A DNA stretch of 64,000 nt from Lachnospiraceae bacterium A4 (GTDB taxonomy: Bacteria > Bacillota > Clostridia > Lachnospirales > Lachnospiraceae), in assembly GCA_000403215.2 (NCBI GenBank), contig KE159527.1, positions 320,114-384,113 on the forward strand, written 5' to 3'. A program made the translations under genes and the position numbers. The notes beneath the pieces were generated by a model. The model searched no databases and was not told the origin of the DNA. It was given only the letters and a program-made list of their open reading frames with translations. This document shows positions 1-64,000 of this stretch, one piece after another; the first letter of the stretch is position 1, and every line of letters starts with the position of its first letter.

Positions 1-130
1 TATAAGGTGGAACACCAAGCACCCGGACAACATCTTTCCCTGTCTGAATTATATTCTGACGGCCATATAATGATATTCTTATTTTTGCTTGTTTTTTTGA
101 GCCGTTCCACAACTTACCTTTATCATTCAC
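1..130 (-). CDS. Unknown protein, N-terminal fragment (cut by window edge)
   Basis: An open frame of 43 codons starts with GTG at 130-128, overlaps the stop of the upstream gene by a few bases, and runs off the left edge. The start-stop overlap (GTGAATGA) is typical of translationally coupled genes and is the main reason to call it. The fragment begins MNDKGKLWNGSKK and continues with a mixed beta-like stretch (RISLYGRQNII). No family is recognised. It would be co-transcribed with the gene at 123-863. Confidence 0.5.
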   Translation of the reverse strand, partial: MNDKGKLWNGSKKQAKIRISLYGRQNIIQTGKDVVRVLGVPPY

Positions 131-863
131 TTACTCCACCCCCCGATGTATTTAAAGAACCAACTGTCATCTCCTCATTCTCACCATCCGTGGTGCCATT
201 ACTATAGGTCTGCATTTCAATAGCGCTTGCATCCGGGATTTCCTCTTCCGGCAAATCCGAATATGACTGTCCTGTGTATTCATCCAAAAATTCAAAGATA
301 TTCATCTGCGTTGCCTCAATATAATCGTTGTAAGACTTACCAATGCAATCCTTGTACTCTTCTGGGTAATACTTAACCTGCTTTTTCTTGATTTCTCCTG
401 TTTCTTCATCTACAAATTCCATCTGCTTAGAATCAAACATGATGGCTTCTTCCAAATCAAAAATAAGTACAGGCATAGGACCCGGCTTTGCCAAAGCAAC
501 TCTGCCAAGAATCTTATATCTGCAATTCAGTTTCCATCCCATCATTTTATACAGTTTCAAAATAAATTCTTCAGAGCTGATGGTTCTATTTACTTTTGTA
601 TCATCCGACTCTCTAATTCTCGCCCATTGCAATGATGCACTTTCTTCTTCCTTACAAGGCACAACCATAAGACGCTTTTTATCACGATTGACTGGGGTAA
701 GAATAAACAGATCCTCATCAAACATTCTGACACTAGCCATATTAAAGGTCATTTTTCCATACTTAATAGAAACCGCTGGCTTGCTTAACATAGAGAACTG
801 CGTTCTCGGTGGCAACTCATACCCGGATAAATCCTCAAATTCCAGCTCCTGTCCTTGTGCCAT
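123..863 (-). CDS. Unknown protein; 3' part of a gene interrupted by the mobilizable element
   Basis: A 246-codon frame from ATG 863, with an acidic C-terminus and no signal peptide or membrane segment. No family is recognised. The ATG has no convincing ribosome binding site. The same frame stays open upstream to 935 (reading SYNFTDQELIRQLVKSR) without a start codon, where it meets the element end. Joining at the shared TTTTAAG to 5228-5243 restores ATG-TCC-AGC-CTT-AAA in frame and predicts a protein of about 270 residues. What remains here is therefore probably the 3' part of a disrupted gene, perhaps expressed from inside the element or not at all. Its product and role are unknown. Confidence 0.7.
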   Translation of the reverse strand: MAQGQELEFEDLSGYELPPRTQFSMLSKPAVSIKYGKMTFNMASVRMFDEDLFILTPVNRDKKRLMVVPCKEEESASLQWARIRESDDTKVNRTISSEEFILKLYKMMGWKLNCRYKILGRVALAKPGPMPVLIFDLEEAIMFDSKQMEFVDEETGEIKKKQVKYYPEEYKDCIGKSYNDYIEATQMNIFEFLDEYTGQSYSDLPEEEIPDASAIEMQTYSNGTTDGENEEMTVGSLNTSGGGVSE

Positions 864-919
864 TCTTGATTTAACAAGCTGACGAATTAACTCTTGATCA
901 GTAAAATTATAGCTTTTAG

Positions 920-926
920 TTTTAAG
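920..926. repeat. Left attachment core (TTTTAAG)
   Basis: First copy of the 7-bp direct repeat. Host gene sequence lies to its left and element sequence begins to its right. The mate is at 5228-5234. Confidence 0.6.
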
Positions 927-951
927 TCTGCTGCTTTATAACTGGTTAGGT

Positions 952-2232
952 CTAATACATTTGGTTCCGGTTCATTTTTATACCCATAAGCTGTACCTGC
1001 TTTTCGACAGCCTCCACATTCTGCGCTAACTGTTCTATTGTGCCTGTACGGTTTTCCGGCTTGATTTCCGCCTGTATCAGTTCTTTCGGGTATTCCTGCC
1101 TTGTATGGATATCCATATAGGATTTCAGCCGGTAGTAATAGCCTTCATTCCTGTTATCTTCAAACACAGGGGAAACTTCGCCCTTTGAGGTTTGCCACCG
1201 CATAAGGCGGGGAAACCAGCACAGTCCGTCCACAATGATTTCCTTAAATGAATTGAGCAGTTCCCCAAGTGCAGTAAACATCCCCCGAAAACTGTTTCCT
1301 GCCTCTATATCCGCCCCACGCTCTACATGGTTTGCAAATTCCTCAATCAGCGGCGCAAAGGGAAGATATGACTGTATAAACTGTTTTATCTGCCTGAGTG
1401 CTTTTAAGAAGATATTGGAACTTTCAATCTCCCCGTCCAATTCGTCCAGTTTCCTCTGCTTGGTGGACTTTTTATGGTTCAGAACGAGAATGTCAGCCTC
1501 CAGTCCTATTTTATCCGTTGACAGTTTTTCAATCTTTTCTTCCTCTTTTGCAACTTTGTATTCCGCAACCGTCAGGTCATGGTTTTTGCCCTTTTTCTTT
1601 TCCCGTAATTCCTGCTGGAAGATGGCTTTCATGTAGTGGTTGGCATCCGCCCGCATTTTATCCTGCAAAACTTCCGACAGGACTTGGGGCGTGAATACGG
1701 ATCGTTTTGACACTTTTGTTGACAAGCCACGCTTAAACCCCCTCCCTACCGGAACACCTACAACGTGCATATGCGGGCTTGCCTCATCAAAATGGATTAC
1801 CGCATTTGCAATCTTAAAATCCGACAGATACTCCTGCAATTTCAAAAGGAGCTGCTTATAGACCTGCTTCATAAATATTTTGTCACCGCTGTTCTGCTCC
1901 CAAAATTTCTTATCCCCGCATTGTATGATGACTTCCACCGCCATGTCCTGTTCCGTTTCGGACACATGTTCAAAATAATCGCCAATCCGTCTTTCCGGTC
2001 TTGTCTGCTTTGCATTGTATTCATGCAGTGCGGCATCAAATTCTTTGCGGTAAACATTTTTCACGTCCTGCATGAGATTCGTTGTCCCATAAAGAAGTGC
2101 AATGTTATCCCTGCTGTAATCCTGCGAATGGTATTTCCTCAGATTGTGTTTTGCTACTCCGGCGAGTTTTGTCTTGCTGTTGATTGCGCTTTTCTTGTTG
2201 CTGATGTGGTTGCTGAAAGAAATTTCTCCCAT
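952..2232 (-). CDS. mobV: MobV-family relaxase (plasmid recombination/mobilization protein)
   Basis: Nicks the oriT of the element and pilots the strand during mobilization. The hallmark histidine-metal motif HFDEASPHMH lies about 147-156 residues into the 426-residue protein, after an N-terminal region typical of Pre/Mob enzymes (SFSNHISNK). A coiled-coil stretch follows at about 225-270. The second ATG (2232) is chosen because GGGAGGAAGG sits just upstream; the ATG at 2253 has no such site. The gene is transcribed towards the left end, with the putative oriT directly upstream as in other MobV systems. No type IV secretion genes are present, so a helper element would be needed. Confidence 0.92.
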   Translation of the reverse strand: MGEISFSNHISNKKSAINSKTKLAGVAKHNLRKYHSQDYSRDNIALLYGTTNLMQDVKNVYRKEFDAALHEYNAKQTRPERRIGDYFEHVSETEQDMAVEVIIQCGDKKFWEQNSGDKIFMKQVYKQLLLKLQEYLSDFKIANAVIHFDEASPHMHVVGVPVGRGFKRGLSTKVSKRSVFTPQVLSEVLQDKMRADANHYMKAIFQQELREKKKGKNHDLTVAEYKVAKEEEKIEKLSTDKIGLEADILVLNHKKSTKQRKLDELDGEIESSNIFLKALRQIKQFIQSYLPFAPLIEEFANHVERGADIEAGNSFRGMFTALGELLNSFKEIIVDGLCWFPRLMRWQTSKGEVSPVFEDNRNEGYYYRLKSYMDIHTRQEYPKELIQAEIKPENRTGTIEQLAQNVEAVEKQVQLMGIKMNRNQMY

Positions 2233-2261
2233 GTCCTTCCTCCCTGATTTCATGTTGGAGC

Positions 2262-2352
2262 AGTGCGGTTATCATCTTGGCTCCGCCATAGATGATAACC
2301 CCCTAGCAGTATTGTCAAAGTCAATGTGCCATTGCCTTCGCCAATACTGCGG
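2262..2352. other. Candidate origin of transfer (two nested inverted repeats)
   Basis: Just upstream of mobV lie two perfect inverted repeats: GGTTATCATCT (2267-2277) with its complement at 2290-2300, and GCAGTATTG (2306-2314) with CAATACTGC at 2342-2350. They are separated by CCCCCTA. Position and structure match MobV-type oriTs, which combine hairpins next to the relaxase gene. The nick site cannot be assigned. Confidence 0.5.
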
Positions 2353-2534
2353 GGGCTCTCCGAGGGTATCCAGTGAAATGTGCTTTCAGCCTATTGGAAA
2401 CAGTTTTCCGGCTGTTCTATGCTTATTTGATTGGCAATCCTTTTATTTCTGCCCGTCCTTGTTATCCGTATCTGTTCCAAATGTACTGGTTATGCTGGAT
2501 TTCATTTCCACTGTTTCCGGCGGTCAACTGACTC

Positions 2535-2683
2535 TATTCAGAGTGATTGCACTTTTTAAGTTCATTTTTGGCGGAACATATATCACACGGTTTTTCAGTG
2601 AACTTACTTTTTGGGTTCATTTTTCAAAAGTGACTGCATTTTTTTAGTTCATACTTCAAAAATGATTGTATTTTTTAAGTTCA
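2535..2683 (-). repeat. Four iteron-like direct repeats of about 30 bp
   Basis: On the minus strand the unit TGAACTTAAAAARTGCARTC followed by ACTTTTGAA recurs at about 2654-2683, 2622-2651, 2591-2619 (most diverged) and 2535-2564. The repeats fill the non-coding space between mobV/oriT and xis. They could be arm-type binding sites for the integrase or sites for another element protein; no replication gene is present to make them replication iterons. The rest of 2351-2700 shows no gene. Confidence 0.65.
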
Positions 2684-2704
2684 CTGCAACTGTGCGCCCA
2701 ACTT

Positions 2705-2935
2705 TTATACCGCCGTCTTTCTTGTAACGGTTTTGACATTCCCCCTGTCCCTCAAATCCCTCCCCTCATTGACAGTCATAAACAGTTCCAAAATGTCCTT
2801 TTTGATAAGTACCTTTCTCCCCACTTTCAATACAGGGAGTTTATCCCATTCCACCAGCTTTCTCAGTGTGTTCCGACCGATGCCTGTGTAGTCTGCCGCT
2901 TCTTCAATGGAAAGGGCAATCTTCATTTCTGTCAT
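2705..2935 (-). CDS. xis: Excisionase-type helix-turn-helix DNA-binding protein
   Basis: A 76-residue MerR-like winged HTH of the excisionase/DNA-binding-domain family: the core reads IEEAADYTGIGRNTLRKLV, then KVGRKVLIKKD. Such proteins bend attachment-site DNA and direct the integrase towards excision. A strong Shine-Dalgarno (GGAGGAGGAG) precedes the ATG. It is transcribed divergently from the Xre repressor gene from a promoter bordered by operator-like sites, so repression by the Xre protein is likely. Confidence 0.8.
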   Translation of the reverse strand: MTEMKIALSIEEAADYTGIGRNTLRKLVEWDKLPVLKVGRKVLIKKDILELFMTVNEGRDLRDRGNVKTVTRKTAV

Positions 2936-2953
2936 TCATTCTCCTCCTCCTAA

Positions 2954-3057
2954 ATTGCAATATGCAATTTTTGTAGTATGCTTACTATACACCATTTATA
3001 TTTTGTTGTCAAGCGTTATGTGATTTTGAAAATTATTTTTAACTTGCATATTGCAAT
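2954..3057. promoter_or_regulatory. Pair of oppositely oriented operators between xis and xre
   Basis: ATTGCAATATGCAAT (2954-2968) recurs in inverse orientation as TTGCATATTGCAAT (3044-3057). One copy lies downstream of the xis -10 box and the other overlaps the -35 box of the xre promoter. This suits binding of the element's own Xre repressor to control both promoters. Confidence 0.65.
2984..3012 (-). promoter_or_regulatory. Promoter of xis
   Basis: Minus-strand TTGACA (3012-3007), 17-bp spacer, TATAGT (2989-2984): a near-consensus vegetative promoter reading into xis. Confidence 0.7.
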
Positions 3058-3079
3058 ATTGTTTTTGATATGGTATACT
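3051..3079 (+). promoter_or_regulatory. Promoter of xre
   Basis: TTGCAA (3051-3056), 17-bp spacer, TATACT (3074-3079). The -35 box is part of the operator at 3044-3057, which implies autorepression. Confidence 0.7.
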
Positions 3080-3110
3080 TTGACCATACCGATAAAGGAG
3101 GAAACCCCAC

Positions 3111-3731
3111 ATGAAAGACAAAGAGCTGCGCCGGATAATCGGCGGCAGGGCAAAACAGCGGAGACTGGAACTGGGCGTCAACCAGCCTTATGTTGCTGAA
3201 AAAATGGGCGTCACTGCATCCACTATCCAGAGGTACGAGGCAGGTACGATTGACAACACCAAGAAACTTGTCCTTGACGGTCTGGCAGATGCACTCCATG
3301 TTTCCGTAGAGTGGTTGAAAGGCGAAACAGAGGAATACGAATCTGACATTACGGATAAAAGGGAAATGCTGATCCGTGATGCCATGTCCTCCATCCTTTC
3401 AAAGCTGCCCTATGACATGGAAACTTCCGAATCGGACTTTTCAAAAGACCTGCTGTTGCTGATGTTGCAGGAATATGAATTGTTTGTGGACTCTTTCCGC
3501 CTTGCGTGCAGGAAATTTAAAGGAAATGAAGAAAGCGCACAGCTTGCAAAGACAATGGGATTTGAATCGGGAAAGGAATATAATGAAATCATGTTCCTGC
3601 GGGAGATTACCCACACCGTAAATGCCCTTAATGATATGGGCGACATAGTGAGGCTCTACTCCAAAAACCCTGATGCCGCCGCTGCAAGGCTTTCCGGTCT
3701 TTTATCAGGGGAAGATTCCGATTCGGTATAG
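3111..3731 (+). CDS. Xre-family transcriptional repressor of the mobile element
   Basis: A 206-residue protein with an N-terminal HTH_3 domain (about 8-70: RAKQRRLELGVNQPYVAEKM then STIQRYEAGT) and an alpha-helical C-terminal domain of no recognised family. AAAGGAGGAAACCCC precedes the ATG. It is divergent from xis and upstream of int, the usual place of the regulator controlling excision in Tn916-like and mobilizable elements. The paired operators in the intergenic region are its likely targets. It lacks the zinc-protease motif of ImmA-type partners and the Ser/Lys dyad of LexA-like repressors, so how it is induced is unclear. Confidence 0.8.
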   Translation: MKDKELRRIIGGRAKQRRLELGVNQPYVAEKMGVTASTIQRYEAGTIDNTKKLVLDGLADALHVSVEWLKGETEEYESDITDKREMLIRDAMSSILSKLPYDMETSESDFSKDLLLLMLQEYELFVDSFRLACRKFKGNEESAQLAKTMGFESGKEYNEIMFLREITHTVNALNDMGDIVRLYSKNPDAAAARLSGLLSGEDSDSV

Positions 3732-3848
3732 CGGGACGGCAGATTTTATGCTATCCTTATTTACAGAAAGCATTCCATCAGTTCCGGCTGCCATATCTGT
3801 TCAATGATTACATACGCAGAAATGCGTTCATTGAAAGGAGAAACGATT

Positions 3849-5147
3849 ATGGCAAAGGGATCAGTACGGAAGAAAGGTAAAAAATGGTACTACCGCTTTT
3901 ATGTGGAGGATGCAAGCGGCAACCTGGTACAGAAAGAATGTGCAGGAACAGAAAGCAAGAGTGAAACGGAAAAGCTGTTAAGACAGGCAATGGAGGACTA
4001 CGAAAGCAAAAAATTCATTGCAAAGGCGGACAATATCACTCTTGGGCAACTGCTTGACACATGGGCAGAGGAAGAATTAAAGACAGGAACATTAAGCAAT
4101 GGCACTGTCGGTACTTATCTTCAGGCGATCAACCGTATTAAACAGCACCCTGTAAGCAGACGGAAACTCAAAACGGTTACTTCGGGACATTTACAGCAGT
4201 TCATGGATCTGCTCTCATTTGGTGGGACAGTTGATGGCTTTGTTTCAAAGGGATATTCCATTGATTATATCCGGTCATTTTCCGCAGTATTACAGCAGTC
4301 ATTCCGGTTTGCGGTGTTCCCGAAACAGTACATTACATTCAACCCCATGCAGTATGTGGTCATGAGGCATAAAAAGGACGATATGGACTTGTTTGCGGAA
4401 GAAACGGACACCGAAACGGGCAAGGTCAAGCCGCTGTCATTTGAGCAGTACCAAAAGCTGATTGCACAACTTGGCAGGCGGAGCAAAGACGCAATCCTGC
4501 CCGTACAGATAGCCTATTTCACAGGTCTCAGACTTGGGGAAGTGGCAGGACTGACCTGGCAGGACATCAACTTTGAGGAGCAATGCCTGACAGTCCGCAG
4601 GAGTGTCCGCTACAACGGTGCAACCCATAAGCACGAAATCGGCTCGACAAAAAGGAAGAAAGTGCGGATCGTTGATTTTGGCAACGCCCTCGCTGACATC
4701 TTGAGGAAAGCAAGGAAACAGCAGCTTAAAAACCGTATGCAGTATGGCGAACTCTACCACAGGAACTTCTACAAAGAGGTTACGGAAAAGAACAGGGTGC
4801 ATTATGAGTATTACAACTTGGGAATGACAGAGGATGTGCCAGCGGATTATACGGAAATCTCTTTTGTATGCTTGAGGGAAGATGGCTGTCTTGAGCTTCC
4901 TGCCACCGTGGAAACAGCCTGCCGGACAGCGGCAAAGAAAGTACCGGAGTTAGAGGGGTTCCACTTCCACACACTAAGACATACTTACACAACAAACCTG
5001 TTATCAAACGGGGCGCAGCCAAAAGATGTGCAGGAGCTTTTAGGACATTCAGACGTAAGCACAACCATGAATGTCTATGCACACGCTACAAGGGAGGCGA
5101 AGCGGGATTCTGCTAAACTCTTGGATAAGGTTGTGGGAATGAATTAA
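3849..5147 (+). CDS. int: Tyrosine recombinase / integrase of the mobile element
   Basis: A 432-residue integrase that cuts and rejoins attachment sites. An N-terminal arm-binding domain (about 1-55, SVRKKGKKWYYRF) is followed by a SAM-like core-binding domain and the catalytic domain. The catalytic set is visible: Arg228 (TGLRLGE), His374 and Arg377 (HTLRH), His400 (LLGHSD), Tyr410 (MNVYAH). The ATG at 3849 is preferred to the ATG at 3804 because GAAAGGAG lies at the right distance. It is the last gene before the inferred right end at 5234, the normal place for an integrase. The 6- to 7-bp shared core is consistent with this enzyme class. Confidence 0.93.
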   Translation: MAKGSVRKKGKKWYYRFYVEDASGNLVQKECAGTESKSETEKLLRQAMEDYESKKFIAKADNITLGQLLDTWAEEELKTGTLSNGTVGTYLQAINRIKQHPVSRRKLKTVTSGHLQQFMDLLSFGGTVDGFVSKGYSIDYIRSFSAVLQQSFRFAVFPKQYITFNPMQYVVMRHKKDDMDLFAEETDTETGKVKPLSFEQYQKLIAQLGRRSKDAILPVQIAYFTGLRLGEVAGLTWQDINFEEQCLTVRRSVRYNGATHKHEIGSTKRKKVRIVDFGNALADILRKARKQQLKNRMQYGELYHRNFYKEVTEKNRVHYEYYNLGMTEDVPADYTEISFVCLREDGCLELPATVETACRTAAKKVPELEGFHFHTLRHTYTTNLLSNGAQPKDVQELLGHSDVSTTMNVYAHATREAKRDSAKLLDKVVGMN

Positions 5148-5174
5148 GCAATGAAAACTGACTGAATAACAAAA

Positions 5175-5219
5175 ACTTTCCCTTGTAACTTGCTGATAAG
5201 GGCAAAAACAAGGGAAAAG
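5175..5219 (-). terminator. Terminator facing into the element from its right end
   Basis: ACTTTCCCTTGT (5175-5186) pairs with ACAAGGGAAAAG (5208-5219), with one bulge. On the minus strand the stem is followed by TTTTTGTT. It would stop transcription entering from the interrupted gene's promoter. Confidence 0.55.
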
Positions 5220-5227
5220 GATACATA

Positions 5228-5243
5228 TTTTAAGGCTGGACAT
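5228..5243 (-). pseudogene. Right attachment core and 5' stub of the interrupted gene
   Basis: Contains the second TTTTAAG (5228-5234) and, on the minus strand, ATG-TCC-AGC-CTT-AAA. Read across the repeat into 919-864, the frame continues without a stop into the gene at 863-123. AAGG lies 11-14 bases upstream of the ATG as a weak ribosome binding site. Confidence 0.6.
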
Positions 5244-5303
5244 ACCGCAAAGCCTTGAAAATAAAGGAAAGTTAAGACAGTTAGTAGATAAATCGGAATT
5301 GGT

Positions 5304-5993
5304 CTACTTCTTTATAAACGAATTTTCTGTTCCTAAATTATAGGGGCAAATATCTCTACATTTGTGGCAACTTATCACCCAGCTTTGTATTGTTTTATCA
5401 TCACCAAAGGCATAATCCCAACATGCCTGTTGCTCTAACTCTAAATGTTCTAACGCATTTACTGGACATATGTTTACGCAGGCATTACAGTTATTACAAA
5501 TATTATCTTTTAACTCGTCACATTCTAATTCTTGTTCACACAAAACTGCTCCCAGCCAAACCATACTTCCAAATTCTGGCGTAATAAGCAAAGAATGTCT
5601 GCCTATCGTACCTAATCCCGCTGCCTGTGCCGCATGTTTTTGAGAAATAATAGAACGCCATCTCTTAGTATTTTCGTCCCATTGGCTTTCATTTGTTGGA
5701 ATTGGTACACAAGCAATTTGATATTTTTCCATTTCAATACAAAAATCAAGAGCAATCGAATCCATTTTGGGCGTAATGGAATTTCTCACTCTTGTATAAG
5801 GTACATGAGAATTACAACTCAAAGTTCCTATTGGAAATCTACATCCAAAAGAAATAACCGATTTGCAAGTTGGTAAAACATCAGTAGGATGATATCCTTT
5901 TGGAGCGTCATTAAATCTATCTATACTTGCTATTCCGCACAAATCTGCTCCTAGTCCCAATAGAATTTCTTTGACCTGTTTATTATCAATCAT
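5304..5993 (-). CDS. Short QueG-like double-cluster [4Fe-4S] protein
   Basis: A 229-residue protein resembling epoxyqueuosine reductase (QueG) but much shorter than the usual 300-380 residues. The C-terminal part holds two cluster motifs, CNNCNACVNICP (about 163-174) and CHKCRDICP (about 208-216). The N-terminal half keeps the QueG-like flow (GADLCGIASIDRF, ISQKHAAQAAGLGTIG). QueG performs the last step of queuosine synthesis; these short homologues are not known to do so, and electron transfer or another reduction is equally possible. The ribosome binding site is weak (GAAAG). It lies directly upstream of the interrupted gene on the same strand and is AT-richer than the chromosomal genes to the right. 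Confidence 0.75.
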   Translation of the reverse strand: MIDNKQVKEILLGLGADLCGIASIDRFNDAPKGYHPTDVLPTCKSVISFGCRFPIGTLSCNSHVPYTRVRNSITPKMDSIALDFCIEMEKYQIACVPIPTNESQWDENTKRWRSIISQKHAAQAAGLGTIGRHSLLITPEFGSMVWLGAVLCEQELECDELKDNICNNCNACVNICPVNALEHLELEQQACWDYAFGDDKTIQSWVISCHKCRDICPYNLGTENSFIKK

Positions 5994-6035
5994 AATATAT
6001 TCTTTCGTTATATCAATTCCGATTTGTCGATTTGA

Positions 6036-6041
6036 TTATAT
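6036..6041 (-). promoter_or_regulatory. Extended -10 promoter of the QueG-like gene
   Basis: On the minus strand TGATATAAT, an extended -10 element, lies about 40 bp before the start codon. No good -35 is seen. Confidence 0.4.
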
Positions 6042-6067
6042 CATAGCTTTACATAGTAAGTTTAGTT

Positions 6068-6120
6068 TATAAATTGCCAATCCATTTTATTTCTTAACCC
6101 CCTTTTTGGAAAAGTGTTCC
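6068..6120 (+). repeat. Left copy of an imperfect inverted repeat flanking the lipoprotein gene
   Basis: The copy begins AAATTGCCAATCCATTTTAT and continues through CCCTTTTTGGAAAAGTGTTCCC. The partner in inverse orientation is at about 7320-7376, with the first 20 bases nearly identical and the rest more diverged. The remaining part of 5994-6240 shows no gene. Confidence 0.55.
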
Positions 6121-6241
6121 CACTGTCCATCTCCCGAAATTTGATGAATATTCATACATTTCTTAATTCTTCATGGGATATAAGTAACTGTACCTGAAAA
6201 ACCACCTACTGAATATTGAGAAAATTAAGGTTGAGAATTGA

Positions 6242-6273
6242 AAAAGGCTGCCGTTTTGATTGGGTAGCCTTTT
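6242..6273 (-). terminator. Terminator of the lipoprotein gene
   Basis: On the minus strand AAAAGGCT pairs with AGCCTTTT and is followed by T residues, about 35 bp after the stop codon. Confidence 0.7.
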
Positions 6274-6306
6274 GGATTTTATTTGACTTATCGATTATTT
6301 ATTTTC

Positions 6307-7080
6307 TCATTCAGATTCTTCTCTGTATTCAAAGACAAACCACTTTTCATTCATATAAATCTCTATTGTATCGTCTGCTCCATACTGATAATTAAATCCA
6401 CTTCCAAAATTAGACTGATTATCTTCTGTTGGTATTTCAGTTCCATCGACAGTAGACGTTATTTCTCCATCCATATTTCCACAACGCCAGTCGATCGTGC
6501 TTTCTTTTCCTGTATCATAATATAATTTACCATCCACTCTTACCATAGGGATTCTGTCATACATTACATCAGCTTCTTCCTGTTTGAGCATCAGTTCTTC
6601 ATCCAAGTCCAGTCCCAGCATATTTCGTAAATTGCTTATGTATTCCGGGTCTTTCACCATATCATCTGTGACCATATAGCTGGAAATGGGATTCTGCCAT
6701 GGAATCACAAAAATATCTCTGTCGTCTATGTCAAAGGCAGACAGAATCAATGCCATTTCCTCTGGTGAAGCACCTTTTAATGCCATTAACTCTTCCAAAG
6801 TTTTCTGACGGTTGGTTCCCTGCATCAGCCCAAAACGATAGTCATCCTCTGCCATCTGCCAAACATAAACCTCCAGCCCCTTGAAGGTTCCAAGCTCAAA
6901 GTATTCTGGGTATTTTTCACGCAATTTATCTATTTCAGGAGAGTTCCACTCATATTCTGATTCAAGACCATCGGAAATATGCGTGACATTTACTTCTGAA
7001 TTTGTGTTTTTTCCACATGCACACAACACAATTGAAACAAGACTGCATAAACAAACAATACGGTATAATTTCTTTTTCAT
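6307..7080 (-). CDS. Putative lipoprotein of unknown function
   Basis: A 257-residue secreted lipoprotein: a lysine-rich N-terminus, a hydrophobic stretch and a lipobox (VLCAC, Cys about 22) show export and lipid anchoring. The mature part is acidic and of no recognised family. The ATG at 7080 is chosen over 7095 because GAGGAG lies 7 bases upstream. It is a single gene with its own terminator. It sits between two inverted repeat copies (6068-6120 and 7320-7376), which suggests the segment moved as a unit, although no transposase is present. Confidence 0.75.
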   Translation of the reverse strand: MKKKLYRIVCLCSLVSIVLCACGKNTNSEVNVTHISDGLESEYEWNSPEIDKLREKYPEYFELGTFKGLEVYVWQMAEDDYRFGLMQGTNRQKTLEELMALKGASPEEMALILSAFDIDDRDIFVIPWQNPISSYMVTDDMVKDPEYISNLRNMLGLDLDEELMLKQEEADVMYDRIPMVRVDGKLYYDTGKESTIDWRCGNMDGEITSTVDGTEIPTEDNQSNFGSGFNYQYGADDTIEIYMNEKWFVFEYREESE

Positions 7081-7192
7081 GGCTATTCTCCTCAAAAATA
7101 TATTTTATATCATACTATATTTTACCGCATATTACAATGCAGAGTAAATAGTCGGAATTGTCTCTGACTATTCCCCATCGTCTGACAGTCAA

Positions 7193-7225
7193 ATAAGCCT
7201 ACCAACTGATTGCTGATAGGCTTAT
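7193..7225. terminator. Stem-loop, possible terminator after tRNA-Leu
   Basis: ATAAGCCTA (7193-7201) and TAGGCTTAT (7217-7225) form a perfect 9-bp stem. It lies downstream of tRNA-Leu on the minus strand, with a modest T-rich tail. The rest of 7081-7385 holds only the right inverted-repeat copy. Confidence 0.4.
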
Positions 7226-7319
7226 CAAATAATCCCGCAATTTAAAATTCATAGAATATTAAAACCACCAAAACGTATTATTATACAATCCAAATGCATA
7301 TTTATAGTCCGATTTTCAA

Positions 7320-7376
7320 TGGGTACACAATTCCGAAAAGGGAGTTTCTTAATTGAATAAAGTGGATTGGCAATTT
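7320..7376 (-). repeat. Right copy of the inverted repeat
   Basis: On the minus strand it starts AAAATTGCCAATCCACTTTA, matching the copy at 6068-6120. It ends about 10 bp from the 3' end of tRNA-Leu. Confidence 0.55.
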
Positions 7377-7385
7377 TTTAACCAC

Positions 7386-7469
7386 TGCGGAAGATGGGAC
7401 TTGAACCCACACGTCGTTACCGACACAAGATCCTTAGTCTTGCCTGTCTGCCAATTCCAGCACTTCCGC
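7386..7469 (-). tRNA. tRNA-Leu (anticodon AAG)
   Basis: An 84-nt class II tRNA. The acceptor arm GCGGAAG/CTTCCGC pairs, the anticodon stem CAAGA/TCTTG encloses the loop CTAAGGA (anticodon AAG, codon CUU), a long variable arm is present, and the T-loop contains GGTTCAAGTCC. The 3' CCA is not encoded. A strong promoter lies just upstream. Confidence 0.93.
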
Positions 7470-7480
7470 GAACAAAAATT

Positions 7481-7509
7481 ATAATATCTTATTTCGACAC
7501 ATTTGTCAA
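7481..7509 (-). promoter_or_regulatory. Promoter of tRNA-Leu
   Basis: On the minus strand TTGACA (7509-7504), 17-bp spacer, TATTAT (7486-7481), followed by the tRNA start 12 bp on. Confidence 0.75.
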
Positions 7510-7556
7510 CTATTTTTCCAAATTTTATTATATATTTTTACCGGCTCTAATTTTAT

Positions 7557-7587
7557 GCGGCAGCCCAGTTCTGTTTCAAGCTGCCGC
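7557..7587 (-). terminator. Terminator after kptA
   Basis: GCGGCAG (7557-7563) pairs with CTGCCGC (7581-7587), 8 bp past the kptA stop. The tail is only moderately T-rich. Confidence 0.55.
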
Positions 7588-7594
7588 AAAGACT

Positions 7595-8146
7595 TTAGAC
7601 GATAAGCCGTTCAAAATATTCTGGCACAACCTTCTTGGTCAGCCATACACCATTTTCAGACAGATAAAATGCCTGTCCGTCACGGTACATGTCACCGCTG
7701 TGAATTTTGAGTACCACGGGTTTTCCATGGCGCTTTCCCACATTGACTGCGGTCTCGACATCTTTTGACAGATGCACATACAGCCGCCCCATCGGTTTGA
7801 GCCCTTCCCGCTCAATGCTGGCAAGGAAGCCGACAGCAGTGCCATGATATAAAAATACCGGCGGTTCCTGTTCCTTCAACCCGACATCTACTGGAACACT
7901 GTGCCCCTGATTCGCGCGGATATACGTCTTATCCTCATTAAACGAATAGCGCTGTTTGTTGTCTGTCCGAACGATTTCCTCAAGAAGCTCTCTGTCGATT
8001 CGTTTGCCAGTCCGCCTGATTCCTTCTATTAATTTGTCCACCTCTGCCCAGCCGTGTTCATCCAGCTCGATATAGGCTGCTTCTGGATGATGGCGCAGAA
8101 TGAGGCTGATGAATTTGCTCATGCTGTCGTTTGACATTTTTTTCAT
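7595..8146 (-). CDS. kptA: RNA 2'-phosphotransferase, Tpt1/KptA family
   Basis: A 183-residue enzyme that uses NAD+ to move an internal RNA 2'-phosphate onto ADP-ribose, giving ADP-ribose 1'',2''-cyclic phosphate and nicotinamide. Family signatures: the N-terminal winged-helix part with SLILRHHPE (about 12-20), IRANQGHS (about 75-82), LYHGT (about 98-102) and RLYVHLSKD. Length is normal for the family. AAAAGGAG precedes the ATG. It starts 13 bp after the GH42 gene, as the last gene of a six-gene run that also contains a 2H phosphoesterase. Bacteria lack the tRNA splicing that needs Tpt1 in yeast, so the cellular substrate is unknown. Confidence 0.93.
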   Translation of the reverse strand: MKKMSNDSMSKFISLILRHHPEAAYIELDEHGWAEVDKLIEGIRRTGKRIDRELLEEIVRTDNKQRYSFNEDKTYIRANQGHSVPVDVGLKEQEPPVFLYHGTAVGFLASIEREGLKPMGRLYVHLSKDVETAVNVGKRHGKPVVLKIHSGDMYRDGQAFYLSENGVWLTKKVVPEYFERLIV

Positions 8147-8159
8147 GCGAAATCTCCTT

Positions 8160-10202
8160 TTAACTTTTTATACCTTCTTCCAAAATCATACACTCAAACG
8201 CCCCCATCGTAACCTTCCCTTCTAACACCTCCCCTGTCTCGATGTTGATGTACGCCGACAAAAACTCCACGTCCGCCGCCGTTCTGTTAAAGTTCTGCAA
8301 AAACCACAGACTCCGATCGTCTGCCCTGCGCTCATTCACCGTCACGCCCATCGGGAATTTCACATTGAGACGGCATTCTAAGCCTTTTTTATGCAAAAGC
8401 TCTTGATAAAAAGCTCTCAGAAAATCCATCTCATTCATCGAGGCAATATAGTATGCCTCTCCTTTTCCATAAATGTTTCTCGTGAGCGCGGGATAGCCTG
8501 CATAAAAATCATGCTGGTACTCTGCAAGCACCTCTGCGCTTTTGGCGTGCACCAGTCCGCACAGCCCTGTGATTCGGTACGTTTGTCCCTGATACTGGAG
8601 GCTGTTCTCACAATAGCCGTCCGGCACGTCCATCTCCTCCGGCGCAATTCCCAAAACCTCCTCTAAAGGATGCTTTTCGAGATAGACTAAATCCGTATCG
8701 TCCACCTCCCCACTCCAGCAGGTCGTCACATAACAGCCGCCTTGTTCCACATATTGCTGCACGCTGTCCGCATAGCCTTTGCGGTACAGGTAATTTAACG
8801 GGGCAATGACCACACTGTACGAATCCAGTTCGCAGTCCATATCAACGATGTCCACATCGACGCCCATCTCCCAGAGCGGGCGGAAATATTCGAGAAAGAC
8901 CCGCTGATACTGGATATGGTTGTCAACGGCATAGGCGTCCTCCACTGCCCACCAGTTTTCCCAGTCAAAAATCATCGCAATCCGCGCCTGATTGCAGGTG
9001 CCAAGTACCTTGGGCGCAATCTGCAAAAGGCGTTCGCCAAGGCGCGCCACATCTCGAAATACTCTCGTGTTTTCCCCATATTTGTGATCGACCACCGCCC
9101 CGTGATATTTCTCGCTGCTGCCCCTGCTCTTGCGCCACTGGAAATACTGCACGCTGTCAGAGCCGCACGCCACCGCCTGCAAGGAGGACAATTCATGCAT
9201 TCCCGGCCGTTTCAGGCGGTTCTTCTCACGCCAGTTCACGACAGAGGGCGTGCTCTCCATCATCAAAAAATTATCCCGTTTCAGGCTCCGCACCAGACTG
9301 TGACAGGCAGCAGCCTCCGCCGCTGTATCCAGCTCGTCCGCGCCGCTGTGCCAGTCTGGATAGCAATCCCACGAGACAAAGTCTAACACCTTCGCCCACT
9401 GGAAATAATCCAACGGACGGAAAAATGCCATCAGGTTTGTTGTGACAGGCAGCGCACTGTAGCTGCGCACGGTGCGGATTTCCTCCTTGCAAAAATCAAG
9501 CTGTTGGCTGCTGACAAAACGCTTCCAGTCCAGATTTAGCCCGTGCAGCAGGTTCTCGCCGCGCGCTGAAGGCCCTTTGACCTGCGCCCAGTCAGTGTAA
9601 GTATGACTCCAGAAGGCTGTCCACCACGCCTTGTTCAGATTCTCAAGTGTTCCATATTTTTGCTGTAGCCATACGCGGAATGCCTGCTGGCAGTTTTCAC
9701 AGTGGCACGCGCCGTCAATGCCGTTGTTCGCAATCTCATTTGAGATATGCCAGCAGATCACGCCCGGATGCCTGCCAAAGCGCTCCGCGAGTTTCTGGTC
9801 TATCTGTCTTGTCTTTTCCCGCATCACCAGCGAGCTGGGGCAGTAATTATGCCGCTTTCCCGCATCATTGCGAACACCATTTTCACTGACCTGCCGCACC
9901 TCCTCATACTGGTCTGTCAGCCAGTGCGGCATCGCCCCCGTCGGCGTGGCTAGAATCGTATAGATGCCATTTTCATATAAACGCTGTATGATATTCTCCA
10001 GCCAGTCCAGCTCATATCTGCCCTCCTCAGGCTCCAGCCTGCTCCACGCAAAGATGCCAAGCGATACGCAGTTTACCCGCGCCTTTTTCATCAAGCGCAC
10101 GTCCTCCTCCAAAACCTCCGGGCAGTCGAGCCACTGATCTGGGTTGTAATCACCGCCGTGCAAAATTCCAAGTACATTTTCTGTATTGCTTCCTATCTTC
10201 AT
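8160..10202 (-). CDS. Beta-galactosidase, glycoside hydrolase family 42
   Basis: A 680-residue intracellular GH42 enzyme (no signal peptide) that removes terminal beta-galactosyl residues from oligosaccharides. The acid/base Glu156 (WHISNE) and nucleophile Glu316 (MMESTPS) are in place, as are the zinc ligands Cys121, Cys166, Cys168 and Cys171 (CHCENC). The domain order is a TIM barrel (1-390), a trimerisation domain (about 400-600) and a small beta domain. It lies 18 bp after the GH31 gene and 13 bp before kptA. Adjacent cytoplasmic GH31 and GH42 enzymes would fit breakdown of an imported galactose- and glucose- or xylose-containing oligosaccharide, but no transporter gene is next to them. 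Confidence 0.93.
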   Translation of the reverse strand: MKIGSNTENVLGILHGGDYNPDQWLDCPEVLEEDVRLMKKARVNCVSLGIFAWSRLEPEEGRYELDWLENIIQRLYENGIYTILATPTGAMPHWLTDQYEEVRQVSENGVRNDAGKRHNYCPSSLVMREKTRQIDQKLAERFGRHPGVICWHISNEIANNGIDGACHCENCQQAFRVWLQQKYGTLENLNKAWWTAFWSHTYTDWAQVKGPSARGENLLHGLNLDWKRFVSSQQLDFCKEEIRTVRSYSALPVTTNLMAFFRPLDYFQWAKVLDFVSWDCYPDWHSGADELDTAAEAAACHSLVRSLKRDNFLMMESTPSVVNWREKNRLKRPGMHELSSLQAVACGSDSVQYFQWRKSRGSSEKYHGAVVDHKYGENTRVFRDVARLGERLLQIAPKVLGTCNQARIAMIFDWENWWAVEDAYAVDNHIQYQRVFLEYFRPLWEMGVDVDIVDMDCELDSYSVVIAPLNYLYRKGYADSVQQYVEQGGCYVTTCWSGEVDDTDLVYLEKHPLEEVLGIAPEEMDVPDGYCENSLQYQGQTYRITGLCGLVHAKSAEVLAEYQHDFYAGYPALTRNIYGKGEAYYIASMNEMDFLRAFYQELLHKKGLECRLNVKFPMGVTVNERRADDRSLWFLQNFNRTAADVEFLSAYINIETGEVLEGKVTMGAFECMILEEGIKS

Positions 10203-10220
10203 CTATATTCTGCCTCCACA

Positions 10221-12632
10221 TTATCCTATTTCAATAAGCCTGTCCTTTGCGATCTGGGGCACGGGCATTTGTTCCACAATCTCCACATATGCCGCCTTGT
10301 CGGCGCAGCACAGCCTTTCATATATACTGTTCTTTTCATTGTTATCCATCTGTAATTTGGTAATGGTTTTCCGCAAAGCCTCTTTCCGCTTCTCGTCCGC
10401 CTTCTTTGCAAAGTGCACGCAAATTTCATATTTCGTATTTGGACAGACTTCTTCTATAACGACACTCAGACGCCCGTTATCGTCCACGGCTGCCGCACAT
10501 GCCTTCCCATCTGCCAAAACAGTTACAGTACCAGACAAAATATTGCTGAATACAAACTTATATCTTCTTGGCGGTATGCGTAATGCTGCTTCTTTCATCT
10601 CTGTATTGCAATGGAACATTACTGACTGGACACCTTCGCCCGCCTTTGACACAAATACCGTATCCAGCCGATTTCCGTCCTGCTCTTCATGCAATGTATA
10701 GCTTCCATTCCCGTTTGTGACAACCACTTTCAACTGGTCTGGATTCGACACATCATTTGTATATTTGCGGTCATCAAGCACAAAGAAGCCGCCTTCTTTT
10801 AACAAGACTGGCATCTCCTCCAGCCAGCGAATGAATGTAAGTTCTTGTCCGCCTGTGTACTCATCTCCCGTAAAGAAATCAGTCCACGTGCCCTGCGGCA
10901 GCCACGCTTTCACCCTTGCCATGCCCTGCGCTTCGCTCTTGGCTGTCACTGGCGCCACAATCATCTGACCGCCGAACAAGTATTGGTTCGGATATTGATA
11001 GGCTTCTTCTTCGTCTGCCCACTCATAATACATTGGCTCGATGAGCGCAAGCCCGTTCTCGGCAACTTCCACAGACGCCGAATACAAAAACGGTATCATT
11101 CGGTGCCGCAGCCGCAAATACTCCGCCGCAATCAGACCTGTACCATTTCCATATGCCCACGGCTCTTTCGTAAAGGTATCAGAATTGCTGCTGTGCAGGC
11201 GGTTAATCGGGCTGAATACGCCAAACTGCAAAAAGCGCACATAGAGCTCATCATCTTTGTAACCGCACATATGGCCGCCAATATCATGACTCCACCAGCA
11301 GTACCCTGCATTCGATGCCGTCGCTGTAAAATACGGCAGATACCCCAGACTCTCCCATGTCACCAGCGTATCTCCCGAGAAGCCCAGCGGATACCGGTGC
11401 GCGCCGATGCCGCTGTAGCGCGACAAGATCAGCGGTGCATGTTCCACGCCATTGTCCAGAAAATGATAGTGGTTGAGCGCCCAGAGCGGGTCAAGCCCCT
11501 CGAGCTTTGAGTCAAGTCCCTGCTGCCAGTCAATCCACCAGAAATCCACGCCCTCCCGCTCATACGGCTTGTGAAGCACCTTAAAATACGCATTGATAAA
11601 CGTCGCGTCGGTCATGTCAAAAGGAATCTGCTGCTCTGTCGCCGGGTCTATGCCTACTGCCTCTGCCATCTCCTCATAACAGTCCTCAAAATACCGCACG
11701 CCAAGCGCAGGGTGCAGATTCAAAGTCGTATGCAGATTTTTCTCATGCAGTTTTCCCAGAAAACGCCTGTAATCTGGAAACAAGTCTGTGTTCCAGCTAT
11801 ACCCGGTCCAACCGTCACTGCCGCCGTGCAGTGCGTCGTTTTTCCCACTCTGCGTAATCTGTTTGCGCGTGTCCAGCGTCTCTGACCAGTGCCAGTCCAT
11901 ATCCACCGTCGCAACCGTCAGCGGAAGCTCACGCGCATCAAAATTCTCAATCGTGTGCAGATACTCTTTTTCCGTATAGGCATGATACCGGCTCCACCAG
12001 TTGCCCAGCGCAAAACGCGGTATCAGCGGTGTCTTTCCGCAGATGGAAAACAGCGCCTTCAATGCACCCCTGTAATCCTTCCCATACGCGAACACATAAT
12101 CGTCCTTTTCAGGATATTCGCGCCGTTCAAGCATTCCATCTTCCTTTAAAATCAAAGACTGGCTGTCCTCCAAAAGAGCCACACCGTTTCTGGACACAAC
12201 GCCGTATCCCAATTGAATCTTCTCGGACGGCTGCCCGTCGCTGTCAAAAGAAATAAACTGGTCTCCGTCACAGCAGTCGAGTGTCCGGTAAGTGCCCAAA
12301 AGATTTTCGCTGTTGTTCAGAAAACTTTTTTTCTCTTGTCCTGCAAATACCACAAAACTTTCCTCAATGCTGCCCTTCCACACAAGAGTCACGCTGTCTG
12401 TGGCAATTCTTAATTCCGATGCCTCCTGATTTTCCGAAACAGAAAAAGATACTTGTTCGAACCACCGAAACCACACCGTCTGCGTCGCCTGATCACAAAA
12501 ATGCCCCTCGGGCTCCTGCTCAATGCGAAACAGCCTGTCGCCAAGAACCGTAATCCGCACCCCCTCTCTCACGACCATATTCTCCTGCAATGCAGCAGGT
12601 TCTGTCTTTGCAATTAAATGCTTGTCTAACAT
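10221..12632 (-). CDS. Glycoside hydrolase family 31 (alpha-glucosidase/alpha-xylosidase type)
   Basis: An 803-residue cytoplasmic GH31 protein. The catalytic nucleophile is Asp368 in WWIDWQQG and the acid/base is Asp421 in GFSGDT. The N-terminal beta-sandwich and barrel segments (GNWWSRYHAYT, VATVDMDWHW) match the family. The exact specificity (alpha-glucoside, xyloside or galactoside) cannot be read from the sequence. The ATG at 12632 has GGAGGAAAC upstream; an ATG 16 codons earlier overlaps the preceding gene and lacks a site. It is placed between the small unknown gene (19-bp gap) and GH42 (18-bp gap), so almost certainly co-transcribed with both. Confidence 0.92.
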   Translation of the reverse strand: MLDKHLIAKTEPAALQENMVVREGVRITVLGDRLFRIEQEPEGHFCDQATQTVWFRWFEQVSFSVSENQEASELRIATDSVTLVWKGSIEESFVVFAGQEKKSFLNNSENLLGTYRTLDCCDGDQFISFDSDGQPSEKIQLGYGVVSRNGVALLEDSQSLILKEDGMLERREYPEKDDYVFAYGKDYRGALKALFSICGKTPLIPRFALGNWWSRYHAYTEKEYLHTIENFDARELPLTVATVDMDWHWSETLDTRKQITQSGKNDALHGGSDGWTGYSWNTDLFPDYRRFLGKLHEKNLHTTLNLHPALGVRYFEDCYEEMAEAVGIDPATEQQIPFDMTDATFINAYFKVLHKPYEREGVDFWWIDWQQGLDSKLEGLDPLWALNHYHFLDNGVEHAPLILSRYSGIGAHRYPLGFSGDTLVTWESLGYLPYFTATASNAGYCWWSHDIGGHMCGYKDDELYVRFLQFGVFSPINRLHSSNSDTFTKEPWAYGNGTGLIAAEYLRLRHRMIPFLYSASVEVAENGLALIEPMYYEWADEEEAYQYPNQYLFGGQMIVAPVTAKSEAQGMARVKAWLPQGTWTDFFTGDEYTGGQELTFIRWLEEMPVLLKEGGFFVLDDRKYTNDVSNPDQLKVVVTNGNGSYTLHEEQDGNRLDTVFVSKAGEGVQSVMFHCNTEMKEAALRIPPRRYKFVFSNILSGTVTVLADGKACAAAVDDNGRLSVVIEEVCPNTKYEICVHFAKKADEKRKEALRKTITKLQMDNNEKNSIYERLCCADKAAYVEIVEQMPVPQIAKDRLIEIG

Positions 12633-12651
12633 CACTTGTTTCCTCCTGTAT

Positions 12652-13158
12652 TCAAACCTTTTTCTCGAACAGATACGCAATCTTGCTGTAATAAGCCTCC
12701 TTGCTCATCTCATGACCAATCTTATAATCTGTCAATATCTCATGTAACGGCAGTTTTTCTATAATGTTTTTGCTGCGCTCTTTGCTTTGGAAATGAATAT
12801 ATGCGTACATCCACCCTGCCCAATAGAGCTGGTAGCGTGCATACTCCTGCTGTTTCCCCCTTAACCGGAAGGCCGCCATCTCGTTCTCGTTGTCTACTTC
12901 GATGAAATCCTTTGCGGTATCATATGCTGCCTGTGACAACAATGTCGGATGGCCAATTTCCATCAATGCCCTGCAATCTGATTTCATAAAGGATTCTATA
13001 AACATTTCTTTATCTAAAAGAAACTGCTCATCGCCTAGAATTTCTCTGCAATACGCCTCACAGTATTCAAAGAGATAGCCCATATTTTCCATGTCCTTAT
13101 CCAGCCAAAATTCATCATAGCATATAAATTCCTCTAAATTTTGTGCCATTGGTACCAT
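12652..13158 (-). CDS. Unknown 168-residue protein, probable partner of the DUF3990 protein
   Basis: An acidic, mostly helical soluble protein (begins MVPMAQNLEEFICYDEF; conserved-looking WAGWMYAYIHF at about 120-130 and GHEMSKEAYY near the end). The gene starts 12 bp after the DUF3990 stop, with GAGAGGTG before the ATG. Small acidic partners directly next to ADP-ribosyltransferase-like genes are often antitoxins or immunity factors, so that role is suggested here by context only. No nucleic-acid binding motif is seen. It is followed after 19 bp by the GH31 gene. Confidence 0.75.
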   Translation of the reverse strand: MVPMAQNLEEFICYDEFWLDKDMENMGYLFEYCEAYCREILGDEQFLLDKEMFIESFMKSDCRALMEIGHPTLLSQAAYDTAKDFIEVDNENEMAAFRLRGKQQEYARYQLYWAGWMYAYIHFQSKERSKNIIEKLPLHEILTDYKIGHEMSKEAYYSKIAYLFEKKV

Positions 13159-13170
13159 AGTTACACCTCT

Positions 13171-13896
13171 CTATACAAAATCATAAATTGTCTGTTTGCC
13201 TGCTCTGCCCCCCTGATTCACTCTTAATGTGTTGTACTGCTGCCTTGCATACTGATCTCTCTTAACAAAAAATCCTCTGTACTTGTCTGGAACTTCGTTT
13301 ACCTCCACTTTGGTCAATCTACCAAATGCCTTCTCACTCTTGATAAAAACCTGTATTCCTAGTTCACCTGTCCGCAATGCTTTTTCTAATGTATCTTTAT
13401 ATATTGTTCCTGAGACAAATGCTTCCGCATAAGCAAAATAACTGTCATCTGCTCTATATCCTATAATAATATCATAATTGCTTGTATCCAATTTATAATT
13501 CTCGAGAAATATTTTTACATTATCCCGCACAACTTCCTTATCACCTAAATTTAACTTTCTATTATATAACAGCTCTGCAATCCAATGGATACTGTCCAAC
13601 TCTGTCAAATTTAATATCGCTAAATCTGACGTATCCAGCTCAAACGTGTGAATATATGCCTTTTTCCCTTGTGTGTATGTTCCCCATGCCCATTCTTTCG
13701 CCAATTCCTTATTGGGCGTTGTGTAAAAGCCTTTACCATAATCGTTATCACTTCCACCAACACCATATGTGGGGACCATCGTTTCGTTTTTATTGCCATG
13801 ATAAATGCTTATATTTCTTTTTTGCAGCAATTTTTTCACCTCTGCAATTTCAGCATATTCCGCTGTATTGGGGCTATCCTTTCTCACTGTCTCCAA
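13171..13896 (-). CDS. DUF3990 protein, ADP-ribosyltransferase-like
   Basis: A 241-residue protein of the DUF3990 family, which has a predicted ADP-ribosyltransferase fold. The diagnostic segments are IYHGN (about 31-35), GGSDNDYGKGFYTT (about 47-60), a helical middle and AYAEAFVSGTIY (about 156-167), followed by a basic tail. The start is uncertain: the frame begins with TTG at 13896 and has a weak ribosome binding site; GTG at 13887 is an alternative. It lies 54 bp after the 2H phosphoesterase gene and 12 bp before its small partner. Target and activity are unknown; a toxin or a NAD-consuming signalling enzyme are the main options. Confidence 0.82.
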   Translation of the reverse strand: METVRKDSPNTAEYAEIAEVKKLLQKRNISIYHGNKNETMVPTYGVGGSDNDYGKGFYTTPNKELAKEWAWGTYTQGKKAYIHTFELDTSDLAILNLTELDSIHWIAELLYNRKLNLGDKEVVRDNVKIFLENYKLDTSNYDIIIGYRADDSYFAYAEAFVSGTIYKDTLEKALRTGELGIQVFIKSEKAFGRLTKVEVNEVPDKYRGFFVKRDQYARQQYNTLRVNQGGRAGKQTIYDFV

Positions 13897-13950
13897 TTAC
13901 TTCTCACGTTCCCTTCCTGTTTTTGTGTCTGGCACATGCAGTCCTTGGCT

Positions 13951-14670
13951 TCAATGACGTGCCAAATTTATAACATTGATATAGTCATTCATGCTCACAA
14001 ACTTTTGATAGTACAACTGTTCCACAGACAGCTCAAATTCAATTTCCTGCTCATTTAGCTGGCGGACAGCCTTCTCTAGCCCTCTGGCAGACTGCACATC
14101 AAATCCGTAAACATTATAATACGCCAGTGTAATATGCGGTGTAAACGGGTATGGCAGCCGCTTCACTTCATCAAAGATGTCATACAGTTCCATCATTTTG
14201 CGATAGTCCTCCCCGCCCGCAGGGTACACCCCCATGACCAGACTGGTGTCCACCATATTAAACACCGCTTTGCTTTTCATTTTCAGGACTGTTTTCTCAT
14301 ACTTTTGTACCTGCTGCATTTGTTCAATCACCTTGAGCTCATTCTCAAACACGTCTTTCGCCACCTCCTGCAAAACAGGAGAATTGCTCAAATCATGCAG
14401 CGTTACATGAAACGTCTGGGGAACCAGCCGCTCACAAAAACAGTCCGGTGCCGACTGATACAAAAATGCTGCAAATGCAGCCAGTTTTTCTTTTACAGAA
14501 GCAGCCAGTTCAAAAACAACCGTATCTCCATAAAAATTCCGAAACGTATTATCGGGATTCACTTTTTTAGAAATCGACGGGTTTCCTTTGAAATAACCAT
14601 CTCCATACGTCCATTCCTTTTTTTCAAAAGAAAAAATCCTGTCTAAAAATTCTTGATAGGTCTCCATCAT
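13951..14670 (-). CDS. 2H phosphoesterase (LigT/cyclic phosphodiesterase superfamily)
   Basis: About 239 residues with the two HxT motifs that define the 2H superfamily: HVTLHD (His88-Thr90) and HITLAY (His179-Thr181). Members open 2',3'-cyclic phosphates or, in the CPDase branch, convert ADP-ribose 1'',2''-cyclic phosphate to ADP-ribose 1''-phosphate. The start is set at 14670 by AAAGGGGGAAG directly upstream; an earlier in-frame ATG exists at 14706. It is the first gene of the six-gene run ending in kptA, whose product makes exactly the cyclic ADP-ribose phosphate that CPDases cleave. The substrate here is not proven. Confidence 0.85.
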   Translation of the reverse strand: MMETYQEFLDRIFSFEKKEWTYGDGYFKGNPSISKKVNPDNTFRNFYGDTVVFELAASVKEKLAAFAAFLYQSAPDCFCERLVPQTFHVTLHDLSNSPVLQEVAKDVFENELKVIEQMQQVQKYEKTVLKMKSKAVFNMVDTSLVMGVYPAGGEDYRKMMELYDIFDEVKRLPYPFTPHITLAYYNVYGFDVQSARGLEKAVRQLNEQEIEFELSVEQLYYQKFVSMNDYINVINLARH

Positions 14671-14761
14671 CACTTCCCCCTTTCTTTTCATCATACAATA
14701 AATCACGCAAGATAGCTATCCCAAATTCCATTTCCTGACAGCAAAGTTATGACATCTGCTA

Positions 14762-14790
14762 TTGACACGCACTGCGGCAGCTTATATCAT
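14762..14790 (+). promoter_or_regulatory. Promoter of the gene at 14825
   Basis: TTGACA (14762-14767), 17-bp spacer, TATCAT (14785-14790), about 35 bp before the start codon. Confidence 0.7.
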
Positions 14791-14824
14791 AATATCAAAA
14801 TACTATTTTGGAGGGACGCGCATC

Positions 14825-15871
14825 ATGGAGGTATATTACAGCACAGACGAAACAATCTGGGGACACAGCAAACAAGCAGAAAAACTCACCAAGGTTTCCA
14901 TCAACCGAACTGTTTTGTGGGAAAACCAAGAGATTTTTATCCCAGCAGTCTATGTAGGTTTATCGGGCGCGGTACTTGATCTTTGTGTCAAAATTCCCTC
15001 AGAAGATATGGTTCATTTTCTGCAAAAATGGGATACCGAAAAACGCCTCTCCCTGAAAACCTCGGAGGAGTACGAACAGTTCGAATCCGAAAATCCAAGC
15101 TGCAAGCACTTTCGCACGGAAATCTGTCTCAATGGAAAACCGCTGGCCTTATTGATGGGCAGCAGTCTGTTCTGGTATTGTGATGATGTGGTTCATCAGA
15201 CTGTGCCCCAAGAAACACTCGCACAGGCAAAGACAGGGACCGCAGCAAACAACAATCCAGACACGGACTTGTGGCAAAATGACCCAGATGCCGAACGGCT
15301 GCGAACCGCTTACCACTGCGGTGCAGACGGCTGCTGGCAGTTTGAACGTCTTGTCTGGCAGTGGACTGACACACCTGTACTGTCACCACAGGAAATCACC
15401 TTACTTTTCCGCGCCTGTCCAAAACCCGTGACAGCGGGATACTTTGTCACGGCCTCCGGTTCCAGCGATAAACCTGTAACGCTTATCAAGGCCCTCTATC
15501 CGGAAACGAATCAGGAGTACACCATCACCCAGCATGAATGCAGGCTGACCCGGCACAGCTTTGACAACACCAAAGGAATCTCCTATCCTGAATACAGCCA
15601 GTCACTCCTCTACAGTATATCACCCAGCCTTGCACCAGAACTGTATGATATTATAGACTGCTGCGCTGGCGACACCCCGCGCATGAGCGGTATGCCGGAC
15701 AGAACATGCAGCCACACAGCCGCCTTCGCCTGCGCCCCAAGTCCCGCATCAGACAAAAGACTTGCAATGTCCTCCTTCCATTTTGAACGCTTTTTCTCTG
15801 AAGTCCGCTGGCGGCTGGTATTCTATGTAACGCAAAAACCAGCACTGGAAGTGCGTTTTCCGATATTGTGA
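14825..15871 (+). CDS. Unknown soluble protein of 348 residues
   Basis: No family is recognised. The protein has no signal peptide or membrane segment. It begins MEVYYSTDETIWGHSKQAEK and is rich in Trp, Cys and acidic residues, with LFWYCDD near 140 and a C-terminal segment (SEVRWRLVFYV) that looks like a beta strand pair. The ATG at 14825 has TTGGAGGGA in front and a good promoter; a 21-codon upstream extension lacks both. It is divergent from the 2H-kptA operon and monocistronic, since 216 bp separate it from the next gene. Confidence 0.75.
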   Translation: MEVYYSTDETIWGHSKQAEKLTKVSINRTVLWENQEIFIPAVYVGLSGAVLDLCVKIPSEDMVHFLQKWDTEKRLSLKTSEEYEQFESENPSCKHFRTEICLNGKPLALLMGSSLFWYCDDVVHQTVPQETLAQAKTGTAANNNPDTDLWQNDPDAERLRTAYHCGADGCWQFERLVWQWTDTPVLSPQEITLLFRACPKPVTAGYFVTASGSSDKPVTLIKALYPETNQEYTITQHECRLTRHSFDNTKGISYPEYSQSLLYSISPSLAPELYDIIDCCAGDTPRMSGMPDRTCSHTAAFACAPSPASDKRLAMSSFHFERFFSEVRWRLVFYVTQKPALEVRFPIL

Positions 15872-15894
15872 GCTTTCGTTTTTACAACTTTTAT

Positions 15895-15913
15895 TGATAA
15901 TTATTCCTTATCA
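15895..15913. promoter_or_regulatory. Palindrome resembling a Fur/PerR-type operator
   Basis: TGATAATTATTCCTTATCA has perfect TGATAA/TTATCA half-sites in an AT-rich core, in the 216-bp gap before the Fe-S aldo/keto reductase gene. It resembles a Fur-family box but is not an exact match. The rest of 15872-16087 shows nothing else clear. Confidence 0.35.
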
Positions 15914-16087
15914 TGATACACTTAAATTCACAAACTGGCGTTTAGAAAAATCTTAATCAGGCTGATCAACCAGACAATCAATACCCCCGGCGCCTAACCT
16001 GTATCAGCAGACCACGCCGCTTTGAACTGAAAAATTCTGAAACACGCTACTATACAAAATTACAACACACAAAGGAGGTCCTATTCA

Positions 16088-17230
16088 ATGAACTATCGGA
16101 CACTTGGAAATACGGGATATAATGTCAGTGAAATCGGTCTTGGCGGGGAATGGCTGGAACGCCATACCACCGACGAGGTAAGAGAAGTCATTAACCACTG
16201 TGCACAGGCAGGCATCAACATCTTAGACTGCTGGATGTCTGAGCCGAATGTGCGCTCTAACATTGGCGCAGCACTCGAAGGACAGCGTGCGCGCTGGATT
16301 ATTCAGGGACATATCGGCTCTACATGGCAAAATGGCCAGTATGTGCGCACGCGTGAACTTCACAAAGTCCAAGAAGCGTTTCAGGATTTGCTGCATCGTC
16401 TGCGCACAGACTACATAGACCTTGGCATGATTCATTTCGTGGACGAAACTGCCGAATTTCATCAATTAATGAAAGGCAGCGAATTTCTCTCCTACGTCAT
16501 GGCATTAAAAGAAAAAGGTACAATCCGCCACATTGGCATGAGCACCCACAATCCAGATGTCGCAAAGCTCGCAGCAAAGAGCGGTATCGTGGAAATGATA
16601 CTCTTTTCCGTCAATCCCGCCTTCGATATGCTGCCCGCAAGCGAGGACTTAAACGAGTATTTTAAAGAAGAATATGCGGAAAACCTAGGCGGAATCACAC
16701 CGCAGCGCGCGGAACTGTACCGGCTCTGTGAGCAGAACGGTGTCGGTATTACTGTGATGAAGGGCTACGCGGGCGGACGGCTGTTCTCCGCCAAGGACTC
16801 TCCATTTGGCGTGGCACTGACGCCAGTTCAGTGCCTGCACTATGCGCTGACACGCCCCGCCGTCGCAAGCGTCTTAGTCGGCTTTGATACGCCTGCCCAT
16901 GTGGACGCCGCTGTCGCCTACGAGACGGCTTCCGAGGCTGAAAAAGACTATGCGACAGTTCTTGCAAACGCACCGCGGCATGCCTATGTCGGACAGTGTA
17001 CCTACTGCGGGCATTGTGCACCCTGTCCATCTGGAATTGACATCGCCATGGTAAATAAACTGTATGATCTGGCGTCCATGCAGGACACCGTTCCGCCAAC
17101 TGTCCGCGCCCACTATGAAGGCCTGTCTGCGCACGCCGCAGACTGTGTAAAATGCGGCGGATGTGAAAAGCGCTGCCCGTTCGGCGTCCATGTCATTGAA
17201 CGGATGCAGGCGGCGGCAGAGCTGTTTTAA
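16088..17230 (+). CDS. Ferredoxin-type aldo/keto reductase with two C-terminal [4Fe-4S] motifs
   Basis: A 380-residue protein: an AKR barrel (about 1-285) followed by a ferredoxin-like part with CTYCGHCAPCP (about 300-310) and CVKCGGCEKRCP (about 356-367), each able to bind a [4Fe-4S] cluster. In standard AKRs a D-Y-K-H tetrad acts. Here Asp (ILDCW) and His (IHFVD) are visible, but the usual Tyr is replaced within CWMSEPN and the usual Lys position reads IIQGHIG. It may thus use another mechanism or pass electrons through the clusters. AAAGGAGG precedes the ATG. A long terminator follows. Natural substrate unknown. Confidence 0.85.
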   Translation: MNYRTLGNTGYNVSEIGLGGEWLERHTTDEVREVINHCAQAGINILDCWMSEPNVRSNIGAALEGQRARWIIQGHIGSTWQNGQYVRTRELHKVQEAFQDLLHRLRTDYIDLGMIHFVDETAEFHQLMKGSEFLSYVMALKEKGTIRHIGMSTHNPDVAKLAAKSGIVEMILFSVNPAFDMLPASEDLNEYFKEEYAENLGGITPQRAELYRLCEQNGVGITVMKGYAGGRLFSAKDSPFGVALTPVQCLHYALTRPAVASVLVGFDTPAHVDAAVAYETASEAEKDYATVLANAPRHAYVGQCTYCGHCAPCPSGIDIAMVNKLYDLASMQDTVPPTVRAHYEGLSAHAADCVKCGGCEKRCPFGVHVIERMQAAAELF

Positions 17231-17248
17231 TGCAGAACTGTTTCATAT

Positions 17249-17295
17249 CGGATAATATAAAGGCAGGGCGTTTCACCCTGCTTTTATATTATCCG
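17249..17295. terminator. Strong bidirectional terminator
   Basis: A 20-bp stem (CGGATAATATAAAGGCAGGG, 17249-17268, with its near-perfect complement at 17276-17295) between convergent genes. It includes the stop codon of the minus-strand gene. Confidence 0.85.
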
Positions 17296-18989
17296 ATCAG
17301 ACAAGTTTTCCCCTGAAAGGCAAAACCATATTTTCGTATCTGCTCTCGTCCAAACCCTGCCGCCGCCAGCTCTGCCTCGTACTGCTTCTCATTGATTTGA
17401 ATATGGGCATTTGCAAGCGTATCCTCAAGTGTCTGTTCATCTTCGTCCGTATCCAGCACCTTAAACTCAAAAATAAATGCCTTCCCCTTCTTGTCAAGCG
17501 GCTCGAGCATCACATCATATCTGCCATAACCGCTCTCACGGTTTGAGCGGACTTTGTAAGTATCCGCAAGGCTGACCACCATGCCAAGCACAAAGCCGTG
17601 ATAAAAACGTTCCGGCTCTGTCTGGTTTGACGGTTTATTGCCACTGTCAAACGAGTTGAATGTATTGAGCGCAACCTTGTTCATAAATGTATTCATTTTG
17701 CGCACGTTATCATTTAACAGCGCGTGAATAAACTCATTGTAATATCCCCCCGCACTTCCATGAAACCACCCTCTGATCATCTTTGCAAACATATTTCTCA
17801 CTTCCATGTTTGTGAGTGATACGGTGTATAGTTTTGTCTTTTGTTCCCCAACGCGCAAAACCTGTCCGACCCGCAGATACCCCGTTGCCAGCAGCAGGCT
17901 CCAGACTGCATGAACATCTCCGTCAAGCTGATGAAACGCAATCTGTTCATCTAATTCTGTCTCAAAACTGCCGCCCTGCAAAAGTATTTCCATTGTCTGC
18001 TTGATATCAGAATTTCCCTTCTTTACCAGTGAATTAATCAGCTCATTAGAGCTTGTATTTGTCCAGTATGCGTCATATTCGCCATTTTTTCTGAGAAACG
18101 AAGCAATCGACCACGGATTATAGATATCTGTGTACTTGCCAAAGGTAAAGCCGTCATACCACTTTTTCACAGACTGCCTCTCACTGCCAAGTCCCGCCTC
18201 ATCAAGCGCTGCAAAAACCTCCTCCTCCAAAAAGCCAAAATACCGTGCATATTCATTTGAGGTTGTCGTAATCACGTCTGGATTATTCATACTGGAAAAA
18301 ATACTTTCCTTTGCCACTCTGGTAATTCCTGTTATCAGTCCCTTGGATAAATATGGATTATTCTTGAAGGTGCTGCCAAACAGCGTGCAAAAAAAGCTGA
18401 CAGCCTCCTCCCAATACCCAGACAGCCATGCTGCCTGCATTGGTGTATCGTACTCATCTAATATTATAATCACATTTTTTCCATAATAGCGCTGCATGAA
18501 ACCTGCCATACGCCTGATTGCGCCGGCTGCCATACGCCCTTCCATTCCGGGCTTTATGTGCTCAAAATATTCCCGCTCGCTTTTATTCAGCAGCGTTCCC
18601 TCAAGCAAATAACGGTTTTCTCCATATAATTTTGCAATCTCGTCAGAGATCATGTACGCCATATCCTCATATCCGCCTGCCTCAATTCCCGCAAAACTTA
18701 AAAATATGACTGGGAATGTACCTTGCAGATTTCTGTACGCAGCCTCCTCCCAAATGGACAGCCCTTCAAACAAATCTCCTCTGCCTGCATACCGGTTAGA
18801 GAAAAAGCACTCTGTCATACTCATGTTGAGCGTCTTTCCAAAGCGGCGCGGACGCGTGATAATCGTCACATCCGCACCAGTCTCCCACCATTCTTTGATA
18901 AATCCTGTCTTATCAATATAAAACTTCTTTTCTTCGATTACCTTGTCAAACTGCTGTACTCCTAGATTCACGACAACCCTGCTGCCCAT
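17289..18989 (-). CDS. AAA-ATPase-like protein with PD-(D/E)XK nuclease domain
   Basis: A 566-residue protein of the AAA-ATPase-like (PF09820)/PD-(D/E)XK (PF08011) family common in gut Firmicutes and Bacteroidetes. The N-terminus reads FYIDKTGFIKEWWE, then a Walker A-like RPRRFGKTLNMSM (about 45-57) and a Walker B-like VIIILDEYDTPM (about 170-181). The C-terminal nuclease-like part has RYDVMLEP and FIFEFKV (about 485-505), the D...ExK core. The role is unknown; related proteins are thought to belong to mobile or defence functions. The ATG at 18989 has AGGAGG upstream. It is monocistronic. Confidence 0.85.
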   Translation of the reverse strand: MGSRVVVNLGVQQFDKVIEEKKFYIDKTGFIKEWWETGADVTIITRPRRFGKTLNMSMTECFFSNRYAGRGDLFEGLSIWEEAAYRNLQGTFPVIFLSFAGIEAGGYEDMAYMISDEIAKLYGENRYLLEGTLLNKSEREYFEHIKPGMEGRMAAGAIRRMAGFMQRYYGKNVIIILDEYDTPMQAAWLSGYWEEAVSFFCTLFGSTFKNNPYLSKGLITGITRVAKESIFSSMNNPDVITTTSNEYARYFGFLEEEVFAALDEAGLGSERQSVKKWYDGFTFGKYTDIYNPWSIASFLRKNGEYDAYWTNTSSNELINSLVKKGNSDIKQTMEILLQGGSFETELDEQIAFHQLDGDVHAVWSLLLATGYLRVGQVLRVGEQKTKLYTVSLTNMEVRNMFAKMIRGWFHGSAGGYYNEFIHALLNDNVRKMNTFMNKVALNTFNSFDSGNKPSNQTEPERFYHGFVLGMVVSLADTYKVRSNRESGYGRYDVMLEPLDKKGKAFIFEFKVLDTDEDEQTLEDTLANAHIQINEKQYEAELAAAGFGREQIRKYGFAFQGKTCLIG

Positions 18990-19064
18990 ATGCACGCCTC
19001 CTGCCATACTTTTAAACACAGTATATAACAATAAACAGGACTTGACAACTAATTTGCGGCGCGC

Positions 19065-21602
19065 CTATTCAATCTCCCTAAGCTGCTCCACAATGCTTCC
19101 CTTGTTCCAGACCTTGTCTGTCATCGCACAGATGTACACTGCCAGCAGCAGGCATATAATTGATGTCAGAACCGCCGGAAGCACAGTGAAATCATACTTC
19201 ATAAACCACATCGTTTCCGCCAGCACGCGCACCAGCGTCAGCGACAGAACACCGCTTGCCGCAATCCCGACCACGCCTGCCAGCACCGCATAGTACATTC
19301 CTTCATAAACAATCATCTTCCGTAACTGTTTTTTGGTCATGCCGATGCTGCGCATGGACGCAAACTCCTTTTGCCGGGCAATCACGCCTGTCAGAATCAT
19401 ATTGATGAGGTTCAGCACACCGATTCCCCCCAGTATCAGCGCGCTCACAATGCCAACCATGCTGTAAGTGTACTGGGTTTCTTTAAATTCCGCCTCCGCG
19501 GTCAGTCTCGTCTGGACTGTCAGTCCGCTATATTGCGCAATCGCACCAACCTGTGCATTGACCTCATCAAAATCGCCTTCCGCGGCGTTGAACAGACAAT
19601 GAATCGGCTGCTGCATCATGGGAAACTTCTCCCAAAAAACAGGTTCTGCAAAACCAATGCACTCATAACCGCCGCTGCTGTAGCTCATCATCATCGAACT
19701 GGGCATCCCCAGAACCGCCAGAACCGTATACTCCTGTATTGCTCCGCCAATCTCTGCCGCAATCACATCCCCCGCATGATAGTACTGCAATTCATCGTGA
19801 AATTCACTGCGGTCGTCAAGATACCCCACCATCACGACATAGTTTCCGGTACAAAGCTTTTCATAGTCCACACTGCCCTCAATCACCTGTGCCAGCGAAA
19901 GGGCGGACGCATCAAATCCATAAATCATACAGTTTTCATCAAACCCCATGTCGAACTGCATGGTTTCCTGTCCGTTGACACGTTTTATTTTTGCCAAATC
20001 CTCCTGTTTTGAGACATTTTCCGCGTCCGGCAGCATATAGCAGTATGACAGGCCAAAATCCCTGATTCCTTCCATCTCCCTAAGCGTTTGCACTGCCTGC
20101 CGCGGCACTACTTTTCCGTGATTTTCCAGCATCGGCTTGTTATAATCCGCACTCCGCACGTCAAAGTCCGTAATGCTGCCACGCCGCACATACAGCTCCT
20201 GATCCATACTGCCTACAAAGTTCAGAATACTGTTGAGCAGCACCGCACTAAGCGAAATCGAGAGCACCACAAGCACAGTCTTTCCTTTGTTTCTGCCTAA
20301 ATTTTTTGCTGCCATGGACGCAATCCTGTGGCTGGAATCCATACCGCGCTGATGTTTCCTTGCAATATTCTGCACACCGTGATATTTCAATGCCTCAACC
20401 GGAGAAATCCTTCCCGCAATCCTGCCCGGTCTGCCGCAGCTAATGCGAACGGTAATCCAAGTAAAAAGCCCGGACAGCGCCCACACCCACACGGGGGGAA
20501 TGATAAACTCCGCCTCGCTCATGGTGAAATTCGTCATTACAATGGGCAGCAGTGCATTTCCCAGAAGCCAGCCGAGAACCAGCCCGACAGGAATCCCGGT
20601 CAAGGACAGCACAGTTCCTTGGCGGATAACCATGTATCGAATCTGCCGCGGCGATGTTCCGATGGTCTTTAGCTGACCATAGAGACGGATATCCTTCTCG
20701 ACCGAAATCTTAAAGATGTTATAAATAATCAAATACCCTGCAAACAGAATCAGCAGTACACCAATCCCTTCCGCAACATACACCGCCATAGTGTCTCCCA
20801 TGGAAGCGCTCTCGTATACGGGATTGACATGATGAATCAGAAAGCCTTCCTCCCCGCGCTCTGCCGACGGATTATACCCGATTTTTTCGACCATACGGTC
20901 TAGCTGCTCTGCAATATTTTTTTCGCTGGCAAAACTACCGCGAACGCAGTAACTCGTCGTGCGAAGCCATTCATACTCTCCGTCACAGTTTGAGAGCACC
21001 TCCTCCACAAAAGGTTTCGAAACCAGCATTGATGCACTCTGCTCATATTTCCTGCCTTTCCAGATTCCGCAGACGGTCATTTCTTTTTCCATTGGCTTCG
21101 TGCCTGCCATATACTGCAATACAAACGAACATCCAATCGCATCCTCCGGCAGCCCCAGCAGACGCAAAATCTCTGTATCGCAGGCAATTTCATTGATGTT
21201 CTCTGGAGCATGCCCTGCTTCCAAGTGCATAAAGCTGTTTTCCGTCACCACGGTGTCCATCCACCCGATACTGACAGACACATTGTTCAATGTGCTGTTT
21301 ACTGCGCTGGCGACAGACTGTTCAATCCCTGCAATGGCAAATTCCGGCTCCATAACCAGCCTTTCGGCTTCCTCTTGTGTCAGATTTTTCAACGACACCA
21401 TAAACTTTGACCCAACCTGACGGAGCATCTGATTTTTCATTGAAATCTGTGTCCCCTCAAGTACCGTCGTCAGTGCCATAAACATCACTGCCGTCAGAAC
21501 GACCGCAATGACCGCAATGTTGTTCCTTCCCCTGTTTGCCTTCAGGCAATTGTTCGACAATGTCCTGATAAATTTTCGATTATTATTTTCCAATAATTTC
21601 AT
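19065..21602 (-). CDS. ABC transporter permease, MacB/FtsX type
   Basis: An 845-residue membrane protein with an N-terminal transmembrane helix (about 27-47), a large extracellular domain, two FtsX-type three-helix blocks (around 275-385 and 735-830) and a second extracytoplasmic domain between them. Such permeases with a LolD/BceA-like ATPase expel or sense peptides and antibiotics rather than import nutrients. The start codon overlaps the stop of the ATPase gene (ATGA). The two-component system just upstream on the same strand suggests a Bce/Vra-like detoxification module, although the permease has two FtsX blocks and the sensor kinase is of ordinary design. Confidence 0.88.
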   Translation of the reverse strand: MKLLENNNRKFIRTLSNNCLKANRGRNNIAVIAVVLTAVMFMALTTVLEGTQISMKNQMLRQVGSKFMVSLKNLTQEEAERLVMEPEFAIAGIEQSVASAVNSTLNNVSVSIGWMDTVVTENSFMHLEAGHAPENINEIACDTEILRLLGLPEDAIGCSFVLQYMAGTKPMEKEMTVCGIWKGRKYEQSASMLVSKPFVEEVLSNCDGEYEWLRTTSYCVRGSFASEKNIAEQLDRMVEKIGYNPSAERGEEGFLIHHVNPVYESASMGDTMAVYVAEGIGVLLILFAGYLIIYNIFKISVEKDIRLYGQLKTIGTSPRQIRYMVIRQGTVLSLTGIPVGLVLGWLLGNALLPIVMTNFTMSEAEFIIPPVWVWALSGLFTWITVRISCGRPGRIAGRISPVEALKYHGVQNIARKHQRGMDSSHRIASMAAKNLGRNKGKTVLVVLSISLSAVLLNSILNFVGSMDQELYVRRGSITDFDVRSADYNKPMLENHGKVVPRQAVQTLREMEGIRDFGLSYCYMLPDAENVSKQEDLAKIKRVNGQETMQFDMGFDENCMIYGFDASALSLAQVIEGSVDYEKLCTGNYVVMVGYLDDRSEFHDELQYYHAGDVIAAEIGGAIQEYTVLAVLGMPSSMMMSYSSGGYECIGFAEPVFWEKFPMMQQPIHCLFNAAEGDFDEVNAQVGAIAQYSGLTVQTRLTAEAEFKETQYTYSMVGIVSALILGGIGVLNLINMILTGVIARQKEFASMRSIGMTKKQLRKMIVYEGMYYAVLAGVVGIAASGVLSLTLVRVLAETMWFMKYDFTVLPAVLTSIICLLLAVYICAMTDKVWNKGSIVEQLREIE

Positions 21603-22279
21603 CCCTCTCGAACCTCCACTATTTTTCCATCCTCAATATGAATCATACGGTCTGCAATCTGCGCCAGTTCAGGATTGTGCGTGATCATAATCAGTGTCTG
21701 TCCAAACTCCACACTGGTCATCCGCAGCAGCTGCATGACCTCTAAGGACGTCTTGGAATCCAGATTTCCAGTCGGTTCATCCGCAAGGATGATCGCCGGC
21801 TTGCCTGCAAGCGCCCGCGCAATCGCTGCACGCTGCTGCTGTCCGCCTGAAAGATTGTTGGGCAGATGATCGAGTTTTTCCTCCAAGTGCAGCATTTGAA
21901 TGATCTTATTCACATACGCCTTATCCACCTTATTGCCGTCAAGTTCGATTGGCAGCACGATATTCTGGTATACATTCAGAATGGGCACCAAGTTATAATT
22001 CTGAAATACAAAACCAATATTTCTCCTGCGAAATACAGTCAGCTGCTCGTCATTCATTCTGCCAATTTCTTTTCCGCGGATTTTGACACTCCCCGAAGTC
22101 GGTATATCCAGCCCGCCAAGCATATTGAGCAATGTCGATTTTCCGCTGCCGCTCGTGCCAATAATGGAGACAAACTCGCCTTGCCGCACAGCCACGCTGA
22201 CACCGTCCAGCGCCCTTGTGACATTTGGCTCACTGCCATAATATTTCTTTAAATCTTTCGTCTCTAAAATATAGTCCAT
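21599..22279 (-). CDS. ABC transporter ATP-binding protein (LolD/MacB/BceA class)
   Basis: A 226-residue ATPase with Walker A (GTSGSGKST), Q-loop (FVFQNYNLVP), signature LSGGQQQR, Walker B (IILADEPTGNLD) and H-loop (MITHNPE), all canonical. It drives the permease encoded next, with which it overlaps by 4 bp. The ATG at 22279 follows GGGAGGG; the 33-codon upstream extension is not supported by a site. The upstream gap to the sensor kinase holds a stem-loop. Confidence 0.92.
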   Translation of the reverse strand: MDYILETKDLKKYYGSEPNVTRALDGVSVAVRQGEFVSIIGTSGSGKSTLLNMLGGLDIPTSGSVKIRGKEIGRMNDEQLTVFRRRNIGFVFQNYNLVPILNVYQNIVLPIELDGNKVDKAYVNKIIQMLHLEEKLDHLPNNLSGGQQQRAAIARALAGKPAIILADEPTGNLDSKTSLEVMQLLRMTSVEFGQTLIMITHNPELAQIADRMIHIEDGKIVEVREG

Positions 22280-22385
22280 AAAAAACCCTCCCATTTCTGT
22301 TTTGAATCCATCGCTTCTGTGTTCCCTGCCATTATCCTGCAAGCGAAGTCTTGGATATCTTTTTGATAAAATAAGCATATAAAAA

Positions 22386-22431
22386 GATTATCTCAAACTG
22401 TTCTCAAAAAAGTAACAGAATTGAGATAATC
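22386..22431 (-). terminator. Stem-loop between the two-component genes and the ABC genes
   Basis: GATTATCTCAA (22386-22396) pairs with TTGAGATAATC (22421-22431). Minus-strand T residues follow. It could end the kinase transcript or be a regulator site for the ABC genes. Confidence 0.5.
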
Positions 22432-22442
22432 CACTCTACTCC

Positions 22443-23390
22443 TTATTGTCTCTCCACTGGAAGATTCACAAAAACCGTCGTTCCTTTTCCCTCCTTGGAA
22501 TGCACTTCGATAAAGCCCTTTTGTCTCATCACGATTTCACGCGCCAGATACAGCCCGATACCGACACCTTCCACATTCGCGGACTCCGGCTCCCTGTAAA
22601 ACCGCTTGAAAATCATCGGAATGCGTGCTTCGGCAATCCCCCTCCCGCTGTCCTTTATGCCGATTCGCACATAAAAGTCTGTCTTTCTGGCAAAAATAAC
22701 GATTTTTCCCCCGTCCTGCGTATACTTTACGCTATTGTCGAGAATGTTAAACACTGCCTCTGCTGTCCAGCGTGTGTCAAAATAAGCAGTCAGTTCCCCG
22801 CCATCGGCTTTATCCGACACGATGCTCTCATCAATAACAATATCTATCTTTTTCTGCTCTGCCTTGAGCGCCACATCACAGACCGCCTGCGCAATCAGTT
22901 CATACACTGCCTTCTTCTCAGGATGCACCTGCACAATTCCCGTCTCAAGCCGCGACATGCGAATCATGCTTTTCATAAAAAATTCCAGCTTGTCCACCTG
23001 ATGTTCCACTGCCGCCAGAAATTCTTCCCTCTTTTTCTCCTCAAGCTCTTTTCTCTCCAGCAGGTTATGATACATCCGTATGCTGGCAATCGGCGTCTTT
23101 ACCTGATGGGAGATATCTGCAATGATTGTCTCTAGCTGCTGCCGCTGGCGCAGATTCTCCTTCGCTTTCTGCTCCATCACCTCGCCAAGCTGGCATAGTT
23201 TCGCCTGTAGTTTGCCGTTCAGCGTGTCCTTATTTTCCCCAAAATCAATCTCTTTATCTCCCGCAAGAATGGCGTCCAGACTGTACATCAACTGCGTTGT
23301 GTATTGCACCAGCCCATATCTGACATACAGCAAAATGCCGACAGACACCACAAGCAATAGCACCGAGCTTCCTAACAAGATCTCGTTCAT
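22443..23390 (-). CDS. Sensor histidine kinase
   Basis: A 315-residue kinase with a single N-terminal transmembrane helix (about 3-25) and no extracellular sensor domain to speak of, then a HisKA domain (H-box IADISHQVKTPIAS, about 90-103) and HATPase_c (N-box NILDNSVKYT, G-box DSGRGIAE and GVGIGLYLA). Kinases without a sensor loop often receive the signal from a partner protein, and an ABC permease with large outer domains lies just downstream. The response regulator gene is immediately upstream (64-bp gap). Confidence 0.9.
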   Translation of the reverse strand: MNEILLGSSVLLLVVSVGILLYVRYGLVQYTTQLMYSLDAILAGDKEIDFGENKDTLNGKLQAKLCQLGEVMEQKAKENLRQRQQLETIIADISHQVKTPIASIRMYHNLLERKELEEKKREEFLAAVEHQVDKLEFFMKSMIRMSRLETGIVQVHPEKKAVYELIAQAVCDVALKAEQKKIDIVIDESIVSDKADGGELTAYFDTRWTAEAVFNILDNSVKYTQDGGKIVIFARKTDFYVRIGIKDSGRGIAEARIPMIFKRFYREPESANVEGVGIGLYLAREIVMRQKGFIEVHSKEGKGTTVFVNLPVERQ

Positions 23391-23454
23391 TTCTCTTTAA
23401 CTCCCGTTTTCCACTGATACCTTACATCACACTACACTTTCCTACATATAGCCC

Positions 23455-24129
23455 TTATCCGTTTTTCCACTGATATCCTACGCCGTACAGCGTCTTGATG
23501 TACACATGCTCTGGTGCCTCGATTTTTTTCCGCAGCCGGTTAATGTTCACTGCCACGGTATGTTCATCGACAAAATTGCCGCTTTGATCCCAGATTTTTT
23601 CCAATAAAAGACGCTTTGTCAGTACGTTGTCGGCATTCACAATCAAAAGCCGCAGCAGCTTGAACTCCGTCGGCGTCATCATGAGTGTCTCCTCGCCCCG
23701 CACTGCGATCATCTGGTCAAAGTCTATCCGCAAAAATCCGTCATCGTACAGGCTGCGTTCCTCCCGCGCTCCTGTTTTTCGAAGCGCTGCCTGTATTCTG
23801 CGATGGAGAATCGGCATCTTAAACGGCTTTGTGATGTAATCGTCCGCACCGCAGTCAAAGCCCTGCATTTCCTCCTGCTCCATATCCCTTGCCGTCAGAA
23901 AAATGACAGGAATGTCGTGTTTTGATTTGACTGTTCTGCAAAAATCAAATCCGTCCCCATCTGGCAGATTTCCGTCTAACAGAATCAAATCCGGCGCCTC
24001 ACACGCCAAAATCTCTCGTCCCTCTGCCAAGGTATACGCGGAGAATACCTTGTACTTCTCCAGCTCCAAATCATATGTCAGCCCTGCATTCAAGTCCCTG
24101 TCGTCCTCAATTAACAGTATTGTTTTCAT
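23455..24129 (-). CDS. OmpR-family response regulator
   Basis: A 224-residue regulator: receiver domain with acidic pair IEDDRD, phospho-acceptor Asp in LILLDGNLPDGDG (about 52) and the conserved Lys in DYITKPF; then a winged-helix output domain (TPTEFKLLRLL to VGYQWKN). Likely phosphorylated by the kinase encoded downstream and active on the ABC efflux genes. The ATG at 24129 is preferred because CGAGGA lies at suitable spacing; an ATG three codons earlier overlaps that site. Confidence 0.92.
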   Translation of the reverse strand: MKTILLIEDDRDLNAGLTYDLELEKYKVFSAYTLAEGREILACEAPDLILLDGNLPDGDGFDFCRTVKSKHDIPVIFLTARDMEQEEMQGFDCGADDYITKPFKMPILHRRIQAALRKTGAREERSLYDDGFLRIDFDQMIAVRGEETLMMTPTEFKLLRLLIVNADNVLTKRLLLEKIWDQSGNFVDEHTVAVNINRLRKKIEAPEHVYIKTLYGVGYQWKNG

Positions 24130-24165
24130 TGTGATCATTCCTCGATATATTTATAAATAATTACC

Positions 24166-24615
24166 CTATAGCAGTTTATCCAGCGCCGCATTCAGCCGGC
24201 GCTTTAAGTCCTCCAGCTCCGCTTCATCTGGCAGAAACCTGTCGTCTAAAAGTTCCTGTCCAAGCTGCCAGACGGGACCGGGTTTTGGCGTATCGCCCGT
24301 CCTTCTTGGGAAAAAGTGCCAGTGCATATGCAGCCCTCTGCCTGCACCCAACAGCTCATAATTAAGTTTATCCGGCTCAAAAGCATTGTAGACTGCCTCT
24401 GCCACAACTGCCATCTCATGAAGAAATGCATCGCGGAATGCAGGCTCGAGAAAATGCAGTTCTGTCTCATGCTGTTTGCACAGAAACAGCGAATACCCTT
24501 TAATCCGCTGATGATCGCCAATCACCACATACCCTGTATCAAGCTCCCTCACAAAATACGGGTTCTCGTTCTTCTTGATCCAGTCAATCCGCTCACAAAT
24601 CATACAATCACACAT
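24166..24615 (-). CDS. HIT-family nucleotide hydrolase/transferase
   Basis: A 149-residue HIT protein with the histidine triad HMHWHFFPR (about 100-108) and an N-terminal CDCMICERI that may bind zinc. HIT enzymes hydrolyse nucleoside phosphoramidates or dinucleoside polyphosphates. The gene lies 46 bp after the lipoprotein gene and 36 bp before the response regulator. It may be co-transcribed with both, with no obvious functional tie. Confidence 0.88.
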   Translation of the reverse strand: MCDCMICERIDWIKKNENPYFVRELDTGYVVIGDHQRIKGYSLFLCKQHETELHFLEPAFRDAFLHEMAVVAEAVYNAFEPDKLNYELLGAGRGLHMHWHFFPRRTGDTPKPGPVWQLGQELLDDRFLPDEAELEDLKRRLNAALDKLL

Positions 24616-24661
24616 TTTATAGATCCTCCTTTTCCGCCTGCAATACTTTTACAGACTTTAC

Positions 24662-25546
24662 TTATTGCTGCACGTCATCCTTCTTTGCCTCCCACAAGGT
24701 CTCTAACGGTTTAATATCTGTCTCATTGACAATGTACACCAGCCTGATCTTCCCTTCATCCGTCACATACAAGATCAAATACCGTTTTTCACCCTCTTCA
24801 TCGGGAAGCTCATACGCATATGCCGCGTTCCTGATCGTCTCCGCATTGGATTCCCCAAATGTATCCTGAAACACGCCAAAGTCCGTCTCCTTTTCCAAAA
24901 ATGCACGAATCTCCTCCCGGTCCAGCTCCCGCTCAATGGGTACAAACACTTCAGGATAATGCTTGATCCTCCTTGTCTGATATGCTCCCGGCGCCTCCGA
25001 TTCCGCATGAAGTCCAGGCTTAGTGCTAAACTTGAAATCCTCGGCGCAGATCACCTTCTCTGACACCAAGTCAATGCTCCAGACCCCCTCCTCGTTGCGG
25101 TCCATATCGTTTTGAAAAACCATTGAAAAATCACAATAATAATTGGCACCGTCACACACCACTGCAAACCAGTCGCTGCCTCTGCGAATCCTCTTCCCAT
25201 GATCACTGCTGCCTGACTCTGGACCGACACCGTCCCGCTCACACCTCTGTGTCGGTCCCGGATAAAAGGCGAACAGCTTCTCTATCTCCTCGTCAATATC
25301 CTCTGCCTGCTCCAATGCATTCGGGGAAAACAGCGCCTTGATCGCATCTGCATCCCTCGCGTCAACTGCCTCAAAAAATGCGTCCACCGCCGCGTTAAAG
25401 ACCCGGTCCTTTTTTAAGGGATAAAACTTTTTCTCTGCGCTCTCCACTTCGCCAGCCTGCGTCTGTATAGTTTCCTTCGCACAGCCTGACAGGAGAAGTA
25501 CCGATGCCAGTAAGATACTCAAAAATTTCATATTCATTCTCTTCAT
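24662..25546 (-). CDS. DUF5104-type lipoprotein
   Basis: A lipoprotein of about 294 residues with a signal peptide ending in LLLSGC. The mature region (FNAAVDAFFEAVDARDADAIKALFSPNA) is an NTF2/SnoaL-like fold segment typical of DUF5104 proteins of clostridia. Function unknown. The chosen ATG (25546) follows GAGGTATGAAG; other in-frame ATGs lie at 25576 and 25531. It begins a run of same-strand genes ending with the two-component and ABC genes. Confidence 0.78.
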   Translation of the reverse strand: MKRMNMKFLSILLASVLLLSGCAKETIQTQAGEVESAEKKFYPLKKDRVFNAAVDAFFEAVDARDADAIKALFSPNALEQAEDIDEEIEKLFAFYPGPTQRCERDGVGPESGSSDHGKRIRRGSDWFAVVCDGANYYCDFSMVFQNDMDRNEEGVWSIDLVSEKVICAEDFKFSTKPGLHAESEAPGAYQTRRIKHYPEVFVPIERELDREEIRAFLEKETDFGVFQDTFGESNAETIRNAAYAYELPDEEGEKRYLILYVTDEGKIRLVYIVNETDIKPLETLWEAKKDDVQQ

Positions 25547-25652
25547 CACTTCATACCTCTGCGTATTCCTGTTCAACCCACCGGTAAAACGGAAGTTATA
25601 GTGCAGCTATTTTTCTGTCTATAAAGTCAAACAACAACTCCCATATATCAAA

Positions 25653-25702
25653 ATAGGGTATCTAATACTCTGAATACCCATCCAAACCATTAGACACCCT
25701 AT
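25653..25702 (-). terminator. Long hairpin, probable minus-strand terminator
   Basis: ATAGGGTATCTAAT (25653-25666) pairs with ATTAGACACCCTAT (25689-25702), 13 of 14 plus one wobble, followed on the minus strand by TTTTGATATA. A second terminator already follows eno, so the 250 bp between them may produce a small RNA. Confidence 0.55.
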
Positions 25703-25847
25703 CTTGAAAATATTTCATCAAACAGCTATAAAAAATGCTTGTTGGCATATTAGGGTATTGTTGCACATCTCTTACCACTGTTTTAACTAATATTTTGCTG
25801 CGCATTATATATATCGGAGAATTTTGGCAATTGTTTATATTATTTCA

Positions 25848-25883
25848 AATATTTATGTAAATTTCGCATTTTACATAAATATT
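25848..25883. repeat. Perfect 14-bp palindrome in the eno downstream gap
   Basis: AATATTTATGTAAA (25848-25861) and TTTACATAAATATT (25870-25883) with an 8-base loop, in the AT-rich gap 25703-25957. Another short inverted pair (AGTGTGT/ACACACT) lies at 25923-25947. No protein gene is seen in 25547-26023. Confidence 0.5.
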
Positions 25884-25957
25884 CCAGATAATTTTTGCTA
25901 TTTTTTAGTATTTTCAGACAATAGTGTGTTCCCTATGTGCACACACTTAAAACGATT

Positions 25958-26001
25958 GGGCTGTCGGAAAATGATACCGTTTACCCATTTCCCGACAGCC
26001 C
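25958..26001 (-). terminator. Terminator of eno
   Basis: GGGCTGTCGG (25958-25967) pairs with CCGACAGCCC (25992-26001), about 22 bp after the eno stop on the minus strand. Confidence 0.7.
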
Positions 26002-26023
26002 CGCCGCTCCAAACCACTTGTTT

Positions 26024-27496
<1,473 letters not shown>

Positions 27497-27499
27497 CTA

Positions 27500-28882
27500 T
27501 TACTCTCTTATTTCCTGTAGCTCCTGCCCACATGCTCCCCAGACCTGCTCGCATAGATTGATGCAGTATTCCTTTGAAAATGCCGCATCCTGCCCAAGTA
27601 TCGCATTTTGCGATGCCAGTTCCTCCGTATACTCAGCGAGGAAATAAGTCGTCACCCCGTTTGCGCCTTGGCTTAGATGGCAGACAACCGGCTCCACGCC
27701 ATATGATTTCACTGCCACATCACCATCTGGCGTTCTTGCGATCGTAACTTCTGCCATTCCGCCGACCATTCTGTTTGCGATGCCTTTTCCCGAACTCGAT
27801 GTCCAGTTCACAAAGTTGCCAAGCGAATAATAAACCAGCATCTCATTCCCATTGTCGTCCCGAACCCATTCGATCGGTTCTATAACATGCGGATGCGTGC
27901 CAATCACAAGGTCCACACCTTTTTCCAGAAAAAACTGTGTCCACCGCACCTGCTCTGCCGACGGCGTAAGCTGATACTCTGTCCCCCAGTGCGGACAGAC
28001 TATGATAAAATCCGACATTGTTTTTGCCTTCTCTATGTCTGCTGCAACCTTTTTTTCCTCTAATAAATTTACGGCATAAGGCATCCCGGACGGCATCGGG
28101 ATACCGTTTGTTCCATAAGTATAGTTTAACACTGCGATACGGATACCTTCCTGTTCGTAGACAAAGATATTGTGATCCTGCGCCTCCTGACTTTCATTGA
28201 TGCCAAGCACTGTGATTTGTGGATACTGCTCCGCCCAAAATGAAAGGCAGTTTGTGACACCTTTTTTGCCTTTGTCTAATGTGTGGTTTGTGGCATGAAG
28301 CACAACATCAAACCCTGCCTCCACCAAGGCATCTCCCAGATCATAGGGCGCATTAAAGCTCGGATATCCTGTGATGCCAAGCGCTGCCCCGCCTATGATG
28401 ACCTCCTGATTCACCAGTGCGAGATCTGCCGCTGCGATCTCATCTTTTACATTTTCAAAAAGAGCGGTGAAGTCATAGCTGCCATTTCGCTGTACACCGC
28501 TTTTTGCCACAGGCGTGTGCAGCAGAACGTCACCTACCATGATAAGTGTTACTTCGGGCGCTGCTTCTGGTGCATTCTCTGCCGCCAAAGCCTGTGTTTT
28601 TTCGCCCGTATCATACTCGTCCGTTGCCGCATTCTCAGTCCCTGTGTTCAATCCATTTTCTTTGACAACTTCTGTCTGGAGATCACGGGCGTCGGACAAT
28701 GCTTCGCCGTCCGCACTGTCGCCACCTTGCACACTTTTATTCAGAATGCTGCCAGCGAACGATTGCTGCATACCAACGTCTTCCACATTTGCCGCAACGC
28801 TGCCGCAGCCACTCATACACACCACAGCAAGAACTGCACTGACTACCATTTTATTCCATATCTTGTTTTTTGATCTTCTCAT
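27500..28882 (-). CDS. CapA-family lipoprotein (PGA_cap metallophosphatase fold)
   Basis: A 460-residue lipoprotein (lipobox MSGC, about 23-26) with an acidic linker to about 105 and a CapA/PgsA-like domain from VTLIMVGDVLLHTP on. Metal-binding motifs typical of the calcineurin-like fold are seen: GDVLLH, NQEVIIGG, HATNHTLDKG, CPHWGTEY and IGTHPHVIEP. CapA proteins take part in poly-gamma-glutamate capsule assembly, but isolated copies are frequent and no capBC genes are nearby, so the role is open. The ribosome binding site is weak. It sits between gpmI and eno, separated from gpmI by a terminator. Confidence 0.87.
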   Translation of the reverse strand: MRRSKNKIWNKMVVSAVLAVVCMSGCGSVAANVEDVGMQQSFAGSILNKSVQGGDSADGEALSDARDLQTEVVKENGLNTGTENAATDEYDTGEKTQALAAENAPEAAPEVTLIMVGDVLLHTPVAKSGVQRNGSYDFTALFENVKDEIAAADLALVNQEVIIGGAALGITGYPSFNAPYDLGDALVEAGFDVVLHATNHTLDKGKKGVTNCLSFWAEQYPQITVLGINESQEAQDHNIFVYEQEGIRIAVLNYTYGTNGIPMPSGMPYAVNLLEEKKVAADIEKAKTMSDFIIVCPHWGTEYQLTPSAEQVRWTQFFLEKGVDLVIGTHPHVIEPIEWVRDDNGNEMLVYYSLGNFVNWTSSSGKGIANRMVGGMAEVTIARTPDGDVAVKSYGVEPVVCHLSQGANGVTTYFLAEYTEELASQNAILGQDAAFSKEYCINLCEQVWGACGQELQEIRE

Positions 28883-28961
28883 CTTGTTGCACCCTGATTA
28901 TAATTTCTACGATTATCTCATCTCACAGACAATCAAACGCTTCTTTTACACCGAAAACAAC

Positions 28962-29003
28962 GATTGCAGTTCACACCCGTCATTCTCGGTGTAAACTGCA
29001 ATC
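28962..29003 (-). terminator. Terminator of gpmI
   Basis: GATTGCAGTTCACACC (28962-28977) pairs almost perfectly with GGTGTAAACTGCAATC (28988-29003), with one mismatch, followed on the minus strand by GTTGTTTTC. Confidence 0.7.
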
Positions 29004-29040
29004 CATTCACACATTGGTGTGATACATTATATTTCGTCCA

Positions 29041-30582
29041 TTACTTCCGCACAAGCAAGGATTTTCCTGTCATTTCTGCCGGCTGCTGCATTCCCATCGT
29101 CTCGATCAGAGTAGGAACGATGTCTGCCAGACATCCGCCCTCTCTCAATGTATATGCGGGATCATAATTGACAAGAATGAACGGAACCGGATTTGTGGTG
29201 TGGGCTGTAAACGGCGCACCTGTCTCGTAGTCAACGAGCTGTTCTGCATTGCCGTGGTCCGCGCAGATAAACATGGTACCGTTCACTTCAAGAATGGCAT
29301 CAACTGCTTTTCCTACGCACTCGTCAACTGCCTCCACTGCCTTGATTGCGGCCTCCTCAACACCTGTGTGACCCACCATGTCAGGATTTGCGAAGTTGAT
29401 GATAATCACGTCATATTTGCCGGACTTAATCGCTTCGGTCAGCTTGTCGCACACTGTGTAGGCACTCATCTCCGGTTTCAGATCATACGTAGCCACCTCC
29501 TTCGGAGAAGGTACAAGCACTCTGTCCTCACCCTGATTTGGCTCCTCCACGCCGCCGTTAAAGAAGAATGTTACATGGGCATACTTCTCTGTCTCGGCAA
29601 TTCTTGCCTGTGTCATGCTGTTTGCTGCCAGCCACTCGCCGAAGGTATTTGTCACTGCAATCTTGTGGAATGCCACGGTCTTATTCGGAATCGTCGGGTC
29701 ATAGTCTGAGAAGCAGACATACTTCACATCAAGCCGCTTCCTGTCAAATCCCTTGAAATCATCGTCACAGAACGCACGTGTGATCTCTCTTGCGCGGTCT
29801 GGTCTGAAATTAAAGAAGATGATCGAATCGCCGTCCTTGATGGTCGCAATCGCTTTTCCGTTCTCCGCCACAACCGTCGGAAGTACGAACTCATCTGTCT
29901 TGTCATTGTCATAAGACTGCTGTATTCCCGCTGGTCCTGACGACGCCTGTTCGCCCTTTCCTTCTGTCATCGCCTCATAAGCCTTCTGCACGCGGTCATA
30001 GTTGTTGTCTCTGTCCATGGCGTAGTAACGTCCCATCACAGATGCAATCCTGCCGACACCAATCTCTGCCATCTTTGATTCAAGCTCCTCCGCAAAGCCT
30101 TTTCCCGACGCAGGCGGTGTGTCACGTCCGTCTAGGAAGCAGTGTACATAAACGTCAGACAGACCGTTTCTCTTTGCGAGCTCTAACAATCCATACAAAT
30201 GTGTATTGTGACTGTGCACGCCGCCGTCTGACAAAAGTCCGAACAGATGAAGCGCTGAATTTTTTGCCTTGCAGTTCTCCACTGCCTCCACCAAAGCCGG
30301 ATTCTCAAAAAACGTGCCATCCTGAATTTCCTTCGTGATTCTCGTAAGCTCCTGATACACGATTCTTCCGGCGCCCATATTCAGGTGCCCTACCTCAGAA
30401 TTTCCCATCTGTCCATCAGGAAGGCCTACTGCCATACCGCTTGCATTTCCCTTCACAAACGGATACTCCTTCATCAGCCTGTCCATCACAGGAGTCTTGC
30501 TCAGCGATACCGCATTGTGCTCGGTCTTTTCATTTAATCCATAACCGTCAAGAATCATTAAAACTGTCGTTTTCTTGCTCAT
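29041..30582 (-). CDS. gpmI: 2,3-bisphosphoglycerate-independent phosphoglycerate mutase
   Basis: A 513-residue GpmI that interconverts 3- and 2-phosphoglycerate using two manganese ions. Marks: VLMILDGYG with the metal Asp at the N-terminus, GQMGNSEVGHLNMGAGR with the catalytic Ser (about 62), CFLDGRDTPP, IIFFNFRPDRAREITRAF, INFANPDMVGHTG and CADHGNAEQL. Length is typical. AAAGGAG precedes the ATG and a promoter lies at 30636-30664. It supplies the substrate of the enolase encoded 1.6 kb downstream. Confidence 0.96.
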   Translation of the reverse strand: MSKKTTVLMILDGYGLNEKTEHNAVSLSKTPVMDRLMKEYPFVKGNASGMAVGLPDGQMGNSEVGHLNMGAGRIVYQELTRITKEIQDGTFFENPALVEAVENCKAKNSALHLFGLLSDGGVHSHNTHLYGLLELAKRNGLSDVYVHCFLDGRDTPPASGKGFAEELESKMAEIGVGRIASVMGRYYAMDRDNNYDRVQKAYEAMTEGKGEQASSGPAGIQQSYDNDKTDEFVLPTVVAENGKAIATIKDGDSIIFFNFRPDRAREITRAFCDDDFKGFDRKRLDVKYVCFSDYDPTIPNKTVAFHKIAVTNTFGEWLAANSMTQARIAETEKYAHVTFFFNGGVEEPNQGEDRVLVPSPKEVATYDLKPEMSAYTVCDKLTEAIKSGKYDVIIINFANPDMVGHTGVEEAAIKAVEAVDECVGKAVDAILEVNGTMFICADHGNAEQLVDYETGAPFTAHTTNPVPFILVNYDPAYTLREGGCLADIVPTLIETMGMQQPAEMTGKSLLVRK

Positions 30583-30635
30583 TTATTTATTCTCCTTTTC
30601 CTTTTTTCATTCTATAAAAATACTGTGTCTGTTTT

Positions 30636-30664
30636 ATAGTATTTTATGAATACACTGATTTCAA
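30636..30664 (-). promoter_or_regulatory. Promoter of gpmI
   Basis: Minus-strand TTGAAA (30664-30659), 17-bp spacer, TACTAT (30641-30636). Confidence 0.55.
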
Positions 30665-30711
30665 AACTTCATGTTTCAAGTATATCATGACTTACATACA
30701 AAGTCTATACT

Positions 30712-32076
30712 TTAGTTTCGTACTTCAGATTCAGTACTCTGTGACATCATACATAACTTTACTGTTGGATCCGTGATTGTTCCAACAATGCTGCCAAGAT
30801 AAGTAAGATTACCAGTTCTTTCGTAACGATAGAGGAATGTATGAGGAGTAACAATATCGTCTTCCCAAGTGGTATAGTTCATCTGAAAAGCAATTTCTAT
30901 CTCAGGATTTGCCGGATCCATATCGTATAAGAAACACTGTGCCCATGAAAATATGTAGTGGTCGTCTGAAAATTGCCGAGATAATTCTTCATGCTCCACA
31001 GCATAGTCAGTACCATCAATGATAAAGTGAACGTCTGTATCAGAATTTCCCATCTGGTCTATATAAAATTGAATCTTCTCCTCCCGTCCATCACCGTTCA
31101 AGTCTAAGTAACAGACTTCCTCAGTCTGTAGTCGAATCGTCTTGGCTCCTGTATAATCATATCTTTCTTTCAAATCCATTCCTCCCAGATCAGAATAAGG
31201 AATGGTAAACTCTATCTTACCTGCAAAAAATGGACCAAGTTCATACGGATTGCTGAACAATACCAGCCCTGATGTCGAAAGATACCACCTTTCGTCCTGA
31301 TATAATATTTCCTGCTGTTCATTGACATCATTTCCCCACATAATCCCCTGATAAGCTGCTGTAGCAGCAAGATCATGAATAAATGCAAGCGTATCCTGTC
31401 TGAAAGCATCTGTATTCCCTGACAACTCTGCAAAATTGATCCGTTCACCAGTCTGCGTATCATAATTCAGCCCGACATAGCAATCCATACCATGTGCGCC
31501 CCCAGCATAATACTGTGATGTCTCAAGAAAAGATACCACGTTACTGTCAGCACGAACAGCAGTAAATATCAACTCATCAGAATATGGATGAAACTGAAAA
31601 TCAGCCTCTCTTGAATCACGCATGCTTTGATAATCCTGATCAGCATCATCCAACACAGAAGTACTTGTATCAAAAGAATCTATCCTTTTTTGTATATCTG
31701 CATTAATTCTGTCCGCAGCATTCTCATTTCCTGCGATTGTCACAACCGGATAAATACATTTTCTCATATACAGAACAATATCATCCCCGTTTTTCGTACT
31801 TTGCTCTCTGGTATAAAAATCAATACGCACAGGAGCATCACGCACAGTACGCTCTATCAATACAGCGCCTTCGTTCTGCTCTTCCAATACAGTGCCTGCG
31901 TTCTGCTCTTCTTCCGTCTGCGGATTTAGCACTGTATTTTCCTGTGTAATTTCTTCTTCACTCTCAGAATACGAGATATTGTCAGCACACGCTGTGCACA
32001 GCAAGATAAAAATGCTAACCATGCTTAAAACAGAAACTCTTTTTCGTTTTACAATATCACCCAAACTCACACCCAC
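30712..32076 (-). CDS. DUF3298/RsiV-type lipoprotein
   Basis: About 454 residues with a signal peptide ending FILLCTAC (lipoprotein-like). An acidic low-complexity linker rich in Glu/Asn (EEEQNAGTVLEEQNEGAVL) is followed by a DUF4163/DUF3298-like domain (YMRKCIYPVVTIAG, ADINAD-like helix, AGGAHGMDCYVGLNYD). The C-terminal part has a calcium-site-like DLNGDGREEK. RsiV-type domains bind lysozyme in Bacillus, but no anti-sigma region is present here. The start is uncertain: GTG at 32076 overlaps the end of the upstream gene by 20 bp. Confidence 0.72.
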   Translation of the reverse strand: MGVSLGDIVKRKRVSVLSMVSIFILLCTACADNISYSESEEEITQENTVLNPQTEEEQNAGTVLEEQNEGAVLIERTVRDAPVRIDFYTREQSTKNGDDIVLYMRKCIYPVVTIAGNENAADRINADIQKRIDSFDTSTSVLDDADQDYQSMRDSREADFQFHPYSDELIFTAVRADSNVVSFLETSQYYAGGAHGMDCYVGLNYDTQTGERINFAELSGNTDAFRQDTLAFIHDLAATAAYQGIMWGNDVNEQQEILYQDERWYLSTSGLVLFSNPYELGPFFAGKIEFTIPYSDLGGMDLKERYDYTGAKTIRLQTEEVCYLDLNGDGREEKIQFYIDQMGNSDTDVHFIIDGTDYAVEHEELSRQFSDDHYIFSWAQCFLYDMDPANPEIEIAFQMNYTTWEDDIVTPHTFLYRYERTGNLTYLGSIVGTITDPTVKLCMMSQSTESEVRN

Positions 32077-34591
32077 ACCCCGTTTGTTTCTGAAATGTCT
32101 CTGCGACTGCCGCCTGTTTCTCTGTATCCGCCGCCTCCGCGGTCTTTACCACCACAACCCGCCTGTCTGGTATGTAAGAGGGGTTTTTTGCAAGCGCAAT
32201 CCCCTGTTCTGCACAGAGCATTCGGATTCGCTGAAACAGCGTATTCTGGTTGACTTTGTCGGCAATGCGGATGCGCCATCCAATCTGGTCCGCGATGCGC
32301 TGAATCTCCTCCCGGTATCGCAGCCCAACCATCGGAGAGACAAAACTAAATTCCAGATATTTTCCCCGCTCATCCTGCCGGATGCTCTTCTTTTCAATCT
32401 GGTCTGGAAGTCCTGCAAAACTCTGCTCGATACAAGAGAAGGCAAGATTCTGCTCCACGGGCTGCATGGCTGCATTGCTCGGCGTGAACATATATTCTAG
32501 CTCCTGTGCTGGTATTTGGTTCGCCGCAGTCCGCACGGCTGCATTCCTGCTGTCCGGGCACTTTCCATTGATGCAGAGCAGCCATCCGGTCTGCCTGTAA
32601 AATTCCTCCGCAGCCTCCCGGTCGTTCTCCTCCTCACCCGATATCGTCACGGCATACTGTTTTTTGTCCACATAGTAGGAGGTCTTTTGCAGCCTGCTTC
32701 CAAATGCGGCGTAGAGCAGACTGCCCGCAGCAGTATGGTTCATCGAGGGGTTCACGCTGATCGTCCAGCCTGTGCTCTCCTGAAACGCTGCCGCGCGCTC
32801 ACAAAACAGTGTTTTGTCGATGCTGTCTGGATAGTCAAACAACAGAACAATTTCGTGCCGGTCCTGATAATAGCCCATTTTCCGATATGGGAACGCTGTA
32901 AAATGCTCCTGCACCAGCAGTTCCAAATCCTGCATGGTCCACTCCTTCGGCGCCAGCGCTTTCTCGACCTCCTCCTCATTATTGGCCTCAAACAAGAACA
33001 ACTGGCGCATATTGGGTGAAAAGTAAGGGCTTTCCGTCAAAATTCCCTGCATCTGCTGCAAAACGTCCTCCTCCTGCTGCCGCCCATGCCAGATGACGGC
33101 AATCTGTGAGACTGGAAACCGCCTGCCGCTGTAATGTTCACGCCAGTATGCCCACAGAAGCGGCGCATCCTTTGCAGTGAAAGCCGTCGTTTTCTGCATT
33201 GTATACGGCAGCGTATTGTCAAGCTGCTGCCGTTTCTTTCGAATCTCGACAGGATACGCCTGCCCGCATTCCGGCAGATAGACATGACGGCGGTAGTCCG
33301 CCATCGCCAGCTCCTTCCCGTACTCGCGCACCGTCTCCTCATTTCCATGAACCAGAAAAACCTGACGTGCGGACAGCCGTTCGAGCAATGCCGTGATCTC
33401 TGACTTGTCCCCGTGCGCGGACAGCCCTACCTGCTCGACGCGGCACTTTACCGGAATCGTCGTTCCATCCAGTGTAATTTTGCGCTCCTCCTTATTTTCC
33501 AGAAGATTCAAAAGCTGCCGCCCTGGCGATTCCTCATCCTGATATCCAGTGATAATGATGCACGCATCTTCGGACTGCACCAGTTTTTTTGCATACTGCA
33601 TACTCGGTCCGCCTGTCAGCATGCCCGAGCTGGACACGATGACCGCCGCGCCCTTTGTCTCGAGGAGCGCCTCCCGGTTCTGGCTGGGCGCAACCGGCTG
33701 GATTTCTTTTGTATAAAATGGCTCGCCGCCGCGCAGAATCCGCTTGCCAAGCGCATTTTTGAGAAATGTCGGATTGCGGGTATAGACGGTATTGATATCA
33801 CGCACCATGCCATCTACATACACAGGGACCGAGGGCAGCTCCTCATTTTGCATCGCGGCGCGCAGAATCAGCAAAACTTCCTGCGACCGCCCCAGCGCAA
33901 AGGCCGGAATCAGCACCTTCTGCCCACACGCTGTACACTCCCGCACCAGCTCCACAAGACGCCGCTCCTCCACCTGCCTGTTTGCATGCAGCCGGTTCCC
34001 GTAAGTCGTCTCCACAATGGCAACATCCGGGCGCAGCTTTGGTACATGGATTCCCTCGATCGTGCGCTGTGAAAATGCGGCAAAATCTCCGGAATAAAAT
34101 AAAGTCCCCTCCTCCGTGGCAAGACAGGCGCACGCTGCCCCTGCGATATGTCCCGCCGGATACAGGGTCAGACGGACATCCTCCAAGATCGAAAGCTCCG
34201 CCTGATACCGCATCGGTGTGACGCGCCCTAACATATCCAGCACATCCTGTTCTGTGTAATGCGGGATCTCATCCTCACGATGCGCCATAATTTTCAGGCT
34301 GTCATAGAGCAGCACGCGCGTCAGCTCTGCGGTCATGACTGTCATATAGATTCTCGCGTTCGGATATGCCTTGCTGATAATTGGCAGCGTTCCGATATGA
34401 TCCATATGTGCATGGCTCACAATGACTGCATCCAGCCCGCCCTGTTCCTGTATCGTGCGGAAATCCGGCAGCGGGTCCTTCGTGCCGGACTGGCGGATAC
34501 CGCTGTCCAGAAGAAAGCGTTTTCCGCCTGCCTTCACATATATGCTGCTGGCGCCAATCTCCATGGCGCCGCCCAGAAAAATAAATTCCAT
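32057..34591 (-). CDS. Beta-CASP metallo-beta-lactamase-fold hydrolase with repeat-bearing C-terminus
   Basis: An 844-residue protein. Residues 1-465 form a CPSF73/RNase J-like nuclease unit: metal motif SHAHMDH (about 55-61), LYPAGHIAGA, YSGDFA, VETTYGNR, the beta-CASP block and SAHGD...VHGNEE. The remaining 380 residues contain about four diverged repeats, each a beta strand and helix ending in TGW-like motifs (FQESTGWTISV, FYRQTGWLLCI, IADQIGWRIRI, FQKQTGCGCEF). The nuclease part probably cleaves RNA; the repeats may bind it. The ATG at 34591 is preceded by AAAGGG. The lipoprotein gene follows with an overlap. Confidence 0.85.
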   Translation of the reverse strand: MEFIFLGGAMEIGASSIYVKAGGKRFLLDSGIRQSGTKDPLPDFRTIQEQGGLDAVIVSHAHMDHIGTLPIISKAYPNARIYMTVMTAELTRVLLYDSLKIMAHREDEIPHYTEQDVLDMLGRVTPMRYQAELSILEDVRLTLYPAGHIAGAACACLATEEGTLFYSGDFAAFSQRTIEGIHVPKLRPDVAIVETTYGNRLHANRQVEERRLVELVRECTACGQKVLIPAFALGRSQEVLLILRAAMQNEELPSVPVYVDGMVRDINTVYTRNPTFLKNALGKRILRGGEPFYTKEIQPVAPSQNREALLETKGAAVIVSSSGMLTGGPSMQYAKKLVQSEDACIIITGYQDEESPGRQLLNLLENKEERKITLDGTTIPVKCRVEQVGLSAHGDKSEITALLERLSARQVFLVHGNEETVREYGKELAMADYRRHVYLPECGQAYPVEIRKKRQQLDNTLPYTMQKTTAFTAKDAPLLWAYWREHYSGRRFPVSQIAVIWHGRQQEEDVLQQMQGILTESPYFSPNMRQLFLFEANNEEEVEKALAPKEWTMQDLELLVQEHFTAFPYRKMGYYQDRHEIVLLFDYPDSIDKTLFCERAAAFQESTGWTISVNPSMNHTAAGSLLYAAFGSRLQKTSYYVDKKQYAVTISGEEENDREAAEEFYRQTGWLLCINGKCPDSRNAAVRTAANQIPAQELEYMFTPSNAAMQPVEQNLAFSCIEQSFAGLPDQIEKKSIRQDERGKYLEFSFVSPMVGLRYREEIQRIADQIGWRIRIADKVNQNTLFQRIRMLCAEQGIALAKNPSYIPDRRVVVVKTAEAADTEKQAAVAETFQKQTGCGCEFG

Positions 34592-34700
34592 ATGTATCTT
34601 ATACCCTTTCTTAAATAAATAATACATAATACTTTTGTCAATGATATCATTTTTATTGGAATCTGTAAACGAAGATTTTTTAATAAAATATCAAAAAAAG

Positions 34701-34729
34701 TTGACATTCCTCCAAAATAAGAGTATGGT
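34701..34729 (+). promoter_or_regulatory. Promoter of the leader peptide-ABC exporter operon
   Basis: TTGACA (34701-34706), 17-bp spacer, TATGGT (34724-34729), 71 bp before the leader start codon. Confidence 0.75.
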
Positions 34730-34800
34730 TATGAAAGTAACTATTGATTACATTTGTTGGAAATTATGACAAATGCCGCACTGAGAAAGGAGGTATCGTT

Positions 34801-34884
34801 ATGTTAAAAACTTTTAGAAAAAAGGCAGACCATTTTCATACTGCACTGCATCGTAAAATTATCTCCGGGGCATATACACTTTGA
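34801..34884 (+). CDS. 27-residue leader peptide upstream of the ABC exporter genes
   Basis: A short ORF with an excellent ribosome binding site (AAAGGAGGTATCGTT). The peptide is basic, starts MLKTFRKKADHFHTALHRK and ends SGAYTL. It lies between a good promoter and a terminator, 118 bp before the first exporter gene. The layout matches the BmrB leader of Bacillus BmrCD, where ribosome stalling by antibiotics prevents termination. The peptide itself is not recognisably homologous. Confidence 0.65.
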   Translation: MLKTFRKKADHFHTALHRKIISGAYTL

Positions 34885-34925
34885 TAGATTGTACAGTTTA
34901 TTTTGATACGTACTTTGTCAGATCT

Positions 34926-34960
34926 GACCTCATGGTGATTTTACCATGAGGTCTTTTTTT
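34926..34960 (+). terminator. Intrinsic terminator / likely attenuator
   Basis: GACCTCATGGT (34926-34936) pairs perfectly with ACCATGAGGTC (34943-34953), followed by seven T. The 12-bp palindrome GTCAGATCTGAC (34917-34928) overlaps its 5' arm and could form a competing hairpin. It sits between the leader peptide and the ABC genes, so most transcripts should stop here unless read-through is induced. The rest of 34592-35001 shows no other gene. Confidence 0.8.
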
Positions 34961-35001
34961 GCCCGGATTACCATTTTAAACTGAGGGAGGGAATTCCATT
35001 T

Positions 35002-36747
35002 ATGAGAAAAAAACTATCAACCTACATCTGGGAATACAAATGGCACTATCTCTTTGCCATCGCTTCACTGCTCGTCAGTGTTTCCCTTGACATGCTGGCG
35101 CCGATGCTCACCATGCATATCATTGACGATGTGATATTGGGCGGCAATCTGTCAATCCTGCCCTATCTGCTGGGCGGAATCCTGATCGTCGGCGTCGGTC
35201 GGTGTATCTGTCAATACACTAAGGAGTACACCTTCGACAAAGTAGGCTCGTCGATCGCCTCCGACATGAGAAAAAACCTGTTTGACCATATCCAGAGTCT
35301 CAGCAGCAGCTTTTTTGACAAGACAAACACCGGAGAATTGATGGCGCGTGTCAAGGACGATATTGACAGAGTCTGGAATACGCTGTCTTACGTGAGTATG
35401 CTGATCATCGAAGTCATTTTTCACACCTGTGTGGTGCTCTTTTGTATGTACCGGCTCCATGCGCCGCTCGCCGTCATACCGACCATCGCCATGTTTCTTT
35501 CCGCCTTCATTGCCGTCAGCATGGAACATCATCTCGGCTCTATCTACGAAGATATCAGCGAGGAAAACGCAGTCCTCAACACGGTGGCGGAGGAAAATCT
35601 TGCCGGTGTCCGCACTGTCAAGGCTTTTGCGCGGGAAAAGTTCGAGATCAATAAATTCCTGTCGCACAATCAGCGCTACTATGAGCTGAATATGCGGCAG
35701 TCTAAAGTCTTTGTGCGCTATTATCCATACTTGCAGATCATCACAAAACTGCTGCCAATGCTGATTCTCCTGCTTGGCGGACGTCTCGTGATACAGGGCA
35801 CAATCACACTGGGCGTACTCGGCGCATTTCTCGAGTACTCCAATAATATCGTATGGCCTATGGAGATGCTCGGCTGGCTGTCAAACGACTTTTCAGCAGG
35901 CATCGCTTCGAATAAAAAGCTGGTGAAAATCTACGAACAAACGCCCGTAATCAACGAAATTGAACATCCTGTGACACTCGGGCAAGTGCAGGGCAAAATC
36001 GAGTTTTCACATGTTTCTTTCCACAAGGAGGATCAGCACGAAATTCTGCATGACATCAGTTTTGAGGCGGCGCCCGGCGCGACAATCGGCATCATGGGCG
36101 CAACAGGTGCGGGAAAAACCTCGGTCATACAGTTGTTGCAGCGCCTTTATGACGCCACGGACGGCTGTATCCGCCTTGACGGTATAGATATCCGGGAGCT
36201 GTCCTTAAAACAGCTTCGAAGCAGCATTTCCATCGTGATGCAGGATGTGTTCCTTTTCTCCGATACCATCAATGAGAATGTGAAGCTTGGCAAAAAGGAA
36301 TATATCGACGACGCGATCGTGCGGAAGGCGTCAAGAGATGCGCAGGCAAGCAGCTTTATCGAAAAGATGCCGGACGAGTATGACACCGTCATCGGTGAGC
36401 GCGGTGTCGGACTCTCGGGCGGACAGAAACAGCGGATCAGCATTGCGAGGGCGCTTGCAAAGCATACACCGATCTTAATCATGGACGACTCCACCTCCGC
36501 ACTCGATATGGAGACGGAACATGAGATACAAAAAACGCTGAATGCGCTGCAAAACACCACCAAACTGATCATTGCACACCGCATCAGCGCAGTGCGCCGC
36601 GCAGACGAAATCATTGTCCTCGAAAACGGCTCCATCGCAGAGCGCGGAACACATGGTGAACTTCTCGCCAAAAAAGGACTGTACTACACAACATATGTAT
36701 CACAGTACGGCGAACCGGAAAATATCAAAACTGCCATAGCACAATAA
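35002..36747 (+). CDS. Heterodimeric ABC exporter subunit with degenerate ATP site (BmrC-like)
   Basis: A 581-residue half-transporter: six transmembrane helices (about 1-300) and an ATPase domain with Walker A GATGAGKTS, Q-loop MQDVFLF and signature LSGGQKQR. Walker B ends IMDDSTSALD, so the catalytic Glu is Asp. Such a change marks the degenerate site of heterodimeric exporters such as BmrCD, LmrCD and TM287/288, which expel drugs. The partner follows 25 bp downstream. GGGAGGGAA precedes the ATG. Expression is probably controlled by the leader and attenuator upstream. Confidence 0.92.
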   Translation: MRKKLSTYIWEYKWHYLFAIASLLVSVSLDMLAPMLTMHIIDDVILGGNLSILPYLLGGILIVGVGRCICQYTKEYTFDKVGSSIASDMRKNLFDHIQSLSSSFFDKTNTGELMARVKDDIDRVWNTLSYVSMLIIEVIFHTCVVLFCMYRLHAPLAVIPTIAMFLSAFIAVSMEHHLGSIYEDISEENAVLNTVAEENLAGVRTVKAFAREKFEINKFLSHNQRYYELNMRQSKVFVRYYPYLQIITKLLPMLILLLGGRLVIQGTITLGVLGAFLEYSNNIVWPMEMLGWLSNDFSAGIASNKKLVKIYEQTPVINEIEHPVTLGQVQGKIEFSHVSFHKEDQHEILHDISFEAAPGATIGIMGATGAGKTSVIQLLQRLYDATDGCIRLDGIDIRELSLKQLRSSISIVMQDVFLFSDTINENVKLGKKEYIDDAIVRKASRDAQASSFIEKMPDEYDTVIGERGVGLSGGQKQRISIARALAKHTPILIMDDSTSALDMETEHEIQKTLNALQNTTKLIIAHRISAVRRADEIIVLENGSIAERGTHGELLAKKGLYYTTYVSQYGEPENIKTAIAQ

Positions 36748-36772
36748 TTTACAAAAAGAAGGGAGGTATATC

Positions 36773-38554
36773 ATGGCGATCAATTCCTATAAGCAAGACG
36801 AAAACATCAATGACGTGGGCAAACTCAAAACACTGGGCAGGCTGTTCTCCTATCTGCTCGCACACAAAGCTTCTATCGTTGTAGTGCTGTTGATCATGGC
36901 ATACTGTGTGTGCGTGAGCCTTGTAAACCCACTGATTATAGAAGCCGCCATTGATAACCATATTTCAACAGGCGACTATGCAGGGCTGTACCGCCTTGCC
37001 GCCATCGCACTCGTATTGAATGCGATTCTCATTCTATTAGTCAAAGCCCGCATGTATATCATGGCGAAAGTGTGCAATAAAGTGCTGGTTACAATCCGCC
37101 AGCAGCTCTACACGCATATACAGACACTTGACTTTAAATTCTTTGACAGCAGACCGACTGGAAAAATACTCGCACGTATCATCGGCGATATCAATTCTCT
37201 AAAAGATGTGCTGTCAAACAGCGTCACGACGCTGATACCAGATTTTATCACCATCTGTGCCGTTGTCGGCATTATGTTTGTCAGAAATGCCAAACTTGCC
37301 GCCGCTGCACTGATTAGTATTCCGCTCATGTTTGTGGGGGTATGGTTTATACAGGTACGCTCACACAAACGCTGGCAGATCTTCCGCAAAAAGTCCTCCA
37401 ATCTCAATGCGTTTGTGCATGAGGACTTATCCGGTATCCGCATTATCCAGAGTTTTACCGCCGAGGACGAGACGAAGGAAACCTTCCGCACACTGGTCAA
37501 TGAGCACCAGCGCTCTTTTATGGATGCTGTGCTCTACGCAGATGCCTTTGGCTCTGTCATAGATTTCTGCTGGGGACTTGGCAATGTCTCTCTGTGGTAT
37601 ACAGGTATTATGCTTCTTGGCGTAGACACAGTATCAGTCGGAACCTTAGTTGCTTTTGGCACGTATATCTCAATGTTCTGGCAGCCAATTATGAACCTCA
37701 GCAACTTTTATAACCAGCTTATCACCAATATTTCCGGCGCAGAGCGAATCTTTGAAATCTTTGATACCGATGCAGAGATCGTAGATGCAAAGGACGTGAC
37801 AACGATGCCGGAAATTGTCGGCGCCGTTGATTTTGACCATGTTGGCTTCTCCTATGAAGAAGGAACAAACGTACTAAATGATGTGAGCTTCCACATCAAC
37901 CCCGGCGAGACAATCGCCCTTGTGGGGCCTACAGGCGCCGGAAAGACCACGATCGTAAACCTGATCAGCCGCTTCTACGATATCCAGCAGGGCAGTATAA
38001 GGATTGATGGGCAGGATATCAAAAAAGTCAGCATCGAGAGCCTGCGGCAGCAGATGGGCATCATGACGCAGGACAATTTCCTCTTTACGGGAACTATCCG
38101 CGAAAATATCGCCTACGGGAAGCTCGACGCGACAGACGATGAGATCATCGCCGCCGCAAAGGCAGTACATGCACATGATTTTATCACCAAACTGCCCGAA
38201 GGCTACAACACAAAGCTTGAGGAGCGCGGCGGCGGTCTGTCCGTCGGACAGAAACAACTGCTCGCCTTTGCAAGAACGATGGTGAGTATGCCGAAAATAC
38301 TAATTCTGGACGAGGCGACCTCAAGCATTGACACCAAGACAGAATTGTTGGTACAAGATGGCATCGAAGCACTGTTAAAAGGGCGTACCTCCTTTGTCAT
38401 CGCACACCGTCTGTCCACAATCCAGAAGGCAGACCGCATCTTTGTCATTGACAACGGCGGTATCACAGAACAGGGAAATGCCAAAGAGCTTATGGCAAAA
38501 AAAGGCGCATACTACAGACTTTATACCGCACAGCTTCAAGATGTCGTTTCCTAA
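36773..38554 (+). CDS. Heterodimeric ABC exporter subunit with canonical ATP site (BmrD-like)
   Basis: A 593-residue half-transporter: transmembrane domain to about 320, then Walker A GPTGAGKTT, Q-loop MTQDNFLF, signature LSVGQKQL and Walker B ILILDEATSSID with the catalytic Glu, and H-loop IAHRLS. The signature differs from LSGGQ; it would face the degenerate Walker B of the first subunit, the usual pattern in asymmetric exporters. GGGAGG precedes the ATG, and a strong terminator closes the operon. The substrate is unknown; drugs or toxic metabolites are likely. Confidence 0.92.
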   Translation: MAINSYKQDENINDVGKLKTLGRLFSYLLAHKASIVVVLLIMAYCVCVSLVNPLIIEAAIDNHISTGDYAGLYRLAAIALVLNAILILLVKARMYIMAKVCNKVLVTIRQQLYTHIQTLDFKFFDSRPTGKILARIIGDINSLKDVLSNSVTTLIPDFITICAVVGIMFVRNAKLAAAALISIPLMFVGVWFIQVRSHKRWQIFRKKSSNLNAFVHEDLSGIRIIQSFTAEDETKETFRTLVNEHQRSFMDAVLYADAFGSVIDFCWGLGNVSLWYTGIMLLGVDTVSVGTLVAFGTYISMFWQPIMNLSNFYNQLITNISGAERIFEIFDTDAEIVDAKDVTTMPEIVGAVDFDHVGFSYEEGTNVLNDVSFHINPGETIALVGPTGAGKTTIVNLISRFYDIQQGSIRIDGQDIKKVSIESLRQQMGIMTQDNFLFTGTIRENIAYGKLDATDDEIIAAAKAVHAHDFITKLPEGYNTKLEERGGGLSVGQKQLLAFARTMVSMPKILILDEATSSIDTKTELLVQDGIEALLKGRTSFVIAHRLSTIQKADRIFVIDNGGITEQGNAKELMAKKGAYYRLYTAQLQDVVS

Positions 38555-38564
38555 CCAATTCAGA

Positions 38565-38610
38565 AAAACACAAGGGCAGTGGAAAAATCTTTCCCCTGCC
38601 CTTGTGTTTT
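38565..38610. terminator. Bidirectional terminator after the ABC exporter
   Basis: AAAACACAAGGGCAG (38565-38579) pairs perfectly with CTGCCCTTGTGTTTT (38596-38610), serving convergent genes. Confidence 0.85.
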
Positions 38611-38614
38611 TAAC

Positions 38615-38869
38615 TTATGCGCTTCTGCGCTCCAATTCCTCAATCCGCTTCTCCAATTGGTCAATCTTTTTCAACAAGAGATCCAGCGTTCCCGCCTCCA
38701 GCTTGCAGGCATTGATCTCATGCTGCATCATATCCAGACGCTGTTCTATCTTATCAAAACGCTGATCTACTTTGTCAAAACGTTCATCCATTCTCTTATT
38801 GATACGGCTCTCCATGCGCCCCATCTCCTCAATGATGGCATTAAACATTAATTTCATTTCCTCACTCAT
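38615..38869 (-). CDS. Small coiled-coil protein
   Basis: An 84-residue protein made almost wholly of heptad-like repeats, with the near-repeat DERFDKVDQRFDKIEQRLD (about 27-45) and LLKKIDQLEKRIEELERR at the end. Its predicted structure is a long alpha-helical coiled coil, probably oligomeric. Such proteins are frequent next to unrelated genes in Lachnospiraceae; the function is unknown. The ATG at 38869 follows GGGAGGTG; an upstream start at 38887 is less likely. Confidence 0.7.
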   Translation of the reverse strand: MSEEMKLMFNAIIEEMGRMESRINKRMDERFDKVDQRFDKIEQRLDMMQHEINACKLEAGTLDLLLKKIDQLEKRIEELERRSA

Positions 38870-38943
38870 TTGTAGCACCTCCCTCAATCTGTTGATATTT
38901 TTATTATATCAGATATCGCTGCATTTTCAAGCCATTTTCCCTC

Positions 38944-39801
38944 TCAGTCTAAATCGTCCTCCGTAAACTCCATAAACCGTGAAAACGCTTCCTCGTGCAT
39001 CTTAGACACCGCCTTTGGATTTCTCTTCAAAAGAGAACTCATGCGCCCGTATTCGTTCTTTGTCTTTGCATTGGCAATCTTTTCCATCATCAATGCCTTG
39101 GAATTACGACGGCTCTCACCGAGTTTGTCATACATTTCTTTCCCAGATTCCAGCGCCGAATTAATCTTTCTAAGCCCTGCCTCTGACCGTTCTTTGAGTT
39201 CTCCGCCATAAAATGCAGATGCAATCTCAAAGTGCTTCTGTATCCGGCGAAATTCCTCACTGCTCTCCTCTAGGCTCAAAAGCACCTCCTTGAGATTGAA
39301 CGCCTCGCGCACACTCTCTGCCATATCAATAGATATATAGACGGTGAGCACAAATACAATCACCTCCAATAGATTTCCATTCATGCGCAGCGCGAACCGT
39401 TCCACCGGCGTGTGCCCATACAGCGTGAGAATCATGGAGAAGGCGCCCCATGCCAGCGACGAAGTGACACAAATATGCCCGTTGAGATTCCACCGCTGGC
39501 TGCTGTAGTCCCAATACCGCACATGAAACATCTTCTCCATCGCCACGCCGGTAAAGTACTCTAGCAGTGTCGCACTCATCATTCCCACTAGAAACACCAG
39601 CCCCGCATTCGTTCGAAATGGCAGTGTAAAAATCAGTACGACGACCGCGCCAGAACCATAAATCGGCAGAAATGGTCCTCTCATAAACCCTCTGTTGACC
39701 CACTTTGCCTTCAATACAGAGACATAGCAGGTCTCCCAGACCCAGCCTAAAAAACAGTAAAAGTAAAAAAAGAACAGCCATGTCGAAAATGTATAAATCA
39801 T
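38944..39801 (-). CDS. CmpB-type putative ABC transporter permease (PF06541)
   Basis: A 285-residue protein: about five transmembrane helices in residues 1-160 (FYFYCFLGWVWETCYVSV at the start, then GFMRGPFLPIYGSGA, WDYSSQRWNLNGHICVTSS), followed by a cytoplasmic helical tail. The N-terminal part is the clostridial family annotated as putative ABC permease CmpB, whose transport role is not established. GGGGGAG precedes the ATG at 39801. The start lies just inside the end of thiN, with a small overlap between the longer frame and thiN, so the two are probably co-transcribed. Confidence 0.82.
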   Translation of the reverse strand: MIYTFSTWLFFFYFYCFLGWVWETCYVSVLKAKWVNRGFMRGPFLPIYGSGAVVVLIFTLPFRTNAGLVFLVGMMSATLLEYFTGVAMEKMFHVRYWDYSSQRWNLNGHICVTSSLAWGAFSMILTLYGHTPVERFALRMNGNLLEVIVFVLTVYISIDMAESVREAFNLKEVLLSLEESSEEFRRIQKHFEIASAFYGGELKERSEAGLRKINSALESGKEMYDKLGESRRNSKALMMEKIANAKTKNEYGRMSSLLKRNPKAVSKMHEEAFSRFMEFTEDDLD

Positions 39802-39815
39802 GTATTCTCCCCCTG

Positions 39816-40457
39816 TCAATCTCCCTCAATACACAGCAGCAGCATGCCGCGCTGCACCTCAACCTCCGCTGCTTCTCCAATAAACTCATTGCTCACACCG
39901 ATCGGAAACTCCTGTCTGACGGTGACAGCATCCAACAGATACTTTAGACCGCGCTCAGAGACGCCATACGCATCTCCTCCGAAGGCAAAGACAGAAATGC
40001 GCCGCCCTTTCTCACAAAATGCTGCTGTAAAGCACATCTTTGTATCCTTGATCAGCATCAGTGTGACATGATCTCCAACGATGGTTCCTTCTGCCCCCCT
40101 GTTCAGCAGATAGAGCAGACACTGAATATTTGCCAGCGTATGATCAAGTCTGCCGCCCAGTGCACCGTATAGTTCAAACTGCTCATAGCCCGCTGCCAGC
40201 CCTTCCTTAATCGCTGCGAGCATGTCCGTATCGTCCTTTTCAATGGGAAGTCTCTTCACCTGCAAGGAATCTGTCAGCGCCTGTGCCTGTAAGGAATCCA
40301 TATCTCCTAATACCAGATCAGGCGTCCTTCCAATCTGAATCAGATAATCCAGCCCGCCATCTGCCGCAATGCACAGATCCTCATTTTTTACTACCAGCCG
40401 TTGATCGAGCAGCTTCGTATCACATGCGCCTGCCCCGATAATGATACACTTTCCCAT
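39816..40457 (-). CDS. thiN: Thiamine diphosphokinase
   Basis: A 213-residue ThiN (thiamine pyrophosphokinase) that makes thiamine diphosphate from thiamine and ATP. Family motifs: ADGGLDYL (about 32-39), GDMDSL (about 50-55), EKDDTDMLAAIKEGL (about 74-88), GALGGRLDHTLANIQ (about 98-112). Length is normal. In many Firmicutes thiN follows the rpe/rsgA cluster; here it stands before the CmpB-type gene and after a terminator. No TPP riboswitch is seen upstream. Confidence 0.93.
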   Translation of the reverse strand: MGKCIIIGAGACDTKLLDQRLVVKNEDLCIAADGGLDYLIQIGRTPDLVLGDMDSLQAQALTDSLQVKRLPIEKDDTDMLAAIKEGLAAGYEQFELYGALGGRLDHTLANIQCLLYLLNRGAEGTIVGDHVTLMLIKDTKMCFTAAFCEKGRRISVFAFGGDAYGVSERGLKYLLDAVTVRQEFPIGVSNEFIGEAAEVEVQRGMLLLCIEGD

Positions 40458-40530
40458 GTACTTTTCTCCCGCCTTCCCATCTCCGCTTAAACTTCTATTG
40501 TTTGTCCTGTTTATTCTTCTATCATATAAA

Positions 40531-40565
40531 AAAAGTCCGTCAAAGTCAAGCCTCGACGAACTTTT
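40531..40565 (-). terminator. Terminator after the chemoreceptor gene
   Basis: On the minus strand AAAAGTTCGTC pairs with GACGGACTTTT and seven T follow. Confidence 0.75.
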
Positions 40566-40605
40566 GTTCTAATTCTTTGTAGTCTTTTATTGATATTGCG
40601 AAGTA

Positions 40606-42348
40606 TCAGAAATTCTTGAATACATCCGTCTCTTTCTGGAGTGCAGCCGCAATCAACTGGTTCTCCTCCATTCTGTTGCTGATGTTCTCCATATCCGTCA
40701 CAAGCACCTGCGTACTCTCCGCGGCGCCTGTCACGCCTCTTGCGCCGTCCTCAATTGCATCTGTGATGGTCTCAATAGACGCTGCAATCTCATCAACAGC
40801 GCGCTTCAAGTCATCTGTTTTCGTCGTAAATTCATTCATAACACCTTCTATATAAGTGGCATTATCCCTGTACTGCTCTCCGCTGGTCACAAAATTCTCA
40901 AATTCCGGCAGAATCGAATCCGTCATATATTCCACAAGATTATTCGAATGACCTGCAAGATTATGTACAGCATTGATCACAACGCTGTTGATCTCCTGAA
41001 TGCGGTTTGCCGTCTGACGGCTCGATGCCGCAAGCTGTCTGATCTCATCTGAGACCACTGCAAAGCCCTTTCCGGCTTCCCCTGCACGCGCCGCCTCAAT
41101 CGACGCATTTAATGCGAGCAGATTGGTCTGGCTTGAGATATTCAAAATGTCATTTGTCAGTCCATTGACCTGCTCTACGCTCTTGCTGTCGGCGATCGCC
41201 TGATTTAACACCTCGAGGATCTCCTGCACTTTTGTGCTGGTTTCCTGCATGTTTGTCTTTGCATCTAACTCCATCTTATCCGCATTTTCTTTCATTCTCT
41301 TGGAGTATTCATTAATGCTGTTGGACTTGTCCGCAATCATCTCAACCTCGCTGCGCACAGAGTCCGCATTCTGGTTGATGATCGTCGCAGAATGCCCAAC
41401 CTCCTGCATGGTTGCCGAGAGCTCTTCCGTGACCGCTGACAGATCGGAAGCACTGTCATTCGAGGTCCTGACGCTCTCCTGCACTTCACTGACAACCTCC
41501 TCGAGTTTTCTGGAATTTTCAATGATCATTTTCATGATACTCTGCAACTTACCCATAAAGGTATTGATACCATTTCCCAAATCCGATATCTCGTCATTGG
41601 ACAAGATACTGATACGCTTTGTCAAGTCGCCCTCACTCTGGTCAATACACCGGATTATGTCATTGATCTCATGATTTGCAACGATCAGTTTTCGAATGAT
41701 CAAAATAAATACACTGTACAGTGTGATCAGCAGTGCAATCACACTGAGGACTACGATAATGGTATTCTTTAAAACCGCCTTGTTATATTCTGCTGTCAGC
41801 GCATCACTCGCCTGCGACGCACTCTCCTGCGCGCGCACCATCATGCCTTCCACCTGACGCTGCATCTCATCGCTGCACTGCTTGATCGTACTGTTTGCGA
41901 GCGTAAATGCCTTTTCCTTCTCCGCATTTCCACTGAATGCCATCAAATTCGCAATCTCGTATTTCATCGTCTCATAATTCGATACGATCGTATTGTATGC
42001 ACCGGCATCCTCCTCTGACAGGTTGTCTTTATATTCGATCAGATAATTGTCAAGGATTTCCTGCTCGGCACGCACCTCCGCCACTGTCGCGATGAGCGTA
42101 TCCAAGTCCGTCGCGATGATGTGCGAGAGCGCTTTTTTATGGATTTCCTGCAATTCCTTTTCTATCTCACTGAGCTCTGAAATATTGACCATATGCTCAT
42201 CTGCGATTGTCATCGCCGTCTTGTTGACTTTCTTCAGGTTGCTGATCGCCGCAGTGTTTGAGAAAATCGCCAGTGCTCCGAGAATAAAAACCGGAACTAA
42301 AATGATGATCGTTATGCTCAACCGCATCTTATTGTTCATTTTGCTCAT
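40606..42348 (-). CDS. Methyl-accepting chemotaxis protein (four-helix-bundle sensor)
   Basis: A 580-residue receptor: transmembrane helix about 9-29, an extracellular helical sensor (about 30-195, 4HB_MCP-like), transmembrane helix about 197-217, a HAMP domain, then the signalling rod with the hairpin tip [27 protein letters not shown]-type sequence (about 415-440). It should signal to CheA/CheW. AAGGAGGGA precedes the ATG. It lies only 12 bp after the solute-binding protein gene, so both form one operon; the binding protein may present a ligand to this receptor. Confidence 0.92.
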
Positions 42349-42360
42349 TTTATTCCCTCC

Positions 42361-43647
42361 TTATTGAACCACTGAGGCAGTAATGCCTTTCACAAGCCTG
42401 TCCATCAGCTCCTGCATCGGCACATTGTCTGGATTTCCCGCTGCTATGGTGTCTGCAAAGCTTGTGCAGGCATCCCAGTAGCTGTTGCCTACGCGCTGGA
42501 GTACACCATACTGTGACTGATCAATAACTGCCGCAATCGCCGGCACCTTGCCGACTTCATCGGAAGCTGCCGCCACAGCGTTCGCAGGTCCTTGGCTTCT
42601 CTCCTCAAACCGCAGAATCTGGTTCTCTTCATTTGTAATCCAGTCCGCCAGCTTATGTGCCCATGCCAGATGCGGTGAATATGCATTGACCCCAAACATT
42701 TTGTATCCTTTAAAGGATGACATCTGAATCTGCTGCCCTTTGCAGGTGTATGTAGGAAGTTTGCACGCACCATAGTTATTTCCCCATGCCTCCTGCACCG
42801 CAACCGCATTCCACACGCCGCTGATTCCAGCGATACAGGTGCTGTCCTTCACACCCTCCACAAAAAGGCCGTCCGCCTGCGCCACAAAGCCCGGATGTGT
42901 CGCGATACTCAAAAGCGCCTGTCCGACATCCACTCCGTTGATACTGCTCTCTGTGGTATTCCAGTTGCAGTGATTTGTCACGCCGTCCTCATTAATGCCA
43001 AAGTCAAGTCCTGTATTTCCGAAAAATGAGTACAGATACCAGCCAGAATTTAACTCCATTGATATCTTTTTTTCATTCTCGGCAGCCACCTCAAGGATTC
43101 TGTCAAACGTCTGAACATCTGTATCTGATAAATATTGTTTATTATAATAGAGAAAATAACCATTGTCCGCCGTGTATGGATATGCATACAATGCATTTTG
43201 ATAACACGCTGCGTCCACTGCGTCAGGCAGATTGGCATTCTTCACCTCATCCTGATTCACCACTGGCGAGAGCGCACCGCCCGCGATCAGACTGTAAAGC
43301 TGGTCATCTGGCATAGAGAAAATATCTGCCGCATTATGAATATCACTCAGCACATTATTTCTGGTATCCGCGTCCCCTGACGGCTCGATCGTGATCTCAA
43401 AATCAGCCTGTCCTGCATACTTTTGTTCAAAGCTGTCAATCATCTTCTGCAAATTCTCGATATTCGCCTCTTCGACCCAGATGCGCAGTGCCACTTTCCC
43501 AGATTCCAACTGCTCTCCTTGATTTTCCTGCTCTGTCTCCGCTTCTGCACGCTCCGCCTGCTCACCGCTTTTTGTATTGCCGCAGCCCATAAGCCCTGTA
43601 GCCAACAAAGAAACAGATAGTATTGCCACTAATAATTTCTTTTTCAC
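42361..43647 (-). CDS. Extracellular solute-binding lipoprotein (family 1)
   Basis: A 428-residue lipoprotein: signal peptide ending TGLMGC (Cys about 22), an acidic linker, then a type 1 (sugar-type) periplasmic-binding fold (VALRIWVEEANIENLQKMID, YAYPYTADNGYFLYYNKQ, GISGVWNA). The start is GTG with AAAGGAG 7 bases upstream. No ABC permease or ATPase gene accompanies it; instead a chemoreceptor gene follows after 12 bp. This suggests a sensory rather than transport role, as for maltose-binding protein with Tar, but sharing a remote permease is possible. Confidence 0.88.
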   Translation of the reverse strand: MKKKLLVAILSVSLLATGLMGCGNTKSGEQAERAEAETEQENQGEQLESGKVALRIWVEEANIENLQKMIDSFEQKYAGQADFEITIEPSGDADTRNNVLSDIHNAADIFSMPDDQLYSLIAGGALSPVVNQDEVKNANLPDAVDAACYQNALYAYPYTADNGYFLYYNKQYLSDTDVQTFDRILEVAAENEKKISMELNSGWYLYSFFGNTGLDFGINEDGVTNHCNWNTTESSINGVDVGQALLSIATHPGFVAQADGLFVEGVKDSTCIAGISGVWNAVAVQEAWGNNYGACKLPTYTCKGQQIQMSSFKGYKMFGVNAYSPHLAWAHKLADWITNEENQILRFEERSQGPANAVAAASDEVGKVPAIAAVIDQSQYGVLQRVGNSYWDACTSFADTIAAGNPDNVPMQELMDRLVKGITASVVQ

Positions 43648-43763
43648 AGTAATTCTCCTTTCGTTTATTATTTTCCGACAATTACCTATCTATTATTTTA
43701 TACTGTTTTAATACTTTTTTCAACGTCAAATATTTACTCTTTTTTAAGCGATTCTGCACTGTT

Positions 43764-45056
43764 TTAGAATCTCCGCTCATCAATTATGGTCACTTTTCTT
43801 CTGTTATACAGCCGCGTCATCTGCCCTTCATGAATATAGACCTTGGGCTTCATGCCTATGATTTTGCCCACGACAGCTTCTACACGATGTTTCACGGACT
43901 CTCCGTTATCCGATTGCAGCAGCTCCTGAAGCCGCTTGCTCTCGATGCACACCTCCACCACGTCTAGACCATGCTGTTTCTTGATCGTCACGATATAAGA
44001 AGCCTTGATTTCGCGCAGCTCTGTCAAGGCATTCTCAATACTGTATAACAGAATACTGTTTCCACGAATATACACGATATCCTCTGTTCTGGCACAAATT
44101 CTGTCAATCCTTGCCGACGTTCTGCCGCACTCGCATTTCTCATGATTGATTCTTGTAATGTTCATCGTCCGAAAGCGAATCAATGGGACGCCCTGTTTCT
44201 GAAGCGTTGTAAAAACAATCTCCCCCAGCATGCCGTCTGCCACCGCGGTCTGTGTTTCTGTATCCAGTATTTCTGCAATAAAATAATCCTCCTGCACATG
44301 CATTCCTTTCTGGCATCTGCATTCGCCTGCCACGCCAAGCCCCATCAACTCATCCATTCCATAAATGTCATACATTTTGATGCCAATTGCATCCTGAAGC
44401 TTCTTGCGCGTCTTGTCTGTCCAGAATGCCCCGCCGCAGACTGCCGCCTTCAATACGCCGCCGCTCATGCCCTTTTTTTCTATCATGCGCGCCAAGTACA
44501 TCAAATAAGATGGTGTCCCTATAATCCCTGTCATATGAAACTTGCGAATCGAGGACATCAAATCCTTTTTCTGGTCAGCGGGCACTGGAATTGCTGTTGC
44601 GCCAAGCTTCTCTACTCCGGAGAGCAGTCCCAGCCCTTCTGCCCAGTTCTCAGGCTCGTATGCGATCTGAATCACATCGTTTTTGTTTAGTCCCGCCATT
44701 GCGAACGTGCGCGCCATGCACTCACTCCAGAGATTTAGATCATTTTGCGTATAGCCAACGATGAGTTCTGCCCCTGATACGCTGTCGAGCGTGCCATATC
44801 TGACAAGCTTGCTCGTCGGCACCGCAAACATACCGTTTGGATAGGTGTCCTGCAAATCCTCGCTTGTCGTAAACGGGAGTTTGCCCAAATCCTCCATTCC
44901 ATGAATATCCCCGGGCTCAAGCCCCAGCTTCTTCATTTTTTTCCGGTAATACCCCACATTGCGGTACATATACCCTACAAGTTTTACCAGATGTTTTCCC
45001 TGCAAATCCGTCATTTGATCACGGCTCATGCACTCTCTCGCTTCATTCCAAATCAT
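43764..45056 (-). CDS. PaaK-like adenylate-forming protein with altered nucleotide motif
   Basis: A 430-residue protein of the phenylacetate-CoA ligase group (KLPFTTSEDLQDTYPNGMFA at about 60-80, GTPSYLMYLA, YDIYGMDELMG, GEIVFTTL, LIRFRTMNITR). The Ser/Thr/Gly-rich ATP motif, SSGTTGKP in active PaaK, aligns with LDSVSGAE (in RYGTLDSVSGAELIVGYT), so Lys and most hydroxyl residues are lost. The later acidic/Arg motifs are kept. It may have lost ligase activity or use another nucleotide mode. GGAGGGG precedes the ATG at 45056. It is divergent from the diguanylate cyclase gene and 117 bp from the chemoreceptor operon. Confidence 0.82.
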   Translation of the reverse strand: MIWNEARECMSRDQMTDLQGKHLVKLVGYMYRNVGYYRKKMKKLGLEPGDIHGMEDLGKLPFTTSEDLQDTYPNGMFAVPTSKLVRYGTLDSVSGAELIVGYTQNDLNLWSECMARTFAMAGLNKNDVIQIAYEPENWAEGLGLLSGVEKLGATAIPVPADQKKDLMSSIRKFHMTGIIGTPSYLMYLARMIEKKGMSGGVLKAAVCGGAFWTDKTRKKLQDAIGIKMYDIYGMDELMGLGVAGECRCQKGMHVQEDYFIAEILDTETQTAVADGMLGEIVFTTLQKQGVPLIRFRTMNITRINHEKCECGRTSARIDRICARTEDIVYIRGNSILLYSIENALTELREIKASYIVTIKKQHGLDVVEVCIESKRLQELLQSDNGESVKHRVEAVVGKIIGMKPKVYIHEGQMTRLYNRRKVTIIDERRF

Positions 45057-45264
45057 AAGAATCCCCTCCGAATCTACATTTACTAATAATCCACATTCCA
45101 CCTTTTATTCTAATTATCCACCATTTATTTTGCTATTGCAAGCAGTATGATGAAAAATCATTGCACATATTTCAAAGGCATATGTACATTTTGCCATATT
45201 TTTCGTTTATTTTTTGTACAAACTTCTATTTTTGTAAAATATAAATGGATTATACCCGTGAATA

Positions 45265-45273
45265 TGTTATAAT
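45265..45273 (+). promoter_or_regulatory. Extended -10 promoter of the diguanylate cyclase gene
   Basis: TGTTATAAT, an extended -10 sequence, 36 bp before the start codon; the -35 is poor. Confidence 0.5.
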
Positions 45274-45308
45274 GTATTTATCTTAATTTAGCAGGAGCGG
45301 GACTACAA

Positions 45309-46934
45309 ATGAATGAAGGTATCAAGAAGAGAAATTTTATAGTGTATGCGCTGGCTTGCATTGCCATCTGCATCTTTCTGTTACTCATCTATTTTTATGA
45401 CAAAGCAACAGATACCCGCCAGCAGCAGTCTGCCTACGCGGTGACAGAGTGGACTGATTACACCAAAAATATGTACATGAAGAAAACTGTTGTCTCAGGC
45501 ACGCTCTCTGTAGATGCCTCTGTGGGCAATGTCCTTGCATTTTACACAGTTCATCAAAATATAAAGGTATATGTAGGCAGTACGCTGATCTACCAGTATC
45601 CGGTCGCCAACAACAATCCCTTGTCGGAATCGCCGGGCTACTGCTGGAATTTTATCAATCTTCCATACAATACCAACCGGCTCGAAATTGTATTTACCAG
45701 CCCCTACAAGGCTTACCAGAAAAATATACCTGTTTTTTACGTGGGCAATGAGTTTTCACTCCCTGCCCACATTATCACCGACAATATCCTGCCATTTGCA
45801 CTCTGTATCATTATGTTTGTGCTCGGCTTTGTACTGGTGGCATACCATCTGTTTGTATCACGGAATATTAATACGAGTGGAAAGTTATTAAAATTAGGCA
45901 TTTTTTCGTTGTTTTTGTCCATGTGGTCCATCAACGAGTGCAGTATCACGACACTCATTTTAAAAAACAACCTCGTGACCTCCTATCTTGCCTTCCTGTC
46001 GCTCATGCTGCTGTCACTTCCGTTTGCAATCTTTGTCCAGACCTTTTATGAGGACGACAGCAAGATTTGGAACTGGTTTTGCGAGATAAACCTTCTCCAG
46101 ATCATTGTCTGTATGACGCTTCAATTTACGGGCATTGCAGACTTGAGGGAGACCTTGTGGACGACGCATGTCATGATGTGCCTGCTTGCCTTGATTGTCA
46201 TGATACAGTCCTATCTGCTGATGAAAAACGGGGTTCACTCCCACACGATAAAAGTACATATGGTCTGTATCGTCGTCTGTTCCATCACACTTTTGATGGA
46301 TATTATAGGCTTTTATTCAGGCTCATGGGACGGCAACACTTTTGGACGTTTAGGCTTCCTTACTTATATTATTGTGCTTGGCCTGTCCTCCGCGCGGGAG
46401 TCTGCTTCGCTCATGAAAATGGGACAGGAGGCAAACGCTTACCAGACACTTGCCTACACGGACCAGATGACAGGGCTTCACAACAGAACCTGCTTTAATG
46501 TGGATTTCGCCAGATTATCGGAAAATCCGGCAGATGTGGCAGTCATCGACTTTGACCTGAACAATCTAAAATACACAAATGATACGTATGGACACAGTGC
46601 TGGTGATCTCTATATCAAGAGCTGCGCCAAGATTATCTATGAAATCTTTAACGGAATCGGCAGATGCTACCGCGTCGGCGGCGATGAATTTGTGGCATTG
46701 ATTGAGAAGGCTTCCTCAATAGACATGACGCACTACATGGCAATGCTGGAATCAAGCGTCGATGCCTCCAACCGTGAAAACAAAGATCAGAGAATGAAAA
46801 TGCAGATTGCCTATGGTTGTGCTGTATACTCACCTGATTCCGATAAAAATCTTGAAGATACCTACAATCGTGCAGATAAAATAATGTATGAGAACAAAAA
46901 GACGAAAAAAGAACAGCAGAAATTTGAACGTTAA
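45309..46934 (+). CDS. Membrane diguanylate cyclase (7TM sensor, GGDEF)
   Basis: A 541-residue protein: N-terminal membrane anchor (about 10-28), an extracellular beta-rich domain (about 40-155), seven transmembrane helices (about 160-365; 7TMR-DISM-like layout) and a C-terminal GGDEF domain with an intact active site RVGGDEF and substrate region LKYTNDTYGHSAGD. It should make cyclic di-GMP. No RxxD inhibitory site is seen before GGDEF, so product inhibition may be absent. AGGAGCGG precedes the ATG. It stands alone and is followed by a strong terminator. Confidence 0.92.
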   Translation: MNEGIKKRNFIVYALACIAICIFLLLIYFYDKATDTRQQQSAYAVTEWTDYTKNMYMKKTVVSGTLSVDASVGNVLAFYTVHQNIKVYVGSTLIYQYPVANNNPLSESPGYCWNFINLPYNTNRLEIVFTSPYKAYQKNIPVFYVGNEFSLPAHIITDNILPFALCIIMFVLGFVLVAYHLFVSRNINTSGKLLKLGIFSLFLSMWSINECSITTLILKNNLVTSYLAFLSLMLLSLPFAIFVQTFYEDDSKIWNWFCEINLLQIIVCMTLQFTGIADLRETLWTTHVMMCLLALIVMIQSYLLMKNGVHSHTIKVHMVCIVVCSITLLMDIIGFYSGSWDGNTFGRLGFLTYIIVLGLSSARESASLMKMGQEANAYQTLAYTDQMTGLHNRTCFNVDFARLSENPADVAVIDFDLNNLKYTNDTYGHSAGDLYIKSCAKIIYEIFNGIGRCYRVGGDEFVALIEKASSIDMTHYMAMLESSVDASNRENKDQRMKMQIAYGCAVYSPDSDKNLEDTYNRADKIMYENKKTKKEQQKFER

Positions 46935-46936
46935 TT

Positions 46937-46983
46937 CCAAAACAAAAGAAGCAGCCATCAAACAACTGCTTCTTTTGTTTTGG
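46937..46983. terminator. Bidirectional terminator
   Basis: CCAAAACAAAAGAAGCAG (46937-46954) pairs perfectly with the sequence at 46966-46983, between convergent genes. Confidence 0.9.
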
Positions 46984-47017
46984 AATTTATTTAGGATTAT
47001 TTAGGAGCGTTTTATGA

Positions 47018-47776
47018 TCAGAAGTACCATCCACTGTTGCTGCCATAATTCCCATAATTAAAATTGTAATAGCCATTTCCATTAAAATAGGAATTGCTTG
47101 CGCCGTATTTATTGTACGTGGAGGTTGCGCCGTACAGTTTGCTCAAAGTGGAAAGACTGTTGGCTGCGCCATCTTCTATGTTTACCATCTTTTTGCTGAT
47201 CTTTTCAGCAAAGCCACCCTCTTTTGCAAATACCTCTTTCACCTTCTCGAGATCTGCATTTTCGAGTGTTTTCTGGTCAATGACAAGCTCGCCGGATTTT
47301 GAAACCGTGATGCCAATCGCTTTTAAAGCGTCCTCATTTGCAGATACAATGCTGTCAAGTGATTTCTTATAAGCAAGGTTGGACACGCCGCCGATATCAC
47401 ACAGATCATTGTACACCTCATTGAAATCTGATACGAAATCCTCGATCCCATCCATAAGAATCTTCTTATCATTCTCCTGTGCAGTCTTGCCTGCCTCGTC
47501 CTCAGTATAGGACATATTGCCAATCTTGAGCAGCTTCTCAACATTGACCTGAATGTTATACGCAGACTTTTCCATCTTTTCATACATTGCAAGCTGCTTT
47601 GTCTGCGTCATCGTTGCTGTTGAACTTCCTCTTCTTGCCGATGTGCTTGACCGTATCCGCGAGCTGGTGCTTGCGCTTGAAGTCCTGCTGCTGATCACCT
47701 TTCCCGCCCGTGCTCTCTTAGCGCTTCTCAGATTTCTTGACCGTATCAGTGCATTTTTTGAACTGTTTATATTCAT
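47018..47776 (-). CDS. FliD-like short protein with low-complexity ends, sigma-28 controlled
   Basis: A 252-residue protein. Residues 10-60 are rich in Ser, Arg and Thr (SSRTSSASTSSRIRSSTSAR); the last 35 are rich in Asn, Gly and Tyr (YYNFNYGNYGSNSGWYF). The middle (about 60-210) resembles the C-terminal part of flagellar cap proteins (VSKSGELVIDQKTL, VKEVFAKEGGFAEKI). It has no signal peptide. A sigma-28-type promoter lies 86 bp upstream, supporting a flagellar or surface role, perhaps export through the flagellar apparatus. AAAGGAT precedes the ATG. The exact function is unknown. Confidence 0.72.
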   Translation of the reverse strand: MNINSSKNALIRSRNLRSAKRARAGKVISSRTSSASTSSRIRSSTSARRGSSTATMTQTKQLAMYEKMEKSAYNIQVNVEKLLKIGNMSYTEDEAGKTAQENDKKILMDGIEDFVSDFNEVYNDLCDIGGVSNLAYKKSLDSIVSANEDALKAIGITVSKSGELVIDQKTLENADLEKVKEVFAKEGGFAEKISKKMVNIEDGAANSLSTLSKLYGATSTYNKYGASNSYFNGNGYYNFNYGNYGSNSGWYF

Positions 47777-47861
47777 TGTGTTTCCATATCCTTTCTTAAA
47801 ATATTTTAAAAATTATATCTGCTGTAAAATTCTGTATGTTTCATGATTGTTTACGTAATAT

Positions 47862-47889
47862 ATATCGGTAAGTCTGCGCAAAATGTTTA
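47862..47889 (-). promoter_or_regulatory. Sigma-28 (SigD/FliA) type promoter
   Basis: On the minus strand TAAACATT (47889-47882), 12-bp spacer, ACCGATAT (47869-47862), close to the Firmicute SigD pattern TAAAGTTT-N12-GCCGATAT, upstream of the FliD-like gene. Confidence 0.65.
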
Positions 47890-47952
47890 TATATTGACGC
47901 TTATTTTCTGAAAATTCTATACAATTTCTTTACAATTCAACAAACTGCAACA

Positions 47953-49494
47953 CTATTTCTCCTCTGTATGTCCGGACGGCTGGTTCACGGTCAGATTCAC
48001 ACCCTCTAGCCCGTTCACTGTGATATTCCTGTTGACTTTTGCGTCATAGGATTCTGCATTGATAATACTGGCTAGGTCGATTCCTGTTGTCTCCTTCATC
48101 GCTTCAAACAGCTTCGTCATCACCGCAGGCACATTTCCCGCCACTTGGTCAACGCCGTTTGAGCCGTCACTGCCGCCGATAATCGTAATCTTGTCAATCT
48201 GGGATAACGGCTCTGCGATCTTTCCGGCGATGTCAGGAAGGACCTTGATCATCATCTCGGCTACGGCTGCCTTATTGTACTTCGCATATGCTTCCGCTTT
48301 CTTTTCCATCGCTTCAGCCTCCGCAAGCCCCTTTGCCTGTATCGCCTCGGCTTCCGCGACACCCTTCGCCCGCACTGCCGCTGCTTCCGCCTCGCCAAAT
48401 GCACGGATTCCCTGCGCCTCCTGCTCTTTTGAATAGCGGTCCGCCTCCGCCTGTGCCTTCTTCGCCTCCGCGATTCTCTGCGCCTCAAACTGCTGCGCCT
48501 CCGCCTCCTTCTGCCGCTGGTACAGTGCCGCGTCCGCCTTCTGCTGTGCTGCGTACTTCTCCGCCTCCGCCTGCTTCTTTACCTCCGCCTCGAGTGCGCG
48601 CTCTTTTACTGCTACTTCCTTTTGTTTTAATTCAATCTCACGCTCCTGCTTTGCGATATCGGCGTTTGCAGTGGTAATTTCGATGGTTTTTCGCTGTTCC
48701 TCCTTCTGGATTTCATATGCGGCATCTGCCATCGCTTTCTTGGTGTCTGCCTCCATCTGAAGCTCAGACTTCTTGATGGCAAGCTCATTTTGCTTCTTTG
48801 CAATCTCCGTCTGCGCTGCCACTGCCGCATCATTCGAATCCTTGTCCGCCGCTGCCTGCGCCACCTTGATATCGCGCTCACTCTCTGCTCTCGCGATAGC
48901 CGCTGCCTTCTTGATCTTGACGATATTGTCAATACCAAGATTCTCGATCACATCATTCCCATCGACAAAATTCTGCACATTGAAGCTGATAATGTCAAGC
49001 CCCATCGCCGCCAAGTCTGGCTCTGCATTCTCCTTGACGAGCTCTGCAAATTTCTGGCGGTCTGAGACCATCTCCTCAAGGCGCATACGGCCTACAATCT
49101 CACGCACATTGCCCTCGAGAACTTCTCTTGCGACATTGGCGATATACTCTGTATTTTTATTTAGAAAATTCTCAGCGGCAAGCCTAAGCTTGTCCGGCTG
49201 GTTGCTGATCTTGACATTGACTGTAGCATCGACATTGATATTGATATAGTCGGCTGTCGGCACTGCGTTGCTTGTCTTGACATCTATTGGTATCAGCCTG
49301 AGATTGAGCTTATCGAGACGCTCAAAAAACGGGATTCTGATGCTCGCCTTTCCGATCACGACCTTTGATTTTTTCTTGATTCCAGAGATAATGAACGCCA
49401 TGTCGGGCGGCGCCTTCACGTATCCCATACACAACAATATGAGCAAAAGCAAAACTACTACGATTACAGTAATCAAAGTTCCTATTCCTTTCAT
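47953..49494 (-). CDS. floT: Flotillin-like SPFH protein
   Basis: A 513-residue protein: N-terminal membrane segment (about 5-25), an SPFH/band 7 domain (about 28-200) and a long coiled coil rich in EA/AE repeats (about 205-430), ending with a conserved-type tail. This is the FloT/YuaG design; such proteins form scaffolds in membrane microdomains. The usual NfeD partner gene (yuaF) is not adjacent. AAAGGAGG precedes the ATG. The gene is flanked by a terminator upstream (49565-49604), so it probably has its own promoter in 49495-49564, which was not identified. Confidence 0.92.
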   Translation of the reverse strand: MKGIGTLITVIVVVLLLLILLCMGYVKAPPDMAFIISGIKKKSKVVIGKASIRIPFFERLDKLNLRLIPIDVKTSNAVPTADYININVDATVNVKISNQPDKLRLAAENFLNKNTEYIANVAREVLEGNVREIVGRMRLEEMVSDRQKFAELVKENAEPDLAAMGLDIISFNVQNFVDGNDVIENLGIDNIVKIKKAAAIARAESERDIKVAQAAADKDSNDAAVAAQTEIAKKQNELAIKKSELQMEADTKKAMADAAYEIQKEEQRKTIEITTANADIAKQEREIELKQKEVAVKERALEAEVKKQAEAEKYAAQQKADAALYQRQKEAEAQQFEAQRIAEAKKAQAEADRYSKEQEAQGIRAFGEAEAAAVRAKGVAEAEAIQAKGLAEAEAMEKKAEAYAKYNKAAVAEMMIKVLPDIAGKIAEPLSQIDKITIIGGSDGSNGVDQVAGNVPAVMTKLFEAMKETTGIDLASIINAESYDAKVNRNITVNGLEGVNLTVNQPSGHTEEK

Positions 49495-49564
49495 TGTAAA
49501 TTCCTCCTTTGTTTTTGAATGCCTGCCGGCATAGTTCTCTGCACAGGTCTGTGCATAAAAGTAA

Positions 49565-49604
49565 AAATGTAACTACTCCGCTGTTCTGCGAAATAGTTAC
49601 ATTT
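49565..49604 (-). terminator. Terminator of the DUF6033 operon
   Basis: AAATGTAACTA (49565-49575) pairs with TAGTTACATTT (49594-49604), with T-rich tail on the minus strand. Confidence 0.65.
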
Positions 49605-49677
49605 AGTATACCATCATTTGACACGGGTGTCACTTGGATTCTTTATCTGGTTCTCAATCTTGCTGTTTTCTAAAATA

Positions 49678-50517
49678 TTATACCACAAAGTCAACGCCCC
49701 GTCCAAGCTGTCTTTCATGGTCTGACAAAATATCTCTGCGGTATAAGTTGCCGGCATTTTCAATCTGCTGAAGCAAATCTTCAACAGAGTCTGCGGTAAA
49801 TGTGATCTCCTCCTCATAGTCCGCGTCCCCTTCCAGAAATTCCTCCCGGATTACCCGGCGTTCCTCTCTGCCTGCTTCCAGTTTCTCCTGCCGCTTTTGC
49901 TCCTCCTCTTTCTTTGCCGCTTTCTTCTCCTCTGCCTTTTTCGCCGCCTTCTTTTTTGCCAGACGCTGCTGGGCAGCCTTGTTCTGCGCCTTAAACGACT
50001 GGTCCATCGTCGCAAAGAACGACGCTGCGCCGTTGTCATTCACATTGATGCCGCAGCTCTTGACGCTCAGCCCCATGTTGGCAAGCTTGTTGGTTAGCTG
50101 TGACAGCCCGCTCGCACCCTTTGAGATAATTCCCTCATACTGCTTGCGGTAATTCTCATCTTCCGCCATGCGCTCGATCTTATCCTCGTCAATGAGCACG
50201 ACCATCTTGTGCGTGTTCGAGTATTTTGATGCATTTGCCTTGGCAAATTCCTTCTGGTCCCTGCTCACGAGAATAAAGTCCAGATTGCCGTATTTCTTTT
50301 TGAGCTCTGCGTAATACTTTGCCGCATTTTCACTCAGCGCCGGCTCTCCGATTGTCCTGCCGCCAACCTTTGTCTTTTTCTCCGTCTCCTTGGCGTCCTC
50401 TTTCTTGGTTATGGAGATCTCCTCTTTCTTCTCGCCTGCCCCTTTATTTCTGGACGTATTATAATAGGTAGCAACGCTCTCTGCAACAACGGGTGTTCCC
50501 GCCGAAATAGTACTCAT
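49678..50517 (-). CDS. DUF6033-type protein
   Basis: A 279-residue protein with N-terminal AGTPVVAESVATYYNTSRN (a segment that resembles the ends of flagellar rod/hook-type proteins only faintly), a basic-acidic helical linker, a middle region (YYAELKKKYGNLDFILVSRD, IDEDKIERMAEDENYRKQYE) typical of DUF6033, and a Lys/Glu-rich coiled coil at about 185-225. No signal peptide. Function unknown. GGGAGGGATG precedes the ATG, 28 bp after the preceding gene, so it ends a three-gene operon. Confidence 0.75.
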   Translation of the reverse strand: MSTISAGTPVVAESVATYYNTSRNKGAGEKKEEISITKKEDAKETEKKTKVGGRTIGEPALSENAAKYYAELKKKYGNLDFILVSRDQKEFAKANASKYSNTHKMVVLIDEDKIERMAEDENYRKQYEGIISKGASGLSQLTNKLANMGLSVKSCGINVNDNGAASFFATMDQSFKAQNKAAQQRLAKKKAAKKAEEKKAAKKEEEQKRQEKLEAGREERRVIREEFLEGDADYEEEITFTADSVEDLLQQIENAGNLYRRDILSDHERQLGRGVDFVV

Positions 50518-50545
50518 CCTTCATCCCTCCCTGATTTTAAGTTTC

Positions 50546-51007
50546 CTACGCCTTTGCCTTAAACCCTGCACTCTCCGCCTCAGATGTCCAGAATATACTA
50601 TTATAATGCAGTTGCTCCTCGATCTCATAGACATTCGTTGTTCGGATCACCGAATGGCAGGTATGCGCCTCACAGAGCTGCCCAAGCTCGCTGAGCTTGT
50701 CTGATGCAAAGATTTCAGTGCTGATATTATTGTAATTGATCATATGACAGATACAATGAACTAGGCATCCGCCTGTGACAGTGACGATGCTGTTTAAGGT
50801 CTCCATACAGTAAGACAACTGGTTGAGATTGTCCTCTAGCCACTGCTCAATCTTCTTGTCCTTTGTCGCCCTGTAATACAGGCGTTCACTGATTTCTACC
50901 TGATAGGTATCCGCCTTCATGCAATCATATGTTCTTCGGATATATTTCTCATATTCTGCCGGATTTTTGTATCTGACGCCCTCTTCCTTCTTCTCTTCTT
51001 TCAGCAT
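50546..51007 (-). CDS. Unknown 153-residue protein
   Basis: No family is recognised. The N-terminus is charged (MLKEEKKEEGVRYKN). A Cys-containing hydrophobic centre (TVTGGCLVHCICHMI, about 80-95) is the most notable feature and could bind a metal or form a buried core. No signal peptide. It lies 20 bp after the previous gene and 28 bp before the DUF6033 gene, with AAAGGGGATAG in front of the ATG. Confidence 0.7.
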   Translation of the reverse strand: MLKEEKKEEGVRYKNPAEYEKYIRRTYDCMKADTYQVEISERLYYRATKDKKIEQWLEDNLNQLSYCMETLNSIVTVTGGCLVHCICHMINYNNISTEIFASDKLSELGQLCEAHTCHSVIRTTNVYEIEEQLHYNSIFWTSEAESAGFKAKA

Positions 51008-51027
51008 GTACGAAGTTCTATCCCCTT

Positions 51028-51621
51028 TTATGCCTTGGTGTCAAATGGAACATACTGTCTGTCAAGATACATTTGCGTCAGCTTCTCCTGCTCCATGAGC
51101 TCTGGCAGTTCTTCCTCTAATGCCTCCTTCATTGACTGGCCGTCTTTGAGTACCTCCTCCAGCGTTTCCTCCAATGAATCTTCCAGTGTTTCCTCTGGCA
51201 GTTCATCGAGCATCTCATCAAGGATACCTTCATCTTCCACGCCAAGCGCTTCCTTCGCAATCTCCTCGCGTCTCTCGTCGGCAGTCTTTGGCTCGAGATC
51301 TTCTGCTGCCTCGGCAATCTTCTCGCCAAGCTCCTCTGCCTCGTCCATACAGTGCATCATCTGTTCATAATTAAACTGCTTTTTCACTGCGTCGATTTGA
51401 TCGTTATAATTGTTGTACAATGCCAGCTTCTCCGCAATCTCATCGAGCGTATTGCAGTGCATGTCTTTGAGTTCAGCCTTCTTTCCCTCAAAAAAATCTA
51501 TCTGCGACTGCGTTTTCTGGATACGCTCCATCTTCTCCTCGGTGCTCTTGAGCTGATAGGCATTATTTTGTGTAAAGCAAGAGAACACACTTGTACTTAA
51601 ATTGTTCAAAGAAATATTCAT
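51028..51621 (-). CDS. Unknown acidic coiled-coil protein of 197 residues
   Basis: No family is recognised. Residues 25-85 form a likely coiled coil, and residues 95-185 are strongly acidic with leucine/glutamate-rich near-repeats (DELPEETLEDSLEETLEEVL). The N-terminus (MNISLNNLSTSVFSCFTQ) is Ser/Asn-rich like proteins exported by flagellar-type systems. First gene of a three-gene operon. A CCGATAT sequence like that of the sigma-28 promoter at 47862 lies at 51686-51693. The ribosome binding site (GGGGTGGGG) is unusually close to the ATG. Confidence 0.7.
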   Translation of the reverse strand: MNISLNNLSTSVFSCFTQNNAYQLKSTEEKMERIQKTQSQIDFFEGKKAELKDMHCNTLDEIAEKLALYNNYNDQIDAVKKQFNYEQMMHCMDEAEELGEKIAEAAEDLEPKTADERREEIAKEALGVEDEGILDEMLDELPEETLEDSLEETLEEVLKDGQSMKEALEEELPELMEQEKLTQMYLDRQYVPFDTKA

Positions 51622-51685
51622 ACCCCACCCCTGTTTCTATTAAAAAATTCTGTCCTATGTTACTACAATGATTTCTCTACATGTT

Positions 51686-51713
51686 ATATCGGTCTGTACC
51701 AGAAAAGAATCAA
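51686..51713 (-). promoter_or_regulatory. Possible sigma-28-like promoter of the three-gene operon
   Basis: The minus strand has ACCGATAT (51693-51686), identical to the -10 at 47862-47869, but the expected TAAA -35 reads TTGATTCT. Weak call. Confidence 0.3.
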
Positions 51714-51769
51714 GTATTTTTCAAGTATTTTTCATAATAAAATATCTTTCTTTCTGCTGCTATTTGTGA

Positions 51770-51775
51770 TATACT
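51770..51775 (+). promoter_or_regulatory. -10 box of the chemoreceptor-BlaIR operon promoter
   Basis: TGATATACT, an extended -10 box, 128 bp before the chemoreceptor start. No good -35. Confidence 0.4.
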
Positions 51776-51801
51776 ATAAACGAAAGCACCTGATCCATTG
51801 G

Positions 51802-51825
51802 AAAAAAGAGCGCGCACTCTTTTTT
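51802..51825 (+). terminator. Short hairpin with T run in the operon leader
   Basis: AAAAAAGAG (51802-51810) pairs with CTCTTTTTT (51817-51825) around a CGCGCA loop. It lies between the likely promoter and the chemoreceptor gene, so it may limit read-through into the operon, or end a minus-strand transcript. Confidence 0.45.
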
Positions 51826-51902
51826 GCCAGTAGCATACACGGGCTTTTATTTATTATGTAAAAATTCAATGATGAAAAAAGTCAAAAAGGAGAGAATCAA
51901 TC

Positions 51903-53921
51903 GTGACCGGAAACAACACCAGCTTCCAGCTTCGCAGACCAAGAAGAAGCCTAAATGGAAGAATATTGAGAAACACCACCCTGAACATCCTCTTGTTAGT
52001 GATTGTATGCTGTGGCATCATGGCACTTTCCCTGCAATATCTGGCAACAAATATCCTGCTGGACAGCTTGCAGCCGATGGCACGCCAGTCTGCCAAAACG
52101 ATCGAGGCGAACATTCATATGCTTGCAGATCGCATGATGACGCTTGCAGGAGACGCACAGATGCAGACTGTGCCACTCGAAAACGCTGTTCCAGATGCTG
52201 CTGCCACCCGCAGAAACCGCGCAGAGCTCTTAGCAAAGACTGCCGAAATCTATGAGCTGCACACCATCGCACTGTATGATCTGGACGGGCAATTCATTCA
52301 AGGCATCGACGGAGCGCCTGAGCGTCTGGACGATGACTTTTTTGCACTCCTCAAAGAAACTGACAATTTTACCACCAGCGCCTCCACTGTTTTTCAGGAA
52401 AAACTGGGCATCACGATGGGTATGCCTGTAAAAGAAAACGGTGAGACAACACTGTACGTCGTAGGCGTCTACAAATATGACACGCTCAACGATGTGATGG
52501 ACAGCATCAATATCGGGGAACACAGTACAGTATATATGGTTGACCGCAAGGGCAATATCACAGGCCACCCGGACCAGTCACTGATTCTGGCTGGAAGCAC
52601 GCTTTCCCAGCTTGGCGGCGAGGATACTGAGACGCTCAGCCGCATCACTTCCGGAGAGACTGGCGCCTCAGAATTTCCGGTGAACGGGGAGCATATTCTG
52701 GTCGCATTTTCTCCAATCCGCGGCACACAGTGGTCTTTGGTTCTGCATATACCCGAGGCGGATTACAGCCACACGATCAATGGCGCTATGTTTATCGCGA
52801 TCGCTGCGACGCTGGTTATGCTCGTCCTGTCTGTTCTGCTGGTGCTGCATCTGGCACGCTCTATTTCGCGCCCAGTCAAACAGGTGACGACCCGCATGGT
52901 TTCGCTCTCCAACGGCGACCTGCACACGACCGTGACGCCAGTCCGCACCAGAGATGAACTGGAGATTTTGACGCTGACGCTGGGCAGCACCGTGGAGAGC
53001 ATCAACAATTACATATCAGATATTCAAAATGTGCTGACAAATATGGCAAACGGCAATCTCTGTGTCAGCCCCCAAGTAGACTACAAGGGAGATTTCACCT
53101 TAATCCGCAACAGCCTGCGGACGATTTTAAAGTCCATGAACGAGACCATCGCGGGCTTTCGCAATACCACTTCACAGCTTGCCCATATGTCCGAGGAATT
53201 AAATGGACAGTCCAGCCAGTTACATCAGGCTTCCGTGGAACAAAACCTGTCTACAGAAGCGCTGGTCTGTGAAGTATCGCATGTAAAAGAACAACTGAGC
53301 AGCGTCTCAGAGAGCACTAGCCAGACCCGCAGCAAGACATCAGAAATCGCACAGTGTATCCAAGACGCGAACACTCATATGTCCTCTCTCTCTGGTGCGA
53401 TGGACAACATCAATGCCAACGCTGAGGAGATTACAAAAATCGCCAAAGTAATCGAAGATATCGCATTCCAGACCAGTATCCTCGCGCTCAACGCCTCCAT
53501 CGAGGCAAGCCGTGCAGGAACTGCTGGCAGAGGGTTTGCCGTCGTGGCAGCCCAAGTCAAAGACCTTGCCGAAAAGAGTGCCGAAGCTGCCCAAAATGCA
53601 ACGGAGATGGTCGCACACACCAGTTCGATTATTCATACAGGTGTCAAACTGACTGCTGACACTGCCAGCTCACTCCAAGCAATCTCTGCTGTCTCCGACG
53701 AGATCAGCACGATCTCAAACAGCCTTGTGGTGGCTGTCCAAGGTCAGGAGAACGCACTGGCAATCATGGACGAACGGATTGAGACCATCTCCGGCATCGC
53801 AGACCAAAATCTCCAAAATGCCGGCGAAATCGAACAGTCCAGCGGACTGCTTGCGCGGGAAGCTGAAATGCTGCAAGCGCATGTCAAAAAATTTGTAGTC
53901 AAGGGGGAACAAGAAACATGA
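51903..53921 (+). CDS. Methyl-accepting chemotaxis protein with Cache-type sensor
   Basis: A 672-residue receptor starting with GTG (AAAGGAG upstream). Transmembrane helix about 25-50, an extracellular dCache-like sensor (about 60-285: [45 protein letters not shown]), transmembrane helix about 293-318, HAMP, and a signalling domain whose tip reads [22 protein letters not shown]-like (about 530-550). Its stop overlaps the start of the FMN-binding lipoprotein gene (ATGA), followed by blaI and blaR1: a four-gene operon joining a receptor with beta-lactam regulators. Confidence 0.92.
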
Positions 53922-54370
53922 AACTGAAACTGCGCCTGCCGCTGCTGTCAGTGCTGCTCATAGCACTGCTGACAGCATGCGGCTCTAAAACAACAGAAAA
54001 TGAACTTCAAGACGGCTACTATACCGCTCAGGCCGCCGAGTTCAGCCACGGCTGGAAGGAGTACGTCACCATCATTGTCAAGGGCGGCAGCATCGTCTCT
54101 GTAGAGTACAATGCAGAGAACGCAAGCGGCTTTATCAAAAGCTGGGACAGCAACTATATGCAGACAATGCTGCACTCCAATGGCACCTATCCCAACGAGT
54201 ACACCCGCTACTATGCCAGCCAGTTGCAGGAGCAACAGGGCGAAGGCACCATTGATGCACTGACTGGCGCCACCTCCTCCTACAACTCGTTCCAGAAATT
54301 ATCTGCCGCTGTCGTTGCACAGGCACAGCTTGGAGATTCCAGCATTGTGCTCGTCGATACATCTTCTTAG
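53918..54370 (+). CDS. FMN-binding domain lipoprotein
   Basis: A 150-residue lipoprotein: signal peptide with lipobox LLTAC (Cys about 21), then an FMN_bind domain ([20 protein letters not shown]) with the flavinylation motif [13 protein letters not shown] (about 113-125). In related proteins FMN is attached covalently to the Thr/Ser after GAT by ApbE, and the protein carries electrons outside the membrane. No apbE is in the window. Overlaps the chemoreceptor gene by 4 bp and precedes blaI by 12 bp. Confidence 0.88.
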
Positions 54371-54382
54371 GAGGAATCTGCC

Positions 54383-54772
54383 ATGAAATCCTTACCCCAG
54401 ATTTCCGAGGCCGAGTTTGAAGTGATGAAGGTAGTGTGGCAGCACGCGCCCATCAGCACCAACGAAATAACAGACCGCCTTGTGAAAACGACCACATGGA
54501 GCCCCAAAACAATCCAGACCCTCATCAAGCGCCTCGTGACCAAGGGCGCCCTTACCTACGAAAAGCAGAGCCGCGTGTTTGTGTACACTCCGCTGGTAGG
54601 CGAGGAGGAATATATCAATCACGAGAGCACATCGTTCCTCAAACGGTTTTATAACGGCAATCTCTCTGCCATGCTGTCCGCCTATCTCGAGCACGACCGC
54701 CTGTCAGAAAACGAGCTTGACACACTGCGCTCGCTCTTGTCCAAGGCTTCCAACAAAAAAGGAGGTGGCTGA
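54383..54772 (+). CDS. blaI: BlaI/MecI-family repressor
   Basis: A 129-residue winged-helix repressor (ISEAEFEVMKVVWQHAPIST at 6-25, then TTWSPKTIQTLIKRLVTKGAL) with a dimerisation tail. Family members bind TACA-N2-TGTA-type operators and are destroyed after BlaR1 senses a beta-lactam. AGGAGG precedes the ATG. blaR1 follows after 2 bp. Two matching operators are found upstream of the PBP2-beta-lactamase operon (60503-60549); none was found at its own operon. Confidence 0.93.
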   Translation: MKSLPQISEAEFEVMKVVWQHAPISTNEITDRLVKTTTWSPKTIQTLIKRLVTKGALTYEKQSRVFVYTPLVGEEEYINHESTSFLKRFYNGNLSAMLSAYLEHDRLSENELDTLRSLLSKASNKKGGG

Positions 54773-54774
54773 AT

Positions 54775-56547
54775 ATGAACCATTTTATGCCTAGCTTCCT
54801 GCTGTGCAACCTCCTAATCAGCGGCATCATCGGTGCACTTCTCGTCGGAAAGCGCCTGCTGCGCAACAGCCTGTCGAGCAGAATGCAGTATAACCTGTGG
54901 TTTCTGCTGCTTGGTCTGCTCGCCGTCCCCTTCCTGCCTGTTCAGAAAATCAATCTTGCATTGCAGAAGGCGCCGGCTGTTCCAGCAGAGCCTGCCGCCG
55001 CAGTGACCGCCGCCCTCCAGCCGGCAAACGCCGCTGTCTGGATCAATGAACTGGGCGTCACTGTCAGCAGCAAAACCCCTTCTGGCATCGGTTCTTTGTT
55101 GTGGCTTCTATGGCTGTCCGGCATCGCGGGCATGGTTGTCTGGCTTGTACGGTCTGTCCTTTCTTTTCACAGAATCAGACAGTCTGCACTCCCGCTGCAA
55201 AATCCTGCGGTTCACAGGCTGTATTGTGACTGTCTGGCGGAGATGCACATCAAGAAATATATCCCCGTCTACAGCACTGCATTCCTGAAATCTCCTGTCA
55301 TTGCCGGATTTTTCAGACCATGCATTCTCCTGCCGATTCACCTGATATCTGACTGTCCTTCCAAGGAAATACGGTATATGCTGCTGCACGAGCTACAGCA
55401 CTATAAACACAAAGATGCACTGGTTAATTATATCACCTGTATTGCCAACGTGCTTTATTGGTTCAACCCTGCTGTGTGGTATGCATTGCGGGAGATGAAA
55501 AATGACCGCGAGGTCGCCTGTGATACTTCCGTACTCAACATGCTGGAAGCCGGTGATTATGAGGCGTATGGAAACACACTGATTAATTTTGCCGAAAAAA
55601 TTTCCCGTCTGCCGTCTCCGTTTGCTGCCGGCATCGGCGGAACGATGGCGCAGATGAAAAAGCGGATTCTAAACATTGCCGCCTACCAGCCAGCGACGCG
55701 CAAAAAAGGTCTGTATGGTCTTGCCATTTACCTAATGCTCGCTGTATTATTATCTGGCTTTGTGCCGCTTCTGACAATTCATGCCGCCGGCAGCAGCTAT
55801 TATCATTTTCAGGAAAAAGGAAAAACGATTGTACCGCTGCATCTTGACAGCGCCTTTGATCAAAATCACGGCAGTTTTGTCTTGTACGACGCCGCTTCTG
55901 ACGTTTGGCATATCTATCACAAAGAAACCGCATCCACGCGCGTAGCCCCGGTTTCTACCTACAAGATTTACAGCGCCCTGCTCGGTCTGGAGGCTGGACT
56001 GATTTCTCCCGAAGAATCACAGCTTGCGTGGAACGGGCAAAACTACCGCTATGATACATGGAACGCAGACCAGACCTTACAGACCGCAATGCAAAACTCT
56101 GTGACATGGTATTTTCAGACGCTTGACCAGAGCGCAGGGCTGCCGGCAATTCAAAACTTTGTCCGCAAGATCGGATATGGAAACCAGACCGTCGGTGAGA
56201 ATCTGGCATCTTATTGGGGCGATTCCTCCCTGCTGATCTCCCCCATCGAGCAGGTAGAGCTGTTGAGAAAATTTGATGAAAACCAGTTTGGATTTGCCCC
56301 CCAGAACGTTGAGGCGGTCAAAGCTTCTATCCGGCTGCACACTGCTGGAAATGCCACATTGTATGGAAAAACGGGCACAGGCGAAGAAAACGGGCAAAAC
56401 GTTCTGGGCTGGTTTATTGGATATCTCGAAAAAGATGGAAATACATATTATTTTGCAGTCAACATTCAAAACGAGCAAGATGCAGACGGCACTGCTGCGA
56501 CCGCGCTGGCATTTGAGGTTCTTGAGGCGTTAGGACTCTGGAACTAA
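54775..56547 (+). CDS. blaR1: BlaR1/MecR1-type beta-lactam sensor-transducer
   Basis: A 590-residue membrane protein. Transmembrane helices lie at about 5-25, 40-55, 108-130 and 315-335. The cytosolic M56 zinc protease carries HELQH (205-209) and the distal Glu in NDREVACD (246). The extracellular C-terminal penicillin sensor has STYK (394-397), SVT (442) and KTG (532), like class D beta-lactamases. Acylation by a beta-lactam should trigger the protease and relieve BlaI repression. AAAAGGAGGTGG precedes the ATG inside blaI. The last 18 bp overlap the convergent beta-lactamase gene. Confidence 0.94.
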   Translation: MNHFMPSFLLCNLLISGIIGALLVGKRLLRNSLSSRMQYNLWFLLLGLLAVPFLPVQKINLALQKAPAVPAEPAAAVTAALQPANAAVWINELGVTVSSKTPSGIGSLLWLLWLSGIAGMVVWLVRSVLSFHRIRQSALPLQNPAVHRLYCDCLAEMHIKKYIPVYSTAFLKSPVIAGFFRPCILLPIHLISDCPSKEIRYMLLHELQHYKHKDALVNYITCIANVLYWFNPAVWYALREMKNDREVACDTSVLNMLEAGDYEAYGNTLINFAEKISRLPSPFAAGIGGTMAQMKKRILNIAAYQPATRKKGLYGLAIYLMLAVLLSGFVPLLTIHAAGSSYYHFQEKGKTIVPLHLDSAFDQNHGSFVLYDAASDVWHIYHKETASTRVAPVSTYKIYSALLGLEAGLISPEESQLAWNGQNYRYDTWNADQTLQTAMQNSVTWYFQTLDQSAGLPAIQNFVRKIGYGNQTVGENLASYWGDSSLLISPIEQVELLRKFDENQFGFAPQNVEAVKASIRLHTAGNATLYGKTGTGEENGQNVLGWFIGYLEKDGNTYYFAVNIQNEQDADGTAATALAFEVLEALGLWN

Positions 56548-57543
56548 GTAATCGGACACAAGTCGGACTGCAATTTCCTTTGCCGCAGCGCTGGTGACAT
56601 TCTGATTGTCTGTCCTGCCAAGGTACACGCAGAAATAAACAGTTTTCTCCTCCGACGGCTTCTCCGCAAAGCCTGTAAACCATGCGTCAACCGTGACACC
56701 GCCGGTCTTGCCCATTCCTGTCTTTCCATAGATTTTGACTGGCGCTTCATCCTGCTCTGCCACCAGCATCACCTGCCGCAGTGTCTCCCTTGTCTTTTCT
56801 GAATAGACAGAAGTCTCCCCAAAAATGCGCGCCATCACTTCTGTCTGTTCTTTGGGAGAAATGAGCAGAGACGATTCAAGCCAAAAGCCCGTCAACGCAC
56901 GATGATTGTTATTGGTGTTGAGACGCCCCTCCCAGTCGGAAATATCGCAGTTGCCATAGTGAAGCCTGTTCAGCTCTGACTGCATGGTCTCCTGTCCGAC
57001 TGTATCAATTAATTCCCTGAAATACCAGACGCAAGATGTGCGGAAGGCATCTTGAAAGCCGATATCACGATTCCAGTCCTGATTCCAGAATACCTCGCCA
57101 CTCCATGTCCTCGTAGAATCCTCTGGTTCAAGAAAACCGTTTTCCAGTGCAATCAAGGACGAGACAATTTTGAAAGTAGAGCATGGTGACCGTGGTGTTG
57201 TGGCAAGCGTTGTATTATATAGTGTGTACTGACTATCCGCAGCGTCATAAATCACTGCTGCCCCGTTCAATTCGCCAAAATACGCGGACCAGTCAGCTTC
57301 TAAAATAATATCTTGTGTTTTGTTCTGCTGGTTTGTAATTGCTGGCTCCTCTGGATTGTCATTTTCTGTATCGAGTGATGTCTGTATCAGGCTCTCAGAT
57401 TCTTGTACTGTTTCCATTTCCTTGGTCAAATTCTCTTTATTTTTCTCTATCTCTATGTCCGTACTGCGGGCGCAGCCGCCCAAAACCAGCCCGCACAGCA
57501 TAATCCAGCATAACGCCTTTTGAGTAAAATATTGTCTTTTCAT
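56530..57543 (-). CDS. Class D beta-lactamase (lipoprotein)
   Basis: A 337-residue lipoprotein (lipobox LGGC, Cys24) with a 60-residue acidic linker and a class D domain: STFK (122-125; nucleophile Ser122 and carbamylatable Lys125), SCV (170), YGN (196), FWLESSLLISP with the Trp221 common in class D, and KTG (274). It resembles Gram-positive class D enzymes such as the C. difficile CDD type and probably hydrolyses penicillins outside the membrane. GGAGGG precedes the ATG. It starts 34 bp after the PBP2 gene, sharing its BlaI-controlled promoter, and converges on blaR1. Confidence 0.92.
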   Translation of the reverse strand: MKRQYFTQKALCWIMLCGLVLGGCARSTDIEIEKNKENLTKEMETVQESESLIQTSLDTENDNPEEPAITNQQNKTQDIILEADWSAYFGELNGAAVIYDAADSQYTLYNTTLATTPRSPCSTFKIVSSLIALENGFLEPEDSTRTWSGEVFWNQDWNRDIGFQDAFRTSCVWYFRELIDTVGQETMQSELNRLHYGNCDISDWEGRLNTNNNHRALTGFWLESSLLISPKEQTEVMARIFGETSVYSEKTRETLRQVMLVAEQDEAPVKIYGKTGMGKTGGVTVDAWFTGFAEKPSEEKTVYFCVYLGRTDNQNVTSAAAKEIAVRLVSDYLVPES

Positions 57544-57576
57544 ATACAGTTGCCCTCCAATCTATTCGAATCCGTT

Positions 57577-60465
57577 CTAATCTGTACTAGTGTTATCTGC
57601 CTGCACCGCCTCGCCTGTCAAAAGTTCTTCTGGGCTCTTTAAATCAAAATAATATTCGAAAATATTTTTGCCCACTTCTGTCGCGTTGGACGAGCCATAT
57701 CCATTTGCAATTCGTACTGCTACTGCAATCTGCGGCTGGTCACAAGGCGCATATCCGACAAATAGTGCGTGGTCCGGGCGGTTCTTTGCTTCCTGTGCAG
57801 TCCCTGTCTTGCCTGCCACGCTGATTCCCATATTTTTTAACACCGAATTGTTCTGCGCAAACTGCTGCATTCCTGTGTGGACAGTATCCCACACACCCGC
57901 CGGCAGCGCTACCCTGCCTGTCCGCACAGCGTCATTTTCTTTTATCACACCGTCTGCCCCGGAAATTCCTTTGATCAAAGAGAGTGAAAACACATCTCCT
58001 CTGGCGGCGATGGCGCTCACATATCTTGCAAGCTGGACGGTCGCATAATTGTGTGTCCCCTGCCCAATTGCCGAGGGAATGCCGTATTGGTCTGTCACAT
58101 GCGGTTCGGACTCCGTAAGCTCTATCCCAGACTTTTTGTCAAGATAGAACAGTGCCGCGTACTTTTGCAGACAGGCCAGTGTCGTGTTGTCCGCGTATTC
58201 TGTTCCCTGTTTTTCCCCAATGCGGTAGGCAATCTCACACATATAGTCATTGCAGGAAAACTGCAATGCGGTCGGGGCGTTTGCCACCGTGCCGTGTCCT
58301 GAGTGCTTCCAGCAGCGCAGACTTGGCTCTACCTTGTCAAATACACCGTCGCAGAACACAGACGAAGATGGCGAAATCACTCCCTCCTGCAATCCTGCAA
58401 TGATTGTGACTGGCTTTAGTGTTGAGCCAGGCGCCGTTAGCTGCTGTGTCGCCCGGTTATACAATGGAAGGGATAAATCTCTTAACAATTGATTGTAGTA
58501 CGCAGAATCCATCTGGTTTGCCAGACGGTTATTGTCATATCCCGGATAGGATACAAGTGCCAGCACCTTGCCGGTCTGCGGTGCCACCACAACCGCCGAT
58601 GCCGAACAGGGCTCAAGTGCAAGCTGTGCCGGTGTAATCTCCAAATGCTCTATTTTCTTTTTCATGAATCCATAGGCATCCAGTCTGCCCGACATGAAAT
58701 TCTCATAATCCTCATCTGTCTCCGACAAGATTTTCTGGTCATACAAAAGTCTGCAAATATCTTTTCCCGTAATCTTGTCCTCGAACAGCAGCCATTGAAA
58801 CAGTATTTTGTCAAATTCCTTATCCTCTGATAACTGCTTTAAGACAGTCTCCACCAGCAGCGCATACATCTCCTGCGTTGTATAATATCCCGGTGCTGAA
58901 TCCACAAGCCCAGTCTCTGTCCAGCCCTTTTCAATTGCGCGCATAAAAAGTGCTTTGACACTGGTGTCCTTTCGTTTTTCCCATATCTGATAAACCGCAT
59001 CTTCTTTTATAATCCCCGTCTTTTGCACAATATAAGACAGATACGCCTGCATCTCCTCCGAGAACTGGTCAAACCGCATTGTCTCCTGAAACAGTGCTTC
59101 CGACAATGCCTGCTGCACCTCCTTTCGTTTGGCGTCCAGCGCTGCCGCCATGCTTTGTTCCAAGCTGGTCGCATCCGGCTGCCAAAAGGCTTCCAGACGA
59201 ATGACATGATTCTCAATCAGCGCCAGATATACATCGTAGACTGGAATGCGAATCTGGGAGGAATCCGAAATACGGGACGTGTCAAAACGTTTTGCGTTGA
59301 GCAGCTTGCTGGCAAGAATCCCCGCAAGCTCTTGCTCAAGAATACGATAAATCACCGTCTGCAGGTTTTTGTCAATGGAGAGATATACATCCCTGCCGCT
59401 CACAGTCTCCTGAAGCACAGTCTCCTCACCGACGATTTTCCCGCGGTTATTGACGGTAATCTGCCGCTCTCCGTCCGTTCCCTGCAAATGGCTCTCAAGA
59501 TATTGTTCAATGCCCGCCTTGCCGACAACGGAAGCCGCTGTATATTTTTTATCCGAACTTGCGTACTGTTCCAGCTCATCTGATGAAATCTTTCCAGTAT
59601 ACCCCAGAATATGTGAAAATGCCTCGCCGCCTGTGTAAACCCGTTTCCAATCCTCGCTGAGGCCAACGCCTGTCAGTGAAACGCTGTTTTCCAGAATATA
59701 CGCCGCGGTTTGTTCCTTCACGTCCTCTGCTACAATGACAGGCACATATTTTTTATAGTCATTCAGCGAAAGCATGTAGCGGATTCCAAGTATCGCCAAA
59801 ACTTCCCCTGCGGTATATGAACCGGTTAGCTGATAGTTTTGCAGCTCTTCTTCAGTATATGCCTGTCTGCCCTCTCCGTACAGTCCAAACTTTGTATTGG
59901 ACGAAAGATACTCCACCAATGCATCTGCACTCATTTCCCGCTGCTTGGGCGTCATGTCCTCCGGATTTGCCTTGCCAAAAATATCAGCCTTAAATCTGGC
60001 AAGTGCAGCGCCTGATACCGTATATATATAATGACTGTCCGCACCTGCCGCGATTTTTAAGCCATTGTTGATGGTTTCATGGTTTTCTTCCAGCTTTCTT
60101 ACAACACGGTAAATGATGCTGTTGAGCATTAGCTGGCGCTCGCGGTTTGAGGCGTAGACCCCCTCGTCGGTCATCGTAATCTTGTAAGCCAGCTCATTAT
60201 ACGCCAGAATCTCACCGTTACAGTCATATATCGTGCCCCGCGTATTCTTGTCCCTGATTGTTCTGGTAATTTTGAGTTCATAGTCTTGGACATATTTCTC
60301 ACCGTTTACGATCTGTAAATCCCACAAGCGGCAGAATAATAACACCAAAAGCGCTGCAAAGACCACTTGCAGTATACCAACTCTGACAGATGTGCTGGCT
60401 TTTTCACTATTTTTTATGCTTTGGAAAGTCCTCTTGTGCAATTGGATTTTTTGCAAAAATATCAT
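57577..60465 (-). CDS. PBP2-type class B penicillin-binding protein
   Basis: A 962-residue peptidoglycan transpeptidase: transmembrane helix about 30-50, dimerisation domain with RGTIYDCNGEILA, and a transpeptidase domain with GSTLKP (Ser681, Lys684), SCN (about 737) and AGKTGTAQ. An insertion of about 240 residues (370-610) lies between the first strand of the catalytic domain and the SxxK motif, as in other clostridial PBP2-like proteins. The ATG at 60465 follows AGGGAG; a longer frame starts inside the promoter. With two BlaI operators at the promoter, it is probably made on beta-lactam exposure as a substitute transpeptidase together with the beta-lactamase. Confidence 0.92.
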   Translation of the reverse strand: MIFLQKIQLHKRTFQSIKNSEKASTSVRVGILQVVFAALLVLLFCRLWDLQIVNGEKYVQDYELKITRTIRDKNTRGTIYDCNGEILAYNELAYKITMTDEGVYASNRERQLMLNSIIYRVVRKLEENHETINNGLKIAAGADSHYIYTVSGAALARFKADIFGKANPEDMTPKQREMSADALVEYLSSNTKFGLYGEGRQAYTEEELQNYQLTGSYTAGEVLAILGIRYMLSLNDYKKYVPVIVAEDVKEQTAAYILENSVSLTGVGLSEDWKRVYTGGEAFSHILGYTGKISSDELEQYASSDKKYTAASVVGKAGIEQYLESHLQGTDGERQITVNNRGKIVGEETVLQETVSGRDVYLSIDKNLQTVIYRILEQELAGILASKLLNAKRFDTSRISDSSQIRIPVYDVYLALIENHVIRLEAFWQPDATSLEQSMAAALDAKRKEVQQALSEALFQETMRFDQFSEEMQAYLSYIVQKTGIIKEDAVYQIWEKRKDTSVKALFMRAIEKGWTETGLVDSAPGYYTTQEMYALLVETVLKQLSEDKEFDKILFQWLLFEDKITGKDICRLLYDQKILSETDEDYENFMSGRLDAYGFMKKKIEHLEITPAQLALEPCSASAVVVAPQTGKVLALVSYPGYDNNRLANQMDSAYYNQLLRDLSLPLYNRATQQLTAPGSTLKPVTIIAGLQEGVISPSSSVFCDGVFDKVEPSLRCWKHSGHGTVANAPTALQFSCNDYMCEIAYRIGEKQGTEYADNTTLACLQKYAALFYLDKKSGIELTESEPHVTDQYGIPSAIGQGTHNYATVQLARYVSAIAARGDVFSLSLIKGISGADGVIKENDAVRTGRVALPAGVWDTVHTGMQQFAQNNSVLKNMGISVAGKTGTAQEAKNRPDHALFVGYAPCDQPQIAVAVRIANGYGSSNATEVGKNIFEYYFDLKSPEELLTGEAVQADNTSTD

Positions 60466-60502
60466 AATTTTATCACTCCCTGCCTGCTGTGCTGTTTTAA
60501 CT

Positions 60503-60549
60503 ATTACATTTGTAAGATTTGTTGGAATAATATTACAACAGTAAGATTT
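60503..60549 (-). promoter_or_regulatory. Two BlaI-type operators
   Basis: ATTACATTTGTAAGATTT (60503-60520) and ATTACAACAGTAAGATTT (60532-60549) are direct repeats. Each contains a TTACA-N2/3-GTAA dyad like the BlaI/MecI box TACA-N2-TGTA. The second overlaps the -10 box and the spacer, and the first lies just downstream of the -10, so repressor binding would block transcription of PBP2 and beta-lactamase. Confidence 0.8.
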
Positions 60550-60558
60550 TGAAGTCAA
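60530..60558 (-). promoter_or_regulatory. Promoter of the PBP2-beta-lactamase operon
   Basis: Minus-strand TTGACT (60558-60553), 17-bp spacer, TAATAT (60535-60530). Confidence 0.8.
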
Positions 60559-60595
60559 GTGTTTTTCACAAATTTATTAAGACTTTACACCTCAG

Positions 60596-60806
60596 GTGCT
60601 GGCTCGTCATATCCTTGCATCGGAAACCGTGATTCTGTACAAATCCGTGGAATTGTATGAACAGCAAAGCTCATCGTATTTTACAATGGTGAAAATGATA
60701 CTGAGGACGAGGTAATCCTGCGCCTCTCCGATGCCTTTAAAGAAAAAATCCGCCAGAATATACGTGCCAGATACAGAGAAAACAAAGAACAGCTCAAAGA
60801 ATGTAG
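60596..60806 (+). pseudogene. Remnant of an Rpn/PD-(D/E)XK transposase-like gene
   Basis: In the 420 bp between the PBP2 promoter and the next gene, the plus strand reads VFYNGENDTEDEVILRLSDAF in one frame. This resembles the conserved FYNG...LSDAF stretch of Rpn family recombination-promoting nucleases. An upstream piece (LASETVILYKSVELYEQ) is in another frame. No start codon or ribosome binding site is present and the frame is broken, so it looks like a decayed fragment. Confidence 0.4.
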
Positions 60807-60807
60807 A

Positions 60808-60834
60808 AAGGGGCTGCTAAACCGCCAGCCCCTT
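60808..60834. terminator. Terminator between the vWA gene and the gene remnant
   Basis: AAGGGGCTG (60808-60816) pairs with CAGCCCCTT (60826-60834). T-rich sequence follows on the plus strand; the minus strand ends CCCCTTTC. Probably ends the vWA operon. Nothing further is seen in 60835-60979. Confidence 0.6.
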
Positions 60835-60979
60835 ATTTTGTTTTCACTCAATATACGAAAGACAGACTCAAATCCTTTCATAAAAATAATAAATATTGCT
60901 TTATATGCAATTAGGCTAAACTCATTAAACTTCGCCAGATGCAGTTATAGTATCCAATTGCTTTAAACTGCTCCATCTT

Positions 60980-63900
60980 TTATTCCTCTGTTTTTTGAAC
61001 TGGCTGATTGCGCTCCTCCCGTTTCTTTAGAAGCTGCGAGGTATCCAGTGTATTTTGTTCCCGAGACTGTCTGCGTTTCTTTTTCTGTGTCACTGCGTTT
61101 CTAACAGTCTGTCTCTGTGCTGTGCCTGACATATTGCCGCTTGGTGTCTCATAATCTGTATTTACAGGCATCTTCTGTTCTTTTATGTGCCTGACAGCCG
61201 CTGGGAACGGCAGCCGTTTTGGCACATACTGAAGCCGGCGCATCGCCACATCTGCCAGAAACAGCACGAGCGCAAACGCCAGCAGCCAGTTTGTCAGCGG
61301 ATAGCCCGCTCTCTCACCTGCCGCGATTCGTGTCCAGAGCTTCTCTTTCCCGGTGAGCAGCCTGCCATACTGTTCTGCGAATTTTAAATAAGACGCTGCG
61401 CTCACATCAAATTTATATTCGTCTGAGAACTGTACCGCAGCGGCAGTCGTCATATAGTTCTGGATTTCGCCGCCCTTTGTGCGGCATATATTAAAATGAT
61501 ACAAGCCCGCCTGTGGTGTGGAAATCTTCGCGCTATAACTTCCCGGCGCCGATGCACGCAGCCTCTCCTCCGTCTTTTCTTCGCTGGGATTTATGACTGT
61601 CACCATGATTTCTGTCCCGCTGTCAAAATCCTCTGTCCGATATAAAATCTCTGTCTGGTCTCCCGCTGTCACCACCTCCACGCGGTCCTCACCTAAATTC
61701 GTGTTTCCAGTGGTATAATCCACGATGCGTTTCCAGAGCTGTACATAGTCCTCCTGTCCTGCAAAGGCGCCGCTCCACTCCCCTGTGACATCGCTGTTCC
61801 ATGCGGCGCTCCTCCCCAGCCCATACTGCCATACAGTGAGAAGCGGGTCCCCTTTTTCACCGGAAACAATCACCGGATTTGAGGCAGTTTTTGGCGTCGC
61901 GGCAACATATCCATACAATGCTGGCCAGCCGTCTGCAAAAAGGTTTGCCGTCAGCTCATGTCCACCCTGTACCGCCAGTGAAAATACTCCATTTTGAATA
62001 TAGCTGTCACTGCCCAGAAAGACCTCCTGTGCAAAAATCCGCGGAATATCACTGGAACTATCCGAATAATAATACCTGCCGCCGCACATGTCAGCCAACT
62101 GCTCAAGCGTTTTTTGGTCTGCGCCCTCGCCCACTGCCACAGTGGAAAGTGTGATGCCGCTGCCTGCGTAATCGCTGATAATATCCGAGTAATCTTTCGT
62201 TTCACCCATTCCGTCAGTCAAGAGCACAACATGTCTGACAGATGCAGGATTATTTGAAAGAACGTTATAAGCCTCCCTAAGTGCAGGTTTGATCGTCGTG
62301 CCGCCGCCCTCCTCAATCTGCCAAAGCTGGTCCTTGATTGCCTGCTTATCGTCTGCCTGCCGAAGCGCTGTCTGCCATTGATACCAGTCATCGAATGTTA
62401 AGATGCCCACGTAGTCCGAATCGCCCAGATTGTCAACTGCCACCTCTGCGGCGCGGACTGCCATGTCCAGATTGGTGAGCCGTCTGCCATCTACAGAGCT
62501 GCTCATGCTGCCAGAACGGTCAATTACCATGACCATCGCCATTGAAGGAATCTCATTAAAGCTCCTAAGCTGCATCTCTACTGGAAGCACCGTCTCGAGC
62601 ACGGTATCGCGGTATCCGCCCAGCGCATAGCTGTTTTCTCCGCCACAGCAGACAAAACCACAGCCGTAATCCTTTACATAGGTTTCCAGATTTGCCAGAA
62701 ACCCGTCCGGCAGCTCATCAATATAAGTGTCCACCAATATCATCGCCTTGTATTCCAGCATGGCATTGATCTCATTGGGGGCATTCAGCGCCGAAACCAT
62801 GCTGTAATTGCATCCTGCCGCATTTAATACAGACGCAAAGCCTGATGTATCGCTCTCCTGTCCTGAGATCACCAGCACACTGGGCGGCATCTCCACGATG
62901 GAATACGCGTTATAAGAATCATTCTCCGCGCAGGTATCGCCCTGCGCCTGCACCTGTACACGGAGCGTTTCCATAGAATTTCTTCCAGCCTCTGCATTCA
63001 CCTGCGCGCTGAACACAAAACGGTTGCGCCCCTTGTTCAGATGCACGTTATTCGCCGCTGTCTGCCTGCTCCCATCATAGAGCGCAAGAACTGCCTCCGT
63101 GTCAAAATTGCTCTCCACCAGCACCGTGATCGAATACTTGTCACCGGGATAAAGGTACGACGGCAAAACTACGCTGTCAATATAGGCGTCTGGCTTTTCC
63201 TCCTGCGAAAACAGCAGCGTCAGAAACTCTGCCCGGCTTGCCGTCAGCGCCTGTGCCATATTGCGAATGTCTCCTCTTGTCTCTTTGCCGTCTGTGAGCA
63301 CTACAAGGCGCTTGCTGTACTCCGCCGGAATCATCATCAGCGCCTTCGACACGGCCTCCTCAAAATTTGTCGCCGTTTTCTCCGGCACTGTCATCAGCCC
63401 GGCATAATGCTTCTCACTTGTCAAAAACTGCTCGACCAGCGTATTTTTTCCAAATGTCACAATCCCATAGACATTTCCAGCAGGCATATGGCTGACAGCC
63501 TCCGCCAGATACTCCTCCATCTCCCCAATGTGTGCCTCATTACTGTTGGAATAATCCACCACAAACACCGTGGCGGTCTGGCTGCTTCCCTTGTATAAAC
63601 GTACTCCGGACAATGCAAGAAAAATACAGAATACCAAACAGCCTCTCACTGCCAGATAAAATCTTCCACGATAGCGCATCTGGCGCACATAGACCACCCA
63701 CTCTAAAACCAGCAGCGCCAGCACAATAATCAAAAAGAGTGTTCTAAGTGTCCGCTTGACCTTCTGAAGCCCAAGTCCGCCTGTGCCGCTCACAGATTCT
63801 GCTTCCTTCCTGCCATCGGACTCTGTAGCCGTCTGAAAGCGCACCACATAAGACTCTTGACTGTTTTCCTTGCCGATGCTGTAAACGCCCGCTTTGGAAG

Positions 63901-64000
63901 GCCGGCTGTCAAACTGGGTTCTGTCGAGCTCTGCCCACGGCTGCAGCAAGATCTCCTCGCCCGCATAACAAACCGTTGAGGAAAGCCATGATGTATCTGT
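60980..64000 (-). CDS. Large membrane protein with two vWA domains (5' end outside the window)
   Basis: At least 1006 residues; the frame is open to the window edge, so the start is not seen. A transmembrane helix pair (about 75-130 from TTG 63949) is followed by a first vWA-like domain with DYSNS (DxSxS) and LTDGKETRGD, an Ig-like stretch, a glutamine-amidotransferase-like segment (GCGFVCCGGENSYALGGY), a second vWA domain with intact MIDAS (VIDRSGSMS, LTDGMGET), then beta domains, a C-terminal helix (NWLLAFALVLFLADVAM) and a basic tail. This layout occurs in clostridial BatA-like surface complexes; the partner genes would lie beyond the edge. Function unknown. Confidence 0.85.
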   Translation of the reverse strand, partial: TDTSWLSSTVCYAGEEILLQPWAELDRTQFDSRPSKAGVYSIGKENSQESYVVRFQTATESDGRKEAESVSGTGGLGLQKVKRTLRTLFLIIVLALLVLEWVVYVRQMRYRGRFYLAVRGCLVFCIFLALSGVRLYKGSSQTATVFVVDYSNSNEAHIGEMEEYLAEAVSHMPAGNVYGIVTFGKNTLVEQFLTSEKHYAGLMTVPEKTATNFEEAVSKALMMIPAEYSKRLVVLTDGKETRGDIRNMAQALTASRAEFLTLLFSQEEKPDAYIDSVVLPSYLYPGDKYSITVLVESNFDTEAVLALYDGSRQTAANNVHLNKGRNRFVFSAQVNAEAGRNSMETLRVQVQAQGDTCAENDSYNAYSIVEMPPSVLVISGQESDTSGFASVLNAAGCNYSMVSALNAPNEINAMLEYKAMILVDTYIDELPDGFLANLETYVKDYGCGFVCCGGENSYALGGYRDTVLETVLPVEMQLRSFNEIPSMAMVMVIDRSGSMSSSVDGRRLTNLDMAVRAAEVAVDNLGDSDYVGILTFDDWYQWQTALRQADDKQAIKDQLWQIEEGGGTTIKPALREAYNVLSNNPASVRHVVLLTDGMGETKDYSDIISDYAGSGITLSTVAVGEGADQKTLEQLADMCGGRYYYSDSSSDIPRIFAQEVFLGSDSYIQNGVFSLAVQGGHELTANLFADGWPALYGYVAATPKTASNPVIVSGEKGDPLLTVWQYGLGRSAAWNSDVTGEWSGAFAGQEDYVQLWKRIVDYTTGNTNLGEDRVEVVTAGDQTEILYRTEDFDSGTEIMVTVINPSEEKTEERLRASAPGSYSAKISTPQAGLYHFNICRTKGGEIQNYMTTAAAVQFSDEYKFDVSAASYLKFAEQYGRLLTGKEKLWTRIAAGERAGYPLTNWLLAFALVLFLADVAMRRLQYVPKRLPFPAAVRHIKEQKMPVNTDYETPSGNMSGTAQRQTVRNAVTQKKKRRQSREQNTLDTSQLLKKREERNQPVQKTEE

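Follow-up and report, generated by a model that had tools for sequence, protein, structure and literature searches.

In the accessible part of PMC7955679, DUF3990 is included in the ADP-ribosyltransferase (ART) clan of Pfam. Some type VI Rhs effectors also carry it at the C-terminus, in the toxin position, with its function given as unknown in the accessible parts of PMC4524185, PMC10763514, and PMC12165300; none of the four texts, as far as accessible, names a target for it. The PADLOC phage defence candidate PDC-M42 consists of DUF3990 (A), a small partner (B), and NADAR (C); its anti-phage activity has candidate status, and the system was not found by name in the literature searched. ART-fold toxins of the RES-Xre toxin-antitoxin (TA) systems (ParT, MbcT, NatT) are among the closest known systems, and the structure model of the DUF3990 protein studied here resembles ParT and MbcT. 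For KptA/Tpt1, an Arg-His-Arg-Arg tetrad is described as the family mark (PMC6333775, accessible part), while the accessible part of PMC9503650 treats KptA-2H RNA repair as an established idea and joins ART, 2H, and calcineurin-like enzymes in ADP-ribose phosphate schemes.

We analysed a stretch of 64,000 nucleotides of the Lachnospiraceae bacterium A4 genome, referred to below as the window. Its minus strand carries a run of six genes (2H, DUF3990, partner, GH31, GH42, and kptA), listed here together with the tRNA gene beyond kptA:

13951..14706, minus strand: 2H phosphoesterase (LigT-like), 251 aa as listed, PF02834
13171..13896, minus strand: DUF3990, predicted ADP-ribosyltransferase, PF13151 (1e-37), GC 0.37
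12652..13158, minus strand: DUF3990 partner, putative antitoxin, 168 aa, all-helical, PADLOC PDC-M42B (9e-9)
10221..12632, minus strand: GH31 glycosidase, PF01055 (8e-53)
8160..10202, minus strand: GH42 beta-galactosidase, PF02449 (9e-144)
7595..8146, minus strand: kptA, RNA 2'-phosphotransferase, PF01885 (3e-49), NF002014
7386..7469, minus strand: tRNA-Leu(AAG), ARAGORN and Rfam

The six minus-strand genes and the gaps of 54, 12, 19, 18, and 13 bp given in a preliminary description were reproduced from the ORF table, the start of GH31 being taken as the ATG at 12632 with AGGAGG just before it (the mechanical ORF begins earlier, at a TTG). The probable start of the 2H gene is an ATG near 14670, and DUF3990, which has no ATG ahead of the ART domain, may start with the TTG at 13896 or with a TTG or GTG further on. 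The protein families named in that description agree with Pfam/NCBIfam matches for kptA, GH42, GH31, DUF3990, and 2H, and the related NAD/ADP-ribose and RNA-phosphate chemistry that it ascribed to them is right on paper.

Between positions 7000 and 15000, 14 terminator-like sites were observed versus 6.7 expected and 17 promoter-like sites versus 12.4 expected; no minus-strand terminator-like site fell in any gap of the run, and one weak minus-strand promoter-like site (9/12) overlaps the GH31-GH42 gap. A single transcript across the six genes is possible, and they may share it by virtue of position. The tRNA-Leu(AAG) gene has its own promoter-like site at 7509-7481. The gene order in the window is intact, tight, and co-directional; such order can evolve under shared regulation, which speaks against a mere juxtaposition of genes.

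The six-gene run is, in our judgement, quite probably a juxtaposition of independent units that is specific to this lineage and includes an ART cassette of TA or defence type. The preliminary description had proposed a single RNA-repair, NAD-signalling, or defence module; its defence or TA character survives for DUF3990 and the partner, while the one-module reading fails because the 2H-DUF3990-kptA linkage is absent in relatives except the sister species G142. By tblastn at E <= 0.01, none of 26 other DUF3990 neighbourhoods contained 2H, kptA, GH31, or GH42, and neither DUF3990 nor kptA was found at any of eight other 2H loci; at 17 viral-contig DUF3990 loci, 2H and kptA were likewise missing (E <= 1e-3). 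Absence of 2H, kptA, and DUF3990 at the loci checked was established by tblastn, and longest-first ORF picking may hide small genes. Among 120 genomes of the family, 26 carry kptA and five carry 2H, this genome being counted in both; the only other genome with both genes (G105) has them on different contigs, and no other genome of this set links them.

Among 38 genomes of the genus, the full six-gene order is found in the window only; G142 alone shares the ground plan, in a decayed state. In the G142 assembly, the 2H gene is frame-broken, DUF3990 and the partner are reduced to a 70-bp remnant, and genes for a sugar-binding protein and a chemoreceptor lie between GH42 and kptA. The remnant shows that the 2H-DUF3990-partner-GH31 order is older than the split of the two species. 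The decay of 2H in G142 coincides with the loss of the cassette, as expected if 2H, DUF3990, and the partner cooperate, a point against juxtaposition.

The gene previously called an unknown partner now has a place in a DUF3990 cassette that recurs: of the 20 family loci fetched, 19 have a partner-like gene immediately after DUF3990, and the pairing is also present in 11 of 17 viral-contig loci. DUF3990 and its partner presumably form a mobile TA-like cassette; the composition of DUF3990 (GC 0.37, GC3 0.35, versus 0.53 and 0.64 for GH42) counts in favour of juxtaposition. Residues H33, Y58, and Q182 are invariant in all 27 aligned sequences and are probably catalytic, and the top structural matches of the DUF3990 model are ARTs, TA toxins such as ParT and MbcT foremost. 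DUF3990 would be an ART-fold H-Y-Q enzyme that ADP-ribosylates a target or consumes NAD+, with presumable toxicity, and the small helical partner would restrain it. The partner (structure model pLDDT 88.4) matches nothing in Pfam up to E 0.1; in its family profile, longer members carry an XRE/HipB-like HTH at the C-terminus. By BLASTP (E <= 1e-3), each of the 26 partner genes matches one or more of the others, the window's partner only weakly (best 25%, E 1e-11).

The description of the module as new does not hold either, as the DUF3990 pair already matches PDC-M42 A and B. NADAR, likely an eraser added in related cassettes, is the third gene in five of the 20 family DUF3990 loci, and one of the related loci (L178) matches PDC-M42 A, B, and C at 7e-126, 9.5e-79, and 4e-84. 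Some related cassettes sit in or beside type I restriction-modification loci; Pfam matches confirm this setting at L178 and L182, and at L172, L186, and L202 it is read from the translations. In the nearest DUF3990 relative that was found (G112, 51%), the partner is missing and a gene for a calcineurin-like phosphoesterase lies 6 bp downstream; at L170, a metallophosphoesterase gene was found by reading the other strand.

The 2H protein matches PF02834 with 27.5 bits (cut-off 23.3), and its HxT motifs (H100-x-T102 and H191-x-T193) are invariant in nine of nine aligned sequences, including the window's. It scores below the cut-off of TIGR02258, the RNA 2',3'-cyclic phosphodiesterase equivalog (14.8 versus 65.7 bits), and is probably a solitary phosphoesterase with a patchy distribution. 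Two distant 2H genes have neighbours that count against juxtaposition: one overlaps an ADP-ribosylglycohydrolase gene (L123), and the other lies 1.1 kb from a pair of AAA_33 kinase and Thg1 genes (L052).

KptA matches PF01885 (167.8 bits, cut-off 26), NF002014 (249.2 bits, above the cut-off of 239), and PDB entry 7kw8 (3e-47), and the tetrad is present as R18, H19, R66 (in KQRYS), and R121 in alignments to 7kw8 compared by eye. Most likely it performs generic NAD+-dependent removal of RNA 2'-phosphate. Its steadiest neighbour in the genus is tRNA-Leu(AAG), downstream of kptA in the window and in nine of 16 other genus loci, while the upstream genes vary (AAA-like, chemoreceptor, GH42); kptA appears to stay put beside this tRNA gene, often tightly behind whichever gene is upstream. 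The tRNA-Leu link is missing in G121 (kptA 82%) and in 28 of 28 family loci scanned, a soft count with some kptA matches being fragments or near contig ends, and this, too, weighs against juxtaposition.

RNA ligase and HD-Pnk, a likely end-healing enzyme judging by its family, adjoin each other in this genus and lie on another contig than kptA in this genome. Across the 38 genus genomes, 11 have both RNA ligase and kptA, two the ligase only, six kptA only, and 19 neither (Fisher p 5e-4, kinship ignored). In G125 and G155, GH31 is linked to kptA-tRNA-Leu without 2H, DUF3990, or GH42, which supports juxtaposition. The ligase and HD-Pnk genes there lie between GH31 and kptA on the opposite strand; this placement and the co-occurrence are further points against juxtaposition.

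The two glycosidases probably form a glycan-use block, joined in G142 by the sugar-binding protein and chemoreceptor. GH31 relatives (at least 77% identity) are present in five and GH42 relatives (at least 72%) in ten of the 38 genus genomes, this one included. Linkage between a GH31 orthologue and kptA is found in G000, G125, G155, and, across two contigs, G142; contig ends interrupt G124.

The best surviving alternative, unlikely in our view, is that 2H, DUF3990, and the partner form a three-gene defence unit inserted beside sugar genes, with kptA and the glycosidases as bystanders: the ART would act on infection, the partner would restrain it, and 2H would clear (cyclic) phosphorylated ADP-ribose or heal an RNA end. 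The intact order in the window, the damage to all three genes at the same site in G142, the phosphoesterase gene beside DUF3990 in G112, and the published schemes (PMC9503650, accessible part) argue for it; however, the 26 other DUF3990 loci lack 2H, the eight other 2H loci lack DUF3990, and the G112 phosphoesterase is of a different type, leaving two cases. A further and very unlikely reading is that one DUF3990 branch swapped its NADAR eraser for a phosphoesterase, 2H in the window lineage and a calcineurin-like enzyme in G112, by which the phosphorylated ADP-ribose of the ART, as made by RES enzymes and KptA, would be opened or removed; 2H, DUF3990, and the partner would then make up a defence unit in the window, and kptA could feed the same product pool.

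It is very doubtful that the run is a GH31-GH42 sugar operon whose regulation was adopted by its neighbours, giving one glycan-induced transcript without functional coupling; the short gaps and the linkage of GH31 orthologues to kptA in four genomes fit this, but the run contains no regulator gene. A full RNA-repair module, in which 2H and KptA would heal attacked RNA ends, DUF3990 would give an ADP-ribose signal, and the glycosidases would be passengers, is highly improbable and, given the neighbourhood counts, largely refuted: KptA-2H repair is an accepted concept and RNA ligase and HD-Pnk exist elsewhere in the genome and at the kptA locus of G125 and G155, but 2H-kptA linkage was not seen outside the window species and G142, other genes part GH42 from kptA in G142, and the ligase of this genome is on another contig.

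Under the favoured reading, juxtaposition of independent units, three enzymes with linked chemistry can come to lie in a suggestive operon by chance. The by-product of the analysis may matter more than the run itself: the DUF3990-partner-NADAR cassette, with an ART, a helical partner, and a guanine de-ADP-ribosylase relative in or beside type I restriction-modification loci, offers a ready starting point for finding the substrate of DUF3990.

Several known systems resemble parts of the locus, as judged from the accessible parts of the sources. Both families of KptA/Tpt1-2H RNA repair (PMC9503650) are present, about 5.8 kb apart; however, their linkage is not conserved and the window locus has no ligase or kinase. 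The adjacency of RNA ligase and HD-Pnk in this genus recalls the Deinococcus RNA ligase-PARG-HD-Pnk operon (PMC11833690), but no PARG separates them and this genome carries the pair on another contig. Type VI Rhs effectors share the Pfam family, and the Serratia case has a small immunity-type gene downstream, whereas the window DUF3990 is stand-alone, intracellular, and without secretion parts. As in the ART-NADAR TA pairs (DarT-NADAR, YarT-YbiA; PMC11125620), an H-Y-X ART lies near NADAR in five of 20 related loci; unlike them, the window has no NADAR next to the pair, DUF3990 belongs to a different ART family, and a third gene lies between. In contrast to PDC-M42, the window pair is flanked by 2H and GH31 rather than restriction-modification genes, no NADAR lies beside it (the next gene is GH31, and the genome's three NADARs are on other contigs), and the B match is weak. 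Because NADAR, gene C, is missing from the cassette, the pair is not filed as PDC-M42 and is regarded as related to it, DUF3990 matching A at 8e-48, the partner matching B at 9e-9, and the two genes standing in the order of PDC-M42.

Recomputation from the open reading frames of the window bore out the six minus-strand genes and the gaps of 54, 12, 19, 18 and 13 bp between them given in the preliminary description, and Pfam, NCBIfam and PADLOC profile searches support the assignment of each gene:

13951-14706, minus strand, 2H (LigT-like) phosphoesterase
13171-13896, minus strand, DUF3990 protein
12652-13158, minus strand, small partner of DUF3990, putative antitoxin
10221-12632, minus strand, GH31 glycosidase
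8160-10202, minus strand, GH42 glycosidase
7595-8146, minus strand, kptA
7386-7469, tRNA-Leu(AAG), downstream of kptA

The stretch separating kptA from the tRNA gene contains promoter-like sites. About 2.2 kb past this tRNA gene are a tyrosine integrase and an XRE-type regulator (3804-5147 and 3111-3731); no repeat of the tRNA-Leu 3' end was found within the window. Judged from translations only, consecutive genes at 54775-60558 encode a sensor resembling BlaR/MecR, a protein like a class D beta-lactamase or a PBP, and one like PBP2. The genome comprises 6.96 Mb in 40 contigs.

Most likely, a PDC-M42-like ART cassette, consisting of DUF3990 and its partner, landed next to sugar genes that precede a syntenic kptA-tRNA-Leu pair. 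The earlier proposal that 2H, DUF3990, kptA and the glycosidases form one RNA-repair, NAD-signalling or defence module was not supported, as in the genomes examined the 2H-DUF3990-kptA linkage is not conserved and recurs, in decayed form, in the sister species G142 only. Among 120 genomes of the family, one per genus and including the window's, kptA occurred in 26 and the window's type of 2H in five; the sole other genome with both (G105) has them on separate contigs. Within the genus (38 genomes, the window's counted), kptA was found in 17 genomes, 2H in four, DUF3990 in ten (identity above 40% in four of these), the partner in three, and relatives of GH42 (at least 72% identity) and GH31 (at least 77%) in ten and five, respectively. 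Only the window and G142, of the four genomes with 2H, carry it at the kptA locus; G140 had no kptA match in its genome, and in G146 the two genes are on different contigs.

G142 shares the ground plan of the window, split over two contigs joining within GH31, with identities of 91% (kptA), 90% (GH31) and 89% (GH42). The first contig carries AAA-like, aldo-keto reductase, 2H and GH31 genes, and the second the end of GH31, GH42, sugar-binding protein, chemoreceptor, kptA and tRNA-Leu; the sugar-binding protein and chemoreceptor genes were gained or lost in one of the two lineages. A ribosome-binding-site-like stretch upstream of kptA, recognized by reading, is common to both genomes across the junction. 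In this single fragmented assembly the 2H frame is broken, and a 70-bp match (88.6%) to the DUF3990 end and partner start lies between 2H and GH31; this remnant indicates that the cassette predates the species split and was lost subsequently in G142. Such joint decay of 2H and cassette, together with a calcineurin-like phosphoesterase gene 6 bp downstream of DUF3990, in the partner's place, in G112 (L170 4757-6127), leaves a small chance of a phosphoesterase-coupled ART unit.

Relatives of 2H were present in four named records (three Lachnospiraceae and one Clostridia). Besides the window and G142, the comparison covered eight distinct 2H loci (L052, L053, which equals L113, L054, L104 and L121-L124), none with DUF3990 or kptA matches (tblastn, E <= 0.01; L053 and L054 are short). 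2H overlaps a same-strand ADP-ribosylglycohydrolase gene (PF03747) in L123 (6696-8418, genome G067); AAA_33 kinase and Thg1-like polymerase genes lie ~1.1 kb upstream of it in L052 (3371-6499), with a CAP-domain gene intervening; and RNA ligase and HD-Pnk are 12 kb away in L104. Its neighbours elsewhere are GNAT (L054), GH3 (L122), GH31 (L124) and transposase (L053) genes, with no telling gene beside it in L121. These neighbourhoods hint at RNA or ADP-ribose chemistry and do not amount to a module. The window's 2H scored far under the RNA cyclic phosphodiesterase equivalog cut-off of the NCBIfam profile.

With flanks of up to 1.5 kb scanned, tRNA-Leu(AAG) was found close downstream of kptA in the window and, of the other genus loci with kptA, in 9 of 16; none of 28 family loci had it. 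Among the other genus loci with kptA at least 77% identical the figure was 9 of 11; G121 lacks it, and the contig of G124 stops 0.2 kb past kptA. The pairing is local synteny, not a rule across the family. The gene upstream of kptA varies: AAA-like, at 3-8 bp, in G146, G148, G143 and G138, chemoreceptor in G142, GH42 in the window, and no nearby co-directional gene in G125, G155 and G122. In translations read from L103, L105, L106, L107 and L108, a lipoprotein-like gene and then dgt-, dnaG- and rpoD-like genes follow kptA-tRNA-Leu. RNA ligase occurred in 13 of the 38 genus genomes, including the window's (contig C23), and adjoined HD-Pnk in all nine inspected of these 13. The two genes lie between GH31 and kptA, on the opposite strand, in G125 (L099 7947-11994) and G155 (L098), and adjoin GH31 in G124. 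Eleven genus genomes have both RNA ligase and kptA, two ligase only, six kptA only and 19 neither, a co-occurrence exceeding chance (p 5e-4) by a statistic that ignores the kinship of the carriers.

DUF3990 matches were obtained in 78 of 397 family genomes, and 20 neighbourhoods were taken from the better ones. A partner-like gene directly follows DUF3990 in 19 of them, the exception being G112, which has the closest DUF3990 (51%) among the family matches examined; NADAR is the third gene in five. A small partner-like gene also comes right after DUF3990 in six genus loci, one of which (L118) has NADAR third (PF08719, 3e-48). No 2H, kptA, GH31, GH42, RNA ligase or HD-Pnk was detected by tblastn in these 26 loci. 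The partner was present in 11 of 17 viral-contig loci with DUF3990 (~3 kb distant in L216), and neither 2H nor kptA in any of the 17. By reading, L116 (10332-11226, genome G135) has, close to its main DUF3990 pair, a second, short DUF3990-like gene with a gene of 154 aa after it. On a Treponema plasmid (L200 1911-6080), DUF3990 and the hypothetical gene after it lie near ToxN-like, HEPN and "2'-5' RNA ligase family" genes; the 2H of this locus had no clear relationship to the window's (E 0.025).

According to Pfam, DUF3990-partner-NADAR is flanked by HsdM/HsdS and HsdR genes in L178 (3970-5518), where the fused HsdR gene additionally carries an HsdS domain, and adjoins HsdS in L182. A similar type I restriction-modification setting was judged from translations in L172, L186 and L202, the last an unverified phage-listed record. 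The three proteins of L178 match components A, B and C of PADLOC PDC-M42 at 7e-126, 9.5e-79 and 4e-84, and the window's DUF3990 and partner match A and B. The PDC candidates reportedly originate from work on defence systems located inside immune loci by Payne et al. (bioRxiv 2024), which is among the references of PMC13356809. By these profile matches, the DUF3990-partner cassette is of a type catalogued in PADLOC as the candidate system PDC-M42.
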